64,000 nt of DNA, taken from positions 372,001-436,000 of the forward strand of contig NZ_FNWW01000001.1 of the NCBI RefSeq assembly GCF_900108515.1, in the 5' to 3' direction. The notes under the pieces were generated by a model, which was not told where the DNA came from, ran no database searches, and saw only the letters and a program-made list of their open reading frames with translations. This document shows positions 1-64,000 of the stretch, one piece after another. This DNA comes from Halobacillus karajensis (GTDB taxonomy: Bacteria > Bacillota > Bacilli > Bacillales > Halobacillaceae). A program made the translations under genes and the position numbers. Positions within the stretch are counted from its first letter, which is position 1; the number at the start of each line of letters is the position of its first letter.

Positions 1-555
1 AGCGATTCCCGGCATTATTCCTTTAGGGCCGCCAGAAAAACCAGCGAAAAAGTGAGGCTCGATAAAACCTGTGACAATTCGAAAATCGGATTCCACATAC
101 TCCTTGTTCAGATAAATATCACATCCAAACTTGCTTTTACCAAGATTGACATGTTCATCCTTTTCATGACAATGATTGTTCACAATTCGAATATTATTTA
201 CGACCCACTCGCCTAGCATCTGGATAAATTCTTCCCTCGTTTGATCCCGATGAGTCCCTGTTCCATTAATAATCACAATATTCTCCAGAGGGACGTGGTC
301 CAGCTCTTTAATTAATAATGGAACCAGGATGTGATTGGGGGTGGGGCGGGTAATATCACTAATCACAATAGATACCTTGTCGGTTGAAGAGACCGATTCT
401 TTTAATGGAGCTATTCCAATCGGATCCCTCAGAGCTTTTAATACTGCCTCCTTTTCATCTTCCATTTTAGGTAAATTTTTTGGTTCTATAATAAATGATT
501 CTTCTGGTAAATCAACGGTCAAACCTTTTTTTCCATACAAAATTTCTGTTTCCAT
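1..555 (-). CDS. larA: LarA-family nickel-pincer hydroxyacid racemase/epimerase, N-terminal part (cut by window edge)
   Basis: The first 185 residues of a LarA-family (DUF2088) protein are visible; the full family is about 420 residues, so the C-terminal half lies outside the window. LarA enzymes interconvert alpha-hydroxyacid stereoisomers with a covalently lysine-bound nickel-pincer nucleotide. Seen here are SDITRPTP (66-73), matching the Asp/Arg-containing DHTRP segment, GTGTHR with His102, and PHFFAGFSGGPK with His168 and the pincer-anchoring Lys178. The ATG at 555 has GGAGGGAAG just upstream. It is the third gene after glycerate kinase and a KDG-type permease in one leftward run, while the cofactor genes larB and larC lie 4 kb away. 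Family membership is secure. The substrate is inferred to be glycerate or an aldonate rather than lactate, because no lactate gene is nearby. Confidence 0.87.
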   Translation of the reverse strand, partial: METEILYGKKGLTVDLPEESFIIEPKNLPKMEDEKEAVLKALRDPIGIAPLKESVSSTDKVSIVISDITRPTPNHILVPLLIKELDHVPLENIVIINGTGTHRDQTREEFIQMLGEWVVNNIRIVNNHCHEKDEHVNLGKSKFGCDIYLNKEYVESDFRIVTGFIEPHFFAGFSGGPKGIMPGIA

Positions 556-615
556 GACTTCCCTCCTTGCATTTTATCATAATACATAATAACGTTTACT
601 GAATTTATAAAATAA

Positions 616-1755
616 TCAATTATTTACGACGCTCTTTGTCTCTTCTTTTGTTGTCTCTCTTTTTTCAGAGTGGATTCCGAGATCTTCTCGGTTACCGTAT
701 ATCCCTTTCTGTCTCTGAAGTTTATCTACTAAAATTACTAACACAGGACAGAGTAAAGCAGTCGCAATGGTAGATATAGAGATTTGCGCGGTTGCTATCG
801 GTGCAATATTCTGGATGGCCTCCGCTTCAGCCTGCGTCATGGCACCAGATCCTGCCGCTCCTGCTGCTGCCGCGGCTACTGCTGCTGGAGTAGCAGCTGC
901 GTTTCCGGCCGTAGATGCTTCCGATACAGGAGCAATATAACTCTTTTCTTTAAACAACTTAAATGCAAGAATGCCCATTCCACCTGTAAGAAGTACGGTT
1001 AAGAAAGCGATAGTTAGTCCACCTGTTAACACGCTAGGGTTAAAGAAGTTTGCTAGATTCATTCCGGCTCCCAAGGAGAAGGCAAAGAATGGAATCGTAA
1101 TTGCTTCTCCCGGTCTCAGAAACTCTCTGATTTTTGGATCAAGATTTCCGAGTACCATTCCAATGGTTATCGGAAGAAGTACTGCGATAAATGAAATCAT
1201 AGGAAAAGAAGTTCCGAGGATTCCTAATGATAATAAGGTTAAGAAAGGACCGTCATTAATTGCAAGTATGGATAACCCCCCCACATCCGATCGATTACCA
1301 TATTGACCAGTTAATGCTGCGTACATACCGCTATTACTATTTGTCATTCCAGCAATAATTGCAAGAGTGGAAAGGCCAAATAATCCACTCATCGGATCAA
1401 AGAAATAACCAAAAGCCATTCCCACACCGAGCCCCGTTAAATACTTGGTAACGGTAATCAGTGCACCTTTTTTAATAGCAACCTTTCCTACTTTTAGATT
1501 CATCTGACTTCCTACACAGAAAAGAAATAAGGCAATAAGTACCAGAGCACTGTCTTTAAACAGTTCTTGTGAAAACCCGCCGATTCTCAAAAACTCGTAG
1601 TAACCTTCCTCGGTTTCAGGAGCTCCCAGGGCCTGTAACACATTCATCACCGCCGGAATATGCATCTGATCAATGGTATTCAGCAATGCACCAAGTAAAA
1701 GCGGAACAACCATCAGACCACCAGGTACTTTCTCAATTGTATCTTTAATTCTCAC
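616..1755 (-). CDS. 2-keto-3-deoxygluconate permease-family transporter
   Basis: A polytopic membrane protein of 379 residues with about ten hydrophobic segments, of the KDGT family, which brings 2-keto-3-deoxygluconate and related sugar acids into the cell with protons. The motif EASTAGNAAATPAAVA near residue 280 is the family hallmark. An Ala/Gly-rich stretch follows (AAAAAGAAGSGAMTQAEAEA), which makes the protein longer than the roughly 320-residue KdgT enzymes. The start is GTG at 1755 with AAAGGAGG upstream, overlapping the glycerate kinase stop (TTGTGA), so the two are translationally coupled. The context (glycerate kinase, LarA homologue, CdaR regulator) suggests it imports glycerate or an aldonate. 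The substrate is an inference. Confidence 0.8.
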   Translation of the reverse strand: MRIKDTIEKVPGGLMVVPLLLGALLNTIDQMHIPAVMNVLQALGAPETEEGYYEFLRIGGFSQELFKDSALVLIALFLFCVGSQMNLKVGKVAIKKGALITVTKYLTGLGVGMAFGYFFDPMSGLFGLSTLAIIAGMTNSNSGMYAALTGQYGNRSDVGGLSILAINDGPFLTLLSLGILGTSFPMISFIAVLLPITIGMVLGNLDPKIREFLRPGEAITIPFFAFSLGAGMNLANFFNPSVLTGGLTIAFLTVLLTGGMGILAFKLFKEKSYIAPVSEASTAGNAAATPAAVAAAAAGAAGSGAMTQAEAEAIQNIAPIATAQISISTIATALLCPVLVILVDKLQRQKGIYGNREDLGIHSEKRETTKEETKSVVNN

Positions 1756-2909
1756 AATATCATCCTCCTTTTACTCTCTAGATTTTGATAAAAATAAGCT
1801 CTCACTACTTGCTCTGTGCTGCTTGTTAACAGTTCCTCAGCCTCATCCATAGCTTCTTTAATTGTCATAGGTCTCGTCATCATACTAGTTACACTAACAA
1901 CACCAAAATCATAAAGCGTACCAATCCCTTCTCCTACTGCCCCTCCGATAATAATGGTTGGTACTTCTTTTTGCTTGGCAAACTGTGCTACACCCATCGG
2001 TGTTTTTCCTGAAATGGTCTGGCGGTCAACTCTTCCTTCTCCAGTAATAACCAGATCGGCTCCGTCTAGATGTTTCACGATATTGATGTACTCAAGTACT
2101 ACATCAATTCCGCGATCCATTTTTGATGGAAAAAAAGCTTGAAAGGAACCTCCAATCCCACCAGCTGCCCCGGCACCTGGGCGATCATGCAAACGTACTC
2201 CTGTAACCTGCTCCACTTTATCCGCCCAGTGCGCCATATTACTGTCTAATACTTCTACCTCTTCTTTACCTGCGCCTTTTTGAGGACCGAAAACGTAAGA
2301 GGCTCCATTAATGCCTATAAGTGGATTTTGTACATCGGAAGCAATCAGGAAACTGCATGAGCTGATACGTTTATCAAAATCACTTCTATCAATTTCATAG
2401 ATTTCATCTAGAGCACCGCCACCAAAACGTACTTCTTTTCCCTCACGGTCCAAAAGCTGCATTCCAAGAGCTTGCAGCATGCCGGCTCCCCCATCATTAG
2501 TAGAAGATCCCCCAATAGCCAAAATGAAGTTCGTAAATCCATCATCAAGTGCTTGTTTAATAAGCTGACCTGTTCCGTAAGTAGTTGTATTTAATGGAGA
2601 AGTGCCTTCCGGGACAAGCTTGAGTCCCGAAGCTGTGGCCATTTCAATTACACATGTCTTTCTGTCCCCTAGTATCCCGAAAGTAGCTAAAATATCATTC
2701 CCCAGCGGACCTGTAACCTTTACCTCTCTCTCATGTCCTCCAGTTGCTGCCACTAAAGTTTCCATCGTCCCTTCTCCCCCATCACCTACCGGCAGAAGTA
2801 CTGTTTCCGCATTTGCAAACGCCTTTTTAATACCATTGTGTATTGAGTTTGCCGCCTCAACTGCACTCATACTCCCCTTAAATGAATCAGGTGCTATGAT
2901 GATTTTCAT
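1752..2909 (-). CDS. glxK: Glycerate kinase, GarK/GlxK type
   Basis: A type 1 glycerate kinase of 385 residues, the usual family length (about 380). It phosphorylates D-glycerate with ATP to a phosphoglycerate that enters lower glycolysis. Family motifs are present: PDSFKGSMSA (7-16), GDGGEGT (42-48), GGSSTNDGGAGM (133-144) and TGEGRVDRQT (289-298). It is the first gene of a leftward operon with the KDG-type permease and the LarA homologue, starting 150 bp from the divergent cdaR gene. The last residues (KRRMIL) are encoded by the next gene's ribosome site, and the stop overlaps the next start. Regulation by the divergent CdaR-type activator is likely from position and from known CdaR control of glycerate genes in enterobacteria. 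Confidence 0.9.
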   Translation of the reverse strand: MKIIIAPDSFKGSMSAVEAANSIHNGIKKAFANAETVLLPVGDGGEGTMETLVAATGGHEREVKVTGPLGNDILATFGILGDRKTCVIEMATASGLKLVPEGTSPLNTTTYGTGQLIKQALDDGFTNFILAIGGSSTNDGGAGMLQALGMQLLDREGKEVRFGGGALDEIYEIDRSDFDKRISSCSFLIASDVQNPLIGINGASYVFGPQKGAGKEEVEVLDSNMAHWADKVEQVTGVRLHDRPGAGAAGGIGGSFQAFFPSKMDRGIDVVLEYINIVKHLDGADLVITGEGRVDRQTISGKTPMGVAQFAKQKEVPTIIIGGAVGEGIGTLYDFGVVSVTSMMTRPMTIKEAMDEAEELLTSSTEQVVRAYFYQNLESKRRMIL

Positions 2910-3021
2910 AATAACCCTCCTAAGAAAACGCTTCCAAAGTAACTAGTTAAAATTATACGAATATTGACTAAATTTGTATATAGTCATACCATACATAAAT
3001 AACCACTTATTTTATAATTAA

Positions 3022-3040
3022 TTTGTATTAATTATACAAA
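3022..3040. promoter_or_regulatory. Perfect inverted repeat in the glxK-cdaR divergent promoter
   Basis: TTTGTAT and ATACAAA form a perfect 7-bp inverted repeat around TAATT, 20 bp before the cdaR start and 113 bp before the glxK start. Related half-sites (AATTTGTATA) occur at about 2970-2980. The position between the two divergent units suggests an operator for the CdaR-type regulator; the binding protein is not shown. Confidence 0.45.
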
Positions 3041-3059
3041 AACGAGAAGGGATGATAAT

Positions 3060-4175
3060 TTGAGTGGATTGACAAAAAAAATCGCCGAGGAAATAGTCAA
3101 GGAAACCTCTTTAAGATTGAATCGAAATGTAAATATAATGAATATGGAAGGTATCATAATTGCAGCGCATGACGAAAGGAGGGTTGGATCCATTCATGAA
3201 GGTGCTGTAGAAGTATTGAAGAAAAGAAGCCCTCTTACCATCAATCCAATCGATGAAGAAGTGTGGGTAGGTGCCCAGCCTGGGGTAAATCTCCCGATTG
3301 TTTTTAACAATGAAATTCTTGGAGTCATCGGGATTACGGGCGACCCAGAAGAAATGGGGAATATTGGAGACCTTGTTAAAATGACTACTGAACTCATGAT
3401 TCGTCAGGAATTCCTCGTTTCTCAAATGGAGTGGAAGCAGCGGACGAAGGAAATGATTCTCGAGCAGTTAATCAAGAGTACCCCTTCCCTAGAAGATATT
3501 CATAGAGGATTAAACTTGCTTGACCTACAGCTTCTTCCCCCCTTTACCACAATCGTACTTCAAATTAAAGAACAGCCTATCCTGAATCGGGAACTCATAC
3601 AAAAACTAGAAACCTGTATAGGCAATAACCAAGCTATTGTTGGTTTTATTAACGTAAACCGGGTTTTTATTGCACTTTCAGGACATGAGGAAGAGACAGC
3701 ACTCCATAAAGTGAAATCGATCTATCACCTTATGAAACGATTAAACATTGTCTTTAGAATGTCCTACAGCCTAACTTTCCAAGAACTTGAAAAGTTCAGT
3801 CAATCTTATCTTGACTGTGATATTACATTAAAAATAAGTGATCCAGACAATGACCTTCTATCCTTCGCTCAAATCGAAGTTAAAGCCTTGTTTTACCAGA
3901 TCGATGATGTAATCACAAAAAGATTTTCTCAGCGAGTTTTAAAAAATATCGATCACAACAAAGCTAAAACCTTGAATTCTTTTTTCAAAAACAACTTAAA
4001 CCTGCAACAAACAGCTAATGATTTGTATATTCATCGAAATACTCTTATTTATCGAATGAACAATATTGTAAAAGAGACCGGATATGATCCGAAGAAATTC
4101 GAAGATGCTCTAATTCTTCAAGTGGCCATGTGGATTTACAACCGTCCAACCAAAAGTACTCTAGAAAATAATTAA
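3060..4175 (+). CDS. cdaR: CdaR-type sugar diacid/glycerate-responsive transcriptional regulator
   Basis: A 371-residue regulator with the CdaR layout. The N-terminal putative sugar-diacid recognition domain covers about residues 1-135 and opens with KKIAEEIVKET. A degenerate middle domain covers about 140-290. The C-terminal PucR-type helix-turn-helix covers about 300-360 and includes LQQTANDLYIHRNTLIYRMN. CdaR proteins activate glucarate, galactarate and glycerate genes in response to the acid. The start is TTG at 3060 with AAGGGATG upstream. It is divergent from glxK-permease-larA and precedes larB by 150 bp on the same strand, so it is well placed to control the whole hydroxyacid module. 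The effector is not determined. Confidence 0.85.
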   Translation: MSGLTKKIAEEIVKETSLRLNRNVNIMNMEGIIIAAHDERRVGSIHEGAVEVLKKRSPLTINPIDEEVWVGAQPGVNLPIVFNNEILGVIGITGDPEEMGNIGDLVKMTTELMIRQEFLVSQMEWKQRTKEMILEQLIKSTPSLEDIHRGLNLLDLQLLPPFTTIVLQIKEQPILNRELIQKLETCIGNNQAIVGFINVNRVFIALSGHEEETALHKVKSIYHLMKRLNIVFRMSYSLTFQELEKFSQSYLDCDITLKISDPDNDLLSFAQIEVKALFYQIDDVITKRFSQRVLKNIDHNKAKTLNSFFKNNLNLQQTANDLYIHRNTLIYRMNNIVKETGYDPKKFEDALILQVAMWIYNRPTKSTLENN

Positions 4176-4325
4176 GTCAACTTTGAAAAATTAGAATAAT
4201 TCATATATTATTTACAAGACCATGTACCGACTGGTAAAAATTCTTCGTTTATTACATTGTTTTTCATAAGACTTGTTGGTGTCTTGTAGAAATTATATAT
4301 CTAAATAGAACAGGATGTGATCTAT

Positions 4326-5003
4326 ATGAGTTTTGAAGATTTAGGCTTTTCAAAAGTAGATATTGACCGTGAAAGGCGAACGGGCTATCCAGAAGTCATT
4401 TACGGAGAGGGAAAATCTGTAGAGCAAATTTACCAAATCATGCAATTGTTAATCGATAGACATGAAAAGGTCATGGTGACTCGTCTTTCTGCTGATAAAG
4501 CGGAACAACTTACAGCTCTTTTTCCAGAAGCCGTCTACCACTCTATTCCACAAATCTTACTATACGGTAGACCTCTTCAGCAGTATCAATCGGAGATGGT
4601 TGTTCTTTGTGCTGGAACCTCCGATTTGTTTGTTGCTGAGGAGGCTGCTCTTACCGCTGAATGGATGGGATGTCCTGTTAAGAGGATTTATGATGTAGGA
4701 GTAGCTGGAATCGATCGATTACTCGCTCACCGTGAGGAAATTACGAATGCGAGTGTCTTGATTGTTGTAGCTGGTATGGAAGGCGCATTACCGAGTGTAG
4801 TCGGGGGGATGGTCCGCCGGCCGGTTATTGCAGTACCAACTTCTGTCGGGTATGGGGCGCATATGGAAGGTCTCACACCACTTTTATCTATGCTTACATC
4901 ATGTGCCTCTGGTATGAGCGTAGTCAATATTGATAACGGTTTCGGTGCTGCCTATCAAGCAGCACTAATTTTACAATTAGCCAGCGAGGGGGCACAAAAA
5001 TGA
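4326..5003 (+). CDS. larB: LarB, nicotinic acid adenine dinucleotide carboxylase/hydrolase for nickel-pincer cofactor
   Basis: LarB carboxylates the pyridinium ring of nicotinic acid adenine dinucleotide and releases AMP, the first step in making the nickel-pincer nucleotide used by LarA. The protein has a PurE-like core, visible as VLCAGTSDLFVAEEAA and VAGMEGALPSVVGGMV, which are typical LarB motifs. The ATG at 4326 (225 residues) is preferred because AGGATGTGAT precedes it; a GTG nine bases earlier is too close to that site. The stop overlaps the larC start by 4 bp (ATGA), showing coupling. The sulfur transferase LarE, needed between LarB and LarC, is not in the window. Confidence 0.9.
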   Translation: MSFEDLGFSKVDIDRERRTGYPEVIYGEGKSVEQIYQIMQLLIDRHEKVMVTRLSADKAEQLTALFPEAVYHSIPQILLYGRPLQQYQSEMVVLCAGTSDLFVAEEAALTAEWMGCPVKRIYDVGVAGIDRLLAHREEITNASVLIVVAGMEGALPSVVGGMVRRPVIAVPTSVGYGAHMEGLTPLLSMLTSCASGMSVVNIDNGFGAAYQAALILQLASEGAQK

Positions 5004-6247
5004 ATCACTTATACTTGGATTGTCAGTACGGAATTTCCGGAGATATGACTCTCTCCGCTCTCATAAACTTAGGAGCTGATCTCGACTACGTTAAAGACCA
5101 TCTAAGAGAGCTTCCAATTGATCCTTTTACAATGGAAACAAATCCAGTGAATAAGCACGGTATCCATGCAACAGAGCTCATTCTACAATTTCCTGAAGAA
5201 AAACATCAACACCCTATCCATCCAGATACACATTACCATGACCACTCTCATGAGCACCATGACCACCGGCATGCCTCTTCGATTTTTCGTATGATCGATG
5301 AAAGTATGCTGCCGCAAAGGGTCAAAACGAGAAGTACTAAAATCTTTAAAATAATCGCTGAAGCTGAAGCCAAGATCCACGGAATGAACCCTGAGGATGT
5401 TCATTTTCATGAAGTGGGGGCAATGGATTCAATCGTGGATATTATTGGAGTCTGTCTTGCGCTTGAAAGTTTAGCGATCGAAACTATCAGCGCAGCTCCG
5501 GTCCCTACGGGATATGGTAAAATTCAGATTGCACATGGACTTTACCCAGTACCTGCACCAGCGACAGCGGAAATCCTGGCTGGTATTCCTCTTGCGGATT
5601 TTCAAGCTGAGGGTGAGCTGACCACTCCCACCGGGGCTGCTTTCCTAAAAGCTTTAGTCGATGACTTTGGACACTTGCCTGCATTGCCAATAAAGAAAAT
5701 CAGTTATGGTGCCGGTAAGAAAGATTTCGATCACCCTAATATATTAAGAGCAGTCATTTTTCAAACAAAAGAGGATCTCGATACTACCCGCGAACGTATT
5801 AACGTACTAGAGTGCCAGTTAGATGATATGGAAGGGGAAACACTCGGGTATGTAATGGAAAAAGCATTAGGCATGGGAGCTCTAGACATCTATTACACCC
5901 CGGTAACAATGAAAAAGAGTCGTCCTGGCACATTAATCACTTTACTTGTAAAACCGGAACATTCGTTAATGTTCGAAGATCTCCTCTTAAGGGAAACAAG
6001 TACATTTGGTGTGCGGAGAGTGGAATGCGAGCGATCTATCCTTTCCAGACGAATGGATCAGGTAGAAACTGTTTATGGATTGGTCAAAGTTAAAATAGGG
6101 TTTAAGGGCAAACACGTTTACAAAGTCACCCCCGAATTTGAAGATGCAAAAGAAATGGCGCTAAAGAATAACATTCCACTGAGGAAGGTTTATTCAGAAG
6201 TAAACCTTAGTGCAATGCAATTAATAAAAGAAGAGTCTCTACTATAA
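5000..6247 (+). CDS. larC: LarC, nickel insertion (cyclometallase) for nickel-pincer cofactor
   Basis: LarC inserts nickel into the dithio-pyridinium precursor, a CTP-dependent cyclometallation that completes the LarA cofactor. The protein is 415 residues and uninterrupted, whereas Lactobacillus plantarum makes LarC by a programmed frameshift between larC1 and larC2. The N-terminal segment LYLDCQYGISGDMTLSAL and the central PVPAPATAEIL are family motifs. A histidine-rich loop at about residues 72-91 contains HYHDHSHEHHDHRH and is a likely nickel-binding store. It overlaps larB by 4 bp. A strong terminator follows about 140 bp downstream. Confidence 0.92.
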   Translation: MNHLYLDCQYGISGDMTLSALINLGADLDYVKDHLRELPIDPFTMETNPVNKHGIHATELILQFPEEKHQHPIHPDTHYHDHSHEHHDHRHASSIFRMIDESMLPQRVKTRSTKIFKIIAEAEAKIHGMNPEDVHFHEVGAMDSIVDIIGVCLALESLAIETISAAPVPTGYGKIQIAHGLYPVPAPATAEILAGIPLADFQAEGELTTPTGAAFLKALVDDFGHLPALPIKKISYGAGKKDFDHPNILRAVIFQTKEDLDTTRERINVLECQLDDMEGETLGYVMEKALGMGALDIYYTPVTMKKSRPGTLITLLVKPEHSLMFEDLLLRETSTFGVRRVECERSILSRRMDQVETVYGLVKVKIGFKGKHVYKVTPEFEDAKEMALKNNIPLRKVYSEVNLSAMQLIKEESLL

Positions 6248-6384
6248 AAATAAGATATATATAACACCTCTTGGACTGACAACTGTAACCCTTAAATTTA
6301 GAAAAATTAAACATGTATTGTAAATCGAAAGACTCACCACCACATCTAATTTACGTTTATGACGTATAAGATAGATCTATATTT

Positions 6385-6413
6385 AAAAGAGGCGATTGTT
6401 GATCGCCTCTTTT
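6385..6413. terminator. Bidirectional terminator between larC and ureD
   Basis: A perfect 12-bp stem, AAAAGAGGCGAT and its complement around TGTTG, has A-runs on one side and T-runs on the other. It can therefore end both the rightward cdaR-larBC transcript and the leftward urease operon, whose last stop is at 6483. Confidence 0.85.
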
Positions 6414-6482
6414 ATCACAAAATTTGCTAGCTTGATCCAGTACTGAAAACAACTCTAATCCATCCATTGATCAAACCTCCAA

Positions 6483-7295
6483 TCAATATTTCCTCCAGGA
6501 AATCTCCCCTTTACCTAATAATTCTTTTCTTGCAAAGGTGTGGATATGCGAGATAATCCTCTCCATTGTCTGTGTACGATTATCTAAAATCCTCACTACA
6601 ACCCCATTATCTTCCATGTTAGAAATTCCGATACGGACATGAGGGTGAGCCCCGATAACACTTTCATATAACCATTCACCAAATTCACGAGAAGCTTTCG
6701 GATGAAAAATAATGAAAGAGCCTACATGTGTGTGCCCCTCTAACTGTAACACCCCTTCCAGTTCATCATCCGGTTCTAGTAAAAGGTGATCAAACAAAAC
6801 GAGCTTTCCATTTTGGTAGACTTTCAATTTGTTCCTCATCCAGTCGTATTGGAAGTTCGATCCATCTTCAGACCAGCCCGGAGTAATGATATCGCTGTAA
6901 AAGAAAGAGGAGTTATGTTCCATCTCAACCATCGTCTCTTGGATAAACTTGGCTCCCTTATACAAAATCAATGGATCTAAATAATACTCAAGGACACTCT
7001 CCGCGCCTAACTGTATCGTCGTACGCTGTTCCACTGGCTTCGAAGGTGATTTATAAACCTTTGTGGAGGCTTGACTTGTGACCGCCAGTTCCGCTCCTTC
7101 TTCCAATTTAATTGTAGATCCGTATGTATCCCCGTCGACATACCCACCACCTACATGAATAAGGTAGACTGACAAGGAATCATCATCGAGGCGAACAGGG
7201 CGCGTATATTTAAACGCTCCTTCATAATATCCATGAATCATGGTCCTCGAATTGCGGTTCTTCACCTCAAGGTTAAGAAGACCCGTTTCACTCAT
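6483..7295 (-). CDS. ureD: Urease accessory protein UreD (UreH)
   Basis: A 270-residue UreD protein, the scaffold that binds apo-urease and recruits UreF and UreG so that nickel passes into the active site. It shows the family segments [11 protein letters not shown] near residue 23, [11 protein letters not shown] (50-60) and [12 protein letters not shown] (about 75-86). It is the last gene of the leftward urease operon and overlaps ureG by 4 bp. Placing ureD after ureG matches the Bacillus/Staphylococcus urease gene order ABCEFGD. The family assignment is clear from both motifs and position. Confidence 0.92.
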
Positions 7296-7906
7296 GCTTT
7301 CAATCCTTTAAGAAAGGCGTTAGATTTTATCCAATCGATCACTTCATCCAAACCATCTTGTGTCTTTAAGTTTGTGAAAACAAAAGGCTTTTCTCCTCTC
7401 GCTTTGATTGTATCTTGTCTCATAATATCCAGGTTTGCCCCTACATAGGGAGCAAGGTCTGTTTTATTTACAACAAATAAATCCGATTTGATCATGCCCT
7501 GGCCATTCTTCCTCGGAATTTTTTCTCCTTGAGCTACGTCGATAATATAAATCGAGAAGTCCACCAGTTCAGGACTGAAGGTTGCTGCTAAGTTATCACC
7601 GCCACTTTCAACAAAAATTAAATCGAGATCACTGTGGCGCTCCTTCAATTCATCAATGGCTGAAAAATTCATGGAAGCATCTTCTCGTATCGCCGTATGA
7701 GGGCATCCGCCCGTTTCGACTCCAATGACTCGATCATCTTCCAATACCCCATTTTTCAAAAGAAACAAAGCATCCTCTTTTGTATAGATATCATTCGTGA
7801 TGACAGCCATACTCAATTCATCCTTAAGGTCCCGTGTTATTCTCTCTACAAGCATCGTTTTTCCTGCACCGACAGGACCTCCAACTCCAATACAAATCGG
7901 TTCCAT
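7292..7906 (-). CDS. ureG: Urease accessory GTPase UreG
   Basis: UreG is the SIMIBI-class GTPase that carries nickel and drives urease maturation by GTP hydrolysis. The 204-residue protein, of normal length, has a P-loop at 9-17 (GGPVGAGKT), the metal-binding Cys-Pro-His motif at 68-70 within [19 protein letters not shown], and the base-recognition motif NKTDLA near residue 147. It lies between ureF, 36 bp upstream, and ureD, which it overlaps by 4 bp. All catalytic and nickel-site residues are intact, so the maturation system looks functional. Confidence 0.96.
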
Positions 7907-7942
7907 AATACCCCACTCCTTTTATATTTATTTAGATGTCAT

Positions 7943-8641
7943 TTAAGACATGAACAGCCGCACATTCAAACGTTCATGATGCATTTGAGCAATTTCAAGC
8001 CCAGGACTCCCCGCCCCTAAATCTTCTGATGATAGATTCATAATTATTTGGACCGCTTCTTCCACGATAGGCTGCAGGTCTACTAAAACCCTTTGCCCGT
8101 CGGTCTGCCCGATCGGTATCCCCCTGACCGCATTTTGCACAAGAGAAGACAAGTTTGTGAACAAGAATGTCTCCACTGCCACTTTTTTAGAAATGTCCAG
8201 TGAATGATAAACGGCTGCTAGAACTACCGAAGGATGGCCATAAGCTTTCTTTTCCTTGATCCAAGACAAGTATTCGCTCAAATTAGTCGAAGGATATAAT
8301 TCCATGAACAGCTTGGCCATACGTTCTCCCATCTTCCGGTTTCCTTCTCTTGTCTCTCGCGCTACGCAAGTAGCGAACAAAACATGATCGATTTCTAAAA
8401 GGTCCTCAGCGCTGCCATTTTCTATACTTTCATAAGCTAGACGGCAAGCGAGTCCATCATTGTAGATCAACTGCTTCTTTAAAAAGACCATCAGTGCTTG
8501 CTTAAAGCTCTCCGTTCCCGTCACTACATCCTCTTGAATATACGTTTCAAATCCGAAAGAATGAGAAAAGGCTCCCGAGGGAAATTGAGAGTCACTCAGC
8601 TGCAAAAGCGGCATCAGTCCGTTAGTCATGGTGATGTCCAA
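7943..8641 (-). CDS. ureF: Urease accessory protein UreF
   Basis: UreF is an all-helical protein that joins UreD and UreG on apo-urease and gates GTP hydrolysis by UreG. The 232-residue sequence begins with LLQLSDSQFPSGAFSHSFG, the diagnostic UreF opening, and ends with MHHERLNVRLFMS, also typical. The start at 8641 lies inside the 3' end of ureE (20-bp overlap); a second ATG at 8629 is possible. It belongs to the ureABCEFGD operon. Confidence 0.93.
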   Translation of the reverse strand: MDITMTNGLMPLLQLSDSQFPSGAFSHSFGFETYIQEDVVTGTESFKQALMVFLKKQLIYNDGLACRLAYESIENGSAEDLLEIDHVLFATCVARETREGNRKMGERMAKLFMELYPSTNLSEYLSWIKEKKAYGHPSVVLAAVYHSLDISKKVAVETFLFTNLSSLVQNAVRGIPIGQTDGQRVLVDLQPIVEEAVQIIMNLSSEDLGAGSPGLEIAQMHHERLNVRLFMS

Positions 8642-9068
8642 TATAGCGGAAAGGCTCAGGCACCTTTCTCTTTTCTCGTTTATGCGGAATACCTAACTCT
8701 TGCAGTAATTCCTCGATCAAGTAATCGTACTGGACGATCATTTCTTCCCCTTCAAACTGGGCGGGCAAATGACGATTCCCCAGCTGGTGAGCGATATCCC
8801 CCATTTGCTGCATACTTGTTGGGCTGATGACTAAGACATCATCCTTTTTCACAGAAATGACGACCATATTTTTTTCATCCATATACAATACATCTCCGTC
8901 CGAAAGCTCTTCATTTTTAGATAATCTCATTCCAATCTCATTGCCATGATCCGTTGTCATGCGCTGTATTCTTTTGACTAACTGATCGCTTTCCAAGAAT
9001 ACGTATTCTATATGAGGAGCTCGTTTCTCTAAAGTAGCTACGTTCCCAACAATGTTTTCAATAATCAT
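8622..9068 (-). CDS. ureE: Urease nickel metallochaperone UreE
   Basis: UreE binds nickel and hands it to UreG during urease activation. The protein is 148 residues when started at the ATG at 9068, which has GAGGTGAAGG directly upstream and lies 10 bp after the ureC stop. A longer reading from 9146 would run into ureC and is rejected. The N-terminal domain starts MIIENIVGNV and the C-terminal peptide-binding domain includes IAHQLGNRHLPAQF, containing the conserved nickel-site histidine. The tail ends GHHHD, a short histidine-rich metal-binding end. Confidence 0.93.
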   Translation of the reverse strand: MIIENIVGNVATLEKRAPHIEYVFLESDQLVKRIQRMTTDHGNEIGMRLSKNEELSDGDVLYMDEKNMVVISVKKDDVLVISPTSMQQMGDIAHQLGNRHLPAQFEGEEMIVQYDYLIEELLQELGIPHKREKRKVPEPFRYIGHHHD

Positions 9069-9078
9069 TTCCTTCACC

Positions 9079-10788
9079 TCAAAATAAGAAATATCGTTGT
9101 GCCAATGGAACCGTTTCCGCAGGTTCACAATCAATGACCTGTCCATCTACTTTTACCACATAGGTTTGTGGGTCAACTTCGATTTTTGGTGTTTCTCCAT
9201 TATGAATCATCGATCGTTTCGTTAAATTTCGCACACCGGAAATCGGGCGTACCCGCTTCTTCAACCCCAGTTCTTCATGCAAGCTGCTCTCATAAGCCTT
9301 TGTTGATACGAACGTCAACGATGTTTTGTTTTTCGCTTGGCCGTGAGAACCGAACATTTCTCTATAAAATACAGGTTGGGGAGTAGGAATGCTTGCGTTT
9401 GGATCTCCCATCAGGCTATGAGCAATCATCCCCCCTTTAATAATCAGTTCTGGCTTCACACCAAAAAACTTTGGATCCCACAGCACTAAATCAGCCAACT
9501 TTCCACTTTCCACTGATCCGACATATTCAGAAATCCCATGTGTGATGGCCGGATTGATCGTATATTTAGCAATGTATCTTTTGGCTCGAAAGTTGTCTTT
9601 CTTGTCGTGGTCCCCTTCTAAAAATCCGCGCTGCTTTTTCATTTTATCCGCTGTTTGCCACGTACGGATAATAACTTCTCCTACACGTCCCATGGCCTGA
9701 GAATCGGATGAAATCATGCTGAATACCCCGAGGTCATGAAGGATATCTTCAGCAGCGATCGTCTCTTTTCGAATACGGGAATCCGCAAAAGCGATATCCT
9801 CCGGTACACTTGGATCCAAGTGGTGACAAACCATCAACATGTCCAAATGTTCTTCAAGTGTGTTAACCGTATAAGGCCTGGTTGGATTCGTAGAGGAAGG
9901 GAGTATATTCGGATAACTGGCCGCTTCAATAATATCGGGGGCGTGTCCTCCTCCTGCTCCTTCGGTATGATAGGTATGGATGACTCGATCATCGATCGCT
10001 TGAAGCGTATGTTCAACAAAACCTCCTTCATTCAATGTATCGGTATGTATAGCAACCTGAACATCATTTCGATCAGCAACACGTAAACACGTATCAATAG
10101 ATGAAGCTGTCGTCCCCCAATCTTCATGAAGCTTTAACCCTACAGCTCCCGCTTCCACTTGCTCTTGAATGGCCTCTTCACTAGAAGAATTCCCTTTTCC
10201 TAAAAATCCTAGATTCATCGGATATTCATCCGCTGCTTCAAGCATCCGATGGATATTCCATGGACCTGGCGTACAAGTAGTTGCTTTCGTTCCAGTAGCA
10301 GGGCCTGTGCCTCCTCCGATCATGGTAGTGATCCCTGAGGAAAGAGCTGTTTCAATTTGCTGCGGAGCGACAAAGTGAATATGCGCATCAATCCCGCCTG
10401 CAGTCACAATCATTCCTTCCGCTGCTACGACTTCCGTTGAAGCCCCAATCACAAAATCTATATCGTCCATCAGCAAAGGATTTCCTGCTTTCCCAATAGC
10501 TGAGATCCAGCCTTCCTTTACACCGATATCCGCTTTAAAAATGCCTGAATGATCCAGGATAACGGCATTGGTAATGACAAGATCCACAGCCTCTTCGCTT
10601 GTAGCTAACGGATGCTGTCCCATACCATCCCTGATCACTTTACCACCGCCGAACTTCACTTCATCTCCGTATGTCGTATAATCCTTTTCCACTTCAATGA
10701 ATAATTCCGTATCCGCCAAGCGAATGGCATCCCCCGTAGTAGGACCGAACATCTCCGCATACTGTTTTCGCGACATTTCAAAACTCAT
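9079..10788 (-). CDS. ureC: Urease subunit alpha
   Basis: This is the catalytic subunit of urease, which hydrolyses urea to ammonia and carbamate at a dinickel site in the cytoplasm. The length of 569 residues is standard. Nickel ligands are visible: His136 and His138 (AHIHF), the carbamylated bridging Lys219 (GLKLHEDWG), His248, His274 and Asp362. The flap histidine is His322 within MVCHHLD. Numbering is offset by two from the Klebsiella enzyme and no key residue is missing. The start overlaps ureB by 4 bp. The complete ligand set and accessory genes indicate an active enzyme. Confidence 0.97.
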
Positions 10789-11096
10789 AGATCAGCCCTC
10801 CCATTGAACTGATTACTCAAACCGTAAATCTCCCTTTCACCGGAAAACGCAACCAGATCTACTTCTTTTTCATCGCCTGGTTCAAAACGAACAGCCGTGC
10901 CTGCCGGAATATTTAAATGCCTTCCTTTCGCTTGCTCCCGGTTGAATTGCAAGTAGGGATTCACTTCATAAAAATGAAAGTGGGAACCGGTTTGGACGGG
11001 GCGGTCTCCTCGATTCAATACATTGACTTTGACGACTTCTTTTCCTTCATTACAAACAATCGGCTCTTTTCGTAATAAAAACTCTCCTGGTATCAT
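10785..11096 (-). CDS. ureB: Urease subunit beta
   Basis: The 103-residue beta subunit packs against UreC in the (ABC)3 urease core and has no catalytic residues. It begins [13 protein letters not shown] and contains the family segments [15 protein letters not shown] (32-46) and [14 protein letters not shown] (68-81). It follows ureA by 15 bp and overlaps the ureC start by 4 bp. The length is normal for separate-subunit bacterial ureases, unlike the fused AB subunit of Helicobacter. Confidence 0.96.
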
Positions 11097-11111
11097 CGTT
11101 CAACCTCCTTC

Positions 11112-11414
11112 TCAGCGAATCGGATCATGTATAGTCACAAGTTTTACCCCATCCGGAAACGTCGCTTCCACTTGAATATCGGGAATCATCTCCGGAATAC
11201 CTTCCAAGACATCTTCTCTCTCCAGAATCGTGGCGCCATATTGCATCAACTCGGCTACTGATTTGCCGTCACGCGCTCCTTCGACCACTTCATATGTAAT
11301 AATAGCGACCGCTTCCGGATAATTGAGCTTCAATCCTCTCCCCTGGCGCCTCCGGGCAAGGTCAGCCGCCGTCACCACCATGAGCTTTTCCATCTCTCTA
11401 GACGTTAGCTTCAC
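11112..11414 (-). CDS. ureA: Urease subunit gamma
   Basis: The 100-residue gamma subunit of urease, with the family sequence [13 protein letters not shown] at the start, [18 protein letters not shown] (20-37) and the C-terminal [11 protein letters not shown]. It heads the structural genes and is preceded by AGGAGGTG. Only 32 bp separate it from the small membrane protein upstream, so urease is probably transcribed from the transporter promoter near 13.25 kb, giving one operon of urea uptake plus hydrolysis. Confidence 0.96.
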
Positions 11415-11446
11415 ACTTTCACCTCCTCTCTGTCCAAAAGGTTTCC

Positions 11447-11689
11447 TTACGGCTGTCCATCCTTTCCTTGCATATATTCAACGACAGGACGAAACGCAAT
11501 ATATAGCCCCGCAATAATCAGCCAGCTAAACGATAGATAGGTCCACCCTTTGAAAAACTCGAGGCTATAGGAGTAACCTGTGAGGAACATAACCCCAGGG
11601 AAACCAATAATCAGTAATGCCGTCAACCCGAAGGCCCATCTTTTACATAGTTTCGCGTCTTCACTTAGCTGATGCTTGTTTCCCTTCAT
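11447..11689 (-). CDS. Small two-TM membrane protein, putative partner of the urea symporter
   Basis: An 80-residue protein with two hydrophobic segments (about 20-38 and 49-67) and charged ends. It starts at 11689 inside the 3' end of the symporter gene (29-bp overlap) and precedes ureA by 32 bp. The pairing of a sodium:solute symporter with a tiny 2-TM protein recurs elsewhere in the window, at 34765-35022. I do not recognise a named family with certainty. A role as a small symporter subunit or stabiliser is inferred from context only. Confidence 0.6.
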
Positions 11690-13230
11690 ACATTATTTCC
11701 TCCTCTATGATTTCGTCATCATTCTCCTCATCATCAAAGCTACGGAACTTACCTTTTAGCGATTCAAAATCAAACTCTTGATTCGACATCAACGCATGGC
11801 CAATGGAAATCGTTCCACTTACAAGAAAAACGGTAATATTACCAAAAAACATCGATTGAAGTTCTCCTAACGAACGGATACTAATCTCTCCGAAGAGAAG
11901 GTAAGCAGAAGTAAACCATGCGGTTACCCCAAGAACCAGTCCCGCGGAAGCACCATAGAAGGTCCCTTCATTTGTTGCCTTTTTCCAAAGCAGTCCCAAA
12001 GTTACTGGAATGACCGCTCCACTTACAAAAATCCCCATAGCCATATAAACCCATCCTAAACCGATACCTACTTTAAACAACAGAATTGAAAGGACACCCA
12101 TCATCAAACCAAACCCTAACGTAACTTTTCGGGAGACATTCAATAGCCTGTCACTGCTCGCTTTAGGGTTTATCGATTTCCGGTAAATATCTGTAACAAT
12201 AATATTTGTAATCGCTGTTAGTTCAGCAGCTCCTGTAGACATAACCGCCATGAACAACATGGCCAGAAACAAGATCGATCCTACACCGCCAAGCAGGTGG
12301 GCAGCCATTTCCGGAGCGACAGAATCAGGGGTTCCAACCGTAATACCAAGACCTGCAGCACTTACTCCAAGAAACGTGGCAATCGCAAACGGAATGGAAA
12401 ACCACGAAATTCCACCGTATATGTATGCTCTGGATGCTGCACTATCTTTACTTGCAATGGCCCTCTGCCAATACGCCTGATCAACGAAAACCGCACCAAA
12501 GTTTCCTATGATATTAATCATTCCGAAAAACAGACCAGATACAGAAGCCATGGTAAGCATGGAATCAGAAGACGGCATGCTGCTTAAACCTTCATATATA
12601 GGGTCAATTCCAAATTTGACATAAACAACGGTAGCGAAAATAGCAAGGATGGTAAAAATCATGACCGTATTAAAGTAGTCAGCAATAAAAGAGGCTTTTT
12701 AGTCCACCGATCATGGTGTAAATCGTGAAGGTGAGAGGAATCAGAAAGGCAGCTACATAAATGTTCATCCCCGTGAGAGAGTTTAAAGCAATCGCTCCAC
12801 CAAGAACGACCATGGACGTCACGAGAATATTGGTCATTAAAGCAAACCCCATAATTAAGCGGTGGTTTTTCTTATCGAATCGCTGGCCAATGAACTCTAA
12901 AAACGTGTGGGCATTAGGGGCTCGCTTTTTCAAGTTGATCGCAACAATCGCAAATAATAACACTTGAATACAAGCACCTGCGGCATACCAATAGGGACCG
13001 CTAATCCCATATTGATACCCTGTGGAAGAAGACATCATCAAGGTTGCTGCCCACGTCCAAGCAGCAATAATAGAAGCACTCGCTAATCCAACCCCAACAC
13101 TTCTACCTGCCGTACTGAATTGCTCAGCAGTCATGGCCTGTTTCTTTCTTCGCTGCATGACAAAAGTGATGAGAGTAAAGAACAATCCAAAAACCAATAA
13201 CAGCCCATAACCAACATAAGATGGTAACAT
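11661..13230 (-). pseudogene. DUR3-like urea:sodium/proton symporter, single-base frameshift
   Basis: Two reading frames together make one complete SSS-family symporter of about 520 residues. The N-terminal part (13230 to about 12700) contains FSTAGRSVGVGLASASII, AAWTWAATLMMSSS and YGISGPYWYAAGA, which closely resemble fungal and plant DUR3 urea transporters. Reading stops after GGLKSLFYC. Removing one A from the A5 run (12696-12700) restores GGLKASFIADYFNTVMIF and joins the second frame. The ATG at 13230 follows GGAGGG and is preferred to 13275. It directly precedes the urease operon, so urea uptake is the obvious role. The shift may be a real mutation, slippage-correctable, or a homopolymer sequencing error. 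Confidence 0.8.
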
Positions 13231-13295
13231 AAACACCCTCCAAATATTTTCAATATACTGAATAATGTAACACACTATGTAAGATAGTCAACATA

Positions 13296-13318
13296 TTATG
13301 TTAGGAAACCTAACATAA
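13296..13318. promoter_or_regulatory. Perfect 10-bp inverted repeat upstream of the urea transport-urease operon
   Basis: TTATGTTAGG and CCTAACATAA form a perfect inverted repeat around AAA, 66 bp before the symporter ATG and about 290 bp before the ABC permease start. A smaller repeat (ACTAT/ATAGT) lies at about 13274-13288. The TTAGG/CCTAA half-sites recall DtxR-family metalloregulator sites, though the spacing differs. A regulator for urease or for the metal importer is plausible but unidentified. Confidence 0.45.
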
Positions 13319-13468
13319 GAGAGGATAAGTAAGCGTTGTCACTTAAATCACACCTGGTTTCATGTCTATTTATAAAAAATTCGTGTGGACTTAAGCATTC
13401 TCACAATCTCTTATTTGTTTCCTAATAAACTTCTCTTAAGCTAAGATCCTGTTTAATAATTTTTCCTA

Positions 13469-13483
13469 TTCTGAAATTCAGAA
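13469..13483. promoter_or_regulatory. 15-bp 7-1-7 palindrome upstream of the ABC importer
   Basis: TTCTGAA-A-TTCAGAA is a perfect 7-1-7 inverted repeat, the geometry used by Fur-family repressors, although its bases do not match the Fur, Zur or PerR consensus. It lies 36 bp before a short leader ORF and about 125 bp before the ABC permease start, a suitable place for an operator. Confidence 0.4.
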
Positions 13484-13519
13484 ATATGTTAACTTCTTAA
13501 TATTAAAGGGAGTTGAATA

Positions 13520-13579
13520 ATGGAATGGATGAACACCGAAGATTTTATAGATCCTTATTTTTTAAGACTGAGCGTATAG
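13520..13579 (+). CDS. 19-residue leader ORF before the ABC importer
   Basis: A 19-codon frame (MEWMNTEDFIDPYFLRLSV) starts with ATG at 13520 behind AAAGGGAGTTG, a good ribosome site, and ends 30 bp before the permease start. No homology is recognised. It could be a regulatory leader peptide or a chance frame; a second ribosome site (GGAAGGG) serves the permease itself. Confidence 0.3.
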   Translation: MEWMNTEDFIDPYFLRLSV

Positions 13580-13609
13580 TACTTCATGATTGTATAAGGA
13601 AGGGAAAAA

Positions 13610-14683
13610 ATGTTGAATAACCTACGGCATCGGCAACTACCCAAAGGTTTAAAAGAAACCAATTTGATCGTTATCCTTTCGTTTTTAGTTCTTTTGATGA
13701 TTGGCACAATCATTTTTGCGACAGGAATGGGACCAGTTTCTGTACATACCACAACGGTATTACAAATTCTTATAAGCAAGATTCCTTTTTTATCTAATCC
13801 AGTGGGAAATGATTGGACTCAGGTGGAGGAAAGTATCGTAGTAGGATTACGACTTCCGAGAGTCCTATTAGGGTTAATAGTGGGCGCTTCATTATCTGTA
13901 ACGGGAGTTGCCTTACAGGCCCTGGTACGAAATCATTTAGCAGATCCATTTATTCTTGGAGTCTCTTCCGGGGCATCTGCTACTGCCACATTGGGGATGT
14001 TATTCGGTACTTTTTCCTTCCTAGGTACATATTCCCTGTCTTTAAGTGCATTTATTGGAGCCGTCGTCGTAATAGTGTTGGTTTATGCTCTCTCAAGAGT
14101 GAATGGAAAGATTAATATGACCCAGTTATTATTATCAGGGGTTGCTATAGGTCTTATTATGGAATCAATAACAAAGTTGATTACGTTAAGCGCCCCCAAT
14201 GCTTTAGGATTACACAATGCAACATTTTGGATGGCAGGTAGTTTAGCAGGGGCCAAATGGGGGTATTTGACCCTCCCTCTATTAGTCATGTTTCTATGTA
14301 TGACTATTTTATTACTCAATTATCGAGCTCTAAATGCTTTATTAGCAGGAGACGAAACAGCTGGGACATTAGGATTTAATGTGAACGTTATCCAAACGAT
14401 GCTTGTATTGATCGCATCCCTATTAGCAGGTGTTACCATTGCCGTAAGTGGTTCGATAGGCTTTGTAGGATTAATGATCCCCCATATCACTAGATTATTA
14501 ATCGGATCCGATCATAAAAAAGTACTTCCAGTTAGTGCTTTTTTAGGAGGAATATTAGTCGTTTGGACAGATGTTGCAGCACGTCTAATTATTGCACCTG
14601 AAGAATTACCTATTGGTGTCTTGACAGCCATCTTTGGAGGTCCTTTTTTTATTTGGTTACTGAAAAAAAATGCCAGAAAATAA
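13610..14683 (+). CDS. FecCD/BtuC-family ABC transporter permease
   Basis: A 357-residue integral membrane permease of the FecCD family, with about ten hydrophobic segments. This family imports iron siderophores, haem, cobalamin and, in some bacteria, nickel or cobalt chelates. Family motifs include LRLPRVLLGLIVGASLSVTG near residue 83 and GSIGFVGLMIPHITRLLIG near residue 285, the cytoplasmic loop contacting the ATPase. The N-terminus is cytoplasmic and basic. ATPase and binding protein follow at once. No second permease is present, so the channel is a homodimer, as in BtuC. The substrate is undetermined; two nickel-dependent systems flank it. Confidence 0.88.
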   Translation: MLNNLRHRQLPKGLKETNLIVILSFLVLLMIGTIIFATGMGPVSVHTTTVLQILISKIPFLSNPVGNDWTQVEESIVVGLRLPRVLLGLIVGASLSVTGVALQALVRNHLADPFILGVSSGASATATLGMLFGTFSFLGTYSLSLSAFIGAVVVIVLVYALSRVNGKINMTQLLLSGVAIGLIMESITKLITLSAPNALGLHNATFWMAGSLAGAKWGYLTLPLLVMFLCMTILLLNYRALNALLAGDETAGTLGFNVNVIQTMLVLIASLLAGVTIAVSGSIGFVGLMIPHITRLLIGSDHKKVLPVSAFLGGILVVWTDVAARLIIAPEELPIGVLTAIFGGPFFIWLLKKNARK

Positions 14684-14694
14684 GGAGACAAAAT

Positions 14695-15492
14695 ATGAAA
14701 CTACAAGTAGAAAATCTCAATTTTTCATATAATCATCATAAAATACTGAATGATATATCGCTTCATGTTAATAATGGAGAATTTGTCGGAATCATAGGGC
14801 CCAATGGCAGTGGGAAATCAACACTATTAAAAAATTTATATCGTGCTCTTACCCCTGACTCAGGTTCCATTTACTTAGATCATGAAAACTATCGTGATCT
14901 AAAAATAAAAGATATAGCTAAAAAACTAGGTGTAATCGGGCAAGACAATGGAGTACCATTCGACTTTGCAGTAAACGAAATCGTGGCTATGGGAAGAAGC
15001 CCACACAAAAAACTTTTCGAAGGCGACAAGAAAGAGGACAAAGAAATAATACAAAACGCTCTAAACACAGTAGGTATGGCAGATATGGCGGAAAGAAATT
15101 ATCTATACCTTTCCGGTGGTGAAAAGCAGAGAGTCCTATTGGCAAGAGTACTATCCCAGCAAACCGAATTTCTCGTATTAGATGAACCTACAAACCATCT
15201 GGATATCCATCATCAACTGAGAATATTCGATGTAATCAAGGGATTAGGTGCAACCGTACTCTCCGCCATTCATGACCTTAACATCGCTTCACTGTACTGT
15301 GACAGAATCTATGTAATGAAAGACGGTTCTATCTATAAATCCGGAACCCCAGAAGAAATATTAACTTCTGAAAATATTAAGGAGGTTTTTAATATTAAAA
15401 CAGATGTAAGGCAGCATCCCGTAACAAAAAAAGCAATGATTACATACTTACCAGAAAGTACTTTTAATAAAGGGGAAGATATAGTTGTATAA
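14695..15492 (+). CDS. ABC transporter ATP-binding protein (FecE/BtuD type)
   Basis: The 265-residue ATPase energises the adjacent FecCD-type permease. It carries Walker A GPNGSGKST (35-43), the Q-loop (IGQDNG), the signature LSGGEKQRVLLAR near residue 138, Walker B with FLVLDEPTNHLD and the H-loop histidine (SAIHDLN). The ATG at 14695 is chosen because TAAGGAGA precedes it and it follows the permease stop by 11 bp; longer in-frame extension would overlap the permease. It overlaps the following lipoprotein gene by 8 bp, indicating coupled translation. Confidence 0.93.
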   Translation: MKLQVENLNFSYNHHKILNDISLHVNNGEFVGIIGPNGSGKSTLLKNLYRALTPDSGSIYLDHENYRDLKIKDIAKKLGVIGQDNGVPFDFAVNEIVAMGRSPHKKLFEGDKKEDKEIIQNALNTVGMADMAERNYLYLSGGEKQRVLLARVLSQQTEFLVLDEPTNHLDIHHQLRIFDVIKGLGATVLSAIHDLNIASLYCDRIYVMKDGSIYKSGTPEEILTSENIKEVFNIKTDVRQHPVTKKAMITYLPESTFNKGEDIVV

Positions 15493-16462
15493 AAATAAAT
15501 GGGGGTTATGGTTATTGGTTGGGTGCATCTGCATGATGATAGCAGGATGTGAAGAGACTATTAGCAAAGAACATACCGATAACGATGATGTTTCTAAATC
15601 TGAAGAATTATTAACCATCGATAATTACGGAAGAGAGCTGTCGATCACCCAAAAACCAACGAGCGTGTTAACGCTAGGCCCAAATACGACAGAATTATTC
15701 ATAGCCTTAGGCCTTAGTGATTATATTACTGGCAACAGTCTAAACAATCATAGTCGAGGGGCATTGCCAGAGTATGAAGATGCCTACGAACAGATTCCAG
15801 AATTGACATACGGATCAGCTACTAGAGAAGCTGTATTAACTAGTGGGGCAGACTTTATATACGGAATTGACTGGGAGTTCGGCAAAGAGGGTTTAAATAT
15901 TGAAGAATTGGAAGAATACGGCATTACAACCTATGTGAATAAAGCTTTCACGTTAGAAGAAATGTATCAGGAGATTTTGGATATTGGGAAAATTTTTGAA
16001 GTAGAAGATACAGCAGAAGCCTTTGTTGCTGACCAGAAAGAAAGGATTGCGAATATAAAAGAAAAGGTTTCACAACAGGACCCTGCCAAAGTCCTTGTGT
16101 ATGATAGTGGCGGTGAAGGAGTTTTCACTGCTGGAGGTACCAACTTTGAAACATTACTCATTGAATTAGCTGGCGGAAAGAACATTTTCAAAGATTTATC
16201 GGACAAGCAATGGGCAACAGTGAGTTATGAAGAAGTATTATCCAGAGATCCTGATGTCATTTTGGTTCACGATTATGACCAACCTGCAATAGAGCAGAAG
16301 ATCGAAGACATTAAAAATCATCCGGTTTTATCTCAATTAGAAAGTGTAAAAAATGAAAGATTCGTTTCTATTTCATTGGAAAGTGTATTACCGGGAAATC
16401 GAATGGCTTACTCAGTTGAAACTTTTGCGCAAGGTTTCCATCCTGATTTGTTTGATGAATAA
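15485..16462 (+). CDS. ABC transporter substrate-binding lipoprotein (BtuF/FepB fold)
   Basis: A 325-residue periplasmic-binding-protein homologue anchored as a lipoprotein: signal peptide with lipobox MIAGC, Cys22 being lipidated. It starts with TTG at 15485 behind AAAGGGGAAG. The class III binding-protein pattern is clear: TIDNYGRELSITQKPTSVLT, then LGPNTTELFIALGL, then the helical backbone and DPDVILVHDYD. Such proteins bind metal chelates or cobalamin outside the membrane. It is the third gene of the permease-ATPase operon. Ligand unknown; nickel chelate is one option given the adjacent urease and lar genes, iron siderophore the default. Confidence 0.88.
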   Translation: MYKNKWGLWLLVGCICMMIAGCEETISKEHTDNDDVSKSEELLTIDNYGRELSITQKPTSVLTLGPNTTELFIALGLSDYITGNSLNNHSRGALPEYEDAYEQIPELTYGSATREAVLTSGADFIYGIDWEFGKEGLNIEELEEYGITTYVNKAFTLEEMYQEILDIGKIFEVEDTAEAFVADQKERIANIKEKVSQQDPAKVLVYDSGGEGVFTAGGTNFETLLIELAGGKNIFKDLSDKQWATVSYEEVLSRDPDVILVHDYDQPAIEQKIEDIKNHPVLSQLESVKNERFVSISLESVLPGNRMAYSVETFAQGFHPDLFDE

Positions 16463-16657
16463 TTGTTACTTTCTATTTGGTGAGTCGTTCAAAATGAAGT
16501 TTTTTAGTTTGGAAACGGAGGGGCCCGTTAAGAAAAGATAAAAACAGGAACTTCATTGCTAACCATGTAGGATGGAATGCATGCAATGTAAGCGGGATGA
16601 TGTTGGATGCACGGTTTTAAAAGATATTTTTGGAGGACAACCCCAAATATAAAAGAA

Positions 16658-16691
16658 GCGTAACATCAAGAGAAAACTATTGATATTACGC
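16658..16691. repeat. 34-bp hairpin repeat, copy 1 (related copy at 40741)
   Basis: GCGTAACAT and (A/G)T(A/G)TTACGC form an imperfect hairpin. The same 34-bp layout, about 70 percent identical, recurs at 40741-40774, and the similarity weakens but continues 3' (GCAGCG...CAG). A GGGGTCAGGTACC motif, of the kind found in Bacillaceae palindromic repeats, follows at 16715. Likely a dispersed REP-like element or a terminator. Confidence 0.5.
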
Positions 16692-16718
16692 TATCCTTTA
16701 CCTATTAATGCAGCGGGG

Positions 16719-17915
16719 TCAGGTACCAAAAAATTCCAATAGAAAAGCTAAGGTGACGAGGAGACTGATGATTCCAAAGAAACCCGAAGCTATAGAGAAG
16801 AAGAGCGGACGCTCTCTCCTCACCCAAAAACTGAGGCAGTAGACGAACGCGGGAAATGGAAATAGAATACTGGCGATTTCCCAGCTTGTAAACAAAAAAA
16901 CAAGAGCTAGAAACAAAGCCAAGTATCCAGAGATCTTCCGCACTTCAAGCAACTTTTTCTGCTCACCTGCTTCCTTCACTTCCCAGGACCCGAGTGCCTC
17001 TTCTGTCCGCTTCAGCTTATATGGTTTGTCTGCTTGATAATAGAAGTACATCGGCTGGAAATAAGGAATGGTCCCATGAAGCGAACTTTTTCCCCAGGCA
17101 AATGATTGACCAGCCAGCGGGAACGTCTCGTAGGGGTCCGATTCGTCCTTCCCCTCTGGATATGCGGGGGAAGGAACATGTTCGGTATCGATGGAAAAAA
17201 CGATGCGCTGATTTTCCGTCTGCCCAAAGTAGTTGCGCCAGCGTAAGGTCCGGATAGAGGAAAAAAAGAAGCGCCACAACTGTTTCCTTACTGTGTACGC
17301 CATACTCGTGTCGACAGGTATCCATCCTTCGTCTTCCAAGTAAACCTCATTCCAAACGTGGGCCTGGTGTTTCCCCATCGCAAAAGCACCAACCATCACC
17401 CGGCAGGGAATCCCCAGGGACCGACATAAAGAAGCATACAAGAAAGAGTACTCGCCACAATCCCCTTTTTTCACCTGCAAAAAGTGATCGACCCCGCGAG
17501 CTTTGACAGGGAACTTGTATGTATAATTTTTGATCATGTGTTGGAACAATAGCCATGCTTTTTCCCTATTGTCGGAGGCCTTTTCCGTCACATCTGCGGC
17601 CATCTGCTCAATGACTTGGTTCACAGGAATCATGGCTGTCGAACGTGTATATCTCTCCTGTTCTTCCTCAGTCAAAGAAGCGGCTGCACCCCCCACCTTT
17701 AGTTCAACACTATAAGAAGCGTCGATCTGTTCCCCTGGAGCCAACTCATAGTAGCTGATTCGGTTGCCGATCGTATCTATGTATTCCTGCATAGGGGACC
17801 GTTTCTCTTCCTTCAAAAGAGTCTGCTTCTCTGTTTCTGGCGGGTTTGCCAGCCATACCTTTACATGATCTGACGTTTGGTTTTCATATTGAAATGAATA
17901 ATTAACCTTTTTCAC
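16719..17915 (-). CDS. Transglutaminase-like (cysteine protease fold) protein with C-terminal membrane segments
   Basis: A protein of 398 residues from a GTG at 17915, which sits behind AGGTGAAG; frames extending to 17972 lack a ribosome site. The transglutaminase-like core has the full catalytic triad: Cys in KGDCGEYSFLYAS, His in HQAHVWNEVYLED and Asp in WIPVDTS. A beta-sandwich-like region precedes it and two to three hydrophobic helices lie at the C-terminus. Such proteins usually act as peptidases or amidases rather than cross-linkers. The gene stands alone. Its last codons (FFGT, stop) fall within a GGTACCTGACCCC repeat motif, so the 3' end may have been rewritten by repeat insertion. 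Confidence 0.72.
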   Translation of the reverse strand: MKKVNYSFQYENQTSDHVKVWLANPPETEKQTLLKEEKRSPMQEYIDTIGNRISYYELAPGEQIDASYSVELKVGGAAASLTEEEQERYTRSTAMIPVNQVIEQMAADVTEKASDNREKAWLLFQHMIKNYTYKFPVKARGVDHFLQVKKGDCGEYSFLYASLCRSLGIPCRVMVGAFAMGKHQAHVWNEVYLEDEGWIPVDTSMAYTVRKQLWRFFFSSIRTLRWRNYFGQTENQRIVFSIDTEHVPSPAYPEGKDESDPYETFPLAGQSFAWGKSSLHGTIPYFQPMYFYYQADKPYKLKRTEEALGSWEVKEAGEQKKLLEVRKISGYLALFLALVFLFTSWEIASILFPFPAFVYCLSFWVRRERPLFFSIASGFFGIISLLVTLAFLLEFFGT

Positions 17916-18078
17916 CACTTCACCTACTTTTCTGCTTCGAAATCGAACAAGTATCCCCGCCACAACCTCCAACGGGGAGATCCGTCCTTCGTTCCGCTAA
18001 TCAGTCATAGAGCTTGGAACCCGCTCCTGCCCATTTGAATAAAAGGAACGAAGATCCAAAAGAGAGGTAACTGCTTCA

Positions 18079-18252
18079 TTATTCTTTGAATACTGAAGAT
18101 TCCTGTTTCGATTTTTTGATCTTTACTCGGAGGGTGTGTACCCTTTTTTCAGCTTCTTCTTTATTTATATGATACCGCTCGAGAATAGAATTGTCTCTAA
18201 TCGATTCATACTGGAACTTATGCCTCGCATCGAACTTCGCAAGAGCTCGCAT
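18079..18252 (-). CDS. Possible 57-residue small protein
   Basis: An open frame of 57 codons from an ATG at 18252, highly charged and without low-complexity runs (contains RHKFQYESIRDNSILERYH and KEEAEKRVHTLRVKIKK). The composition looks protein-like and probably helical. There is no convincing ribosome site, and the region is full of decayed mobile sequence, so it may be a gene remnant. No family is recognised. Confidence 0.28.
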   Translation of the reverse strand: MRALAKFDARHKFQYESIRDNSILERYHINKEEAEKRVHTLRVKIKKSKQESSVFKE

Positions 18253-18318
18253 GCTTTTGGATTAATACATAAAGTGTTCACTTTTTGGGGACCGCCCAAA
18301 GGAAAGGTATCCATAAAA

Positions 18319-18350
18319 AAGCGAACACTCTCTACATAGAAGGTTCGCTT
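18319..18350. repeat. 32-bp hairpin repeat, copy 1
   Basis: AAGCGAAC and GTTCGCTT pair around CTCTCTACATAGAA-type sequence. A second copy with one mismatch lies at 18928-18959. The two copies bracket the transposase remnant and a fold-back element, suggesting a mobile or recombinational origin. Confidence 0.7.
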
Positions 18351-18352
18351 CA

Positions 18353-18378
18353 GGCTGTCGAGAAAGTTCTCGACAGCC
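18353..18378 (+). terminator. Rho-independent terminator-like hairpin
   Basis: A perfect 12-bp stem, GGCTGTCGAGAA and its complement, with a 2-base loop and followed by TTATTTTTT. No intact gene lies immediately upstream on this strand, so it may be the end of a lost gene or an insertion-sequence boundary that blocks read-through. Confidence 0.6.
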
Positions 18379-18460
18379 TTATTTTTTGATTTTGATCTCA
18401 ATTTACCTTTTGTTATTTGTTACCCTAAAGATAGAAATCCTTTTAGGCGGTGATGATTGA

Positions 18461-18715
18461 CAAAATGAGCTGGAAATGGTGACTATTGAAGAGCTTGTGC
18501 CTGAAGACCACTTACTTCGTAAGATTGATCAATACATAGATTTCTATTTTATCCCTGAAAAAGTCCGTTCCTTCTATTCGGAAAATAACGGTCGTCCATC
18601 GTTGGACCCTGTAGTTTTATTTAAGATGATGTTTATCGGTTATATTTATGGCATTCGTTCTGAGCGTAAATTGGAACAGCAAATTCATGAAAAAGATTGC
18701 CCTCCATTTAGCTAG
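18461..18715 (+). pseudogene. IS1182-family transposase, N-terminal remnant
   Basis: About 80 residues match the N-terminal DUF772 region of IS1182-type transposases: LEMVTIEELVPEDHLLRKID, then NGRPSLDPVVLFKMMFIGYI and YGIRSERKLEQQI. A stop (TGA at 18458) cuts the usual N-terminus, and similarity ends abruptly at residue 80 where a full enzyme runs to about 450 residues. The DDE catalytic core is absent, so the element is dead. It sits between the two 32-bp hairpin repeats. Confidence 0.75.
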
Positions 18716-18763
18716 AGGAAGTTAGATGGAGGAGAGTCTTTTTTGGCTATAAGCTAGAGCGAA

Positions 18764-18876
18764 GGAGCACAGACCATGACACTCCTGCGGAAAAACGGGC
18801 GATCCGAGACCCCGCAGTGTGGGTTTCACGAGGAGGCTCGGGCGTTCGTCCGCGGAAAGGGAATGGTCTGTGCTCC
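18764..18876. repeat. 113-bp fold-back element with 14-bp perfect terminal inverted repeats
   Basis: GGAGCACAGACCAT (18764-18777) is exactly complementary to 18863-18876. Inside are further pairings (CCTGCGG/CCGCAG) and the segments GAGACCCCGCAG, CGAGGAGGCTCGG and CCGCGGAAAG. These resemble a GC-rich palindromic repeat that I recall from many Bacillaceae intergenic regions. It encodes no protein and probably is a miniature mobile or structured-RNA element. Confidence 0.65.
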
Positions 18877-18927
18877 TGGAGGCAAGAAAAAAGCTTGTAG
18901 AAAAACACGGGGTTTCTCTACAAGCTG

Positions 18928-18963
18928 AAGCGAACACTCTCTACATAGAGGGTTCGCTTTTCC
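18928..18963 (+). repeat. 32-bp hairpin repeat, copy 2, with terminator-like T run
   Basis: The second copy of the AAGCGAAC...GTTCGCTT hairpin differs from copy 1 at one base and is followed by TTCC. It may work as a weak terminator. Together with copy 1 it frames the IS1182 remnant. Confidence 0.6.
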
Positions 18964-19061
18964 ATTATATTTTTACATGGATGGGATCTACATTTCTATT
19001 TCCTTGTAAATGGAAGAGATTTCTTTCTATGAATATACCAATCTTCCGCTTGCTGATAGAT

Positions 19062-20450
19062 CTAAAAGAACAAATGAGCCATTACTGCAATAATAGGCAA
19101 GGTAATCAATGTCCGTTGGAGGAAAATGACGATAAGATCGACAAAGCCGACAGGAATTTTGGACTTAATCAGCAAGATCCCTACTTCAGACATATAAATG
19201 AGCTGAGTAACGGATACAGCCGCAATGACAAAACGAGAAAGCTCACTCTCAATGCCACTCCCTACCACGGCAGGCAGGAACATATCCGCAAACCCAACAA
19301 GAATAGCCGGGGCTGTTTCAGCAGCAGACGGAATTTGCAGGAGATTCAAGAACCCGATCAATGGATAGGAAAGGTAAGTAAATACCGGTGTGAATTCAGC
19401 TAAGATAAGCGCGATGGTTCCAAGTGCCATCACGAGTGGCAAAAGCCCAAACCATATATCGACAACGTTATGTACACCTTTTTTGGCGACTTGTTTAAAA
19501 CTTTGGACTTTCTGAGCTTTTTCCACTGCCTTTGCAAGCCCCCACTGGAAGTTAGAAGTATCCTCAGGGACGGCTTCACTAATTTGTTTTCCCACAGGTT
19601 CATAATATTCGTCTTTCTTCTTCGATAGAGGTGGAATTCGCGGACAAATGACAGCGGCAGCAAACCCTGCGACTACGATGGTTGCATAGAATGGCAGAAA
19701 GAGATGCTCAAGGCCGATGAAGGTAATGACGACTAAGCTGAAGGCAATGGAAGCAACCGAAAACGTTGTCGCAATAACCGAGGCTTCCCGTTTGGTGTAA
19801 AACCCTTCTTCGTATTGGCGTGTTGTGATGAGGACGCCCACCGTTCCGCTTCCCATCCAGGAAGCAAAGGCGTCAATGGAGGATCGACCAGGCAGTTTGA
19901 AAATAGGCTGCATAATTTTGCGGAAAATAGAGCCGATAAATTCCATCAATCCAAATTCTAAAATGAGCGGCATCAATAAGCCTGCAAATAAAAACCATGT
20001 GGTTAGAACAGGAATTAACGAGTAAAGGACGGTTCCTCCTGTAATGTCAGCGTATAACCAAGATGGCCCCCACTGGAATATTGTACATATCGCAAAGACT
20101 GCCCCTATCATTCGGATGATCAGCCAAAAGGGATGGAGATGGAATAAGGATTGGAGAAAGTCCGATGTCATGATCCAGCCTGGTTTGGCAATTTTTGTAT
20201 AGATCGCCCCTAAGGCAGACAATGTTAAAATGATCGTCATAAAGATGTACAGATAACCTTCAAAAAAGGATTGAAAGAATTCGGCCATGATGCCGACCCC
20301 GATCGTGACTTTGTTATCGTAGTAGATTGGTGCTAAAAAGAGCAAAGCACCAATCAACGATGGAATGATAAACTTCATATAATCCTTTTTCGAGAATGAC
20401 GGTGAGTACACTTCTTCTGTCCAATCGTCTACTTTTTCCTGCGAGTGCAA
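19062..20450 (-). CDS. YjiH-family (nucleoside-recognition/gate domain) membrane transporter
   Basis: A 462-residue membrane protein with about ten to eleven hydrophobic segments and two gate-type repeats. Segments such as RSSIDAFASWMGSGTVGVLI and VGFADMFLPAVVGSGIESE match the YjiH family. The start is TTG at 20450 behind AAGGGGG; the next ATG (KKDYM) would lose a normal-looking cytoplasmic leader. It is the last gene of the leftward operon gntR-aminotransferase-aldehyde dehydrogenase-ureohydrolase and follows the ureohydrolase by 25 bp. Import of the operon's substrate, possibly a guanidino compound or arginine derivative, is inferred; biochemical function of the family is poorly known. Confidence 0.72.
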   Translation of the reverse strand: MHSQEKVDDWTEEVYSPSFSKKDYMKFIIPSLIGALLFLAPIYYDNKVTIGVGIMAEFFQSFFEGYLYIFMTIILTLSALGAIYTKIAKPGWIMTSDFLQSLFHLHPFWLIIRMIGAVFAICTIFQWGPSWLYADITGGTVLYSLIPVLTTWFLFAGLLMPLILEFGLMEFIGSIFRKIMQPIFKLPGRSSIDAFASWMGSGTVGVLITTRQYEEGFYTKREASVIATTFSVASIAFSLVVITFIGLEHLFLPFYATIVVAGFAAAVICPRIPPLSKKKDEYYEPVGKQISEAVPEDTSNFQWGLAKAVEKAQKVQSFKQVAKKGVHNVVDIWFGLLPLVMALGTIALILAEFTPVFTYLSYPLIGFLNLLQIPSAAETAPAILVGFADMFLPAVVGSGIESELSRFVIAAVSVTQLIYMSEVGILLIKSKIPVGFVDLIVIFLQRTLITLPIIAVMAHLFF

Positions 20451-20475
20451 AGAAATTCCCCCTTCTCAAATGTTC

Positions 20476-21438
20476 TTAACTAGTCAGAGCCTTTTGTTCT
20501 GCTCTCTTTTTCATCGCTACAAGACTGATCATTTCATAACCAACAGCAGAAGCGAGACCGGCTGTGATATTTCCAGCGTCATAAGTCGGCAGAACTTCCA
20601 CTAAGTCAAAGCCTACGAAATTGAGACCATGCAGTCCTCGGACACACTGCAGTGCTTCATAACTTGTCGGACCAGCCACTTCTGGGGTACCCGTCCCCGG
20701 AGCATAGGCAGGGTCGACAAAGTCAATATCGAAACTAACAAACACGGGGTGATCCGGGCCTATTTTCTCGTGTACTCTCTCAAGGACTTTTTCCACTCCC
20801 ATTCTACGGACATCGTTCATTGTCAACACTTCAAATCCAAGTTCTTCCGCATCTTTAATGTCTTCCGGTCCATAAAGAGGGCCTCTTAATCCGATTTGTA
20901 TAGAACGCTCCATATCAAGAAGCCCTTCCTCAACAGCTCTGCGGAACGGGGTTCCATGCATATACTTTTCTCCGTAGTAATTGTCCCACGTGTCTCCATG
21001 CGAATCGAAATGAACAAAAGCCATCTTCCCATATTTCTTATGGAAGGCACGAAGATTCCCCAAAGATATCGAATGATCCCCACCTAAAATGATTGGCGTC
21101 ACAGATTGGTCGAGGAGCGGTTCCAATCCTTCCACGATGTTATCGTACGTACGATGAACATTACCTGGAATGACATCAATATCGCCATAGTCCACCCCTG
21201 ATGCGTAATCGAAAATGTTGATGTCCTGATCAGGATTGTAAGGACGAAGAAGGACGGAAGAATTACGGATATGCTGCGGCCCGCCCCTCTGGCCAGTACG
21301 GTTAGAGGCTGCTGTATCAAAAGGTACTCCCAAAACCGCAAAGTCCACATTCTCTTCCGTTTTGATAGCTTCCAATCTCATAAATGTACTCACCCCACAA
21401 AACCGTGGGGATAATGAAGAATCTATAGGTTTATACAT
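20476..21438 (-). CDS. Ureohydrolase (agmatinase / guanidinobutyrase family)
   Basis: A 320-residue arginase/agmatinase-superfamily enzyme that releases urea from a guanidino substrate with a dimetal centre. All six ligands are present: His122 (GGDHS), Asp145, His147 and Asp149 (HFDSHGDTWD), Asp237 and Asp239 (SFDIDFVDP). It follows the semialdehyde dehydrogenase by 28 bp, with AAAAGGAG upstream of the ATG. Next to GABA aminotransferase- and succinate-semialdehyde dehydrogenase-type genes, 4-guanidinobutyrate (giving GABA) fits better than agmatine (giving putrescine). Guanidinopropionate or guanidine remain possible. The urea product could feed the urease 8 kb away. Confidence 0.85.
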   Translation of the reverse strand: MYKPIDSSLSPRFCGVSTFMRLEAIKTEENVDFAVLGVPFDTAASNRTGQRGGPQHIRNSSVLLRPYNPDQDINIFDYASGVDYGDIDVIPGNVHRTYDNIVEGLEPLLDQSVTPIILGGDHSISLGNLRAFHKKYGKMAFVHFDSHGDTWDNYYGEKYMHGTPFRRAVEEGLLDMERSIQIGLRGPLYGPEDIKDAEELGFEVLTMNDVRRMGVEKVLERVHEKIGPDHPVFVSFDIDFVDPAYAPGTGTPEVAGPTSYEALQCVRGLHGLNFVGFDLVEVLPTYDAGNITAGLASAVGYEMISLVAMKKRAEQKALTS

Positions 21439-21466
21439 CTAAAAAACTCCTTTTCCAGTTGTTAAA

Positions 21467-22882
21467 TTAGACTCCCAAAGAGATATATTTGGTTTCAAGG
21501 TATTCCTCGATCCCTTGCGGCCCTCCTTCTCTACCCATTCCACTTTCTTTAAATCCGCCGAACGGCGCTTGTGCTGCAGATGGAGAACCGTCATTCAGGC
21601 CAACAATGCCATAATCCAGTTTTTCTGATAAGGTCAACGCTTTACTAATGTTTTCAGTGAACAGATAAGCCGCTAGCCCAAATGGGGTATCATTGGCCCG
21701 TTCAATAGCAGACGATTCATCTGAAAAAGAAGCGATCGGAACCAGAGGACCGAATGTTTCTTCGTTCATGCAAAGCATGGAATCCGTTACGTTTTTTAGG
21801 ATCGTTGGTTGAATGAAAAAACTTCCTTCTGATGGATCGCCTGCACCTCCTGTGACTATCTCTGCCCCATTGTCGACAGCATCTTCCATATGCTTGATCA
21901 CTTTTTCATAAGCGCCCTGATCAATCAATGGGCCGATGTCTGTTTCAGGATCCATGCCATCTCCGACTTTCAATGCCTCCACGGCTGCCTTCAATTTTTC
22001 GGTGAACGTATCCACAATCGACTCGTGCACGAAGAAACGGTTGGAACAAATACACGTTTGGCCGGCATTTCTGAATTTAGAAGCGATCGCTCCCGCTACC
22101 GCTTTATCCAGGTCAGCATCTGGAAGGACGATAAAAGGGGCCTGACCTCCCAACTCTAATGATATTCGCTTCATCGTATCCGCCGATTTTTTCATCAATA
22201 GTTTTCCGACTTCCGTCGAGCCAGTAAATGAAAGCTTGGTTACTCTGGAATCAGACATCCATACATTGCTGATTGTTTCCGCATCCCCTGTTAAAATATT
22301 GATTAACCCTGGAGGAGCACCCGCTTCATGAGCTAACTCGACCAATCTTAACGCGGTTAAAGGCGTTTGTTCCGCCGGTTTGATAAGAACCGTGCATCCA
22401 GCCGCGATTGCTGGCGCCACTTTTCTTGTGATCATAGCTGCCGGGAAGTTCCATGGAGTAATAGCTGCTACCACACCTACGGGCTGCTTTTGGATGAGAA
22501 TCCGCTTATCCGGTTTTGATGCAGGAATCGTTTGACCATAGATACGCTTGGCCTCTTCTGCAAACCAGGAAATATAACTGTTCGCATAGCCTATTTCGCC
22601 TCTCGCTTCTTTAAGCGGTTTTCCCTGTTCCCTGGTCATCACTTCTGCCAACTCATCCGTATGATCTTCAATTAATTGAAACCATCTCTGAAGAAAGACA
22701 GACCTCTCATCTGCGGTCGTATGTTTCCAATTATGGAAGGCCCTATGGGCGGCTTCGACCGCACGCTTGGCCTCATCCTCTCCCGCGTCTGGTACAGAAG
22801 CCAGCCATTCTTGATTGATTGGATTATAAACAGGGAATGTTTTTTCTGTTTGTATGTTTTCACCGTCTACGACAATATTCAT
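21467..22882 (-). CDS. gabD: NAD(P)-dependent aldehyde dehydrogenase, succinate-semialdehyde type
   Basis: A 471-residue aldehyde dehydrogenase resembling GabD, which oxidises succinate semialdehyde to succinate. Catalytic Cys277 lies in GQTCICSNR and the general-base Glu243 in LELGGQAP. The cofactor region includes TPWNFPAAM and FTGSTEVGKLL. The C-terminal SAAQAPFGGFKESGMGREGG is the class signature. It lies 17 bp after the aminotransferase stop. Together they convert GABA, or a related omega-amino acid, to a dicarboxylate. Glutarate semialdehyde is an alternative substrate that sequence alone cannot exclude. Confidence 0.88.
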   Translation of the reverse strand: MNIVVDGENIQTEKTFPVYNPINQEWLASVPDAGEDEAKRAVEAAHRAFHNWKHTTADERSVFLQRWFQLIEDHTDELAEVMTREQGKPLKEARGEIGYANSYISWFAEEAKRIYGQTIPASKPDKRILIQKQPVGVVAAITPWNFPAAMITRKVAPAIAAGCTVLIKPAEQTPLTALRLVELAHEAGAPPGLINILTGDAETISNVWMSDSRVTKLSFTGSTEVGKLLMKKSADTMKRISLELGGQAPFIVLPDADLDKAVAGAIASKFRNAGQTCICSNRFFVHESIVDTFTEKLKAAVEALKVGDGMDPETDIGPLIDQGAYEKVIKHMEDAVDNGAEIVTGGAGDPSEGSFFIQPTILKNVTDSMLCMNEETFGPLVPIASFSDESSAIERANDTPFGLAAYLFTENISKALTLSEKLDYGIVGLNDGSPSAAQAPFGGFKESGMGREGGPQGIEEYLETKYISLGV

Positions 22883-22899
22883 AGATCATCCTCCTCTTT

Positions 22900-24249
22900 T
22901 TAAGCAAATTGTGGTGTATAGCAGTTTTTCATTGCTTTTTCTAAAATAGCGAGTCCCTCTTCCAATTCCTCATCAGTAATGACAAGAGGCATTAAAAAGC
23001 GAATGACATTTCCGTATAATCCCGCTCCCAACACTAATAACCCTTCCCGTTGTGCTTGTGCAATTATTTTTTGTGTCAGTCCTTTATCCGGTTCCTTCGA
23101 ATCCTTGTCGGTAACCATTTCAACGGCAACCATAGCCCCAAGGCCACGTACTTCGCCGATGCAATCTAGATCTTCTGCCAATTGGCTGAACTTGCTTTTT
23201 ATCGCCTTACCGATCTGATCCGCACGATCGTTCAGCCCCTCATCTTCAATCACATCAATGGCAGCTATGGCAGCTCGACATCCCAAAGGATTCCCACTAT
23301 ATGTACCTCCCAGTTCCCCAGGTCCTGATGCATCCATTACTTCCCTTCTTCCTATTACCCCACTGATTGGCGTCCCTGCTCCAAGAGATTTGGATACGGT
23401 AATCAAATCTGGGATGACATCATAATGCTCGATGGCAAAATATTTCCCTGTACGTCCAAAACCTGTTTGAATTTCATCTGCTACAAAAAGGATGCCATGT
23501 TCCTCACACAGAGTTTTTACTGCTCGGACGAATCTCGGGTCCGGAACAATAAATCCTCCCTCTCCCTGGACAGGCTCCATTACAACGGCTGCAACCGTTT
23601 CTGGCGCTACTTCTGTCACGAAGAACTTTTTGAATTCTTCAATCATGTACTCGTTGTATTCCTCATCACTCATCGCTTTTGGTTTGCGGTAAGGGTAAGG
23701 GAAAGGGGCCTTATATACCTCAGGGGCAAATGGTCCAAATCCAAATTTATAAGGCTTCACTTTGCTGGTCATCGACATCGTCATCAATGTCCGTCCGTGG
23801 AAAGCGTTTTCAAAGGTAACGATCGATTGTCTTCCTGTGTACTTTCTAGCTATCTTCACCGCATTTTCAACAGCTTCAGCCCCGCTATTTTGGAGTAATA
23901 CCTTCTTGTCATGAGTCCCAGGAGCAAGCGCCGCCAGTTTTTCTGCTAACTCTACATACGGTTCATACATCATCACGTTGAAACCCGTATGGATATACTT
24001 ATCCACTTGATCGTGCAGGGCCTTTCGCACTGTCGGGTGACAATGGCCGACATTGATGGTTCCAATAGCCCCGGCAAAATCAATAAACGTATTACCATCC
24101 ACATCTGTGATCTTAGCCCCGTCCGCTTTTTCAGCAAACGTTGGTATCCCATAACTGACCGCATCCGGTACAATGCGATGACGTCGCTCTAATAGATCAC
24201 TCGCCTTTGGTCCTGGTAAATTCGTTTGTATAGAAGCCTGTTTGGTCAT
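22900..24249 (-). CDS. gabT: Class III aminotransferase, GABA transaminase type
   Basis: A 449-residue PLP enzyme of the GabT group, transferring the terminal amino group of GABA to 2-oxoglutarate to give succinate semialdehyde. The PLP lysine is Lys287 in VSKSLGAGTP and the pyridine-nitrogen partner is Asp258 in VADEIQTGFGRTGK. NSGAEAVENAVKIAR (121-135) is the phosphate-binding region. It lies 13 bp after the GntR gene and heads the catabolic genes of the operon. 5-aminovalerate or another omega-amino acid is possible, but the neighbouring dehydrogenase and ureohydrolase favour GABA. Confidence 0.88.
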   Translation of the reverse strand: MTKQASIQTNLPGPKASDLLERRHRIVPDAVSYGIPTFAEKADGAKITDVDGNTFIDFAGAIGTINVGHCHPTVRKALHDQVDKYIHTGFNVMMYEPYVELAEKLAALAPGTHDKKVLLQNSGAEAVENAVKIARKYTGRQSIVTFENAFHGRTLMTMSMTSKVKPYKFGFGPFAPEVYKAPFPYPYRKPKAMSDEEYNEYMIEEFKKFFVTEVAPETVAAVVMEPVQGEGGFIVPDPRFVRAVKTLCEEHGILFVADEIQTGFGRTGKYFAIEHYDVIPDLITVSKSLGAGTPISGVIGRREVMDASGPGELGGTYSGNPLGCRAAIAAIDVIEDEGLNDRADQIGKAIKSKFSQLAEDLDCIGEVRGLGAMVAVEMVTDKDSKEPDKGLTQKIIAQAQREGLLVLGAGLYGNVIRFLMPLVITDEELEEGLAILEKAMKNCYTPQFA

Positions 24250-24262
24250 TTAAAATCCTCCC

Positions 24263-24919
24263 TTAATTAAATATGGATGTTCGTTCAGAAAGATCATTTA
24301 GCGTAGAAAGCATATGAGCTTCTATGGCTTTCTTAGCCGCCGCAATGTCCCGCTTTTTCAACGCTGTCACGACTCCCTGGTGCTCAGGAATCGAAAGAGC
24401 TTGATTCATTGGCGTCGAATAGAAATTATCCCGCAAAATGAGGTAACAGTCTGACCATTGATTCAACTTTTCTACTTCCTGTAGTAGAAATTTATTTTGA
24501 GCTACTCTAGCTGGATAAGCATGAATCTGGGCATTGATTCGTAAGAACTCTTCATAATCCTTTTTCTCGTAAGCCTTCCTTTCTTCTTCTAATAACTGAT
24601 CCATCTCTTGAAAGTTTTCTTCCGTCATTTGGTGGACGGCTAATTCGGCTGCATAACTCTCCAGCACGATCCGAAGGTTAAACACATCCTCCAGTTCTTT
24701 ATCCGATGGATTGCATACAAAAGCTCCTCGATGTGGGACGAGTTCCATAAGGCCCTCATTTTCAAGCCTATTAAAAGCTGCTCGGATGGGCGTACGGCTC
24801 ATTTTCAGCTCATTCCCTACCCATTCTTCCGTTACACGCTGGCCAGCTACCAATCGCTTCAGCATCATGGCGCGTTTAATTTTTTCATAAGCAATATCTT
24901 CGTTCTTCTGTTTGATCAT
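24263..24919 (-). CDS. GntR-family (FadR subfamily) regulator of the aminotransferase-ureohydrolase operon
   Basis: A 218-residue regulator with an N-terminal winged helix (about residues 8-72, including MSRTPIRAAFNRLENEGLM and VPHRGAFV) and a C-terminal all-helical FCD ligand domain (about 80-212). It is the first gene of the operon, 13 bp before the aminotransferase, and a 12-bp palindrome, ATTGTATACAAT, lies 27 bp before its ATG. Self-regulated repression relieved by the operon substrate is likely. The recognition-helix residues SRTPIRAA resemble those of the second GntR protein at 37552 (SRTPIREA), matching their shared operator core. Confidence 0.85.
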   Translation of the reverse strand: MIKQKNEDIAYEKIKRAMMLKRLVAGQRVTEEWVGNELKMSRTPIRAAFNRLENEGLMELVPHRGAFVCNPSDKELEDVFNLRIVLESYAAELAVHQMTEENFQEMDQLLEEERKAYEKKDYEEFLRINAQIHAYPARVAQNKFLLQEVEKLNQWSDCYLILRDNFYSTPMNQALSIPEHQGVVTALKKRDIAAAKKAIEAHMLSTLNDLSERTSIFN

Positions 24920-24945
24920 TTTTCTACCACCAATTGTTTTAATAA

Positions 24946-24957
24946 ATTGTATACAAT
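24946..24957. promoter_or_regulatory. GntR operator palindrome upstream of the gab-type operon
   Basis: ATTGTATACAAT is a perfect 12-bp palindrome in the 342-bp spacer between the divergent gntR and lysR genes, followed by a second half-site (TATACAATC) at about 24964. The core is identical to two sites before the other GntR gene (37414, 37520). The rest of this spacer shows no gene. Confidence 0.6.
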
Positions 24958-25261
24958 CTTAATATACAATCATTCTATAACAAAACTATTCAGATTTCCA
25001 CAACTTTTCTGAATTTTATAGATTTGTTTATCTGCTCCTTTTCCTATCCTCAAACTATCCTTTAGTAAACAAAAACTATGAACCGTTGCTAGAGGATTTC
25101 AGCATGATTACTTAACAACCAATGTCACCGTTGAGAGCCCGCCCTCCCTAAAGCTACAAGAAAAAATAGCTGACCTTTAATCAGACTCTCCCATTGATAG
25201 AATCCAACCATCTCTTTATGATGGAACATAACCAGATACTAAAACAAAGGAGATTCAATCG

Positions 25262-26167
25262 ATGGACATCCGCCATTTGCAATATTTCATCGAAGTCGCC
25301 CGTTTCCAAAGTTTCACCAAGGCAGCGGAACACTTGTTTATTTCACAGCCGACCATCAGCAAAATGATTAAAAACCTGGAAGAAGACCTCGGGGTAGAAC
25401 TGTTTGAACGAACGCGAAAGAAAGTCATCCTCACGGATGCTGGAAGGCTGATTCTAATGCAAGCCAAAACCATTGATAACGCTTTTGAGAATCTCAACAC
25501 CCAACTCAATGATTTATTAGGCCTCAAAAAAGGGCACATCCGGGTGGGGCTCCCGCCGATTATGGATGCCGACCAAATCATCCAAATTCTCGGAGGCTTT
25601 CATGAACAGTATCCACACATTACCTTTCAACTCGTGGAGGACGGGGCAAAAAGAATTGAAGAAAATATCCTTCAGGAAGAACTCGATGTTGGGATCACCG
25701 TTTTACCGACGCAAGAGGACCGATTCGATCACTTCTTTCTTTTAAGTGAAGAGTTGGAGGTCATCCTTCCTCCTGCCCATCCATTAGCGGGAAGAAAGCA
25801 AATTCGCTTGGAAGAACTAAAAGACGATTCGTTCATTCTGTTCAATAAAGACTTTGTTTTGAACGACCGGATTACCTCTTCCTGCAAAGAAGCCGGCTTC
25901 ATTCCAAAGGTCATATCAGAAAGCTCTCAGTGGGACTTCATCGGCAAAATGATTGCTTCCAATCTCGGTATTTCCATCCTTCCCAAAAGCGTGGCCGAAT
26001 TACTTACGCAGGAAGTGAAGCGCATCAAGGTTATCAAGCCTTCCATCGCCTGGGAGCTTGCCATCATCTGGCCGAAAGACCAATACATCTCCTATGCCAC
26101 CAAGGAATGGCTCGTGTATACCCAAGATCGATTAAGTACAGACGCAAGAGGATCAGCTTTAAGTTGA
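25262..26167 (+). CDS. LysR-family transcriptional regulator
   Basis: A 301-residue LysR-type regulator, standard length. The winged helix-turn-helix covers residues 1-60 (HLQYFIEVARFQSFTKAAE, then ISQPTISKMIKNLEEDLGV) and the periplasmic-binding-like effector domain covers about 90-295. It begins at an ATG with AAAGGAGA upstream. The sequence resembles CidR/YwbI-type regulators of Bacillus, but no cidABC or lrgAB genes are adjacent. It is divergent from the GntR operon and is followed by a thioesterase gene on the same strand after 186 bp. Target genes are unknown. Confidence 0.85.
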   Translation: MDIRHLQYFIEVARFQSFTKAAEHLFISQPTISKMIKNLEEDLGVELFERTRKKVILTDAGRLILMQAKTIDNAFENLNTQLNDLLGLKKGHIRVGLPPIMDADQIIQILGGFHEQYPHITFQLVEDGAKRIEENILQEELDVGITVLPTQEDRFDHFFLLSEELEVILPPAHPLAGRKQIRLEELKDDSFILFNKDFVLNDRITSSCKEAGFIPKVISESSQWDFIGKMIASNLGISILPKSVAELLTQEVKRIKVIKPSIAWELAIIWPKDQYISYATKEWLVYTQDRLSTDARGSALS

Positions 26168-26353
26168 AGCTGATCCTTTTTTTATGCAAAAAGTCAATGA
26201 GTGAAAGCATTTACATAGACAGAGGCTATCCAGCACATGATAATTTGCTATTTCACTTCTCGAACATTCACTCGTACACTGAATTTATCAACGAACACAA
26301 AGACATGTCTTGAGGTTCCAATGAACTACCAAACCACTAGAGGAGGCAAACTC

Positions 26354-26908
26354 ATGGAAGCGAAACGCACCAAAGAAAGTTTAGTCATTAATACAGATCA
26401 AGTGATGATTAACGACCTAAACAATTACAATACATTGTTTGGCGGTGTCCTCATGAAAAAACTGGACAATAACGCCACCTTATCTGCCAGACGACATGCC
26501 CGTGTGAAGGAATGTGTCACCGCTTCAACGGACTCCATTGATTTCTTACACCCGATTCACCAAACGGATTCTGTCTGCGTCGAATCCTTTGTCTCCTATA
26601 CAGGAAACAAATCCATGGAGATCTTCTGTAAAGTGATTGCGGAAGACATGATTACCGGCCACCGTCGCATGGCAGCGACTGCTTTCTTAACTTTCGTGGC
26701 CCTCGATGAAAATAAAAGAGCCATTAAAGTCCCTGCAGTCATCCCAGAGACAGAGGAAGAGAAATTCCTTTACCAATCTGGCGAAGAACGTGCCAAAACA
26801 CGAAGAATCCGGAGAGAGCACAGCGCTCAGCTTACCGAAATTATTAAACTAGAAAAACCATGGGAAGAAGGAGAGGATCATCATGTTGAAGTTAGCCAGT
26901 TTGGATGA
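26354..26908 (+). CDS. Acyl-CoA thioesterase (hotdog fold, YkhA type)
   Basis: A 184-residue hotdog-fold thioesterase that hydrolyses acyl-CoA to free acid and CoA. The core shows NDLNNYNTLFGGVLMKKLDN with the conserved Asn/Gly region near residues 20-39, FLHPIHQTDSV and VSYTGNKSMEIFCKV, typical of the BACH/YkhA family. The ATG at 26354 is chosen because GAGGAGGC precedes it; upstream frame extension is not protein-like. The 3' end overlaps the next gene by 26 bp, so the two are probably coupled. Confidence 0.86.
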   Translation: MEAKRTKESLVINTDQVMINDLNNYNTLFGGVLMKKLDNNATLSARRHARVKECVTASTDSIDFLHPIHQTDSVCVESFVSYTGNKSMEIFCKVIAEDMITGHRRMAATAFLTFVALDENKRAIKVPAVIPETEEEKFLYQSGEERAKTRRIRREHSAQLTEIIKLEKPWEEGEDHHVEVSQFG

Positions 26909-27254
26909 ATTGTATGAAGCGAAAAGAGACCTGGAAGAAGTCAGCCGCCGTTATCCTGATGTCTATGAAACGTTGACACATGTAGTCAGCTTCACTCGTC
27001 AACTGCAAATCAAGTATGGCTATATGGGGGCCTTACTGATGGAAGAAGACTTAGCCTCTACCTACCCGGAATTCGTCAAAGGATCCATTCTGTCTCTTTA
27101 CAAAAAAGAAGTGGACAAGCTAAAAAATCACGAGGATTTCCCTGTCGTCAAAGAAGTCTTAGATCAATATCGTGATATTGGAGACGCTAAACTATTCTTA
27201 TTGATTCTTGGAGCTAAACCGGAGCTATTAAAAGGTTCCACCATTATTAAATAA
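26883..27254 (+). CDS. Conserved-looking hypothetical helical protein, 123 residues
   Basis: A soluble, mostly helical protein without recognisable motifs, rich in Glu, Lys and Leu. It starts at ATG 26883 inside the thioesterase gene behind GAAGGAGAGG and ends just before a terminator hairpin. No family is recognised. Overlap with the thioesterase implies co-translation, so a role near acyl-CoA hydrolysis is possible but unsupported by sequence. Confidence 0.7.
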   Translation: MLKLASLDELYEAKRDLEEVSRRYPDVYETLTHVVSFTRQLQIKYGYMGALLMEEDLASTYPEFVKGSILSLYKKEVDKLKNHEDFPVVKEVLDQYRDIGDAKLFLLILGAKPELLKGSTIIK

Positions 27255-27259
27255 GAAAA

Positions 27260-27288
27260 CCGCCAGGAGGACTAGTCCTTGCTGGCGG
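27260..27288 (+). terminator. Terminator after the thioesterase pair
   Basis: CCGCCAG and CTGGCGG form a stem around a self-complementary GGACTAGTCC loop, followed by CTTGTCTTTG. It lies 6 bp after the stop of the 123-residue protein. The T tract is imperfect. Confidence 0.6.
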
Positions 27289-27407
27289 CTTGTCTTTGTC
27301 GGACATTCTTTTGGATCAGCTTCTTCGTGAGCTCGTTGTTCCTGATCCATATGTCTATGAAGCAGCAGGTGTAATGTTCTACACTTAAACTTTCACAACC
27401 TATAAAT

Positions 27408-27435
27408 AAGAACCTTGCACAAGTGCAAGGTTCTT
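27408..27435 (-). terminator. Terminator of the FAH-family hydrolase gene
   Basis: AAGAACCTTGCAC pairs perfectly over 13 bp around AA; on the minus strand it is followed by ATTTATA. It starts 7 bp beyond the stop at 27442. Confidence 0.7.
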
Positions 27436-27441
27436 CCTCTG

Positions 27442-28200
27442 TTATTTCTTCACATAGTTGGTCAGCTTTCCGATTCCTTCAATTTCTATTTCCACCTTAT
27501 CTCCAGGAGAGAGTGCGCCCACTCCCGATGGCGTCCCTGTCAAGATGACATCCCCAGGCTGAAGTGTCATCACTTCTGTTACCTTCACAAGCAGCTTTTC
27601 TATCTTGTGAATCAAATCATTGGTATTCGATTGCTGTTTGACTTCCCCATTTAAAGTAAGCTTGACACCTGTATGATTCGGGTCGAGCTCTGTTTCAATT
27701 ACAGGGCCAAGAGGTTTAAAAGTGGCAAAAGACTTCGCTCGGGTAAATTGCCCGTCTTTCTTTTGCAAATGGCGATCAGAGACATCATTCCCGATCGTGT
27801 ATCCGAACACGTAAGAGAGCGCATCCTCTTCAGATACGTTTTTCGCCTCTTTCCCAATAACGACAGCAAGTTCTGCTTCATAATCGATTCGGTGATCAAG
27901 CGTTGGAAGTTCAATTTCTTCGCCTTCGGAGATGACAGCGCTTGGTGAAACCATGAACATCATCGGTTCTTCCGGCAGCGGTTTTCCCGTTTCTTCTGCA
28001 TGGAGAGCGTAATTAAGACCGATGCCGATTACTTGAGACGGCTCGACGGGTGACAAGACAGTTACTTCATCCAGTCCATATGTAATAGAGCTTTTTTCGG
28101 CATTCCCTTTCAAGAAATCACCATTGAGCTCTGTAATCGTATCGCCTTCCAATACACCAAAGTAATTTTCTCCATCTTTTCGATAACGAAGGTATTTCAT
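27442..28200 (-). CDS. Fumarylacetoacetate hydrolase (FAH) family protein
   Basis: A 252-residue FAH-superfamily enzyme; members hydrolyse or isomerise beta-keto acids, acylpyruvates, or hydroxymuconate-type diacids with a divalent metal. Metal-site features are visible: EAELAVVIGKEAKNV with the ligand glutamates, YTIGNDVSDRHLQKKDGQF and LTGTPSGVG near the C-terminus. It is monocistronic, convergent with the thioesterase pair and divergent from the UbiA gene. Oxaloacetate decarboxylase or acylpyruvase activity is possible; the substrate cannot be set from sequence. Confidence 0.85.
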   Translation of the reverse strand: MKYLRYRKDGENYFGVLEGDTITELNGDFLKGNAEKSSITYGLDEVTVLSPVEPSQVIGIGLNYALHAEETGKPLPEEPMMFMVSPSAVISEGEEIELPTLDHRIDYEAELAVVIGKEAKNVSEEDALSYVFGYTIGNDVSDRHLQKKDGQFTRAKSFATFKPLGPVIETELDPNHTGVKLTLNGEVKQQSNTNDLIHKIEKLLVKVTEVMTLQPGDVILTGTPSGVGALSPGDKVEIEIEGIGKLTNYVKK

Positions 28201-28461
28201 ATGCTTTCCCCCTAGTGAAATGATATAGTTTTCATAATGTTCTTAATCATTAATTGTAAACTTCTTCTCTTAAAAGGAAAAGGATCGATTTCACCTACGC
28301 TTGATTCGATTCTCATTCGGGTATGTACAAGTAAGGCCACTCTTCATTTCTATTATTGAAGGCCCTGGGGGATTGGGAAACAATCCGGCGTCTCACCTAG
28401 CCCCTTTGTCTGCGGGATCGTCCACCCAATTAGAAAGACTACATAAAAGGAGTTGAAACCT

Positions 28462-29388
28462 ATGTTCAGTCAAGCCCTCTCTACCATAAAAACCGGTTGG
28501 TTATTGCTTCGATCTGTGGCCGTCATCTCTTCTAGCGTCGCCACGATCGTTTCCACCGTGTTGCCTCTATACCTTTACTTTCCCATTTCAGGCAATCAAT
28601 TGATGATTACTTTTACACTCTTAATCATCGGTGCTTTCATCATCCATGGAGGATTGACACATCTTTTGAATGATTATATCGACGATCAGTCAGGAACGGA
28701 TGCCCATAGTCCAGCCATCTTATCTGGCGGAAGCCGGGTGATCCAAACCGGTTTGATGTCTTCCCAGATGATGTGGCGCGTCGGCAAAGGGCTAATCATC
28801 CTCTTACTGATGACAACAGCCGCTTTAGCCGTCTTTGAATTTTACAAATTGTCTATCTTGTTAGCTATCGGGCTTTGGGGCGCCATTTCCTACTCTCTTC
28901 CCCCATTAAGATTAAGCTACCGCCCTTTTGTCGGGGAATGGTTCGCTACTTTTCCATCCGTTCTATTTCTTGGACTTGCCGGAGCCTGGTTAACCTTTGA
29001 TACGCTGCCAGAATGGGCGGTTCAAAATGCGGCCATTAACGCTATTTTCTGTATCGCCTGGGTGATGGTCCACCATATCCCTGATCGTGAAGCTGACCAA
29101 CAAGCCCATCCCATCAAACAGACAAGCGTCGTTTGGGCGGCAAACAAATTCGGACCTGCATTTAGCCGTCTGCCTGCTCTCTTTTACTTTGCCATTACAG
29201 GTCTGTGCGCCTTTTGGTTAGGCATGGAGCGAATATGGGCCGCGTTTGGAATGGTAGTCATTGTGGCCATCGCCATCCGTTTCATTGTCAAAATGGATGT
29301 GAACGATCCTCAGCAGGTATCCAATTATGAAAAAATCATTTTAGTTTTAGCTATGATCAACGCAGTTTGGCTAGGTATTTTTATATAG
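28462..29388 (+). CDS. UbiA-family prenyltransferase, MenA-like
   Basis: A 308-residue polytopic protein with about eight hydrophobic helices. The first prenyl-diphosphate motif is NDYIDDQSGTD (70-80) and the second is HHIPDREADQ, the paired Asp-rich signatures of UbiA enzymes that attach isoprenoid chains to aromatic acceptors in the membrane. The ATG at 28462 follows AAAAGGAG; a TTG nine bases upstream overlaps that site and is rejected. It stands alone, without men genes, so the acceptor is uncertain. Confidence 0.8.
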   Translation: MFSQALSTIKTGWLLLRSVAVISSSVATIVSTVLPLYLYFPISGNQLMITFTLLIIGAFIIHGGLTHLLNDYIDDQSGTDAHSPAILSGGSRVIQTGLMSSQMMWRVGKGLIILLLMTTAALAVFEFYKLSILLAIGLWGAISYSLPPLRLSYRPFVGEWFATFPSVLFLGLAGAWLTFDTLPEWAVQNAAINAIFCIAWVMVHHIPDREADQQAHPIKQTSVVWAANKFGPAFSRLPALFYFAITGLCAFWLGMERIWAAFGMVVIVAIAIRFIVKMDVNDPQQVSNYEKIILVLAMINAVWLGIFI

Positions 29389-29497
29389 AGTCTGATCTCC
29401 AGATTCTTTTATCAAAAGCACTCAGCTGAATCCTATACTCTTTTAGCGAGGACCACATCCTCCGGGCATGCCCCCATCCCTTCTTTACGTACAAGAA

Positions 29498-29536
29498 AAG
29501 TCAGCCCTCGTCCTTTTATTGGACGAGGGCTGACTT
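29498..29536. terminator. Bidirectional terminator between UbiA and lactonase genes
   Basis: A perfect 16-bp stem, AAGTCAGCCCTCGTCC with its complement around TTTTATT, lies between convergent genes and has flanking A/T tracts on both sides. This is one of the strongest hairpins in the window. Confidence 0.85.
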
Positions 29537-29588
29537 ATTAAAAAGGGGCACAAAATCCGCTTTCTTTTTTTCTCCAGGAGGAATGGGA

Positions 29589-30638
29589 TTAAGCACCGCC
29601 AATAAATTTCACACAAACGGGTTCTGGAACATGAACGCCCGATTGAATGAGGGATAGCTTTCCTGTAGCTTTATCTCTTTCAAACAATGTCATCGTGTTT
29701 GACTTTTGGTTTGTAGCGATAAGGAATTCTTCGGATGGGTCCAGTACAAAGTCACGCGGCCAATTGCCTTCGGTTGACGTCCATTCCATAAACGTTAATT
29801 GACCAGAGTCTTGATCCACCTTATAGACCGCAATGGAGTTATGTCCACGATTTCCCGCATAGACATATTGTCCATCTAAGGAAATATGAATCGCACTGCC
29901 ATCATTTGTTTCATTAAAGTCATCCGGGATCGTTGAGATGGTCTGTTGTTCTGTGAAACTTCCATCTTTCTCATCATAATGAAGCACAAGAACGTCTGAA
30001 CTAAGCTCGGTCATTACATAGGCGAACTTTTGATTGGGATGGAAAGTGATGTGTCTTGGTCCTGCACCAGCGGGTGTGTTGAATACTTGAACCTGAGTTA
30101 ATTTTCCATGGTCTGCAGCGTAAGTGATTACACGATCACTTCCCAGGTCAATCGCAATGACGTAGTTTTCATCTGGTGTGAAGCCTGCAAAATGCAAGTG
30201 CGGTTTTTCTTGTCGCTCATGTGGACCCGTACCTTCGTGTTCCACAACAGAAGTGGCCGGATTCAGGGATCCATCCTCCTTTGTTAGATAAGATGCAATG
30301 TTCTTTGTATGATAATTGGCTGTTACTACCGTGCTTTTCCCATGATCTACGCTCACATGGCACGGAGGAGATCCTGCAGCGGTTTGACTATTAAGTTTGG
30401 TTAACTCCCCTGTTTCCTCATTAATGGAAAAGGCCGTAACACCGCCATTTTCCCCCTGTTTCGTGACCGCATATAAATTCTGATCATCATCACTCACCGT
30501 CACATAGGTAGGGTTTTCTAATTCAGCCGCTAATTTCACATCTCTTAATTCTTTGTTGTCTGTATCAAGCGTGAACTGATACACGCCTTTACTATCCTGT
30601 TTTGTATAAGTTCCAACATATCCAACATACTTTGCCAT
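29589..30638 (-). CDS. pgl: Seven-bladed beta-propeller lactonase, 6-phosphogluconolactonase type
   Basis: A 349-residue lactonase-family beta-propeller like Bacillus YkgB, which hydrolyses 6-phosphogluconolactone in the oxidative pentose phosphate pathway. The family segments YVGTYTKQDSKGVYQF at the N-terminus, GPHERQEKPHLHFAGFTPDE near residue 140 and GAGPRHITFHPNQKFAYVMTE near residue 190 are present, with the conserved His/Arg/Glu of the active site. It is monocistronic. The 6-phosphogluconolactone role is from family knowledge; related propellers are often only generic lactonases. Confidence 0.83.
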   Translation of the reverse strand: MAKYVGYVGTYTKQDSKGVYQFTLDTDNKELRDVKLAAELENPTYVTVSDDDQNLYAVTKQGENGGVTAFSINEETGELTKLNSQTAAGSPPCHVSVDHGKSTVVTANYHTKNIASYLTKEDGSLNPATSVVEHEGTGPHERQEKPHLHFAGFTPDENYVIAIDLGSDRVITYAADHGKLTQVQVFNTPAGAGPRHITFHPNQKFAYVMTELSSDVLVLHYDEKDGSFTEQQTISTIPDDFNETNDGSAIHISLDGQYVYAGNRGHNSIAVYKVDQDSGQLTFMEWTSTEGNWPRDFVLDPSEEFLIATNQKSNTMTLFERDKATGKLSLIQSGVHVPEPVCVKFIGGA

Positions 30639-30803
30639 AATAAAACTCCTTTAAGTATTAGAATACCTCTTTCATTAGCTCCATGATCCCTGTTCATTAT
30701 CTCATAAACGAATGCACTCTCCAAAGCCCTTAAGGGACCTATGTAATGTTGCGTTCAAAGGCGAAGTAGTTCATAAATAAAATAACGGCCAGTCGTAAAA
30801 AAC

Positions 30804-30832
30804 CCTCCCTATGAATATTCTTCATAGCGAGG
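30804..30832 (-). terminator. Terminator downstream of the 72-residue gene
   Basis: On the minus strand CCTCGCTATGAA pairs with TTCATAGGGAGG and is followed by TTTTTT. It lies about 65 bp beyond the stop at 30898. Confidence 0.7.
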
Positions 30833-30897
30833 ATTCTTGCATCAAATGGTTCCATTTTCTGCAGCGCATGTAACACCTTTTCTAAAAAAGTGTCCAT

Positions 30898-31116
30898 TTA
30901 TTGTTTTTCTAAATCAAAGCCATATAAATAGGCCACTAACTTGTCAAAATCTTCGTCAGAGGAACATTCAATTTGCAAATCAATAAAGGTCATGACTACT
31001 TCTTCATCGTCAAACGGAAAATGGCTGTTATCTACGTTACTCAGAATCTCCCTATTGGAGAGTCCCTTCTCCCGTAATCCCTCAACGGCTTGCTTCATCG
31101 AAGATAATTCTGCCAT
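30898..31116 (-). CDS. Small acidic hypothetical protein, 72 residues
   Basis: A 72-residue acidic, helical protein with no recognised family, starting at an ATG behind AAGGGGGC and followed by a good terminator. Both signals support a real short transcript. The sequence has a cluster FPFDDEEVV at about residues 33-41 and no cysteines other than one. Nothing nearby suggests a function. Confidence 0.62.
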   Translation of the reverse strand: MAELSSMKQAVEGLREKGLSNREILSNVDNSHFPFDDEEVVMTFIDLQIECSSDEDFDKLVAYLYGFDLEKQ

Positions 31117-31311
31117 GTGTCTGCCCCCTTATTCGTTCTTACCTTTAATCTTTTCACGTATTATTTACGACATGATCTAGTGATTTTCCTGCTTGAAGCC
31201 CTATGAATTCTCACTAAAGGACCAGGGTTTCCTTTATATAAATAGAAGGACGCTCCGGAAAAAGCGAAACTCGACAACAGGGGACGCTTTTTCCTTAAAA
31301 AATAAAGTACC

Positions 31312-31335
31312 TGCCCCTGCTAGTGATTAGGGGCA
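31312..31335 (-). terminator. Terminator of the CoA-transferase catabolic operon
   Basis: On the minus strand TGCCCCT pairs with AGGGGCA, followed by GGTACTTTATTTTTT, 17 bp beyond the flavin reductase stop. A second stem, GGAAAAAGCG/CGCTTTTTCC, lies just beyond it (31257-31294). Confidence 0.65.
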
Positions 31336-31351
31336 AGCACTTTTCCAAAGG

Positions 31352-31960
31352 TTATTTTAAATGTTCATCAGGTAAGGAGAAAAAATGTTTACTTTCGCTG
31401 AACACATTCGCCAGACGCCCCAGCGGACGCAACTGATCCAGATCTACTTTATATTCTTCCATATAATAATCCTCCTGGATGTGATAGAAAACCATCTCGC
31501 CGATAATTAAGTGATCGCTGCCAAGCTTGATGATTTGATTTAGTTTACATTCCATTTGAATCGGGGCTTCCTTCACACGCTTGGCCTTTACTTTTTCACT
31601 ATTCATCGGTGTGAGCCCCGCTTCTGCAAATTCATCAATGTCACTAGGAAAATTCTCGGCAGATTTTTGCACTTCATTTCCTAGTGGGGTGGAAGATATA
31701 TTGATGACAAACTCTTGTGTGGATCGAATATTTTCTAACGTATCTTTGACTGTCCCTTCTCTCTCTCCCACGCCCGGTCCAACGGATATACATAACATGG
31801 GCGGGTTTCTCGATGCTACGGTAAAAAAGCTGTAGGGAGCCAAATTCAAAAGGCCCTCCGTGGATATCGTTGATACCCAGGCGATCGGGCGCGGTACGAC
31901 AGATCCTGACAATAATTTATACACGTGTTGAGTATCTAGTTCATTCGGAGAAAACTTCAT
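31352..31960 (-). CDS. Flavin reductase-like, FMN-binding split-barrel protein
   Basis: A 202-residue member of the flavin reductase / DIM6-NTAB family. The FMN-binding stretch is SVVPRPIAWVSTISTEGLLN (19-38), followed by LAPYSFFTVASRNPPMLC; these match the family closely. Such proteins reduce FMN for a partner oxygenase or act as flavoproteins themselves. It is the last gene of the leftward CoA-transferase operon, 24 bp after the MFS gene. No monooxygenase partner is in the window, so its place in the pathway is unclear. Confidence 0.83.
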   Translation of the reverse strand: MKFSPNELDTQHVYKLLSGSVVPRPIAWVSTISTEGLLNLAPYSFFTVASRNPPMLCISVGPGVGEREGTVKDTLENIRSTQEFVINISSTPLGNEVQKSAENFPSDIDEFAEAGLTPMNSEKVKAKRVKEAPIQMECKLNQIIKLGSDHLIIGEMVFYHIQEDYYMEEYKVDLDQLRPLGRLANVFSESKHFFSLPDEHLK

Positions 31961-31984
31961 GGGTTACTCAGCTCCTGTTCATGT

Positions 31985-33235
31985 TTAATAAGCAGTTCTT
32001 TCCATTTTATTTAAACGATGGAGGAGGACTATCACCATAATCATCAGAACAGAAATCATCAGCCATCCGAGCGTATACCCTTGGCTTTGATCGACAATGA
32101 GACCGAACAAAGGCGGGAAAAGGATGACCCCCAAGGAACCTAACGTAATGCTGAATCCACTGGACAAACCTGCCTGTTCTTTAGGGACAAGTTCAGAAGC
32201 CAGGTTCATCCATATCCCATTAAACCCTGATACGGCGAATCCGAACACGAAGAACAATGGAACCAGAAGTCCATACGGGGTTCCTTTAGGGAGAAAAGCG
32301 ACAACAGCGCTTATGACCAGGGTGATGATGACAATAATGACCATCACCTTCAACCGTTCTCCTCCAAAGATTCGATCACTGATCACTCCCCAGACGATTC
32401 TTCCTAGAGACCCCCCTGCTTCAGAAAAGACTAATAATAGTCCAGCTAAGACTAAATGGATCCCGATTTGCTCATAGGTAAAAAGAACAAGGTATGTATT
32501 TAAACACATTTGTGACCCATTGATCCCCATCGCACTGAGACTAATAAACAACAGCGGTTTATTTTTAGCCATAAGGGTAAGCGAGGAGAAGGTAGAACTC
32601 AGGGATGGTTTCTGTTGTTGGACAGGTGTCTCATTTTTGGGGTCCCGATACAGGACGTAGGCGATCACGCCTGCCGCTATTAATACAAAACAGGAAATCA
32701 ATACGACGGTTCGCCAGCCGTATGTCTCAGCAAGGGGAATTAATAAAATGGCTGATAGCGCCGATCCAAATGTAATGCCCATTTGTTTAATTCCCATGGC
32801 GGTTCCTCTTTTCTTTTGACTGAACCAATAAACAATGCCACGGTTTGTGGTCGGATGCATCCCTCCATACCCAATTCCACCAACCATAATAAGCAGCAGA
32901 ACGACCCAGTAGGTGGTCTGAAAGGTCATCATCAAAAAGCTGATGCCCAGGATGGAAGACATAAACGCCAATAATGGCCTGGAACCAAAACGATCCGATA
33001 AAAGGCCCATTGGAATAGAAGCAACCGCCTGCCCCAGAAATAAGGCAGACGGCAGAAGGCCAACTTGTGCTTTGGTTAAAGATAGATCCTCCTCAATGAA
33101 TACACTTAGCGGTCCAAGACTCCGCCCGATGAATGCAACCATAATCTGGGCCATAAGCAGCCACCATAACATTCGCCAAGGGCTATACGATTCTGTATGT
33201 GCTAAATCCATGGCTTCATTTCTCACTAGACTCAT
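31985..33235 (-). CDS. Major facilitator superfamily transporter
   Basis: A 416-residue, twelve-helix MFS carrier. The loop 2-3 motif GLLSDRFGSRPLLAF (78-92) is the canonical MFS signature and QMGITFGSALSAILLIPLAE lies in the first half. It resembles OFA/ACS-type anion:cation symporters for organic acids. It sits between the sodium symporter (38 bp upstream) and the flavin reductase (24 bp downstream), so the operon has two carriers, perhaps one for uptake and one for product efflux. Substrate inferred to be an organic acid. A second possible start is the ATG at residue 9. Confidence 0.82.
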   Translation of the reverse strand: MSLVRNEAMDLAHTESYSPWRMLWWLLMAQIMVAFIGRSLGPLSVFIEEDLSLTKAQVGLLPSALFLGQAVASIPMGLLSDRFGSRPLLAFMSSILGISFLMMTFQTTYWVVLLLIMVGGIGYGGMHPTTNRGIVYWFSQKKRGTAMGIKQMGITFGSALSAILLIPLAETYGWRTVVLISCFVLIAAGVIAYVLYRDPKNETPVQQQKPSLSSTFSSLTLMAKNKPLLFISLSAMGINGSQMCLNTYLVLFTYEQIGIHLVLAGLLLVFSEAGGSLGRIVWGVISDRIFGGERLKVMVIIVIITLVISAVVAFLPKGTPYGLLVPLFFVFGFAVSGFNGIWMNLASELVPKEQAGLSSGFSITLGSLGVILFPPLFGLIVDQSQGYTLGWLMISVLMIMVIVLLHRLNKMERTAY

Positions 33236-33273
33236 CTCTTTTCTATAAAACTACTTTTTGTTCCTATTCCTCA

Positions 33274-34761
33274 TTACATCCCGATCACTTGTTTCGCTTC
33301 TTTTTCTTCCCCTACAGAAACACTCACGACAAGACTTCCTATGACACAGACTCCTAGATTGATAAGAAGCCCCCATAATCCGTTCGCGACTCCGAGCAAG
33401 GAATAGTCGAATATCGTCATGACAGAAGCTATGATCGTACCTGTAAGCATCCCTGCAAATACGGCCTTAGAATGAAGACGATTCCAATACAACCCTAGAA
33501 TGAGACCTGGAGCTATTTGAATGAGAAGTTCAAATTTCAATACAAATATTTGATACAGCGTTCCCGGTGGAAACCATGCCACTAAAATAAGAATTCCTAC
33601 CGCCACAAGACCTACGAGCTTCCCTACTAGAAGCTTCTTATGCTGGGAAGCTTCAGGATTAATATACGTCCCGTATAGATCATTGGAAATGATCGAAGAA
33701 AAGGTAAGCAATACCGAATCAGCTGTTGAGACAATCGCTGCAATCACGCCACCAAACAAAAGGACCATGGCCCAATAAAAAACCACATGCTGACTCGCTA
33801 CAGCGCTCGCCATCATTCCAACTAATTGTTCAGATTCCCCTGTTGATAAACCCGGAAAAGCATTGATCCCGATAATCCCGATTATAAACACAACCCCGGC
33901 AGTTAAAAATGGCATCCAGGCCATCCGGCTGAACGAGCGTTTTAGTGTGCGTTCATTTTTCGCAGCGAATATCCGTTGAATGGCATGGGGATAAACGGCG
34001 GCCCCTATCCCAATTAAAACTAACAAACTGAACCAATTGACCACCCCAGGTCCATCAGGCACTCCTAATTTTTCAGGGGAATAAGCTTGCATGTAATCCG
34101 CTGATGTCGGCAATCCCCCAAAGTAAACGATCGAACCAATCAAAAGCATAAATACACCAAACAAGAGGGCAATGCCTTGCATCGTATCTGTATAGGCGAC
34201 CGAACGCATTCCCCCAAGCCAGCCATAAATCACCATGATGATAACGAAAAATATGACACCCACTTGGTAAGGAATCGTTCCTCCAGTTAACCCAGACACC
34301 CCTTGTCCAATCGCAACCAGTTGTTCAAGCAAATAGTTGCCTAATCCATATAACATTAATAGGGCAGCAAGAATAGTAACGGCTTTCGATTTAAAACGTT
34401 TCTCAAACCATTGAGCGGGAGTGACCAACTTATATTTCTTACCGAGCGAATATAACCTCGGAGCAAATAATAAATAGGCCATGATAATCATAATGAAGAA
34501 AGGCACCGATACTAAGTATTCAAACCCCATACGATAGGCAGAAGGAGGATAGCCAATCACGGTATTCCCACTATATTGGGTAGCAAAGAATGTGAAAAAC
34601 AATACCATAACACCAAGCCCTCGGCCACCAAGATAATATTCATCTAAACTCTGGTGGATATTTCGATTACGTAAGTACGTCGTAATCCCCACGCCCAACA
34701 TAATCAACCCATACATCAATAGAATGAGGATTCCTGACCAACCTGAAAACGCTAATTCCAT
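33274..34761 (-). CDS. Sodium:solute symporter (SSS) family transporter
   Basis: A 495-residue sodium-coupled symporter with thirteen predicted hydrophobic helices. Family motifs include YYLGGRGLGVMVLFFTFFAT near residue 42, IYGWLGGMRSVAYTDTMQG near residue 178 and AAIVSTADSVLLTFSSIISND near residue 340, the sodium-site helix. It starts 3 bp after the stop of a tiny 2-TM protein, so they are certainly co-translated. The neighbouring CoA-transferase and lyase-like enzyme suggest import of a carboxylic acid. It is not closely like the DUR3-type symporter of the urease operon. Confidence 0.87.
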   Translation of the reverse strand: MELAFSGWSGILILLMYGLIMLGVGITTYLRNRNIHQSLDEYYLGGRGLGVMVLFFTFFATQYSGNTVIGYPPSAYRMGFEYLVSVPFFIMIIMAYLLFAPRLYSLGKKYKLVTPAQWFEKRFKSKAVTILAALLMLYGLGNYLLEQLVAIGQGVSGLTGGTIPYQVGVIFFVIIMVIYGWLGGMRSVAYTDTMQGIALLFGVFMLLIGSIVYFGGLPTSADYMQAYSPEKLGVPDGPGVVNWFSLLVLIGIGAAVYPHAIQRIFAAKNERTLKRSFSRMAWMPFLTAGVVFIIGIIGINAFPGLSTGESEQLVGMMASAVASQHVVFYWAMVLLFGGVIAAIVSTADSVLLTFSSIISNDLYGTYINPEASQHKKLLVGKLVGLVAVGILILVAWFPPGTLYQIFVLKFELLIQIAPGLILGLYWNRLHSKAVFAGMLTGTIIASVMTIFDYSLLGVANGLWGLLINLGVCVIGSLVVSVSVGEEKEAKQVIGM

Positions 34762-34764
34762 GAA

Positions 34765-35022
34765 TTACCTCGCCCCTTTCTTCTCTGCCTCTTTTTCCTC
34801 TTCCTCTTCTTCCAACATCCAGTGGTACTTTAAAACGTAAGATAGAAAGGCAGACAACAATAAAGAAGCAAAAATAATCACCAGTGCCCAAAGCGGGATT
34901 CCGTAAATCAGTATTTCACCAAAGCTGGTCGGAAAATACCAAGGGGTAATGAAAGCTAATAAAACCCCAAAAACAATCCATAGTTTCCCGTTTTTGATCG
35001 GTTCTCTTTTGGGTTTGTCCAA
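34765..35022 (-). CDS. Small two-TM partner protein of the SSS symporter
   Basis: An 85-residue protein with two hydrophobic helices (about 14-30 and 40-62) and an acidic tail containing six consecutive Glu (EEEEEEKEAEKKGAR). It directly precedes the symporter gene with 3 bp between them. Small membrane partners of this kind accompany some SSS transporters, for example the DUF997/YhdT protein with PanF; exact family not certain. Role as a symporter accessory subunit is inferred. Confidence 0.65.
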   Translation of the reverse strand: MDKPKREPIKNGKLWIVFGVLLAFITPWYFPTSFGEILIYGIPLWALVIIFASLLLSAFLSYVLKYHWMLEEEEEEKEAEKKGAR

Positions 35023-35157
35023 TTTGGCGCCTCCTTAAATTCAAAATTTTCAGATTTGGAATGATATAAAATAGCCGTTCTTCACGTACACAGTCCCTTA
35101 AGAAGAAGCCGGATTCACTTTTTTCAAAAGGGCTTCCCAGATCAAAAAGATGCTCCT

Positions 35158-36072
35158 TTATGAGTAAGAAGTCGAATGCAGGTCTGTGATTTTACCCGCT
35201 TTAATAATTTGACCTGGAAGCTCATGGTTTAACGTTTTTTCAAGGCCTTTCGATATCTCTATTAATTGATCAAGGTTTACATTCACGTCATATCCCATGA
35301 AAGCGAGCATGTGAACAAGATCCTCTGTACAAATGTTTCCCGTTGCACCTGGGGCAAATGGACAACCGCCTAAGCCGCCTAAAGAGGCATCAAACCTTGT
35401 GACACCTGCACGGATGCCTTCCATTACGTTCGCAAGACCCATGCCACGCGTATTATGGAAATGCAGCGTGACCGGAAGCCCCGGCCAACGATCAAGGACC
35501 TTCTCACATAATTGGTAGACTTGCTTCGGGGTGGCCATTCCTGTCGTATCTGCGAGCGTAATGCTCTCTGCCCCTAATGCAAGATACTGGTTGATCAGTC
35601 CCATCACGCGATCTTCATCCATACGCCCTTCAAACGGGCAACCAAAAGTCGTGGCCAATGTTCCATTCATTTGGATGCCTGTTCCAGAAAGGACACCTGC
35701 TATATCATGAAAATTGGAAAACGATTCGTCCACTGTGCGGCGTACATTCTTCAGGTTGTGTGTTTCGCTGACCGAAACCACTAGATTCACTTCATCTGCT
35801 TGACAGACAGCTGCGCGTTCTGCCCCTTTGACATTTGGAATCAATGCCGTATACGTCACGCCCGGCTTGCGTTCAATCCCTGCCATCACTTCCTCAGCGT
35901 CTCTTAAGTTAGGGACAGCTTTCGGAGAAACAAAGGATGTGACCTCAACCTTATCCACCCCTGCATGACTTAAACGGTCGATTAAGGCTATTTTCCTTTC
36001 TGTAGGGACAAATTGATCCTCCATTTGAAAGCCATCTCTTGTTACGACTTCCTGGATATAAATCCTTTCCAC
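35158..36072 (-). CDS. Hydroxymethylglutaryl-CoA lyase-like enzyme
   Basis: A 304-residue TIM-barrel enzyme of the HMG-CoA lyase family, which cleaves 3-hydroxy-3-methylglutaryl-CoA to acetoacetate and acetyl-CoA. The catalytic and metal residues are visible: Arg12 and Asp13 (TRDGFQ), His204 and His206 (LHFHNTRG), and catalytic Cys237 in the signature GGLGGCPFAPGATGN. It starts with GTG at 36072. It follows the family III CoA-transferase by 24 bp. The pair would activate and split a branched hydroxy-diacid such as 3-hydroxy-3-methylglutarate or citramalate. The exact substrate is inferred. Confidence 0.85.
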   Translation of the reverse strand: MERIYIQEVVTRDGFQMEDQFVPTERKIALIDRLSHAGVDKVEVTSFVSPKAVPNLRDAEEVMAGIERKPGVTYTALIPNVKGAERAAVCQADEVNLVVSVSETHNLKNVRRTVDESFSNFHDIAGVLSGTGIQMNGTLATTFGCPFEGRMDEDRVMGLINQYLALGAESITLADTTGMATPKQVYQLCEKVLDRWPGLPVTLHFHNTRGMGLANVMEGIRAGVTRFDASLGGLGGCPFAPGATGNICTEDLVHMLAFMGYDVNVNLDQLIEISKGLEKTLNHELPGQIIKAGKITDLHSTSYS

Positions 36073-36096
36073 GACGCCTCACCCCTTCAACAAAAG

Positions 36097-37293
36097 TTAA
36101 ATTATGCCTTGTTCTTTCAGCTTTTGAATCTTTTCCCTATCATAGCTCAGCCAGCTTTTCATCACTTCCTCGGTATGCTGTCCAAGTTCAGGACCCAGCC
36201 ATTTTGTCCCCCCTGGTGTCTCACTCATTTTCGGTACAACCCCCGGGATTTTCAATGACTCCTCTTCATTCAGTTGGTAATCCTGGATCATATCTCTGCT
36301 TAAATAATGCTCGTCTTTTACGATGTCTTCGATACTATAAATGGGACCCGCAGGGACTCTAGCTTCATCAAGTTTCTCTAAAGCATGTTCGAAATCCATA
36401 GTTCGGGTCCAATCTTCAATAACTTCATCAAGGAAATCTGCGTGGTCTGCTCTTCCACTATTCTTTTGGAATCGCTCATCTTCAGCCAAATCGGCTCTTC
36501 CAATTACATTCATCAACCTTTTGAAAATCGCATCCCCATTTCCACCAATGACAATATATTTTCCGTCCCTGCATTGGTATGTATTAGAAGGAGCTATACC
36601 AGGCAGAGATGAACCTGTCCGTTCGCGAACCGCACCAAGCTTATCGAATTCAGGAAGGGATCCTTCCATCAAGCTAAACACCGCCTCATATAGGGCCACA
36701 TCCACGACTTGACCTTTGCCGGTACCTTTCACATCACGATGGTAGATGGCCATCATGGCGCCTATGACGGAATACATTGCGGCAAGTGAATCACCAAGAC
36801 TTATTCCCACCCGGGTTGGAGGAAGATCTGGATGACCTGTCAGGTGACGGAGTCCCCCCATCGACTCACCAATACTTCCAAACCCTGGTTTATCACGGTA
36901 TGGACCTGTTTGACCATAGCCAGATACCCTGACCATCACGAGACCTGGGTTAATCGAAGATAACTCTTCATAACCAAGATTCCATTTCTCTAAGGTGCCT
37001 GGTCTGAAATTCTCAATAACGACATCACACTCTTTAACGAGGGACTTTATAATTTCCTGACCTTCGTTACTCTTTAAATCAACGGTGATCGACTTCTTAT
37101 TTCTGGACTGGAGTCTCCACCATAAGGAAGTTCCTTCATAGATATGACGCCAATCCCTGAGAGGATCGCCTTTTTTAGGCGGCTCTACTTTTATCACATC
37201 GGCCCCAAATTCAGCCATCAACCTGCCGGCAAAGGGTCCAGCAATCAGACTTCCTAACTCTAATACTTTAACTCCCTCTAAACTTTGACTCAT
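36097..37293 (-). CDS. Family III (CaiB/BaiF) CoA-transferase
   Basis: A 398-residue CaiB/BaiF-family enzyme that moves CoA between carboxylic acids through an aspartyl-CoA thioester. The catalytic Asp168 lies in GISLGDSLAAMYS. Other family segments are LELGSLIAGPFAGRLMAEFG (11-30) and VIENFRPGTLEKWNLGYE. It is the first gene of the leftward operon and has AGGTGAAG before the ATG. Paired with an HMG-CoA lyase-like enzyme it may work like succinyl-CoA:hydroxymethylglutarate CoA-transferase. It faces a GntR gene across 258 bp that contain two operators. Confidence 0.88.
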   Translation of the reverse strand: MSQSLEGVKVLELGSLIAGPFAGRLMAEFGADVIKVEPPKKGDPLRDWRHIYEGTSLWWRLQSRNKKSITVDLKSNEGQEIIKSLVKECDVVIENFRPGTLEKWNLGYEELSSINPGLVMVRVSGYGQTGPYRDKPGFGSIGESMGGLRHLTGHPDLPPTRVGISLGDSLAAMYSVIGAMMAIYHRDVKGTGKGQVVDVALYEAVFSLMEGSLPEFDKLGAVRERTGSSLPGIAPSNTYQCRDGKYIVIGGNGDAIFKRLMNVIGRADLAEDERFQKNSGRADHADFLDEVIEDWTRTMDFEHALEKLDEARVPAGPIYSIEDIVKDEHYLSRDMIQDYQLNEEESLKIPGVVPKMSETPGGTKWLGPELGQHTEEVMKSWLSYDREKIQKLKEQGII

Positions 37294-37413
37294 GTCACTT
37301 CACCTCTTGTTCTGTATTCTTCATCCTGTTAACGCTTACAACTCCCTCGAAAAAACACAGGCGCTTCCTTGTATTTTCAATGTTTTCTGAATCTTGTGAT
37401 TTATAGTATCAAT

Positions 37414-37423
37414 TTGTATACAA
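37414..37423. promoter_or_regulatory. GntR operator 1 in the CoA-transferase/GntR divergent promoter
   Basis: TTGTATACAA, a perfect 10-bp palindrome within AATTTGTATACAATAAA. An identical core occurs at 37520 (106 bp apart, about ten helical turns) and at 24947 before the other GntR gene. Confidence 0.6.
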
Positions 37424-37519
37424 TAAAGCAACCCACTCTGAGTAAAAATTATGGATCAGGTGTGAAAAAGGCTTCATACCAATTTAAAGTCGTATCAAAC
37501 ATTGAATCGTTAACTCCTT

Positions 37520-37529
37520 TTGTATACAA
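37520..37529. promoter_or_regulatory. GntR operator 2, next to the gntR start
   Basis: The second TTGTATACAA palindrome (TTTTGTATACAATAAA) ends 22 bp before the GntR ATG, immediately upstream of its ribosome site AAAGGGG. Binding here would block the regulator's own transcription; pairing with operator 1 would allow DNA looping. Confidence 0.6.
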
Positions 37530-37551
37530 TAAACCAAAGGGGTGTCCTATT

Positions 37552-38250
37552 ATGAGTGCTTATGAATACATAAAGAAGGCCATTTTGCACGGGGAGTTTC
37601 CTCCTAAAATGCGGCTGACCGAAGAATTTTTAGCAAAAAAACTGCAAATCAGTCGAACTCCAATTCGGGAAGCATTAAAGCAATTAGAAACGGAAGGCCT
37701 AACGGTATCTATGAAACGAGGGGTACGCGTCCGCCATTTTACAGAATTGGATATCAAACAAATCTATGACTTGAGGACTCTTTTAGAGGGGTACGCGGCT
37801 GCTCAAGCGGCCATTCATCGGACCGATTCAGATTTACAGGAAATGGCTACAGCCAATGAAATGTATGAAAAAGCGATTGATCGTTATCTTGAAACAGGGG
37901 AAACAACCATAGAGGATATTTTAAACATCAACCATCGTTTTCATGACTCTGTTATAAAAGCTTCCAAAAATCAGCACATCCATTCCCATATATCCAAAGT
38001 GATTGTGGTTCCGTTAATTTTCCGCTCCTTCTATTGGTTCAATGCTGATCAGTTAAGACATTCGCTTGAGGTGCATAAAACCATCTTAAAAGCCATTGAA
38101 GAACAGGATACCGAACGGGCCCGTGTAGCTATGCATGAACATATCTATCATGGAAGGGATCAAGTCATGAAACATATCGAGACAATCGATAAGCAATACA
38201 CAGGGAATAATGAGAAAAGCCTCTCCTTCCAAACAGAGCCCTCTTCCTAA
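37552..38250 (+). CDS. GntR-family (FadR subfamily) regulator of the CoA-transferase operon
   Basis: A 232-residue regulator starting at the ATG at 37552 behind AAAGGGGTG; a longer frame to 37369 would run through both operators and is rejected. The N-terminal winged helix (about 1-66) contains ISRTPIREALKQLETEGL, and the FCD effector domain covers about 75-215, with metal or ligand histidines in INHRFHDSVIKAS. It is divergent from the CoA-transferase/lyase/symporter operon and lies beside two identical palindromes, so it most likely represses both units until the operon substrate appears. Confidence 0.87.
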   Translation: MSAYEYIKKAILHGEFPPKMRLTEEFLAKKLQISRTPIREALKQLETEGLTVSMKRGVRVRHFTELDIKQIYDLRTLLEGYAAAQAAIHRTDSDLQEMATANEMYEKAIDRYLETGETTIEDILNINHRFHDSVIKASKNQHIHSHISKVIVVPLIFRSFYWFNADQLRHSLEVHKTILKAIEEQDTERARVAMHEHIYHGRDQVMKHIETIDKQYTGNNEKSLSFQTEPSS

Positions 38251-38283
38251 TGAGGCTCGCTAAATTCCAAAATACGAGAAAAA

Positions 38284-38309
38284 GGAGTCACCTATATACC
38301 GGTGACTCC
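38284..38309 (+). terminator. Terminator of the GntR gene
   Basis: GGAGTCACC and GGTGACTCC form a perfect 9-bp stem around an 8-base loop, followed by CTTTTCTTTT, 34 bp after the stop. Confidence 0.85.
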
Positions 38310-38359
38310 CTTTTCTTTTGGTTGTTATAACTTTTTTTCCAACGGCCCCTAAAAAGGTT

Positions 38360-38524
38360 TTAAAGCATGCTTTGACATTCAGAAATACATGCTTCTAAAT
38401 CCTGCTGCGCGTGCTGCATCTTATCTCTTGATTGTCCATTGTCCATGTGGTCCATAGCGAGTTTTAAATGGGAGATCGCACTTTCACATTCACTGATACA
38501 AGCTTGGATTTGCGACTTATCCAT
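38360..38524 (-). CDS. 54-residue twin-CX3C helical protein
   Basis: A short gene of 54 codons with ATG at 38524 behind AAAGGAGGAT, an excellent ribosome site. The product has two identical-looking Cys motifs, CISEC at 9-13 and CISEC at 46-50, separated by an amphipathic, Met/His/Gln-rich middle. Two CX3C helices would fold as a hairpin with four cysteines close together, able to form two disulfides or bind a metal. I do not recognise the family; some Bacillus spore or DUF-type small Cys proteins look similar. It is monocistronic. Confidence 0.68.
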   Translation of the reverse strand: MDKSQIQACISECESAISHLKLAMDHMDNGQSRDKMQHAQQDLEACISECQSML

Positions 38525-38659
38525 CTGTTCATCCTCCTTTCCTACATAAAGATAAAGTATCCGATAGGTCAGTCATTTATGTAATGGAAAAGATTCCAAC
38601 AAATCCGTCCGGAAAGGGTTATCACAACCATTGATCCTCCCTAGCGATAAAATCTCCCT

Positions 38660-39523
38660 TCACTCAGCGTTTTTCTCAAGGAGATCCGAGGAATGAATGC
38701 GTACCATCACCTTCCCATCTACGGATTTAGCCTGGATTAAAACAGGCTGGTTATATTCATTTTTGAAAGTGAAATCCGGCCCATACCAACTGACTGTCGC
38801 ATCCCTTCCCGGTGGGACATAAGGGACGTTCCTGCTATGGGAATAGCGTTCCACAATTTTAAGACCAGCGTGATCAACAGCATTATATAAAGTAGAGGAT
38901 ACCTGGCAAATTCCTCCCCCAATGCCCTCTGCCAACTCCCCCCTGACAATCACCGGCGCACGGACGTACCCTTTTTCTTTTGTTCGTTTTCCAACGACTT
39001 TATTAAAGGAAAATAATTCTCCTGGGAAAACCACATGATTATTAATCGCATGAGTCGCTAGAGAGATATTCTTGGACCTTGCCTTGTTGCCCTTTTTAAA
39101 ATAGGTTAGATAATTCCCGATGTGCTTTGCCCTTATTTCTTCCAATAGCTCCGCATCTACTTGAGGATAAACTGGGGTCATAGGAACGGTGATACTGGTT
39201 AAGCTGTTAGTGTAGAAATATTGATAAAATTGGCCCTTTACTTTCATACGGTCTATTCGCGACCCAGCTTTCCCTTGAACAATGCTCCCATTCTCATCAA
39301 TGATGGCATTGACAGGTTCTCTAGCCAATTTGTTGTCTAATTCATCAAGAAAGGACTCAAATTTCTGACGATCCACCATATTTTCATCAAGAAAGGGAAT
39401 ACTAAAATCCTCTCTACTTATCCGCTCAATGGTTTGGCCATCATGGTTAAGCTCCAAAGCATCTGGCGAATCTTCCTGCGGCATAATTAAAAGTAACAGA
39501 AAAGGTAAAAACATGACCTTCAT
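38660..39523 (-). CDS. VanW family protein, secreted or membrane-anchored
   Basis: A 287-residue VanW-domain protein. The first 15 residues are hydrophobic (MKVMFLPFLLLLIMP), a signal or anchor. The VanW core covers about 150-265 with the hallmark VVFPGELFSFNKVVGKRT, GGGICQVSSTLYNA containing the conserved Cys, and YSHSRNVPYVPPGRDATVSW. The middle probably contains part of a G5/YoaR-like region. The family occurs in vancomycin-resistance clusters, but this is a lone chromosomal gene, and the family's biochemical role is unknown; a link to cell-wall peptide chemistry is only inferred. Confidence 0.83.
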   Translation of the reverse strand: MKVMFLPFLLLLIMPQEDSPDALELNHDGQTIERISREDFSIPFLDENMVDRQKFESFLDELDNKLAREPVNAIIDENGSIVQGKAGSRIDRMKVKGQFYQYFYTNSLTSITVPMTPVYPQVDAELLEEIRAKHIGNYLTYFKKGNKARSKNISLATHAINNHVVFPGELFSFNKVVGKRTKEKGYVRAPVIVRGELAEGIGGGICQVSSTLYNAVDHAGLKIVERYSHSRNVPYVPPGRDATVSWYGPDFTFKNEYNQPVLIQAKSVDGKVMVRIHSSDLLEKNAE

Positions 39524-39733
39524 TGCTCATCACCTCTAAAGGTAGTATGAATGAAGGCCATGAAATCATGCATTAGAACCCTTATTATTTGAAGTGGAAT
39601 ATGTTTTAAAAAATAGATTGAACATCTTTTATTTCCATCTCTTTTTTCACATGTTGTTATCTAATAAAAAAACACTCAAAAATGTAAAATAAACCCAAAA
39701 CTTGACTCATAGTCTGTGGTTGATTTCATGCAT

Positions 39734-39755
39734 CCATATGATGATTTTCATATGG
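39734..39755. promoter_or_regulatory. Inverted repeat over the start of the XRE regulator
   Basis: CCATATGA and TCATATGG are perfectly complementary around TGATTT. The ATG proposed for the XRE gene (39752) lies inside the right arm, so the repeat could be an autoregulatory operator or an RNA hairpin hiding the start. Confidence 0.45.
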
Positions 39756-40012
39756 AAAACATAAATAAACCACTCATTATAAAATCCTTCGGTAAACATT
39801 TAAAAAGTGTCCGTCTTGAATTAGGTTTCTCCCAAGAAGAACTTGCATTTAGAGCAGGCCTTGATCCCACTTATATTAGTGGTGTGGAAACAGGGAAGCG
39901 TAACCCTACCATTACTACCGTCTACCAAATCGCAGGTGCTCTAGAAATTTCAGCTCAAGAACTTCTTCCGGAAATCAGTGAACCAGGGAGGAAGGAGAAT
40001 TCAGATGAATAA
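39752..40012 (+). CDS. XRE-family helix-turn-helix regulator (SinR/ComR-like size)
   Basis: An 86-residue one-domain XRE regulator. The helix-turn-helix covers about residues 14-70 with LGFSQEELAFRAGLDPTYIS, VETGKRNPTITTVYQIAGAL and LEISAQELL. In-frame starts at 39716 (GTG) and 39728 (ATG) also exist; none has a clear ribosome site. It overlaps the following 65-residue gene by 8 bp, so the two form a tight pair. A decayed copy of the same pair follows. Lying 1 kb from the exopolysaccharide locus, it may regulate it as SinR does in Bacillus subtilis; this is inference from position. Confidence 0.8.
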   Translation: MENINKPLIIKSFGKHLKSVRLELGFSQEELAFRAGLDPTYISGVETGKRNPTITTVYQIAGALEISAQELLPEISEPGRKENSDE

Positions 40013-40202
40013 TACGATAAAGAAAGAATATCTCCTTCTTCCTAATTACACTTCCCCTCTATTTATTGAGATCCTCGGCAACAAACACTTCATTGCTATG
40101 ACTACATTCAAACAAATTACTTATAAAGCTGAAGGGCAATCTAAAAATGAAATAGTAGAAAAAACTCTTGCTATGATTAAGAAAGACCACCTTCTCTCAT
40201 AA
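40005..40202 (+). CDS. 65-residue partner of the XRE regulator, unknown family
   Basis: A 65-residue protein starting at ATG 40005, overlapping the XRE stop, with GGAAGGAG upstream. It is compact and mixed (IEILGNKHFIAMTTFKQITY, then a helix EIVEKTLAMIKKDHLL). No family is recognised. A degraded version of the same sequence occurs after a degraded XRE copy downstream, which shows that the two genes have been inherited as a unit. It may modulate the regulator, as an antagonist or co-sensor; nothing in the sequence proves this. Confidence 0.65.
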   Translation: MNNTIKKEYLLLPNYTSPLFIEILGNKHFIAMTTFKQITYKAEGQSKNEIVEKTLAMIKKDHLLS

Positions 40203-40287
40203 CAACATAATCCTTTTTAAATTATAAGCTTCTCAAAATTTAAGACGGCGATTTTGTTATTTTCAACTAGATTTATAGCCCATTTAA

Positions 40288-40640
40288 ATGTGCCTCATTC
40301 TCTTTCATGAACTAGGCGATCTCTCAAGGAGATTAGCATTCATAGCAGGCATAGGCCGTAACTTACATGAGGGTTTGGAAAGAGGAAAGCGTAACTCTAC
40401 TCTACCACTGTATAAAGCATTAGGAGTTTCCATTTATACACTTCTATTGGATTTTAGTGAGCAAAGATGAAGAGTATTTAGTATAAATGATATGATATGA
40501 TATGATAAAAAACAAATCTCTTTCTCCTCCCAACCCTTTCCCTGACTTATCGAGACCCTCGGTAAAAATCATACCATCGCTATGACCCCATTCCAAAAGC
40601 CACTTACAAAGCAGAAGGCATTCCAAAAATAAATAAAAAC
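40288..40640 (+). pseudogene. Decayed tandem copy of the XRE / 65-residue gene pair
   Basis: From 40288 to 40470 a frame reads LSRRLAFIAGIGRNLHEGL, ERGKRNSTLPLYKALGVSIY, clearly parallel to the intact XRE protein (LAFRAGLDP, ETGKRNPT) but with the recognition helix scrambled and the N-terminus gone. From about 40535 to 40640 the DNA matches the 65-residue gene (IETLGKNHTIAMTPFQK against IEILGNKHFIAMTTFKQ), again with frame damage. Order and spacing mirror the intact pair, so this is a whole-module duplication now degenerate. Confidence 0.75.
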
Positions 40641-40740
40641 ATTAAAAAACAAAAAATTTAATTGAAAGAAAACCATCCAAAATTGTAATATTGCAATCAT
40701 ATGTTAACATGAACATATATTAATATAAAACTTCATAAAT

Positions 40741-40774
40741 GCGTAACATTGATGGAAAGCCTTTAGTGTTACGC
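40741..40774. repeat. 34-bp hairpin repeat, copy 2
   Basis: GCGTAACAT...GTGTTACGC has the same length and about 24 of 34 bases in common with 16658-16691, and both are followed by a CAT/TAT-CTTTA and GCAGCG stretch. The 295-bp spacer 40641-40935 holds no gene that I can see. Confidence 0.5.
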
Positions 40775-40935
40775 CATACTTTAGATAGCTAACTTATCAA
40801 AGCAGGCAGCGACCAGATAGCCAGCCTATAATCACATATCATGAAACTTGACTGCGGCAAAAACAGAGGATTTCATACCGTTCTTGTCAATAAGGGTACT
40901 TTTTATAGTTGTTGAGTATGAGAGAAAATGTATCT

Positions 40936-41388
40936 TTATTTATTTTTATAAATTTTTGCTGGTATGCCGACTGCAATACAATTTTCAGGAACATCTTGAA
41001 GTACCACAGCTCCAGCACCAATTTTAGCAGAATTCCCAATAGTAATGGGCCCTAAAACTTTCGCTCCCACTCCGCATATAACGTTATCACCTATAATTGG
41101 AGCAGTTATTTCCTCTTTCCCATTATATGAAGTTTTACCCATATTTCCTCCTATAGTCACATGATGCATGATAAGTGTATTTTTTCCAATCTTAGTTTTT
41201 TTATTAATTACAGTTCCTAAACCATTATGTGAAAAAGTTACAGTGCTATCTATGTTAGCTTGATATGGTATATCACAACTAAAAAAAACTCGATTAATAG
41301 ACCATAAAATTTTAGGAATGAAAGGAACATTAGATTTGTATAAAGTCTTTGATAAGTTATATATTTTCCCCACCATATTCTTCCTCAT
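40936..41388 (-). CDS. Serine O-acetyltransferase-like left-handed beta-helix acetyltransferase
   Basis: A 150-residue hexapeptide-repeat acyltransferase of the CysE-like group used in polysaccharide clusters to O-acetylate sugars. Repeats run from about residue 60 to 140 (HHVTIGGNMG, IIGDNVICGVGAKVLGPITI, KIGAGAVVLQDVPE) and end with GIPAKIY. It lacks the long N-terminal helical domain of true cysteine-pathway SAT. It starts behind AGGAGGTC and is the last gene of the leftward exopolysaccharide run, in the AT-rich variable part. Sugar target unknown. Confidence 0.82.
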   Translation of the reverse strand: MRKNMVGKIYNLSKTLYKSNVPFIPKILWSINRVFFSCDIPYQANIDSTVTFSHNGLGTVINKKTKIGKNTLIMHHVTIGGNMGKTSYNGKEEITAPIIGDNVICGVGAKVLGPITIGNSAKIGAGAVVLQDVPENCIAVGIPAKIYKNK

Positions 41389-41424
41389 TATTGACCTCCT
41401 ATAAACATGTTAATATTCAATATT

Positions 41425-42840
41425 TTATCTATTAATCTTATTGAAGAACCCTTTTAAATCTTTATAGTAAATGAAAACTATAATTGCTATTATAAAAGCA
41501 CCTATAATATACAAAACCACATCAGATACTTTTGACAAGGAAAATAAAGCAAAAGATAGTACCGTAGTAATTACAATATAAAATTTTTTCAGTTCGTAAT
41601 TTACAGGATACATTTTGGTAGATAGATAGGTACGTAAAATAAAGAAACATAAATATGAAACTGCTGTGGCAATAGCAGCACCGATTGCTCCATGTTCTGG
41701 AACAAGAAACCAGTTTCCAATAATATTAGTAAGACATGACACTATTGCAATCGGGACATGCCATAATGTTTTCTTTAGAAAATTTATACCTACAACAGTA
41801 ATTTCAGAAATTGTATAAAATATAGGCATAAAAATTAAGAATGGAATTACTAATGAAGCGGATTGATAATCGCCCCCAAGTAAGAAAACAAAAAGGTCTT
41901 TACTAAGAATAGTTAGAACTGCGAGAATGGACATAAAGAATGTCATAATTTTCATAATTTCACTAAAAAAGTCTGTGTCTTTTGGGTACTTGTTAAACCT
42001 TTCAAAACTTACTGGAGTCCAAAAAGAAGAAAAAGCTGATTGTAACGCTACCACTAGACCCACTATTTTATATGCTGCGGTATATATTCCAAGTTCTTCA
42101 AAACTATTCCACTGCTTTATTGCTATTCTATCGAAAGATTGAAAAATCCATGTTATTAATACAGTAAAAACAAAAGGGGATCCATATTTTATAATATCTT
42201 TAGGTTTATATTTGGTTGATGTGTATCTTTTGTGTTCTACTTTCCATAGATTCTTTCCTAAAATTGCTTGTAACATAAAAGAAATTATTAATGTTAAGAT
42301 TAATGAATATATCATTATTTTATAATCTGAAGCTAAGGATAATGATAATATAATGATAAAAATTAACGGCAGTAATTTACTGGTAATTTCTATTAACGAA
42401 TACATATTACCCTTTTGTTGCATTCTTAACACTAATTTTCCAAACCTATTAAGCGTTTGGAAAATTACGCCTATGATTATGAAAATAGAAAGTAGTATAC
42501 TACTTTCATTAAATAGATAATCTGTTATTGGCTTATAACAAGCAATTATTATCATAGAAAGTATTAGTAATATAATAATAGGAATTTTCAAACTTGAATA
42601 AAGAAGTCGCCCCCTATTACTTTCATCTTCTTCATAATAAAATCTAATGAATGCTTGATCAGTACCAAAAGTTGAAATGATCATGCTAACAGTTATCAGT
42701 AATGTGAACATTGAAGCTTTTCCAAGTTCTTCAGGTGTTAATATTCTAGTAGTCACGATAGTAGTTATTAACCCAATAAATAGTCCTACCCAACTACCAT
42801 ATGAGAATGAGAAAAACTTTCTAATTAAATTATTTTTCAT
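41425..42840 (-). CDS. Polysaccharide repeat-unit flippase (Wzx/EpsK type)
   Basis: A 471-residue polysaccharide-export flippase with twelve to fourteen hydrophobic helices. It begins LIRKFFSFSYGSWVGLFIGL and contains ITTIVTTRILTPEELGKASM, the Wzx opening. It moves undecaprenyl-linked repeat units across the membrane. Base composition is clearly AT-rich compared with the genes upstream of 46.5 kb. One base separates it from wzy, so they are coupled. Together with Wzy and the Wzz/kinase head it makes a complete Wzy-dependent export system. Confidence 0.88.
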   Translation of the reverse strand: MKNNLIRKFFSFSYGSWVGLFIGLITTIVTTRILTPEELGKASMFTLLITVSMIISTFGTDQAFIRFYYEEDESNRGRLLYSSLKIPIIILLILSMIIIACYKPITDYLFNESSILLSIFIIIGVIFQTLNRFGKLVLRMQQKGNMYSLIEITSKLLPLIFIIILSLSLASDYKIMIYSLILTLIISFMLQAILGKNLWKVEHKRYTSTKYKPKDIIKYGSPFVFTVLITWIFQSFDRIAIKQWNSFEELGIYTAAYKIVGLVVALQSAFSSFWTPVSFERFNKYPKDTDFFSEIMKIMTFFMSILAVLTILSKDLFVFLLGGDYQSASLVIPFLIFMPIFYTISEITVVGINFLKKTLWHVPIAIVSCLTNIIGNWFLVPEHGAIGAAIATAVSYLCFFILRTYLSTKMYPVNYELKKFYIVITTVLSFALFSLSKVSDVVLYIIGAFIIAIIVFIYYKDLKGFFNKINR

Positions 42841-42841
42841 G

Positions 42842-44197
42842 TTAAGAAACCTTTACTTTTTGAGGATTATTATACTTCTTATTCTTTATGCTAAAGTACG
42901 AATTCATTATTATAAGAGCTAAATAAAAGTAAGTATTATATTTAGCTAACGACTGTAAACTTAGTAGATAAAATAAAAAACTTAAAAGAGGAAGTAGAGA
43001 TATGAACGTTACTCTACCTTTAAATTTCATTTTTTCAACCCTAAATATTAAGCATATAAATATTACAAATAAGACACTCCCTATTATTCCCCATGAAATC
43101 ATCATTTCTAGGTACGAGTTATGTGGCCCAACGATTGCTCCTTGCAATTTTATATTATAATTATTCAAATAACCCATTACTCCCTCTCCAAATAATATTT
43201 GTAGGAGAGATGCCTCGGAAAACTTATTCCAGTATAATTCTACAACAAGTGAACGTGATCCACTCAATTCACTTATACTATTTGATAAAGCAAACCGATT
43301 ATAAATAGATCTTATTATATTTAATATTTCATTAATAAAAGGTAGAGCGATTAAAGTAGACATACCAATTATTGATAAAGAAAATTTCTTATATATTTTT
43401 TTGCTTGAAAGTAGGCTGTAAATTAAATAGATAATAAATACACCTGAACTAACTATAATAAAACTACGAGAAAGTGTCATTAAACCTAAGATATACATAG
43501 TTACAATTAATACAATATAGTTGGTTTTTATTTTATTTTCTTTCACTTGTATATTAATTAAGAAGAGTATAGCTAACAAAACACTCATACCAAATCCATT
43601 GGGGTCGCCGCTAGCACCTTCAAATCTATAATAATCCTTATGATTTTGAAGTAAGCTTATCAAACCAAGCATTGCGGAATTAAAAATGCCTAGAACAAAT
43701 GAAATAGTTATTTTTTTGAAATCCAACACAATGTCATTATCAGCTATCAAGATAAATGCATATAAAATTAAAATTGCCCATCTAACTAAGGAAATGACTT
43801 CAGAGGACGAATAATTTACCATGTGAAGCAATTCATAACCTATTAATAATAAATACATCACAAGGAAATTACGATTAATTTTTAGCTTGTTAAATCTACT
43901 AATGCTAAACTTCAAAAAAGATAATAATAATATTATAGTTGCGTAAGAAAAACCCTTTTCGTATGAAATAAATATATCAAGAGAAGGTAGTAAGAAAAAT
44001 ATTAAATATATATTTTTCATGTAATTAAAACATAAAATGTAAATACTTAATAAAATAGCAACAATAACTAAAAATATATTTTCCTCATTTGATGCATTCA
44101 AAGCTAGCAAAAAAATAGTAGCCATATAGAATAATATATTCGCAATTATTGAAAAGGTTTTTTTATTTATTTTTAATTCCTTATTTCTAATAATCAT
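42842..44197 (-). CDS. O-antigen ligase/polymerase family protein (Wzy)
   Basis: A 451-residue membrane protein with about eleven hydrophobic helices and a large outer loop near residues 290-370 containing SISELSGSRSLVVELYWNKF and GPHNSYLEMMISWGIIGSVL; the latter is the O-antigen polymerase signature (H-N-S-Y/L). Wzy joins repeat units on the outer membrane face. It is very AT-rich, as polymerase genes usually are, and lies between the flippase and two glycosyltransferases, as expected for the specificity-determining core of the locus. Confidence 0.86.
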   Translation of the reverse strand: MIIRNKELKINKKTFSIIANILFYMATIFLLALNASNEENIFLVIVAILLSIYILCFNYMKNIYLIFFLLPSLDIFISYEKGFSYATIILLLSFLKFSISRFNKLKINRNFLVMYLLLIGYELLHMVNYSSSEVISLVRWAILILYAFILIADNDIVLDFKKITISFVLGIFNSAMLGLISLLQNHKDYYRFEGASGDPNGFGMSVLLAILFLINIQVKENKIKTNYIVLIVTMYILGLMTLSRSFIIVSSGVFIIYLIYSLLSSKKIYKKFSLSIIGMSTLIALPFINEILNIIRSIYNRFALSNSISELSGSRSLVVELYWNKFSEASLLQILFGEGVMGYLNNYNIKLQGAIVGPHNSYLEMMISWGIIGSVLFVIFICLIFRVEKMKFKGRVTFISLLPLLSFLFYLLSLQSLAKYNTYFYLALIIMNSYFSIKNKKYNNPQKVKVS

Positions 44198-44217
44198 AAT
44201 CCTACCCTCTAATTTAG

Positions 44218-45321
44218 TTAATACTTTACATCATACATTTTCATCAATCGAGTTATATTATCTTTTAAACTATATCCTTTAGCACTTAAAGCTTCAGCTG
44301 CTTTTGGTTTTCCTTCTTTTTGATGTTTCGACATTTTAATAAGGCAATCAGCCCATGTGTCAGGCCCTTTTGATAGATCTAAAAAGGTAATACTTCCATT
44401 ATTAATATCAGTTTCCTTTGAAATCCCTGATGATACCACACAAGGCACATCACTCACTTGTGCCTCTAATAAAGAAACTGGTACACCTTCAAAGTGTGAA
44501 GGAAATATTAATACATTAAACATATTCATTAACTCTGGAATATCAGACCTTAATCCAGTTAATACAAACTTATCACTTAGACCTCTCTCCTTAATCTTCC
44601 CTTCTATTTCGCGCTTTAGAGGGCCATCTCCCACTAGTACAATTTTAAAGTTATCAGTGATCCTACATAATGATTCCGCAACCTCTATAATAAATGAGTG
44701 ATTTTTAACCTCTGAAAATCTTCCAACATGTCCTATTACTAAATCTGAGTTGATTTGAAATAACCGTTTGTAATTTATAGAATCATATTGACTTAAATTA
44801 GTATATTTCTCAATATCAATTGCATTTGTAAGAATTTCATAGCTTCTATTCCCAAACAAAAAACTTCCAGCATCATCTCCGCATGCTACTAACTTTGTTG
44901 CATTAATTATGGATAGATTCTTCAAAAAAACTAAGTATTTCCTTTGCCATTTTTGCTCTACATCACTAGTATGTATATGACATATCCTTTGTTTAATTCC
45001 TGCTAGCCTTGCTGCAAATAAAGAAAATCCCGATTTGTAACCATGATGTACGTGTATCGCCTTGTATGGTCCATTCTCCTTACAAACTTTAAATACTCTA
45101 TTCACATGTGTGAAAGGTCCATCACTTTTAATATAGGGGATTTTAAATATTTTGCCTCCCTTGTTTAGTATTTCTTCTTTTAATGGTCCGTCATTGAACG
45201 TTATAAAATCAAACTGTACTTTATTAGTATCCACCTTTCTATATAAATTCATAACCATAGATGATATGCCACCGTATGATGTAGTTGGTATCACATGTAA
45301 TATTTTTGTAGGTGTTCTCAC
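44218..45321 (-). CDS. Glycosyltransferase family 4 (GT-B), EpsF-like
   Basis: A 367-residue GT4 glycosyltransferase. The N-terminal domain opens ILHVIPTTSYGGISSMVMN, with a glycine-rich loop, and the C-terminal nucleotide-sugar domain has IGHVGRFSEVKNHSFIIEV and PSHFEGVPVSLLEAQVSDVPC with the E-x7-E catalytic pattern. It overlaps the preceding glycosyltransferase by 1 bp and is its clear paralogue, suggesting duplication with altered sugar specificity. Donor and linkage unknown. Confidence 0.88.
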   Translation of the reverse strand: MRTPTKILHVIPTTSYGGISSMVMNLYRKVDTNKVQFDFITFNDGPLKEEILNKGGKIFKIPYIKSDGPFTHVNRVFKVCKENGPYKAIHVHHGYKSGFSLFAARLAGIKQRICHIHTSDVEQKWQRKYLVFLKNLSIINATKLVACGDDAGSFLFGNRSYEILTNAIDIEKYTNLSQYDSINYKRLFQINSDLVIGHVGRFSEVKNHSFIIEVAESLCRITDNFKIVLVGDGPLKREIEGKIKERGLSDKFVLTGLRSDIPELMNMFNVLIFPSHFEGVPVSLLEAQVSDVPCVVSSGISKETDINNGSITFLDLSKGPDTWADCLIKMSKHQKEGKPKAAEALSAKGYSLKDNITRLMKMYDVKY

Positions 45322-46466
45322 TATTTAATTACACTCCTTTCATGTAGCCCATAAGACTGATATAGATCCTTTATTTCCGATTCAAGAAGCATCCCTTTCT
45401 TAATGAATTTTTCTTTTATATAATACTTATCTGTAGGAGTCAATAAAGATTGAGCTTTTATCTCTTCCTTCCAATCTTCCACGCTTTGGTCTAATGAAAC
45501 AAATTTAACTAAATTTAGTCCCATATCCACTTCTACTGGCAATGATTTAGATACAACACAAGGGGTACCAGCTGCCTGGGCTTCAATCACAACTCCACCT
45601 AACCCTTCATATATAGAAGGCATAATTAATACATCTAATAGTTTCATAATTTGTGGAATATCGTTTCTTACACCTAAAAAAACAATTTGTTCTTTTAAAC
45701 CTTCTTTTTCTACAAGGGTTTCAATACTTCTTCTTAGTTCTCCATCACCAGCCAGTATTAACTTTGCATCAATTCCTTCAGCAATAATTGATTTAAATAC
45801 TTTTATAGTAAATTTATGATTTTTCATAAAACTGAAGCGTCCTACCTGGCCAATGATCAGTTGCCCTTCGGTTATACCTAATTCCTCTTTAAGGTTTTCG
45901 TCTTTACTTGCGCTCATATACTTTTCTATATCAATTGCGTTTGGCACAACTCGAACACGACCAAATTCAACAACCCTTTTTCCAAAAACATATTCTCCGG
46001 CTTTTTTACTTATAGCTAATAAAGAAGTACTATTTCTTACTATTAAATTTCTTCCAAGACTAATAAATATCTTTTTAAGTATTTTCTTATGAGATTTTGT
46101 AGAAGTTGTTCTTGCATGACTTACTCTATATTTAATCCCTGCTATTCTCGCTATTAAACACACTATTCCAGAATGATAAGATGTGTGTGTGTGTACAGCT
46201 TGATAATCATCATTTTTTCTGAACACTCTATATAAATCATAGACATGCTTAAAAATATTTTTTCTAGGACTAGTCACAACAATTTTCTTACCGCCCATTC
46301 CTCTAATTTCGCTATCGTAATAATGGCGGTTATTGTCCAATACTATGAAATCGAACTGCACATCATTTCTATTAATTTTCCGATATACATCCATTATCCG
46401 AGACTCTGCCCCGCCAGTATTCATGGTAGCAAATACATGTACAATCTTAATTGGCGTTTGCTTCAT
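45321..46466 (-). CDS. Glycosyltransferase family 4 (GT-B), EpsF-like
   Basis: A 381-residue GT4 glycosyltransferase. Motifs: IVHVFATMNTGGAESRIMD at the start, the membrane-near HTHTSYHSGIVCLIARIAG, IGQVGRFSFMKNHKFTIKV, and MPSIYEGLGGVVIEAQAAGTP with the two catalytic glutamates. It is similar in layout to the next gene. It stands 64 bp after the epimerase, and base composition turns more AT-rich from here leftwards. Role: adds one sugar of the repeat unit at the cytoplasmic membrane face. Confidence 0.88.
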   Translation of the reverse strand: MKQTPIKIVHVFATMNTGGAESRIMDVYRKINRNDVQFDFIVLDNNRHYYDSEIRGMGGKKIVVTSPRKNIFKHVYDLYRVFRKNDDYQAVHTHTSYHSGIVCLIARIAGIKYRVSHARTTSTKSHKKILKKIFISLGRNLIVRNSTSLLAISKKAGEYVFGKRVVEFGRVRVVPNAIDIEKYMSASKDENLKEELGITEGQLIIGQVGRFSFMKNHKFTIKVFKSIIAEGIDAKLILAGDGELRRSIETLVEKEGLKEQIVFLGVRNDIPQIMKLLDVLIMPSIYEGLGGVVIEAQAAGTPCVVSKSLPVEVDMGLNLVKFVSLDQSVEDWKEEIKAQSLLTPTDKYYIKEKFIKKGMLLESEIKDLYQSYGLHERSVIK

Positions 46467-46530
46467 TATTTATCAGTACCTTTACTATAATAAAATAAAA
46501 TATAATAATACTTATAGATAAATGAAAAAG

Positions 46531-47508
46531 TCACAGGTTAACTTTGTACCAATCTAATGCGTGTTTAAAACCATCATGAAAGTTCCATTGAGGGTTATAA
46601 TTTAAGAACTTTTTTGCATTAGATATATCAGCTAAACTATGTTTAATATCCCCTTTTCTGTTTGGCCCATATTCTGGATCAATATTCTTATCTAGTAAGC
46701 TTTTCATGATTGGATAAATGAAATTCAAACTATAACTCTCACCATAAGCAACATTGTATGCATAACCACTGGCTTCTTGTGTTGCTATGCATGCTTTTAA
46801 ATTTGCTTCAATTACATTATCAATATATGTGAAATCTCTACTTTGTTCACCATCACCATTAATGATAGGAGAGGTATTATTTAGTAGTTGCTTTGCAAAT
46901 AACGGAATGACTGCAGCATATTGAGAATGTGGATCTTGCCTTCTCCCGTACACATTAAAATATCTTAAACCAATACATTCTAGTCCATATAAATCAGTAT
47001 ATAAATTTCCATACAGCTCATTAACTTTCTTAGTAATTGCATATGGAGATAAAGGTTGACCTTCCTGTCCTTCAACCTTAGGCAACCTTGATGAATCTCC
47101 ATAAACAGCTGATGAGGATGCATACACTAATCGTTTGATTCCTTTTGTATTCCTAGCGGCTTCCATTATATTATGAGTACCCTTAATATTATTATCTTCA
47201 TAAATTAAAGGTTTCTCTACAGACCTCGGAACAGAACCAAGGGCAGCTTGATGTAATACATAGTCTACATCTTTACATCCCTTCAAACATGTTTCATAGT
47301 CCCTAATATCACCTTCAATAAATTCATATCGATCTTCGCCACTAAAACATTCTACGTTTTCTAGTTTCCCTGTCGAAAAATTATCAAGACCTCTTACTTC
47401 ATAACCTAACTCAAGTATAGCTTCTACTAAATTAGAGCCTATAAACCCTGCAGAGCCAGTAACTAAAAACTTTGAGCCTTCCGGAAATACCAAATCTTTA
47501 TATCCCAT
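46531..47508 (-). CDS. UDP-N-acetylglucosamine/galactosamine 4-epimerase type SDR enzyme (WbpP/TviC-like)
   Basis: A 325-residue extended short-chain dehydrogenase. The NAD motif is GSAGFIGSNL (18-27), the catalytic pair lies in YASSSAVYGD and SPYAITKK (Tyr-x3-Lys), and QAALGSVPRSVEKPL matches WbpP-type UDP-GlcNAc 4-epimerases. It follows a WbpO-like dehydrogenase by 1 bp. The pair parallels TviB/TviC of the Vi antigen and WbpO/WbpP of Pseudomonas, which make UDP-GalNAcA. The predicted product here is therefore UDP-N-acetylgalactosaminuronate, an acidic sugar. Confidence 0.87.
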   Translation of the reverse strand: MGYKDLVFPEGSKFLVTGSAGFIGSNLVEAILELGYEVRGLDNFSTGKLENVECFSGEDRYEFIEGDIRDYETCLKGCKDVDYVLHQAALGSVPRSVEKPLIYEDNNIKGTHNIMEAARNTKGIKRLVYASSSAVYGDSSRLPKVEGQEGQPLSPYAITKKVNELYGNLYTDLYGLECIGLRYFNVYGRRQDPHSQYAAVIPLFAKQLLNNTSPIINGDGEQSRDFTYIDNVIEANLKACIATQEASGYAYNVAYGESYSLNFIYPIMKSLLDKNIDPEYGPNRKGDIKHSLADISNAKKFLNYNPQWNFHDGFKHALDWYKVNL

Positions 47509-47509
47509 A

Positions 47510-48883
47510 TTATAACCTCCAGTAATCGTAACCTTTATCCATAGCCTCTTCTTTATTAAAAAGACCTTTAATATCCATTAATACATGATTTTCATTCATG
47601 TTGCTTACATTTTCAGTAGTTGCAGCAACCTCTTGCAAACCTTTCATAGTAGAATAACAATTATACAAACTTTTCAGGTCATCCAAATTAAGAGTGTTGA
47701 ACTCTTTATGAGGAACTGCAAAAATAACAGCATCTACATTATTCACTTCTTCCATGTTGCAAGTATTAATCTTATATTCATTCCATAAATCTTCTTTATC
47801 AGCTACAGGATCAACAACCTTAACTTCCACCCCATATTCTTCAAGTTCATTTACAACATCTACTACTTTAGTATTCCTAACATCAGGACAATCTTCTTTG
47901 AATGTCACACCAAAAATAGCAACTTTAGCTCCATTTATTTGTTTATTAGCCTTAATCATCTTTTTAACTGTATTTTCAGCAACATACTTGCCCATATCAT
48001 CATTGATCTTTCGTCCAGATAAGATGATTTGTGAGTAATACCCCATTTGTTCCGCTTTATAAGTAAGATAATAAGGATCTACTCCAATACAGTGCCCCCC
48101 TACTAAACCAGGGAAAAACTTGAGAAAGTTCCACTTAGTACCTGCTGCCTCCAGCACTGCTTTTGTATCAATCTCCATTTTATTAAAAATAATGGATAAC
48201 TCATTCATAAATGCAATATTAATGTCCCTTTGAGCATTCTCAATAACTTTTGCAGCTTCTGCAACTTGAATACTTTCAGCTCTATGAACACCAACATCAA
48301 CGACTAACTCATAAACTTTTGCAACAATGTTTAATGTTTCTTCGTCCATTCCTGAAACTACTTTCACTATAGATTCTAATCTATGTTCTTTATCTCCAGG
48401 ATTAATTCTTTCGGGGGAGTATCCAACTTTGAAGTCTTTTCCACACCTCAACCCAGACTCCTGTTCAAGAATCGGAACACAAACCTCTTCAGTAACACCA
48501 GGATAAACGGTAGATTCAAATACGACTATAGAGCCCTTCGATAAATTTCTACCTAAAGTTTTGCTAGCTGACTTAACAGGAGTGAGGTCAGGGGTTCGGT
48601 CTTCTTTCACCGGTGTTGGAACAGCAACAATGTGAAATTTTGCTTCTCTAAGCTTCTCTTCCTCATAGGTGAAGTCAATAGTTGTCTCCTTGATTACTTC
48701 GTCTCCAACTTCTTTAGTAGGATCTATCCCATTTTTATAAAGGTTGACCTTTTCTTTGTGAATATCAAAGCCAATTACATCAGCTTTTTTTGCAAAAGCC
48801 ACAGCAATTGGCATCCCCACATATCCAAGACCAACCAAAGAGACTTTTTCTTCTTTTTGAACAATTCTATCATATAAGTTCAT
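47510..48883 (-). CDS. UDP-N-acetylhexosamine 6-dehydrogenase (WbpO/TviB-like)
   Basis: A 457-residue UDP-sugar dehydrogenase that oxidises C6 twice to a carboxylate. The NAD motif is GLGYVGMPIAVAFA (18-31), and the catalytic Cys is in LVGGHCIGVDPYYLTYKAEQ. This form of the motif is typical of UDP-GalNAc/UDP-GlcNAc dehydrogenases rather than UDP-glucose dehydrogenase. The C-terminal DYWRL end is also typical. It is coupled to the 4-epimerase (1-bp spacing). Expected effect: a uronic acid and hence a negatively charged polymer. Confidence 0.9.
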   Translation of the reverse strand: MNLYDRIVQKEEKVSLVGLGYVGMPIAVAFAKKADVIGFDIHKEKVNLYKNGIDPTKEVGDEVIKETTIDFTYEEEKLREAKFHIVAVPTPVKEDRTPDLTPVKSASKTLGRNLSKGSIVVFESTVYPGVTEEVCVPILEQESGLRCGKDFKVGYSPERINPGDKEHRLESIVKVVSGMDEETLNIVAKVYELVVDVGVHRAESIQVAEAAKVIENAQRDINIAFMNELSIIFNKMEIDTKAVLEAAGTKWNFLKFFPGLVGGHCIGVDPYYLTYKAEQMGYYSQIILSGRKINDDMGKYVAENTVKKMIKANKQINGAKVAIFGVTFKEDCPDVRNTKVVDVVNELEEYGVEVKVVDPVADKEDLWNEYKINTCNMEEVNNVDAVIFAVPHKEFNTLNLDDLKSLYNCYSTMKGLQEVAATTENVSNMNENHVLMDIKGLFNKEEAMDKGYDYWRL

Positions 48884-48898
48884 ACTAACTCTCCTTAT

Positions 48899-49984
48899 TT
48901 AAGAACCAATTTCATTTAAGTATGATTGAATTACAATTTGCCGATCGTATTCTTTTTCCATTTTATTACGAGCTGCAACCCCCATGTCTTTTTTTTGTTT
49001 ATGAGGCAATTCAATGAAATCATTAATAGTTTCTATTAAACTAGCTACATCTTTTGCCTTAAAACCTAAACCACTAACACCCTCATCAAAGGTTTCTTTA
49101 CAGCCCGGTATATTCGAAGCTAAGACAGGCCTTCCTGTAGCTGCAGATTCTAAAAGTACATTTGAGGTCCCTTCATGGTAAGAAGGGAGTATGATTGCAT
49201 GTGCCTTTTTCATAAATTCCTGTATATCGGACCGTTGTCCATAGTAATTAATTATCCCTTTATCATTTAAATCATTTAACTTGTCAGCATAGCCTTCTTC
49301 ACTTGGACCAACAATATTAAATGAGACATTTAAATTTCTATGCTTGAAATATTGAGCCGCTTCTAAAAGTTCATTTATACCTTTAGCCTTCATAATTCTA
49401 CCTACAAAAAGGAAATTAACTTTTTCATTCACATCAGGGTAATTTTGGTATGCATTCTGCTGTAGATTTACACCAGATCCAGGTATTAGGTTCACTTTTG
49501 AATTTACAAGCTTATTACTCAAAAAATAATCCATATTAGACCTATTTTGAAAAAATACACTTTTTGCCTTTCTTAACCCTTGTTTATAGAGATTCAGTAC
49601 TATACGTTGCATTAACCCTTTATTTTCAACAGACGTTCCTAAGCCAGTAACATTTACAATGTAAGGCTTCCTCATCAATCTACAAGCAATGCCCCCATAT
49701 ATATTTGGTTTAATAGTATAGGTTAAGACTATATCCGGATTAACATTTTTCAATATAGAGATATAGCTGATTAACAAAATCAGATCACTAGCAGGGTTTG
49801 TTCCTCTCCGATCCACATTAGTATCTATAAATTCACAACCCATTGCTCTCAATTTAGGAACATATAGATTGTCATTTGGTAGAGCGATAACAACTTCATC
49901 TCCCCTACTTATTAACTCCTCTAATAACTCTTTTCTGAATTTATATAAGCCCATGCCGAAATTGGCTAATACAAGTACCTTCAT
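48899..49984 (-). CDS. Glycosyltransferase family 4, EpsD/PglA-like
   Basis: A 361-residue GT4 enzyme. The N-terminal region NFGMGLYKFRKELLEELIS and TIKPNIYGGIACRLMRKPYI match EpsD/CapM/PglA-type transferases, which add the second sugar onto an undecaprenyl-linked primer. The C-terminal domain has FVGRIMKAKGINELLEAAQ and PSYHEGTSNVLLESAATGRP with both catalytic Glu. It overlaps the acetyltransferase gene by 4 bp, placing it directly after primer synthesis genes, in agreement with a second-step role. Confidence 0.88.
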   Translation of the reverse strand: MKVLVLANFGMGLYKFRKELLEELISRGDEVVIALPNDNLYVPKLRAMGCEFIDTNVDRRGTNPASDLILLISYISILKNVNPDIVLTYTIKPNIYGGIACRLMRKPYIVNVTGLGTSVENKGLMQRIVLNLYKQGLRKAKSVFFQNRSNMDYFLSNKLVNSKVNLIPGSGVNLQQNAYQNYPDVNEKVNFLFVGRIMKAKGINELLEAAQYFKHRNLNVSFNIVGPSEEGYADKLNDLNDKGIINYYGQRSDIQEFMKKAHAIILPSYHEGTSNVLLESAATGRPVLASNIPGCKETFDEGVSGLGFKAKDVASLIETINDFIELPHKQKKDMGVAARNKMEKEYDRQIVIQSYLNEIGS

Positions 49985-50610
49985 AAATGAACTCTCCTAG
50001 CAGGAACCCCGATATAGGTGCCGATCTCATCAATATCTTTAACGACTACAGCCCCAGCCCCAAGTTGGCAAGAATCCGTGATCTTTATATTATTGCTAAC
50101 CGTACACCCTATCCCTAACCATGATTTATCCCCTACAGTAACAGTTCCAGCTAAATGAGACCCAGGAGACACATGAACGAAGTTGCCAAGTTCATTATCA
50201 TGATCAAGAGTTGAGGAAGTATTGATTATACAACCTTTTCCAATTCGACTCCCGCTGTTAATTACGACACCTGCCATCACCACAGATCCCTTTCCAATGT
50301 GAACATTGGATCCTATAATTGCATTAGGATGAACCAAAGTCGTTATAGTGGCTCCCTTATTTTCTAAATCCTCTTGTACTGACTGTCTTATAAGATTATC
50401 TCCAATACCTACGACACAAGCACATTCGTCTATGTACTTCCATAAATCTTTTACTTTACCTACAACTTTATAGCCTAAGGTCTCTGTTTGTTCACTTTTA
50501 TCATCTATAAACAGGACCTCTTCCCACTCACCAGATTGCTTGGCTATATCAGCAATAACCTTACCGTGGCCACTGGCCCCAATTATAAGCAGTTTATTCA
50601 TTATCGACAT
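49981..50610 (-). CDS. epsM: Sugar N-acetyltransferase, PglD/EpsM type
   Basis: A 209-residue NeuD/PglD-family acetyltransferase with an N-terminal Rossmann-like UDP-sugar domain (LLIIGASGHGKVIADIA at 6-22) and a C-terminal left-handed beta-helix (about 85-205) ending YIGVPARRV. The conserved catalytic His lies in INTSSTLDHDNELG. It would acetylate the 4-amino group made by the aminotransferase upstream, giving UDP-di-N-acetylbacillosamine. Overlaps its neighbours on both sides (17 bp and 4 bp), so it is firmly in the operon. Confidence 0.88.
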   Translation of the reverse strand: MSIMNKLLIIGASGHGKVIADIAKQSGEWEEVLFIDDKSEQTETLGYKVVGKVKDLWKYIDECACVVGIGDNLIRQSVQEDLENKGATITTLVHPNAIIGSNVHIGKGSVVMAGVVINSGSRIGKGCIINTSSTLDHDNELGNFVHVSPGSHLAGTVTVGDKSWLGIGCTVSNNIKITDSCQLGAGAVVVKDIDEIGTYIGVPARRVHL

Positions 50611-51238
50611 CCTTCTTGTTCCCCCTAAAGGGTTCTACAGTAGCTGCTTCTTCAGAATTAATCCCTTCTCGTATAAATACCTTTTTTATGGTAGTTAAGA
50701 TGATTTTTATGTCTTTAGAGATAGAAACATTGTCTACATAATGAACATCTAAATCAAATTTTTCTTCCCAACTAATCGCATTCCTACCATTAACTTGAGC
50801 TAAACCAGTAAGTCCCGGTTTTACTTCATGTCGTCGTTTTTGGTGAGAGTTGTACAGTGGGAGATACCCCATTAATAAAGGTCTCGGACCAACAATAGAC
50901 ATATCTCCTTTAATTATATTAAATAGTTCTGGCAACTCATCGAGTGAGGTTGCTCTCAAAAAGGTACCGAATTTAGTTAAACGGAGGTGATCCGGTAGGA
51001 GTGCACCTTTTTCATCTTTGTCATCTGTCATCGTTCTAAACTTATACATAAAAAATGGCCTTCCATAAAGTCCAGGACGTTCTTGTTTAAACAAAATGGG
51101 AGATCCAAGTTTCTTTCTAACCATGATAGATACTATTACGAAAGGGACGCTTAGAAGAATAATAGCCATAGAGGAAAGGATAATATCAACTAGCCTTTTT
51201 AAGAAACCTTCATAAACCCCTTTATTTCTATGCGCCAT
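50594..51238 (-). CDS. epsL: Initiating sugar-phosphate transferase, PglC/EpsL type
   Basis: A 214-residue phosphoglycosyl transferase of the small monotopic PglC type, one re-entrant membrane helix near the N-terminus (LKRLVDIILSSMAIILLSVP). The catalytic Asp-Glu pair lies in SLDELPELFNIIKGDMSIVG and PGLTGLAQVNGRN is the C-terminal signature. It transfers sugar-1-phosphate to undecaprenyl phosphate, starting the repeat unit. The ATG at 51238 overlaps the aminotransferase stop by 1 bp (TAATG); a longer frame to 51319 lies inside that gene and is rejected. Confidence 0.9.
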   Translation of the reverse strand: MAHRNKGVYEGFLKRLVDIILSSMAIILLSVPFVIVSIMVRKKLGSPILFKQERPGLYGRPFFMYKFRTMTDDKDEKGALLPDHLRLTKFGTFLRATSLDELPELFNIIKGDMSIVGPRPLLMGYLPLYNSHQKRRHEVKPGLTGLAQVNGRNAISWEEKFDLDVHYVDNVSISKDIKIILTTIKKVFIREGINSEEAATVEPFRGNKKDVDNE

Positions 51239-52353
51239 TACTCCATCCACAAACCTTTCATTGTTTTCACAACTAAATCCAACTCTTCGTTTGACATTTT
51301 CGTATCGGATGGTAAGCAAATACCATTCTGGAATAAGTCTTCAGATACCCTCGTTCCTACAAAGTCAAAGTTCTCAAAGTACGGTTGGATATGCATAGGT
51401 TTCCAAACAGGTCTTGATTCAATATTTTCCTTTTCCAAAGCTTTCATTACATCCATTGGCCTTATTTTACCCTTCAAAGTTAAAGAACTTAACCAATAAT
51501 TCGGTTCATCCCAGTCGTTAACAGGCATGAATTCAACACCCTCAAGCTGATCAAGCTCTTTCTTATAATACTCAAAAATATATTTCTTCTTTTCAACTCT
51601 TTGATCTAGCACCTTAAGCTGCCCTCTTCCAATTCCAGCAACTACATTACTCATACGATAATTAAAGCCTAATTCACTATGCTGATAATGCCTCGCTTGA
51701 TCCCGGGATTGAGTAGCCCAAAATCTTGCTTTACTTATCTTTTCTTCGTTATTCGATACAAGCATCCCACCACCAGATGTTGTAATGATCTTGTTTCCAT
51801 TAAATGAAAAGATTCCATAATCTCCAAATGTTCCTGTATGTTTACCTTTGTAATAGCCACCCAAAGACTCCGCTGCATCTTCAATAACAGCGACATCGTG
51901 CTTATTACAAACCTCCATAATTTTATCCATATCAGCTGATAAACCATATAAATGCACTACAATTACAGCCTTTACTTCTGGGTACTTTTCAAAAGCTTCT
52001 TCTAGTGCTTTTGGACACATATTCCACGTTTCATAATTACTATCTATGAATACTGGCGTAGCATTTTGATAGATTATAGGATTTGCCGTAGCTGAAAATG
52101 TTAGGGTTGGACAAAAAACTATATCTCCTTCCTTAACATCAGCAGCTTTCAATGCTAAATGAATAGCAGCAGTCCCCGATGATAAAGCAGCAGCTGCTTC
52201 AGACCCGACTTTTTCCGCTAATTCTAATTCAAATTGATTAACATTCTCCCCCAATGGCGCAATCCAGTTGGTATCAAAAGCTTCTTGTACGTATTGCTGT
52301 TCATAACCTTCATCACTCATGTGAGGGGATGAAAGAAAAATCCGATCTCCCAT
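51238..52353 (-). CDS. epsN: DegT/DnrJ/EryC1 aminotransferase, PglE/EpsN type
   Basis: A 371-residue PLP aminotransferase that aminates the 4-keto-6-deoxy sugar made by the dehydratase at 52951. It begins MGDRIFLSSPHMSDEGYEQ, with SSGTAAIHLAL as phosphate loop and the PLP lysine in FSFNGNKIITTSGGGM. The ATG at 52353 matches the family N-terminus; the frame extends to 52464 without family similarity. A weak ribosome site (GGAAGG, 11 bp away) precedes it. It lies about 600 bp from the dehydratase, separated by a remnant-bearing spacer. Confidence 0.88.
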   Translation of the reverse strand: MGDRIFLSSPHMSDEGYEQQYVQEAFDTNWIAPLGENVNQFELELAEKVGSEAAAALSSGTAAIHLALKAADVKEGDIVFCPTLTFSATANPIIYQNATPVFIDSNYETWNMCPKALEEAFEKYPEVKAVIVVHLYGLSADMDKIMEVCNKHDVAVIEDAAESLGGYYKGKHTGTFGDYGIFSFNGNKIITTSGGGMLVSNNEEKISKARFWATQSRDQARHYQHSELGFNYRMSNVVAGIGRGQLKVLDQRVEKKKYIFEYYKKELDQLEGVEFMPVNDWDEPNYWLSSLTLKGKIRPMDVMKALEKENIESRPVWKPMHIQPYFENFDFVGTRVSEDLFQNGICLPSDTKMSNEELDLVVKTMKGLWME

Positions 52354-52698
52354 ATAAAAAACTTCCTTCCATTCTTTCTTCTCTTTTAGTCTGCATCCAT
52401 CAGCTAAACTTCTTGCTCTGCCTTTTCTCTGTTTATCAAAGAACATAAAGATTTCAGGGCTCAAAATATACCGTTCTCAAATCACAGAAGAGAGGTTTGA
52501 TTCATAACTAAGTCAGCAGCTGACCAGCCAAAGTTTTTGCATCGTAAAATAATATCTCCTTGGATAACATACTAAAATTTACCTCTATCAATTTGCAGTC
52601 ACACCAAATTGCAATAGCAAGGACTTTTGGTTCTTTTTAATGGATAAAGTGAATCTTCACATTGAGTGTTGGGTACACTGCTTTAAAGAAGATCACAC
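52354..52698. other. Spacer upstream of the aminotransferase
   Basis: No gene or convincing signal is seen between the aminotransferase start and the remnant at 52699. The first 110 bp are an open extension of the aminotransferase frame lacking family similarity. The spacer probably carries the promoter for the downstream genes after an insertion or deletion. Confidence 0.4.
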
Positions 52699-52860
52699 TT
52701 ATTTTTTCAATAAATTACCTCCAAGCTCAGAATTATTATCAAAACGAACTTCCAAACGCTTACCTTTACCAGTGATGATAATACTGTCTTCATTTTCTGA
52801 TCTGATTCAATGACCTCTTGGACAATATATAGAAAAGTGATTTATCAACAAGAATCGTCA
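52699..52860 (-). pseudogene. Short coding remnant, possibly serine-recombinase C-terminus
   Basis: One minus-strand frame ends with ITGKGKRLEVRFDNNSELGG and a stop at 52699. A second frame just upstream reads TKAIPREVLTILVDK, the style of the C-terminal domain of large serine recombinases. The two are out of frame, so this is a damaged fragment of about 60 codons. It interrupts the otherwise tightly packed exopolysaccharide operon. Identification is tentative. Confidence 0.35.
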
Positions 52861-52950
52861 AAACCTCTCTAGGTATTGCTTTAGTCAAAAGAAAAAACGC
52901 GTTCCACTTGCAGCTAAAATAATCGTTTCATAATATGGTTGCACTTAACA

Positions 52951-54816
52951 TTAAAACATGTGTTCTATGAACTTTTCTTTTTTGTTAAGTCTGTTATTAG
53001 CTAGATCTATCGCGTATTTTTTCAAATCTTCAACACTACTTTCACCGTGTTGGTTAACTAAATATTCTACTAGCTCAAAATCAAACTCCACCGTCTTCCC
53101 AATAAAGATCTTCGGAAACACCGGCTTCTTATTCACTTCTTTCTCACTCAACAATTCCTCATACATCTTCTCTCCAGGACGGATTCCACTAAATTGAATT
53201 GGAATCTGCTCTTCCGTGAAGCCAGAAAGATGAATCAAGTTCTTCGCAAGATCGACAATCTTTACAGGCTCCCCCATATCTAGAACAAACACTTCTCCAC
53301 CTCTGGCAAGAGCACCAGCTTGAAGTACCAAACGAGAAGCTTCTGGAATCGTCATAAAGTATCGCGTCATGTCAGGATGGGTCACCGTGACCGGCCCACC
53401 GGCTTCGATTTGCTTCTTAAATAATGGAATAACACTGCCACGGCTGCCCAAGACATTACCGAATCGTACAGCAGCAAACTTTGTATTGCTCTGTCTGCTT
53501 AAATTTTGTATAACCATTTCTGCAATCCGCTTCGTCGCACCCATGACGTTCGGCGGGTTAACGGCTTTGTCTGTGGAAACAAGCACAAAGGCTTTTACCC
53601 CTGCATGGTGAGCAGCTTCGGCAACGTTCTTCGTGCCGATCACATTGTTCTTCACCGCTTCTTTCGGATTGGCTTCCATCAATGGCACATGCTTATGGGC
53701 AGCAGCATGATAAATATAAGAAGGTGCATAATCCTGGACCACTTGAAAGATTCGCTCTCTATCTTGAACATCGGCAATAACGGTCACAAGTTCTGTGTCA
53801 ATGTCGAATTGTTTTAATTCCATATGAATGGTATAAATACTGTTTTCTCCATGCCCAAGTAAAATGAGTCGTTCCGGACCGAACTTAACAAGCTGACGGC
53901 AGATTTCAGAACCGATACTTCCCCCGGCACCAGTCACCATGACCGTACGGCCTTTAACTTCTGTTTCTATGGAATCAATATCAAGTTCCACGGGCTCACG
54001 TCCGAGCAGGTCTTCAATCTGCACATCGCGTATTTGGCTCACGGAGACATTTCCCAGGGCAATATCTTCAATCATCGGCAATGTCTGCACATTTTTGACA
54101 GCATTTTTCGCCATTTGGATAATCTCTTTAAGACGATCATGCTCGACAGACGGCATGGCCATAACGATATGGTTGACATGATGACGGTCGACGATGTTTT
54201 GGATCTCGTTCGTGCTGCCAAGGACAGGTAATCCGGCAATCGTCAAATGGTGCATCGTAAAGTCATCATCAACGAAACCGATGATATCTCCCTCGAATTC
54301 ATTCGAGGTATTCATTTGTCTGGCTAACATCCGGCCTGCGGCGCCAGCGCCTACGATTAATGTCCGCTGGTGATTCGGGTCGACATTTACGCTTTTCGCC
54401 TTTTTCCTTTTCGGGTTCAGGGTAAGGCCATAGCTTTTATAATACTGCCACGCAAAGCGTACTCCGCCGATCAGTAAAATATGTAACATCCACGTAATTA
54501 ATAACGCGCGTTGATAAATCATTCCAAACACTAAAAATTGAACTAAAGTAGCCGATAATAAGGATAGGGTGACAACGACAATGATCCCAATTAATTCTTC
54601 GGTACTGGCATAGCGCCACTTCTTCTTATACATTCCAAACAAGCTTGAAAACAAATGATGGGAAAATAACAGCGCAAGCGATAACACAATCATAACGTTA
54701 TCGAAGACAGCTACGTATGGGTTTAAAAAGAAATGGGACATGTAAATGGAAAAGGAAACGATGATCGAATCGATAGCAATCAACAAAAAAAGACGTTTCC
54801 GATAAGCAGTTGTCAT
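52951..54816 (-). CDS. epsC: Membrane-bound UDP-GlcNAc 4,6-dehydratase (EpsC/CapD/PglF family)
   Basis: A 621-residue enzyme with four N-terminal membrane helices (about 10-120), a first nucleotide-binding region (VGAGAAGRMLARQM) and the catalytic SDR domain with VTGAGGSIGSEICRQL and VSTDKAVNPPNVMGATKR. As in other large dehydratases the usual Tyr is replaced by Met in MGATKR. It makes UDP-4-keto-6-deoxy-GlcNAc, the precursor aminated by the DegT-type enzyme. Length and order match EpsC of Bacillus subtilis. Confidence 0.92.
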   Translation of the reverse strand: MTTAYRKRLFLLIAIDSIIVSFSIYMSHFFLNPYVAVFDNVMIVLSLALLFSHHLFSSLFGMYKKKWRYASTEELIGIIVVVTLSLLSATLVQFLVFGMIYQRALLITWMLHILLIGGVRFAWQYYKSYGLTLNPKRKKAKSVNVDPNHQRTLIVGAGAAGRMLARQMNTSNEFEGDIIGFVDDDFTMHHLTIAGLPVLGSTNEIQNIVDRHHVNHIVMAMPSVEHDRLKEIIQMAKNAVKNVQTLPMIEDIALGNVSVSQIRDVQIEDLLGREPVELDIDSIETEVKGRTVMVTGAGGSIGSEICRQLVKFGPERLILLGHGENSIYTIHMELKQFDIDTELVTVIADVQDRERIFQVVQDYAPSYIYHAAAHKHVPLMEANPKEAVKNNVIGTKNVAEAAHHAGVKAFVLVSTDKAVNPPNVMGATKRIAEMVIQNLSRQSNTKFAAVRFGNVLGSRGSVIPLFKKQIEAGGPVTVTHPDMTRYFMTIPEASRLVLQAGALARGGEVFVLDMGEPVKIVDLAKNLIHLSGFTEEQIPIQFSGIRPGEKMYEELLSEKEVNKKPVFPKIFIGKTVEFDFELVEYLVNQHGESSVEDLKKYAIDLANNRLNKKEKFIEHMF

Positions 54817-55038
54817 AAAGACCCTCCACTCCTTTCTTGATTAAATCTAGAAAACTATGAAATATATGTAAGGAAGATATCAAAAACGATAACTTCCGAC
54901 ATTTTTCTGTAACATTATGATTATAGCAGGTCGAATCGATACAGGAAAAGACATGGATGCAATTTTTAACATTTCTTTAAAAAAATGTTAATGGTCATGA
55001 ATGGTGCTTATAATCATGAAAAGGGAGCCCCTGGACAC

Positions 55039-55814
55039 TTAAGAACCGAAAAGACCGAAAAGCTTTTTCTTTTTCCGGATCCGTTCAGGTGGTTCCGCGG
55101 CAAGCATGTTTCCGGCAACGACATCTTCCGCATTTTCAGATAGGAAGTAAACCATATCCAGACCATACTGTTTACGGATTTCTGCATAAGCGTCTGTCAT
55201 GCAGAAACCTCTGCTTGTGATATTATGAGCATCACTGGCAATTAAGTGAGCCAAATTCGCTTCAATCAATTGTTCAGAGAACTTCTTGATTTTTTCCCAA
55301 AATGGCCTGTAATGCTGGCAGCTGTCAATTGGCAGAAGGCCCCCTGTTTCACAAATGAATACAGTTGATCTGGGTGCTCAATCAATTGTTTATTTCGCTC
55401 CGGGTGGACAATAATCGGCTGCACACCGGCCACTTGAAGATCAAAGAACAATTGGCTTGCATACCTGGGTACAGAACCAGAAGGGAATTCCACAAACATG
55501 TAACTCGTTTGTTCATTGAGCATCAGGATTTCATCTTGGTGAATCCCTTCAACCATTTCCCCGTAAATACGTGTTTCCTGTCCTGGTAGAACTTGAAGCT
55601 CAATTCCTCGCTCTTGAAATGTACGGTTCAACTCAGCGACTTGGATTTTAATATTGTTTTTAAAGTTGTCGTAAATTCCGTTTTTATGGTGCGGGGTAGC
55701 GATGATTGTATCGATTCCATCCGCCACCGCAGCTTCTGCCATCGCTACACTCTCTTCAATCGTTTGAGCTCCATCATCAACCCCAGGTAGAATATGACTG
55801 TGTATATCTATCAA
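55039..55814 (-). pseudogene. ywqE: PHP-type tyrosine-protein phosphatase (YwqE/CpsB), one-base frameshift
   Basis: The first frame (IDIHSHILPGVDDGAQTIEE, ATPHHKNGIYDNFK, PGQETRIYGEM, VHPERN) carries the metal-binding His and Asp/Glu residues of CpsB phosphatases. After GHFGKK it goes out of frame; the second frame resumes with IEANLAHLIASDAHNITSRG and runs to the normal end. Adding one A to the A6 run (55290-55295) restores GKKIKKFSEQLIEANLAH. The likely start is TTG at 55814 behind AGAGGGAG. This enzyme normally dephosphorylates the BY-kinase encoded just upstream. The shift may be a mutation or a homopolymer read error. Confidence 0.8.
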
Positions 55815-55998
55815 AAGACTCACTCCCTCTTTCCTTCTATTCCTATACAAATACTCTCTAATTGTTACCTTTTATCTAGTTTACCAATTTAAGAGAAGAA
55901 ATTGAAGATACTTAGAGGTGTTATTTTTAAAAATTCTCTTCTTTTTTAAAATTTGTTAACGAAAATGAGCGAATTGTAAAACTTATGTTATAAAAAAA

Positions 55999-56024
55999 GA
56001 AGGAATGATGACTCCATCCCTTCC
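55999..56024 (-). terminator. Terminator after the tyrosine kinase gene
   Basis: On the minus strand GAAGGGATG pairs with CATTCCTTC (one mismatch) around AGTCAT and is followed by TTTTTTT. It begins 10 bp beyond the kinase stop, so the phosphatase and later genes need read-through or a new promoter. Confidence 0.7.
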
Positions 56025-56033
56025 TTTTTCTTA

Positions 56034-56738
56034 TTAATGACCGTAATAGTAGTAATAATTACTAGACTTAATATCTTGATCGTTGAGGACAACGCCTAAA
56101 AGATTCGCTTTCGTCTGTTCGAGATGTTCCTTCGCTTTCGCAGCGGCCTCTTTGTCCGTTTGTTTACTACGAACGACGAGCATACAGCCATCCACAAATT
56201 TGGATAATACTTGGGAATCCGTAACGGCCAGCACAGGAGGTGTATCAAAGATGATTATATCGTAGGTTTCCTTCGCTTCCTCAATAAACGTCTGCATTTT
56301 TTTAGACCCTAACAATTCGGATGGGTTTGGTGGAATCGGTCCACACGTCATCACATCAAGGTTCTCGATTTCCGTCTGACTTACAAGTTTATGCACAGGT
56401 TGATCGCCGACAAGATAATTACTCAATCCTTTGCTATTGTTCACACGGAACGTATAGTGAATCGTCGGCTTCCTAAGATCTGCGTCGACAAGCAGCACTT
56501 TCTTCCCTTGCTGGGCAAAGACAACGGCTGTATTCGCTGTCGTAATCGACTTCCCTTCCGATGGACTGGCGGAAGTAATGAGCATCGTTTCGAGTTCTTT
56601 ATCCACCGAAGTAAACTGCAGGTTTGTCCGAATCGTACGGAATTGTTCAGCAATCGGCGATTTTGGATTGACATCAGCAATTAAACTACGGCCAACGGAG
56701 TTGGCGGACTTTTTCTTTTTACGTGCCAACCGACTCAC
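56034..56738 (-). CDS. epsB: Bacterial tyrosine kinase (BY-kinase), EpsB/YwqD/CapB type
   Basis: A 234-residue cytoplasmic BY-kinase with Walker A (ASPSEGKSITTANTA), Walker A' (VLLVDADLRKP) and Walker B (YDIIIFDTPPVLA). It needs the neighbouring membrane modulator for activity. The C-terminus has five consecutive tyrosines followed by Gly-His, the autophosphorylation cluster. The start is GTG at 56738, overlapping the modulator gene by 20 bp. It controls polymer length and export together with Wzz and the phosphatase. Confidence 0.93.
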   Translation of the reverse strand: MSRLARKKKKSANSVGRSLIADVNPKSPIAEQFRTIRTNLQFTSVDKELETMLITSASPSEGKSITTANTAVVFAQQGKKVLLVDADLRKPTIHYTFRVNNSKGLSNYLVGDQPVHKLVSQTEIENLDVMTCGPIPPNPSELLGSKKMQTFIEEAKETYDIIIFDTPPVLAVTDSQVLSKFVDGCMLVVRSKQTDKEAAAKAKEHLEQTKANLLGVVLNDQDIKSSNYYYYYGH

Positions 56739-57477
56739 CTCGCATTTCTGTTACGTTTGCTTTCTTTCTTGCTCTAGGTCGGGCAGGGATATCATCAGAG
56801 GTAATGGTTGAAACCACACCTAAAACAGGTAGCCCCAGGTTTTCTTCAATATCCGCTTCTTCTTTAATAGAAGTGTCCAGATATTCAAGTAAGAATGCAA
56901 GACCAACACCAACCATAAGACCCACCACCAAAGCAATGGCAATGTTCAAGGTTGTATTCGGGCTTACCGGTGTTGGATCAGCACCAACCATAGCTTCCGA
57001 TAATACATTGACGTTATCTACATTCATAAGATTAGGAATCTCGCTTTGGAACACCGAAACGGTCGTGTTTGCAAGATCCGCCGCTCTCTGAGGATCTTCA
57101 TCGGTGGCGGTAACGTTTACGACCTGTGATTCATTGCTGTTGGACACTTGCAGCTTCTTCGATAAAGCGGCAGCTGTGAGATCGATTCCCATCTCATTGG
57201 CGACTTCATCTAAAATGCGCGGGCTTTTAATCACCTCGTTATACGTATTAATCAATTCAACATTTGTCCGTATATCATCGATATTATAAGGTGTATTTTG
57301 GCTTTGGTCCTGGGACTGACTGACGATGAACTGGGATGAAGCCTCATATGTAGGTGTTAGAACGAATAATGTAATAAGTGCACTAAGTACAGCCGCACCC
57401 ACAGCCAGGCTGAGAATGAGTAGAATTCTTTTTTTGAGCACCTCGAAAATCTCTTTCAAGGAAATCGTTTCTTCCAT
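56719..57477 (-). CDS. epsA: Chain-length determinant / BY-kinase modulator (Wzz, EpsA/YwqC type)
   Basis: A 252-residue Wzz protein with two membrane helices (about 20-41 and 175-196) and an outer coiled region between them. The opening ISLKEIFEVLKKRILLIL and the proline-rich GADPTPVSPNTTLNIAIALV before the second helix are family features. The cytoplasmic tail would activate the tyrosine kinase whose start it overlaps. It is the first full gene of the exopolysaccharide operon; a short peptide frame lies about 110-270 bp upstream. Confidence 0.92.
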   Translation of the reverse strand: MEETISLKEIFEVLKKRILLILSLAVGAAVLSALITLFVLTPTYEASSQFIVSQSQDQSQNTPYNIDDIRTNVELINTYNEVIKSPRILDEVANEMGIDLTAAALSKKLQVSNSNESQVVNVTATDEDPQRAADLANTTVSVFQSEIPNLMNVDNVNVLSEAMVGADPTPVSPNTTLNIAIALVVGLMVGVGLAFLLEYLDTSIKEEADIEENLGLPVLGVVSTITSDDIPARPRARKKANVTEMRGESVGT

Positions 57478-57588
57478 TGATGAACCTCCAATTATGTCGA
57501 ATATTGAGATAAAAACATTATAGCATACTCATAAAGATGTTTAAGTGCTGATTGCAATTTTTTACTTTCCTTTAATATTCATCCATTG

Positions 57589-57749
57589 CTAAATGCCCTC
57601 ATCTTCCCCTATCGGTTTCTTTTCTACTTCTATAAATGAGTCCTCCTGCCCATTTTGCATTCCTGCAATTCTATTACAACTATCTGTTTTACTTAAATAA
57701 GAATGGCGTTAAATTTGTCGGTTCCTAACCAATGTTGGATTTCTTTCAT
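57589..57749 (-). pseudogene. Small ORF in the exopolysaccharide operon leader, apparently frameshifted
   Basis: An 18-codon frame (MKEIQHWLGTDKFNAILI) starts at ATG 57749 behind AAGGAGGGGGGA, an exceptionally strong ribosome site. After its stop another frame reads YLSKTDSCNRIAGMQNGQED then SFIEVEKKPIGEDEGI before stopping at 57589, also protein-like. Joined by a one-base shift they would give about 53 residues. It may be a short conserved peptide gene of the operon leader, intact or decayed. No family recognised. Confidence 0.4.
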
Positions 57750-57773
57750 TAAATCCCCCCTCCTTTTTCAAAA

Positions 57774-57817
57774 GTAAAAAGAGAAACCTGGGATTCCCCG
57801 TAGGTTTCTCTTTTTAC
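57774..57817. terminator. Bidirectional terminator after the side glycosyltransferase gene
   Basis: A perfect 16-bp stem, GTAAAAAGAGAAACCT with its complement, separated by 12 bases. The A-run and T-run flank the loop so it works in either direction. It abuts the stop at 57818 and separates the MurJ-like operon from the main exopolysaccharide operon. Confidence 0.85.
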
Positions 57818-58900
57818 TTACTCATATAAATCGATGATCCGCTCAAGCATGACTTCTTCATCATTTTCCCTGGCGGATTGTTCTCCTTTTTCAACCATAG
57901 AAGCTCTTAATGATTCATCAGAAAGCGTTTGTTCCAGCCCCGCTTCCAGCGAATCCGCGCTTTTCGGCTCGACGAGAACTCCCGTGCCATCCTTCAAGAG
58001 ATAGGATAAGCCGCCCACATCTGTGGCCACGACAGGGGTATGACACGACATTGCTTCTAATGCCACAAGCCCAAACCCTTCAATATGGGAAGGGAGAACA
58101 AACACATCTGCTGCAGCCATCCATTTTCCAACGGCTTTCTGGTCTTTCGGTCCGTGGAAATGAATGCGATCTTTATTCGCTTGCTCGATGCTTGCCTCTA
58201 GTTCTTCCAGGAACTGTTCACTTTTTTTGCTTCCTAAAAGGTGCAGTTCGAGGTCTCCCCGTTTTGCGTTCAGGCGTTGAAACGCTTCACTGAGCTCACG
58301 CAGCCCTTTCGCTTCAATCCAGTTCCCGACAAACAAGAGATGTTTCCGGTCAGGAGCCAATTTCAACTCCTGTTTCGCTTTGACTGCATCCATAGGAGCA
58401 AATACTTTTCGGTTGACCCCCATATTGATGACCGATACTTTCTGTTCAGGGATACCGAAGTTCCCGGTCACTTCCTGTTTCAGCGCTTCCCCGACAACGA
58501 TGACATGATCAGCTTCTTGCAAAATATAGCCGGTCATTTTCCGGATCAGCGGACTTTTTTTCGCCATTTGATCCAGATCGCCCCCGTGGGAGGTGACGAT
58601 CAGCTTTGTTTTGAACAGCTTCTTGAATAACAAGGCAGGGAGACCGGACGGGAAAATGTAATGGGCATGAACCACATCATACTTACGGCCGGACGGCAGT
58701 TTGCTGATCGTTTTCAAGAACCAGCGCCCATATTTTTTCAATAGGTTAAGCTTACCGCCACGGTTATCACGGTTGACGGCAATGTCGATCTTAAGCCCTT
58801 TTTTCCTGAGAGCTTCGACCTGGTTGCGGACGAAGATTCCATACGTCGGATTCTTCCGACTTGGATACATATTGCTGATGACTAATACTCGTTTACTCAT
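57818..58900 (-). CDS. Glycosyltransferase family 4
   Basis: A 360-residue GT4 enzyme opening VLVISNMYPSRKNPTYGIFV, with HAHYIFPSGLPALLFKKLF, VTSHGGDLDQMAKKSP, FVGNWIEAKGLRELSEAFQ and PSHIEGFGLVALEAMSCHTP with both catalytic Glu. The ATG at 58900 has GGGAGGATT upstream and is preferred over the longer frame to 58921. It follows the PIG-L deacetylase by about 20 bp and ends at a strong terminator. Donor and acceptor unknown; likely an extra envelope glycan or side-branch. Confidence 0.87.
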   Translation of the reverse strand: MSKRVLVISNMYPSRKNPTYGIFVRNQVEALRKKGLKIDIAVNRDNRGGKLNLLKKYGRWFLKTISKLPSGRKYDVVHAHYIFPSGLPALLFKKLFKTKLIVTSHGGDLDQMAKKSPLIRKMTGYILQEADHVIVVGEALKQEVTGNFGIPEQKVSVINMGVNRKVFAPMDAVKAKQELKLAPDRKHLLFVGNWIEAKGLRELSEAFQRLNAKRGDLELHLLGSKKSEQFLEELEASIEQANKDRIHFHGPKDQKAVGKWMAAADVFVLPSHIEGFGLVALEAMSCHTPVVATDVGGLSYLLKDGTGVLVEPKSADSLEAGLEQTLSDESLRASMVEKGEQSARENDEEVMLERIIDLYE

Positions 58901-58920
58901 AGCTGAATCCTCCCTGGCCA

Positions 58921-59805
58921 CTAAATGGAGTGGCGATAGAAGTCTTTCTTCTGATCATAGTTTTTAAAAATCGCCCACAATAAGGTGTCTGTTCTGTTCA
59001 CCTGTTTAAAGATCTTCGGAAAGTTGAGTTCTTTTTCCTTTAGGGTGTCACAATGGTGAATGAAAGCGTCCTTGTCCAACTGGATAAACCCTTCCGCCGA
59101 TTGGACAGGCTTCTCAGCTAAATTCCCTTTCAGCTGGTTCAATTCGAGAAAACCATCAAAAGCAATCGCCTGGGAGGCGAATACTTCTGTCGCCTGGACT
59201 TTCTTCCCATACTGATCAGAAGTGTCAACAAGACAGTTAATGAAATCCGGTGGAAACGCGCAGTTGATTTCGTACATACGCACAACGCCATCGAATCTGT
59301 CTAGTTGTTTTAACGTATCAGCGAGAAGCTGGGCGGTTGCGGTGTGATCCGTATGGGCATCGACATAAGGGGTCGTATAGATGACGTCAGGGTCGACCTC
59401 CTCGATTTTCCGCTTCAAATATTGGATGTTCGCTTCTTTACTGGAGACACCGCCATCGGGCAGATCCATATAGGAGACATCAGCCAACTTCAAAATCTCC
59501 ATCACCTGATCGATTTCCGCTTTACGGCTCTTTTTCAGCTCTTCTTCACTTAGATCACTGACACTGCCCCCACCGTCTGTAAGGAAAAGACAGTGAATCT
59601 CCGCCCCATTGTCTGCATGCTTTCTTAAAGTTGCACCGGGACCGATCGTTTCATCATCCATATGCGGGGCTAGCACAAGTACTCGTTCCTCATCTTCGAG
59701 CGACTGAAGTTCGAGGGACGCATTATAATGATTTTTAAGAATCTTCCTTGTTAACGGACGATTGACGGGACGAGCGATATCCATGACCCATTCTTTTTTA
59801 CTCAT
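58921..59805 (-). CDS. PIG-L/LmbE-family zinc deacetylase
   Basis: A 294-residue PIG-L-family N-deacetylase. The zinc and catalytic motif is APHMDDETIGPGATLRKH near residues 45-62, with Met replacing the usual Pro in the AHPDDE motif, and the third ligand histidine is in DAHTDHTATAQLLAD. Members remove acetyl groups from GlcNAc-containing lipids or small molecules (for instance BshB in bacillithiol synthesis). Being longer and set between a flippase and a glycosyltransferase, this one probably deacetylates a surface glycan. Confidence 0.85.
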   Translation of the reverse strand: MSKKEWVMDIARPVNRPLTRKILKNHYNASLELQSLEDEERVLVLAPHMDDETIGPGATLRKHADNGAEIHCLFLTDGGGSVSDLSEEELKKSRKAEIDQVMEILKLADVSYMDLPDGGVSSKEANIQYLKRKIEEVDPDVIYTTPYVDAHTDHTATAQLLADTLKQLDRFDGVVRMYEINCAFPPDFINCLVDTSDQYGKKVQATEVFASQAIAFDGFLELNQLKGNLAEKPVQSAEGFIQLDKDAFIHHCDTLKEKELNFPKIFKQVNRTDTLLWAIFKNYDQKKDFYRHSI

Positions 59806-59812
59806 AGCAGCA

Positions 59813-61327
59813 TTACCCCTTTTTCCGCTTGGTTATATTTCTTAATAAAAATAAGAAGGCCTGTGTTTTCAACGCAAAAGAACAAGCAATGAAAACAACG
59901 GCTCCCACGACGGCTACACTGATGATTTGCAAGAGATTCGGCCAGCTTGTGATCACCTGTTGAAGGCCGATCACAGCTCCACTCATCACAGCCACCGCGA
60001 CGGTAATTTTTACATAATCTTTCACAAGGTACTTGAAGTCCAAGCCCCCGACGAGTCTCACGAAGACGACAAGGCAGGCAGCTGTATAGAACAACGCCAT
60101 CAAGGATGCGGCTAACGGAATCCCGCGGTAACCGAGCCACTCGGCCAACAGAAAGTTAAACAACACGTTGAGTGCGATCGAACCAATACTGATCATCAAA
60201 ATCAGGTGGCCCTTTTTCATCGTATAAAAGCCTTTGTTGATCACATTATTCAGACTGAAGAAAACGACCGAACCGAAGTACAGGTAAGCGACTTGTGTCG
60301 TGGCCTCTGTCGCTGCATCACTGAACGCTCCGCGCTCATAGAAGAGTTCGATCAAATTCGGCATCAATAACATCATCCCGATAACAGCTGGCAGAAGGAC
60401 GAGATACATCGTCGTCAGCCCTTTTTCGATGCCGCGTTTGAACTGATCCGTATCATTTGCAGTGATCGCTTTCGATAATAATGGGAAGATGATCGTCGCA
60501 ATGGTGACTCCAAAAATCGCTTGCGGCATGTGCACAAGGTTCTTCGCATAGTTGATGTAGGTGACCGCCCCTTCGCCCTGGTGACCAGCGAAGATGGTAC
60601 CGACCATTAAATTGACCTGTCCGACCGCAACAGTCAGCCCCACCGGGAGGAAGATCCAATAAAACTGCTTCACTTCCGGCCAATCGATTTTTTGCTTTAC
60701 ATCCATCACTTTCCGCGGAACGACAAGGAACAATTTAAAAATCAGCGATAAGACGGTACCGACCAAGTAACCAAGCGCTAACGAATAAGCGCCGATTTGG
60801 TTGGCGAATAAGAAAGCTGCAAAAATCGAACTTAAAATCACAATGATTTGGGAGACAATCGACAGCGAGAACTTGCTTTCCGCATCGAAAAATGCCTCTA
60901 ATACACTGTTCATCCCGACAAACGAAATGCAGGCAAAGAAGATGATCGTGACCCATGTCGCGATCTGTGTTGCTTCCTCACTGAAATTCGGATATAGCAA
61001 CGGCATGATCACAGGAGCAAGCAGCATGCCGATAATCGATAAAATAAACGCTAATACAAGCGTCCCTTTGAACACTTGTCCTAAATAGGTCTTTCCTCTA
61101 TTTTCTTCTACAGATTGAATATAACTTGGCACAAGCGCATTTTTCATCCCGTTTGTCATGAACAGAATCAACATGTTTGGGATGATAAAAGCCGCTAAAT
61201 AAGCGTCGGCCACATAACTGTCCCCGAAATAATAAGCGATGACCATATCGCGGATCAATCCGGATACTTTCAGGAGCAGAGTGGCGCCGATAAATAAGAT
61301 ACTGGCTAAACCTAACTTAGATTTCAA
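59813..61327 (-). CDS. MurJ/MviN-family lipid-linked oligosaccharide flippase
   Basis: A 504-residue flippase of the MVF family with fourteen hydrophobic helices. SGLIRDMVIAYYFGDSYVAD (23-42) with the conserved Arg, and ALVPSYIQSVEENRG, are MurJ hallmarks. It is the first gene of a three-gene leftward operon with the deacetylase (8-bp gap) and GT4. In Bacillus the essential lipid II flippase may be MurJ or Amj; this copy in a glycan operon may serve a different lipid-linked saccharide. Confidence 0.85.
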   Translation of the reverse strand: MKSKLGLASILFIGATLLLKVSGLIRDMVIAYYFGDSYVADAYLAAFIIPNMLILFMTNGMKNALVPSYIQSVEENRGKTYLGQVFKGTLVLAFILSIIGMLLAPVIMPLLYPNFSEEATQIATWVTIIFFACISFVGMNSVLEAFFDAESKFSLSIVSQIIVILSSIFAAFLFANQIGAYSLALGYLVGTVLSLIFKLFLVVPRKVMDVKQKIDWPEVKQFYWIFLPVGLTVAVGQVNLMVGTIFAGHQGEGAVTYINYAKNLVHMPQAIFGVTIATIIFPLLSKAITANDTDQFKRGIEKGLTTMYLVLLPAVIGMMLLMPNLIELFYERGAFSDAATEATTQVAYLYFGSVVFFSLNNVINKGFYTMKKGHLILMISIGSIALNVLFNFLLAEWLGYRGIPLAASLMALFYTAACLVVFVRLVGGLDFKYLVKDYVKITVAVAVMSGAVIGLQQVITSWPNLLQIISVAVVGAVVFIACSFALKTQAFLFLLRNITKRKKG

Positions 61328-61509
61328 TTTCTATACCTCTTTCATTCTTTCCAATGATTGTTCTACTATAAATCAACTCTCATGATTTTACCATAGGAGA
61401 CAGGACTGTTGAACAGAGCCCAAATGCTCTGGTAAGAATGGGTGAAATTTCTCCTTTCCATTTCACCTCACAGCTATTAAACTATAGAAGTTATAGAAAG
61501 GAGCTTGCT

Positions 61510-62607
61510 ATGAAACGTACAATGATAAATGAAATCTTCTTCATTCGCGCGATTGCATGCTTATGTGTCGTTCTCATCCATGCGATGACGACCACCCAGC
61601 ATTCCTATGAATTATTTCACTTAACCGACCACGCTTTATATATGTTTAAATTAACGATTATGTTTGCAACCCCCGTATTTGTGATGATTTCAGAGTTTTT
61701 ATTATCTTATTCTTATCCAGATAAACTCCCGAAATCCTTTTGGAAGAAACGAATCCTGTATATTTTTATTCCTTATCTAGTCATGGCTGTCATTTACTCT
61801 GCCTATCCTCTAATAATAGGGACAGGCTTCACATGGGGCCGTTTTATGGAATTGTTCTTTCAGAAAACCTTCCTGGGACTGTGGCACGGGTATTTCGTTC
61901 TCATTATCTTTCAATTCTATGCCCTGCACTTTCTATTGAAGAAATACTTTGACCGGTTCCCGGCCTTTCTAATGATTGGTATCTCTCTTATCATCAACCT
62001 GTTCTACCTGGCGATTTATAATTTCAGCTGGTTCCACGATATCTCCCTCGTGGCCGGGTTAAGAGATTACTATAAACTGCCGTTTCTTGGCTGGATTTTC
62101 TATTTTACGGTCGCCTACTATGCAGGGAAGAACATTGACGTCTTTTTAAGCTTTCTGCAAAAGTATAAATATTATTTGATTGCAGGGGCTGTCTTGACCG
62201 GAATGATTCCACTTTTGATGCGCTTCAACCGGATTTATTCTGTTGTTTCATCTAAACGATTTGATATTGTTCTCTACACCTTCTTCATTTTCTGTATTCT
62301 CTATCTGATTGCCAGACGCTTGAAGAAGACGCCGACCATTGTGATGTGGATCAGCAGTAGTTCCTATGGCATCTACCTGCTGCATCCTCTCTTCCAATTC
62401 AATACAAGAGACTTGATGCAAAGCCTGCCTTTTTATACAAACTTTGGGGTGCACATCATCCTCTTGTTTGTTATTGGTATGGGCGGACCCATTCTATTAA
62501 CTTATCTATTCAATAAGGTACCTTATGGAGCATTGATTGTTGGGAAATTCAACACTCCAAAGAAGAAGGAGAAGAAAGTGGCCAAAGAACCAGCCAAAGC
62601 CAGTTGA
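61510..62607 (+). CDS. Membrane acyltransferase family 3 protein
   Basis: A 365-residue acyltransferase with ten hydrophobic helices. The catalytic-type motif FFIRAIACLCVVLIHAMTTT (10-29), with Arg and His, begins the first helix, and KKRILYIFIPYLVMAVIY is the second family block. The family O-acetylates surface glycans (IcaC, OatA membrane part, YfiQ). No extracellular SGNH domain is present. The ATG at 61510 follows GAAAGGAGC; upstream frame extension is not convincing. It is divergent from the MurJ-like operon. Tail is lysine-rich (KKKEKKVAKEPAKAS). Confidence 0.85.
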   Translation: MKRTMINEIFFIRAIACLCVVLIHAMTTTQHSYELFHLTDHALYMFKLTIMFATPVFVMISEFLLSYSYPDKLPKSFWKKRILYIFIPYLVMAVIYSAYPLIIGTGFTWGRFMELFFQKTFLGLWHGYFVLIIFQFYALHFLLKKYFDRFPAFLMIGISLIINLFYLAIYNFSWFHDISLVAGLRDYYKLPFLGWIFYFTVAYYAGKNIDVFLSFLQKYKYYLIAGAVLTGMIPLLMRFNRIYSVVSSKRFDIVLYTFFIFCILYLIARRLKKTPTIVMWISSSSYGIYLLHPLFQFNTRDLMQSLPFYTNFGVHIILLFVIGMGGPILLTYLFNKVPYGALIVGKFNTPKKKEKKVAKEPAKAS

Positions 62608-62612
62608 TTCAA

Positions 62613-62639
62613 AACGCCTGCGAGGATTCGCAGGCGTTT
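62613..62639 (+). terminator. Terminator of the acyltransferase gene
   Basis: AACGCCTGCGA pairs perfectly with TCGCAGGCGTT around GGAT, followed by TTTC. It lies 5 bp after the stop. Confidence 0.88.
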
Positions 62640-62796
62640 TTCTATGTATCTATCCAATTAATCCATTCCCCTTCTATCATGCAGTAAAACCTATGAAACT
62701 TAATTGTTACACAAATGTAAAACTATGGCGAAAATTGGTGTGTTACGCTTGTAAAGGATTACAAATGAGATATCACACAAGGGGAGTATTACTAGA

Positions 62797-63783
62797 ATGA
62801 GAAAATTCTTGACGTCAATGGTCGCTTTTGCCACGGTCTTTCTACTATTTACACCTAATGCTTTTGCAGGACAAAGTGTTCGGGACCAAGTAGTAGATAT
62901 CGCCTATCAGTATTCTGATTCACCTTATGTCTATGGAGGATCATCACCAAGCGGTTTTGACTGCTCTGGTTACACATCCTATGTTTATGGCAAAGCGGGG
63001 ATTAGCTTGAAAAGAACTTCCCGTGATCAATATACACAAGGCGAATATGTTAAACGTTCAGATTTGAAACCAGGGGACTTGGTCTTTTTCGGCAGTCCGA
63101 TCTGGCACGTTGGGATTTACATAGGAAATAACAAAATGATTTCTGCAGAAAATTCCACCGATGATATCGAAGTTGCATCTCTGACTGGTTACTGGGACCG
63201 TAACTATGCTGGTGCTAAACGTGTGATTAAAGACGAACCAGTCGAATCGGCCGAACAAAAGCCGGAAACACTGGATGACTACGATGATGTGGCGGTTAAT
63301 TACTGGGCCGCCGATCAAATCGAATACATGAGTGACAAAGGAATTATCGAAGGATACAATGGTTCATTCATGCCGAAAGATGACATTACACGTGGATCTG
63401 TCGCAAAAATGATGGCTGTCGCTCTTGGCATCAGCCCATCCAACAATCAACAATTCTCTGATGTATCTTCTTCTCACTGGGCGTCCGGTTACATCAACGC
63501 CATGGCTGAGAAAGGCTATATCACAGGTTATGAAAACGGAACCTTTGATCCAGATGCCGACATCACACGTGAAGAAATCGCGGCGATCTTCCACAAGACA
63601 TTTAACTTGAGTGGTTCAACATCTGATTTCAAAGATGTGGACAGTAACTACTGGGCTTACGAAGAAATTCAAAGTATGGCTGCTTCCTCTATCACTACGG
63701 GGTATACAGATAATACGTTCAGACCAACAAACGATGCATCCAGAAGTGAATTCACTGTATTCTTATATCGTGCCATTAAATAA
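62797..63783 (+). CDS. Secreted NlpC/P60 peptidoglycan endopeptidase with three SLH domains
   Basis: A 328-residue exported protein: signal peptide ending NAFA (24), an NlpC/P60 domain (about 27-145) with catalytic Cys56 in GFDCSGYTSYVYG and His104 in IWHVGIYIG, a short linker, and three SLH repeats (about 165-215, 225-275, 283-328), each with the Asn-Tyr/His-Trp-Ala core. It should cut stem-peptide bonds of peptidoglycan while held to the wall polysaccharide through SLH domains. SLH anchoring usually needs pyruvylated wall polymer; no csaB is in the window. ATG at 62797 has AAGGGGAG upstream. Confidence 0.92.
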   Translation: MRKFLTSMVAFATVFLLFTPNAFAGQSVRDQVVDIAYQYSDSPYVYGGSSPSGFDCSGYTSYVYGKAGISLKRTSRDQYTQGEYVKRSDLKPGDLVFFGSPIWHVGIYIGNNKMISAENSTDDIEVASLTGYWDRNYAGAKRVIKDEPVESAEQKPETLDDYDDVAVNYWAADQIEYMSDKGIIEGYNGSFMPKDDITRGSVAKMMAVALGISPSNNQQFSDVSSSHWASGYINAMAEKGYITGYENGTFDPDADITREEIAAIFHKTFNLSGSTSDFKDVDSNYWAYEEIQSMAASSITTGYTDNTFRPTNDASRSEFTVFLYRAIK

Positions 63784-63789
63784 ACAGAA

Positions 63790-63820
63790 AGAGGGAGGAT
63801 CTTCAAAAGATCCCCCCTCT
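63790..63820 (+). terminator. Terminator of the NlpC/P60-SLH gene
   Basis: AGAGGGAGGATC pairs with GATCCCCCCTCT (one mismatch) around TTCAAAA, followed by TTTTTT, 6 bp after the stop. Confidence 0.88.
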
Positions 63821-63910
63821 TTTTTATCCTTTTCTTATTAGATTAAACGTCTGCGTGTCAATCTATGAAATTACGAGCGATGTTTCTCATGCTCAATAAT
63901 TGATAAAGAA

Positions 63911-63949
63911 AAAAGGGAAAGCCTCGCTCATAGCGCTGCTTTCCCTTTT
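63911..63949 (-). terminator. Terminator of the gene entering from the right edge
   Basis: AAAAGGGAAAGC pairs with GCTTTCCCTTTT, and the minus-strand side is followed by TTCTTTATC. It directly follows the partial gene at 63953. Confidence 0.75.
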
Positions 63950-63952
63950 AGT

Positions 63953-64000
63953 TTATTTGCCTTTCCATTCATAATAATCAAGGATACCTTGAGAGATCCC
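63953..64000 (-). CDS. C-terminal end of a gene, possibly N-acetylmuramoyl-L-alanine amidase
   Basis: Fifteen codons and a stop are visible (GISQGILDYYEWKGK), followed by a terminator. The I-x-x-G-I-L-D-Y-Y pattern resembles the final helix of Amidase_3 cell-wall amidases. The piece is too short for a firm call. The neighbouring NlpC/P60 enzyme makes a cell-wall role reasonable. Confidence 0.4.
   Translation of the reverse strand, partial: GISQGILDYYEWKGK

Follow-up and report, generated by a model that had tools for sequence, protein, structure and literature searches.

Assayed members of the LarA superfamily are the closest described systems to the locus reported here. In PMC11770544, LarA1, with Thr at position 359, is about 17 times better on lactate than on glycerate, LarAH51, with Glu there, about 10 times better, and LarAH43 from Enterocloster asparagiformis, with Gln, has a kcat/KM of 1.14e5 on glycerate against 8.3e4 on lactate, a preference for which its authors proposed the Gln as a possible cause. 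The same paper gives F, F, W, E/Q as the usual lactate-racemase signature and E, V, A, H as that of gluconate epimerases, and states that lactate was accepted by all four tested enzymes of the F, F, W, E/Q group. In vitro racemisation of glycerate by LarA homologues was reported there in 2024, its physiological significance being left by the authors to be determined. The broad-spectrum LarAIp (9EID/9EIA), according to PMC11851776, works best with L-lactate and 2-hydroxybutyrate, followed by L-glycerate. Among glycerate kinases, PMC2063504 reports that the T. tenax enzyme uses D-glycerate at 100 versus L-glycerate at 30%, and that D is preferred by the others named as well; the class of the T. 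tenax enzyme appears to differ from that of GlxK. The authors of a 2020 LarA study warned that activity is not always revealed by genomic context. A full-text literature search for glycerate kinase together with lactate racemase, with the supplementary context table of PMC7583248 outside its range, found nothing.

The window analysed here is a stretch of 64,000 nucleotides from Halobacillus karajensis, in which an operon of glxK, a KdgT-family permease gene, larA and, beyond the window edge, larE runs leftward, opposed by cdaR, larB and larC (Table 1). Domain and equivalog profile searches bore out the positions and families of the six genes that the initial annotation had placed here, together with its leftward glxK-permease-larA facing cdaR-larB-larC, and showed that larE extends the operon past the window. 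The window edge cuts larA; the complete gene (L002:15294-16556, minus strand) encodes 420 amino acids, and its product reached 538.9 bits against NCBIfam NF033504 (Ni_dep_LarA equivalog; cut-off, 460). A Lar_N search of the whole genome gave this larA as its sole match. Because larE lies directly beyond larA and larB, larC and larE all score above curated cut-offs, the cofactor gene set is complete; LarE has a single cysteine. Overlaps of 4 bases join glxK to the permease gene and larB to larC. The permease scored 156.7 bits against the KDG-transporter equivalog TIGR00793, under the cut-off of 453.8, and is best described as a KdgT family member whose role as a KDG carrier is unproven. The cdaR product contains both Diacid_rec and a PucR-type HTH, and at 158.6 bits it falls under the cut-off of the NCBIfam CdaR equivalog NF008550 (612).

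Table 1. Genes and predicted regulatory elements of the larA locus (window positions unless marked L002)
Feature	Position	Strand	Basis
larA, 5′ part	1..555	-	first 185/420 codons in window; Lar_N 217 bits
KdgT-family permease, predicted glycerate importer	616..1755	-	PF03812 283 bits
glxK, class I glycerate kinase (GlxK/GarK)	1752..2909	-	PF02595 470 bits; TIGR00045 465 bits, cut-off 168
glxK ribosome-binding-site-like AGGAGGG	2915..2921	-	sequence pattern
cre-like box TGGAAGCGTTTTC, predicted CcpA catabolite-repression site	2924..2936	-	cre pattern upstream of glxK
glxK operon promoter TATACA, 17 bases, TATAAT	2952..2980	-	TATAAT kept in alignment of 53 gaps
weak candidate operator TATGGTATGACTATA	2979..2993	.	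immediately upstream of -35; by eye; not kept in all relatives
cdaR-type regulator, divergent	3060..4175	+	Diacid_rec 156 bits; HTH_30 62 bits
larB, NPN cofactor biosynthesis	4317..5003	+	NF033503 293 bits, cut-off 175
larC, LarC1 and LarC2 parts in single frame	5000..6247	+	TIGR00299 222 bits, NF052512 143 bits, both above cut-off
larE, outside window	L002:14424-15260	-	33 bp downstream of larA; NCBIfam LarE 351 bits, cut-off 150

The catalytic His residues of LarA1 (H108 and H174) correspond to H102 and H168 in the window LarA, and the NPN-binding residues (R75, K184 and H200) to R70, K178 and H194; both sets were invariant in 81/81 aligned rows, and LarA is predicted to be an NPN-dependent 2-hydroxyacid racemase. 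Its signature is FFWQ, with Gln353 at the position of LarA1 Thr359, and F, F, W and Q stand in all 81 rows; the relatives were the best 80 out of 176, and the W-Q site is covered by one of the six search patterns, so the uniform Q is partly selected. In an evenly drawn Bacilli sample obtained by whole-protein search, W-Q was present in 33/33 close rows, L229 being partial with its two Phe positions unreadable. The link between Gln and glycerate comes from one enzyme, LarAH43, and is possible; the alignment places W-Q at the Thr359 site of LarAIp too, which counts against it.

In the tree, LarA1 grouped with FFWT rows, to which its highest identity is 82% (support 100/98 to 100/100), and the window LarA fell in its own clade (support 100/98 to 100/99), apart from LarA1. 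A second tree, with FFWT rows standing in for LarA1, likewise left the window LarA ungrouped with them. The AU test addressed only L002 alone grouping with LarA1 rows, a weak question that separates L002 from its near kin, and the argument rests on the support values. Tight clustering with proven lactate racemases, the outcome that the initial annotation had set against its own reading, was sought for LarA1, and the two proteins lie in separate, well-supported clades. Among tested enzymes LarAIp is closest to the window clade, on a very long branch that makes its placement unsure. We know of no assayed enzyme from the clade itself.

Gene order around larA was compared across the best 80 of 176 relatives. 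Of these, 65/80 have glxK on the same strand as larA, 62 of them within 1.6 kb, and 64/80 have cdaR on the opposite strand; the corresponding counts in the close relatives of the even Bacilli sample were 23/33 and 18/33. The larA-glxK arrangement is far above chance. There are also loci that count against a glycerate reading: glxK is missing from the larA strand in 15/80 of these relatives and in 10/33 close Bacilli loci, four genomes whose tree position is close to Staphylococcus have larA-E-B-C but lack glxK, one FFWQ larA has a lactate permease alongside (L051), and distant FFWQ larA genes stand without glxK (L128, with a GlcD-type gene adjoining, L163, L166, L167, L169 and L191). A phylum-wide LarA search found glxK in 0/80 regions, some of which end at contig edges, and in its regions lactate permease and GlcD-type oxidase genes are often near larA. 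Within seven genes of larA, 15 FFWE-type neighbourhoods held a Lactate_perm-cluster gene in 7/15 cases and a GlcD-cluster gene in 9/15; the counts for 84 FFWQ neighbourhoods were 1/84 and 3/84.

The cre pattern recurs in 53/62 cdaR-glxK gaps, with a mean of 0.37 and a maximum of 3 in 100 shuffles, and suggests catabolite repression of the operon. The box TATGGTATGACTATA may, at a guess, be a CdaR site. The idea that all relatives share one CdaR operator was rejected, the palindrome near the -35 being clear in close relatives only. A regulon shared with the DtnK/PdxA gene set was also considered and is unsupported: within L002 the cre pattern is confined to the glxK site and a single copy in the glxK reading frame, and the DtnK/PdxA set has a PrpR-type regulator gene next to it. 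Gene identities and order, the catalytic residues, the kept cre pattern and promoter and the kept gene set were all read from the sequence.

We consider it likely that the locus is a CdaR-controlled, catabolite-repressed operon in which a nickel enzyme racemises L-glycerate to D-glycerate and glycerate kinase traps the product. Such an operon would serve growth on glycerate of both hands, including the mirror form that is otherwise poorly used. The KdgT-family permease would import glycerate, and LarB, LarE and LarC would make the nickel-pincer nucleotide with which LarA is loaded. By a two-histidine mechanism like that of LarA1, LarA would pass the hydride at C2 of L-glycerate to its cofactor and take it back on the opposite face, giving D-glycerate, which GlxK would phosphorylate, drawing the equilibrium toward glycolysis. 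We infer the substrate, the direction, the specificity of the permease, the effector of CdaR and the repression as such. The glycerate half of the initial annotation is supported by the kept context, the Gln at the Thr359 position, trees that stand apart from LarA1 and separate lactate genes. Its aldonate alternative has narrowed: the glxK-centred operon favours glycerate over larger aldonates, and a C4 role is possible, since the operons of some relatives also include dtnK and pdxA. Because glycerate kinases may take L-glycerate weakly, as the T. tenax enzyme does, the racemase may not be an absolute requirement. The reaction has been described in vitro, and the pathway seems to be new.

D-threonate is handled by a DtnK/PdxA-type kinase and dehydrogenase, and LarA might instead supply such enzymes by epimerising four-carbon acids at C2 (D-erythronate to D-threonate), with glycerate as a second or side substrate, which we judge unlikely. 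Among the best 80 of 176 relatives, 9/80 have a dtnK-like gene on the larA strand and no more than 3 kb from larA; in seven of the nine, dtnK-pdxA directly follows larA, five times ahead of larE (L016, L031, L036, L043 and L066; the others are L045 and L067), and in the phylum sample two distant larA genes (L163 and L189) likewise have dtnK within 3 kb. KdgT-like permease, DtnK-like and PdxA-like genes also lie about 5 to 8 kb past larA in the H. karajensis genome, but this C4 set is convergent, adjoins the PrpR-type regulator and has one gene between it and larE, and its DtnK is under the equivalog cut-off (341 of 450). According to PMC11770544, LarAH43 also acts as an epimerase on 4-deoxy-threonate/erythronate, with about 0.1% of the efficiency that it shows on glycerate. 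Against the epimerase, glxK is far steadier than dtnK, at 65 versus 9 of the same 80 relatives and 23 versus 0, within 3 kb, of the 33 close rows from Bacilli.

It is similarly improbable that LarA racemises lactate, or short-chain 2-hydroxyacids broadly, and is found by chance in a glycerate operon, with genes elsewhere providing the enzymes that oxidise lactate. In favour of this alternative, the protein is named lactate racemase by the NCBI equivalog model, above its cut-off, the F, F, W, E/Q signature has four tested bearers that all use lactate, and LarAIp, another W-Q enzyme, prefers lactate and 2-hydroxybutyrate; the model name and LarAIp also count against the glycerate reading. Yet the larA-glxK linkage spans many genera, and the window LarA does not group with LarA1. 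No lactate permease or dehydrogenase gene is among the genes named at the larA locus, so that the initial annotation's statement that no lactate gene is present holds there; the genome's one lactate permease lies about 580 kb from larA in an lldP-lutABC set. A larger aldonate or KDG-related acid as the substrate of the operon is very hard to credit, despite the KdgT and CdaR families of permease and regulator and a galactarate-dehydratase-like pair after larA in a few relatives (L059, L062, L063 and L064), because the operon of glycerate kinase, permease, larA and larE lacks genes for a hexonate dehydratase or a KDG enzyme and the signature differs from that of gluconate epimerases; the permease is also far below the KDG cut-off.

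Returning to glycerate racemisation, a kept operon joining LarA to glycerate kinase gives the in vitro activity a likely physiological role, with testable hosts. Bacilli proteins named lactate racemase by the NCBI model may thus be misnamed, and, if the reading is true, growth on L-glycerate would depend on nickel. The dtnK genes near larA in those nine relatives suggest an added C4-acid role. More tentatively, and with considerable doubt, one nickel enzyme could provide a shared C2 stereo-inversion step, supplying glycerate for GlxK and D-erythronate/D-threonate for a DtnK/PdxA branch, in a catabolite-repressed pathway scattered across Bacilli that exploits C3 and C4 acids of either C2 configuration.

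Within the same genome, a second cdaR-glxK-gntP set (L236) resembles the larA locus in its CdaR-type regulator, glycerate kinase (40% identical to the window glxK) and permease, but lacks larA and has a GntP-type permease; it probably serves as the simple route for D-glycerate. The three FFWT larA loci examined (L230-L232) have no glxK, unlike the window locus. LarAIp matches the window LarA at 247 bits and shares W-Q, but differs at the two Phe positions and sits on its very long branch. LarA1, the lactate racemase of Lactiplantibacillus plantarum (5HUQ), matches at 258 bits over query residues 5-411 and shares family and catalytic and NPN-binding residues, but has Thr instead of Gln at 359 and belongs to a separate clade. 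LarAH43 resembles the window LarA in superfamily and in Gln at the Thr359 position, and its best in vitro substrate is glycerate.

The glxK, permease, larA, cdaR, larB and larC genes that the initial annotation had reported at the left end of the window were confirmed by gene and family calls. The window edge truncates larA, which in the genome (G000, contig C13) encodes 420 aa and is followed after a 33-bp gap by larE; Lar_N (Pfam) has a single match in the whole genome. The transcription unit most likely comprises promoter, cre, glxK, permease, larA, larE and hairpin, with cdaR-larB-larC divergent.

Coordinates of the operon, its putative signals and associated features (window positions unless a fetched locus, L, is named; L002 is the same-genome region with complete larA and larE)
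Feature	Position	Direction	Remark
larA	1-555	leftward	cut by window edge
KdgT-family permease	616-1755	leftward	4-base overlap with glxK
glxK	1752-2909	leftward	
cre-like box	2936-2924		between glxK and its promoter
Promoter TATACA-17-TATAAT	2980-2952	leftward	pattern scan
cdaR	3060-4175	rightward	
larB	4317-5003	rightward	
larC	5000-6247	rightward	
Hairpin	L002:14398-14370		after larE; 13 pairs and T run
KdgT-dtnK-pdxA-like set	L002:7138-10508	convergent	~5 to 8 kb beyond larA
Urease operon	6483-11414	convergent to larB-larC	frames named by eye
Large urease frame	9079-10788		
5_ureB_sRNA match (Rfam)	10347-10633	antisense to large urease frame	80.5 bits
Symporter-type frames	11661-13275	leftward	two, adjoining
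larA-KdgT permease-dtnK	L163:4988-8747		without glxK
Distant LarA-like gene	L021:4354-5610		
Dehydratase-like pair	L059:11315-12776		
Diacid_rec-chemotaxis fusion	L120:8690-9577; L137:679-1554		directly upstream of larA
NicO/DsbD_2-type gene	L013:14326-15003		

As a whole, the pattern scan found promoter-like sites (32 versus 31.4 in shuffles) and terminator-like sites (8 versus 11.1) no more often than expected by chance, so that these calls rest mainly on conservation. The cre-consensus pattern TGNAANCGNWNNC was present in 53 of 62 cdaR-glxK gaps (the window and 61 relatives; first-order shuffles gave a mean of 0.37 and a maximum of 3), with nearly all matches within ~40 bases of the glxK start; the other nine gaps had no match. 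A stricter 15-base form occurred in 36/62 gaps, against 0.14 in shuffles. The conserved pattern likely marks a repressible carbon-use operon.

The window LarA aligned with the Lactiplantibacillus plantarum lactate racemase LarA1 (5HUQ) at 258 bits across residues 5-411, retaining the counterparts of R75, H108, H174, K184 and H200. PMC11770544 names four positions as relevant to specificity (F175, F176, W358 and T359 of LarA1), where the window LarA carries F, F, W and Q (FFWQ). In a first tree (93 LAR-type rows and 5 others), it fell on a 67-row branch (support 96; 100 with relative L228), whereas the rows with FFWT and most of those with FFWE fell in a separate 25-row clade. The initial annotation had proposed a route distinct from lactate racemisation, and a second, slower tree of 70 rows including LarA1, its bootstrap not fully settled, agreed with this: LarA1 paired with an FFWT row (100/98; 82% identity), apart from the window's clade (100/98 for 38 rows, 100/99 for 39). 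LarAIp adjoined that clade (98/85), a placement made unsure by its branch of 3.99 changes per column. Three FFWE rows (L120, L135 and L137; 64-69% identical) were nested in the wider clade, and L228 (48% identical, FFWE) was the next row outside it.

Among related loci (the best 80 of 176), glxK lay on the larA strand in 65 (62 within 1.6 kb), a KdgT-type permease within 1.6 kb in 62, and cdaR on the opposite strand in 64. Matches to larA were patchy in an evenly drawn Bacilli sample (46/398 genomes; 40 of 50 listed places fetched); its 33 close rows (at least 64% identity) included glxK in 23, always within 1.6 kb, the permease within 1.6 kb in 16 and opposite-strand cdaR in 18. With the window's GlxK as query, a glxK gene of its class was found in 0/80 phylum-wide Lar_N regions, some of which end early at contig ends. 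Among 80 labelled rows of the first tree, its presence switched a minimum of 17 times, and the linkage has therefore been repeatedly gained or lost rather than inherited as a single frozen block.

Lactate_perm-cluster and GlcD-cluster genes occurred in 7/15 and 9/15 FFWE-type neighbourhoods, and in 1/84 and 3/84 of the FFWQ type. The neighbours of L228 include GlcD-like, GlcF-like and weakly LldP-like genes; glxK was not seen at L120, L135 or L137, the L120 and L137 contigs ending within ~2 kb upstream of larA. At L120 and L137, the gene next to larA encodes a Diacid_rec sensor fused with a domain for chemotaxis signalling (domain scan of the L120 copy), hinting at taxis to the same acid. A membrane protein of the NicO/DsbD_2 type, which may be a nickel permease, belongs to a cluster near lar genes in 17/99 neighbourhoods (one member scanned).

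The genome's one lactate permease lies in an lldP-lutABC set (L237), ~580 kb from larA, which is its own lactate locus, and a second glycerate kinase, 40% identical to GlxK, lies in a cdaR-glxK-gntP set (L236) that probably serves plain glycerate use. Given these separate loci, the larA operon resembles one for glycerate use to which a racemase has been added.

Candidate genes for C4 acids also occur nearby. The KdgT-like permease, DtnK-like kinase and PdxA-like dehydrogenase set of L002 adjoins a PrpR-type activator-cluster gene. In seven relatives (L016, L031, L036, L043, L066, L045 and L067) dtnK- and pdxA-like genes directly follow larA, in the first five before larE; dtnK shared the strand of larA and lay no more than 3 kb from it in 9 of the best 80 of 176 related loci and in 0/33 close Bacilli rows. 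D-erythronate and D-threonate are C2 epimers, and one LarA could therefore, in the boldest and less likely reading, serve both the glycerate and C4-acid branches. The FFWQ larA of L163 is distant and comes from another class. A second, distant LarA-like protein (L021; cluster also in L024, L025, L040, L041, L050 and L077) may be a C4-acid epimerase; the L021 copy matches NCBIfam 'nickel pincer cofactor-dependent isomerase, group 22' (550 bits, cut-off 400), and such genes lie near TRAP transporter genes, directly behind a PdxA-like gene in L021, L024, L025 and L050. A galactarate/altronate-dehydratase-like pair follows or flanks the glxK-larA operon in L059 (under the galactarate equivalog cut-off), L062, L063, L064, L066 and L074; its substrate may be informative on the acids handled.

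The urease operon makes two nickel enzymes neighbours, a pairing that is probably chance because a urease gene was seen near the operon in one (L034) of the best 80 of 176 related loci. The 5_ureB_sRNA match likely reflects conserved urease coding sequence rather than a proven sRNA. Beyond it, the two leftward frames resemble, by eye, separate parts of one sodium:solute symporter-type transporter, possibly an interrupted gene.

In the proposed pathway, the permease would import glycerate; LarA, which keeps the tested catalytic and cofactor residues, would racemise it when loaded with the nickel-pincer nucleotide; GlxK, a glycerate kinase by family, would trap the product; and the CdaR-family protein would act as sensor of a putative effector. 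Glycerate kinases favour D-glycerate, the T. tenax enzyme still reaching 30% on L-glycerate (PMC2063504). Glycerate racemisation in vitro is already known. A full-text search of main texts found no paper pairing glycerate kinase with lactate racemase, and the matching passages in LarA papers do not mention such an operon.

According to PMC11770544, glycerate is the best substrate of LarAH43, which has Q at the last specificity position; LarA1 (T) and LarAH51 (E) are ~17x and ~10x better on lactate. Its authors propose, as unproven, that Gln causes the LarAH43 preference, and regard the physiological significance as still to be determined. A counter-example to the link between Q and glycerate is LarAIp (9EID), which acts best on L-lactate and 2-hydroxybutyrate and next on L-glycerate (PMC11851776); in the alignment it shares W-Q with the window LarA but holds other residues at the two Phe positions.
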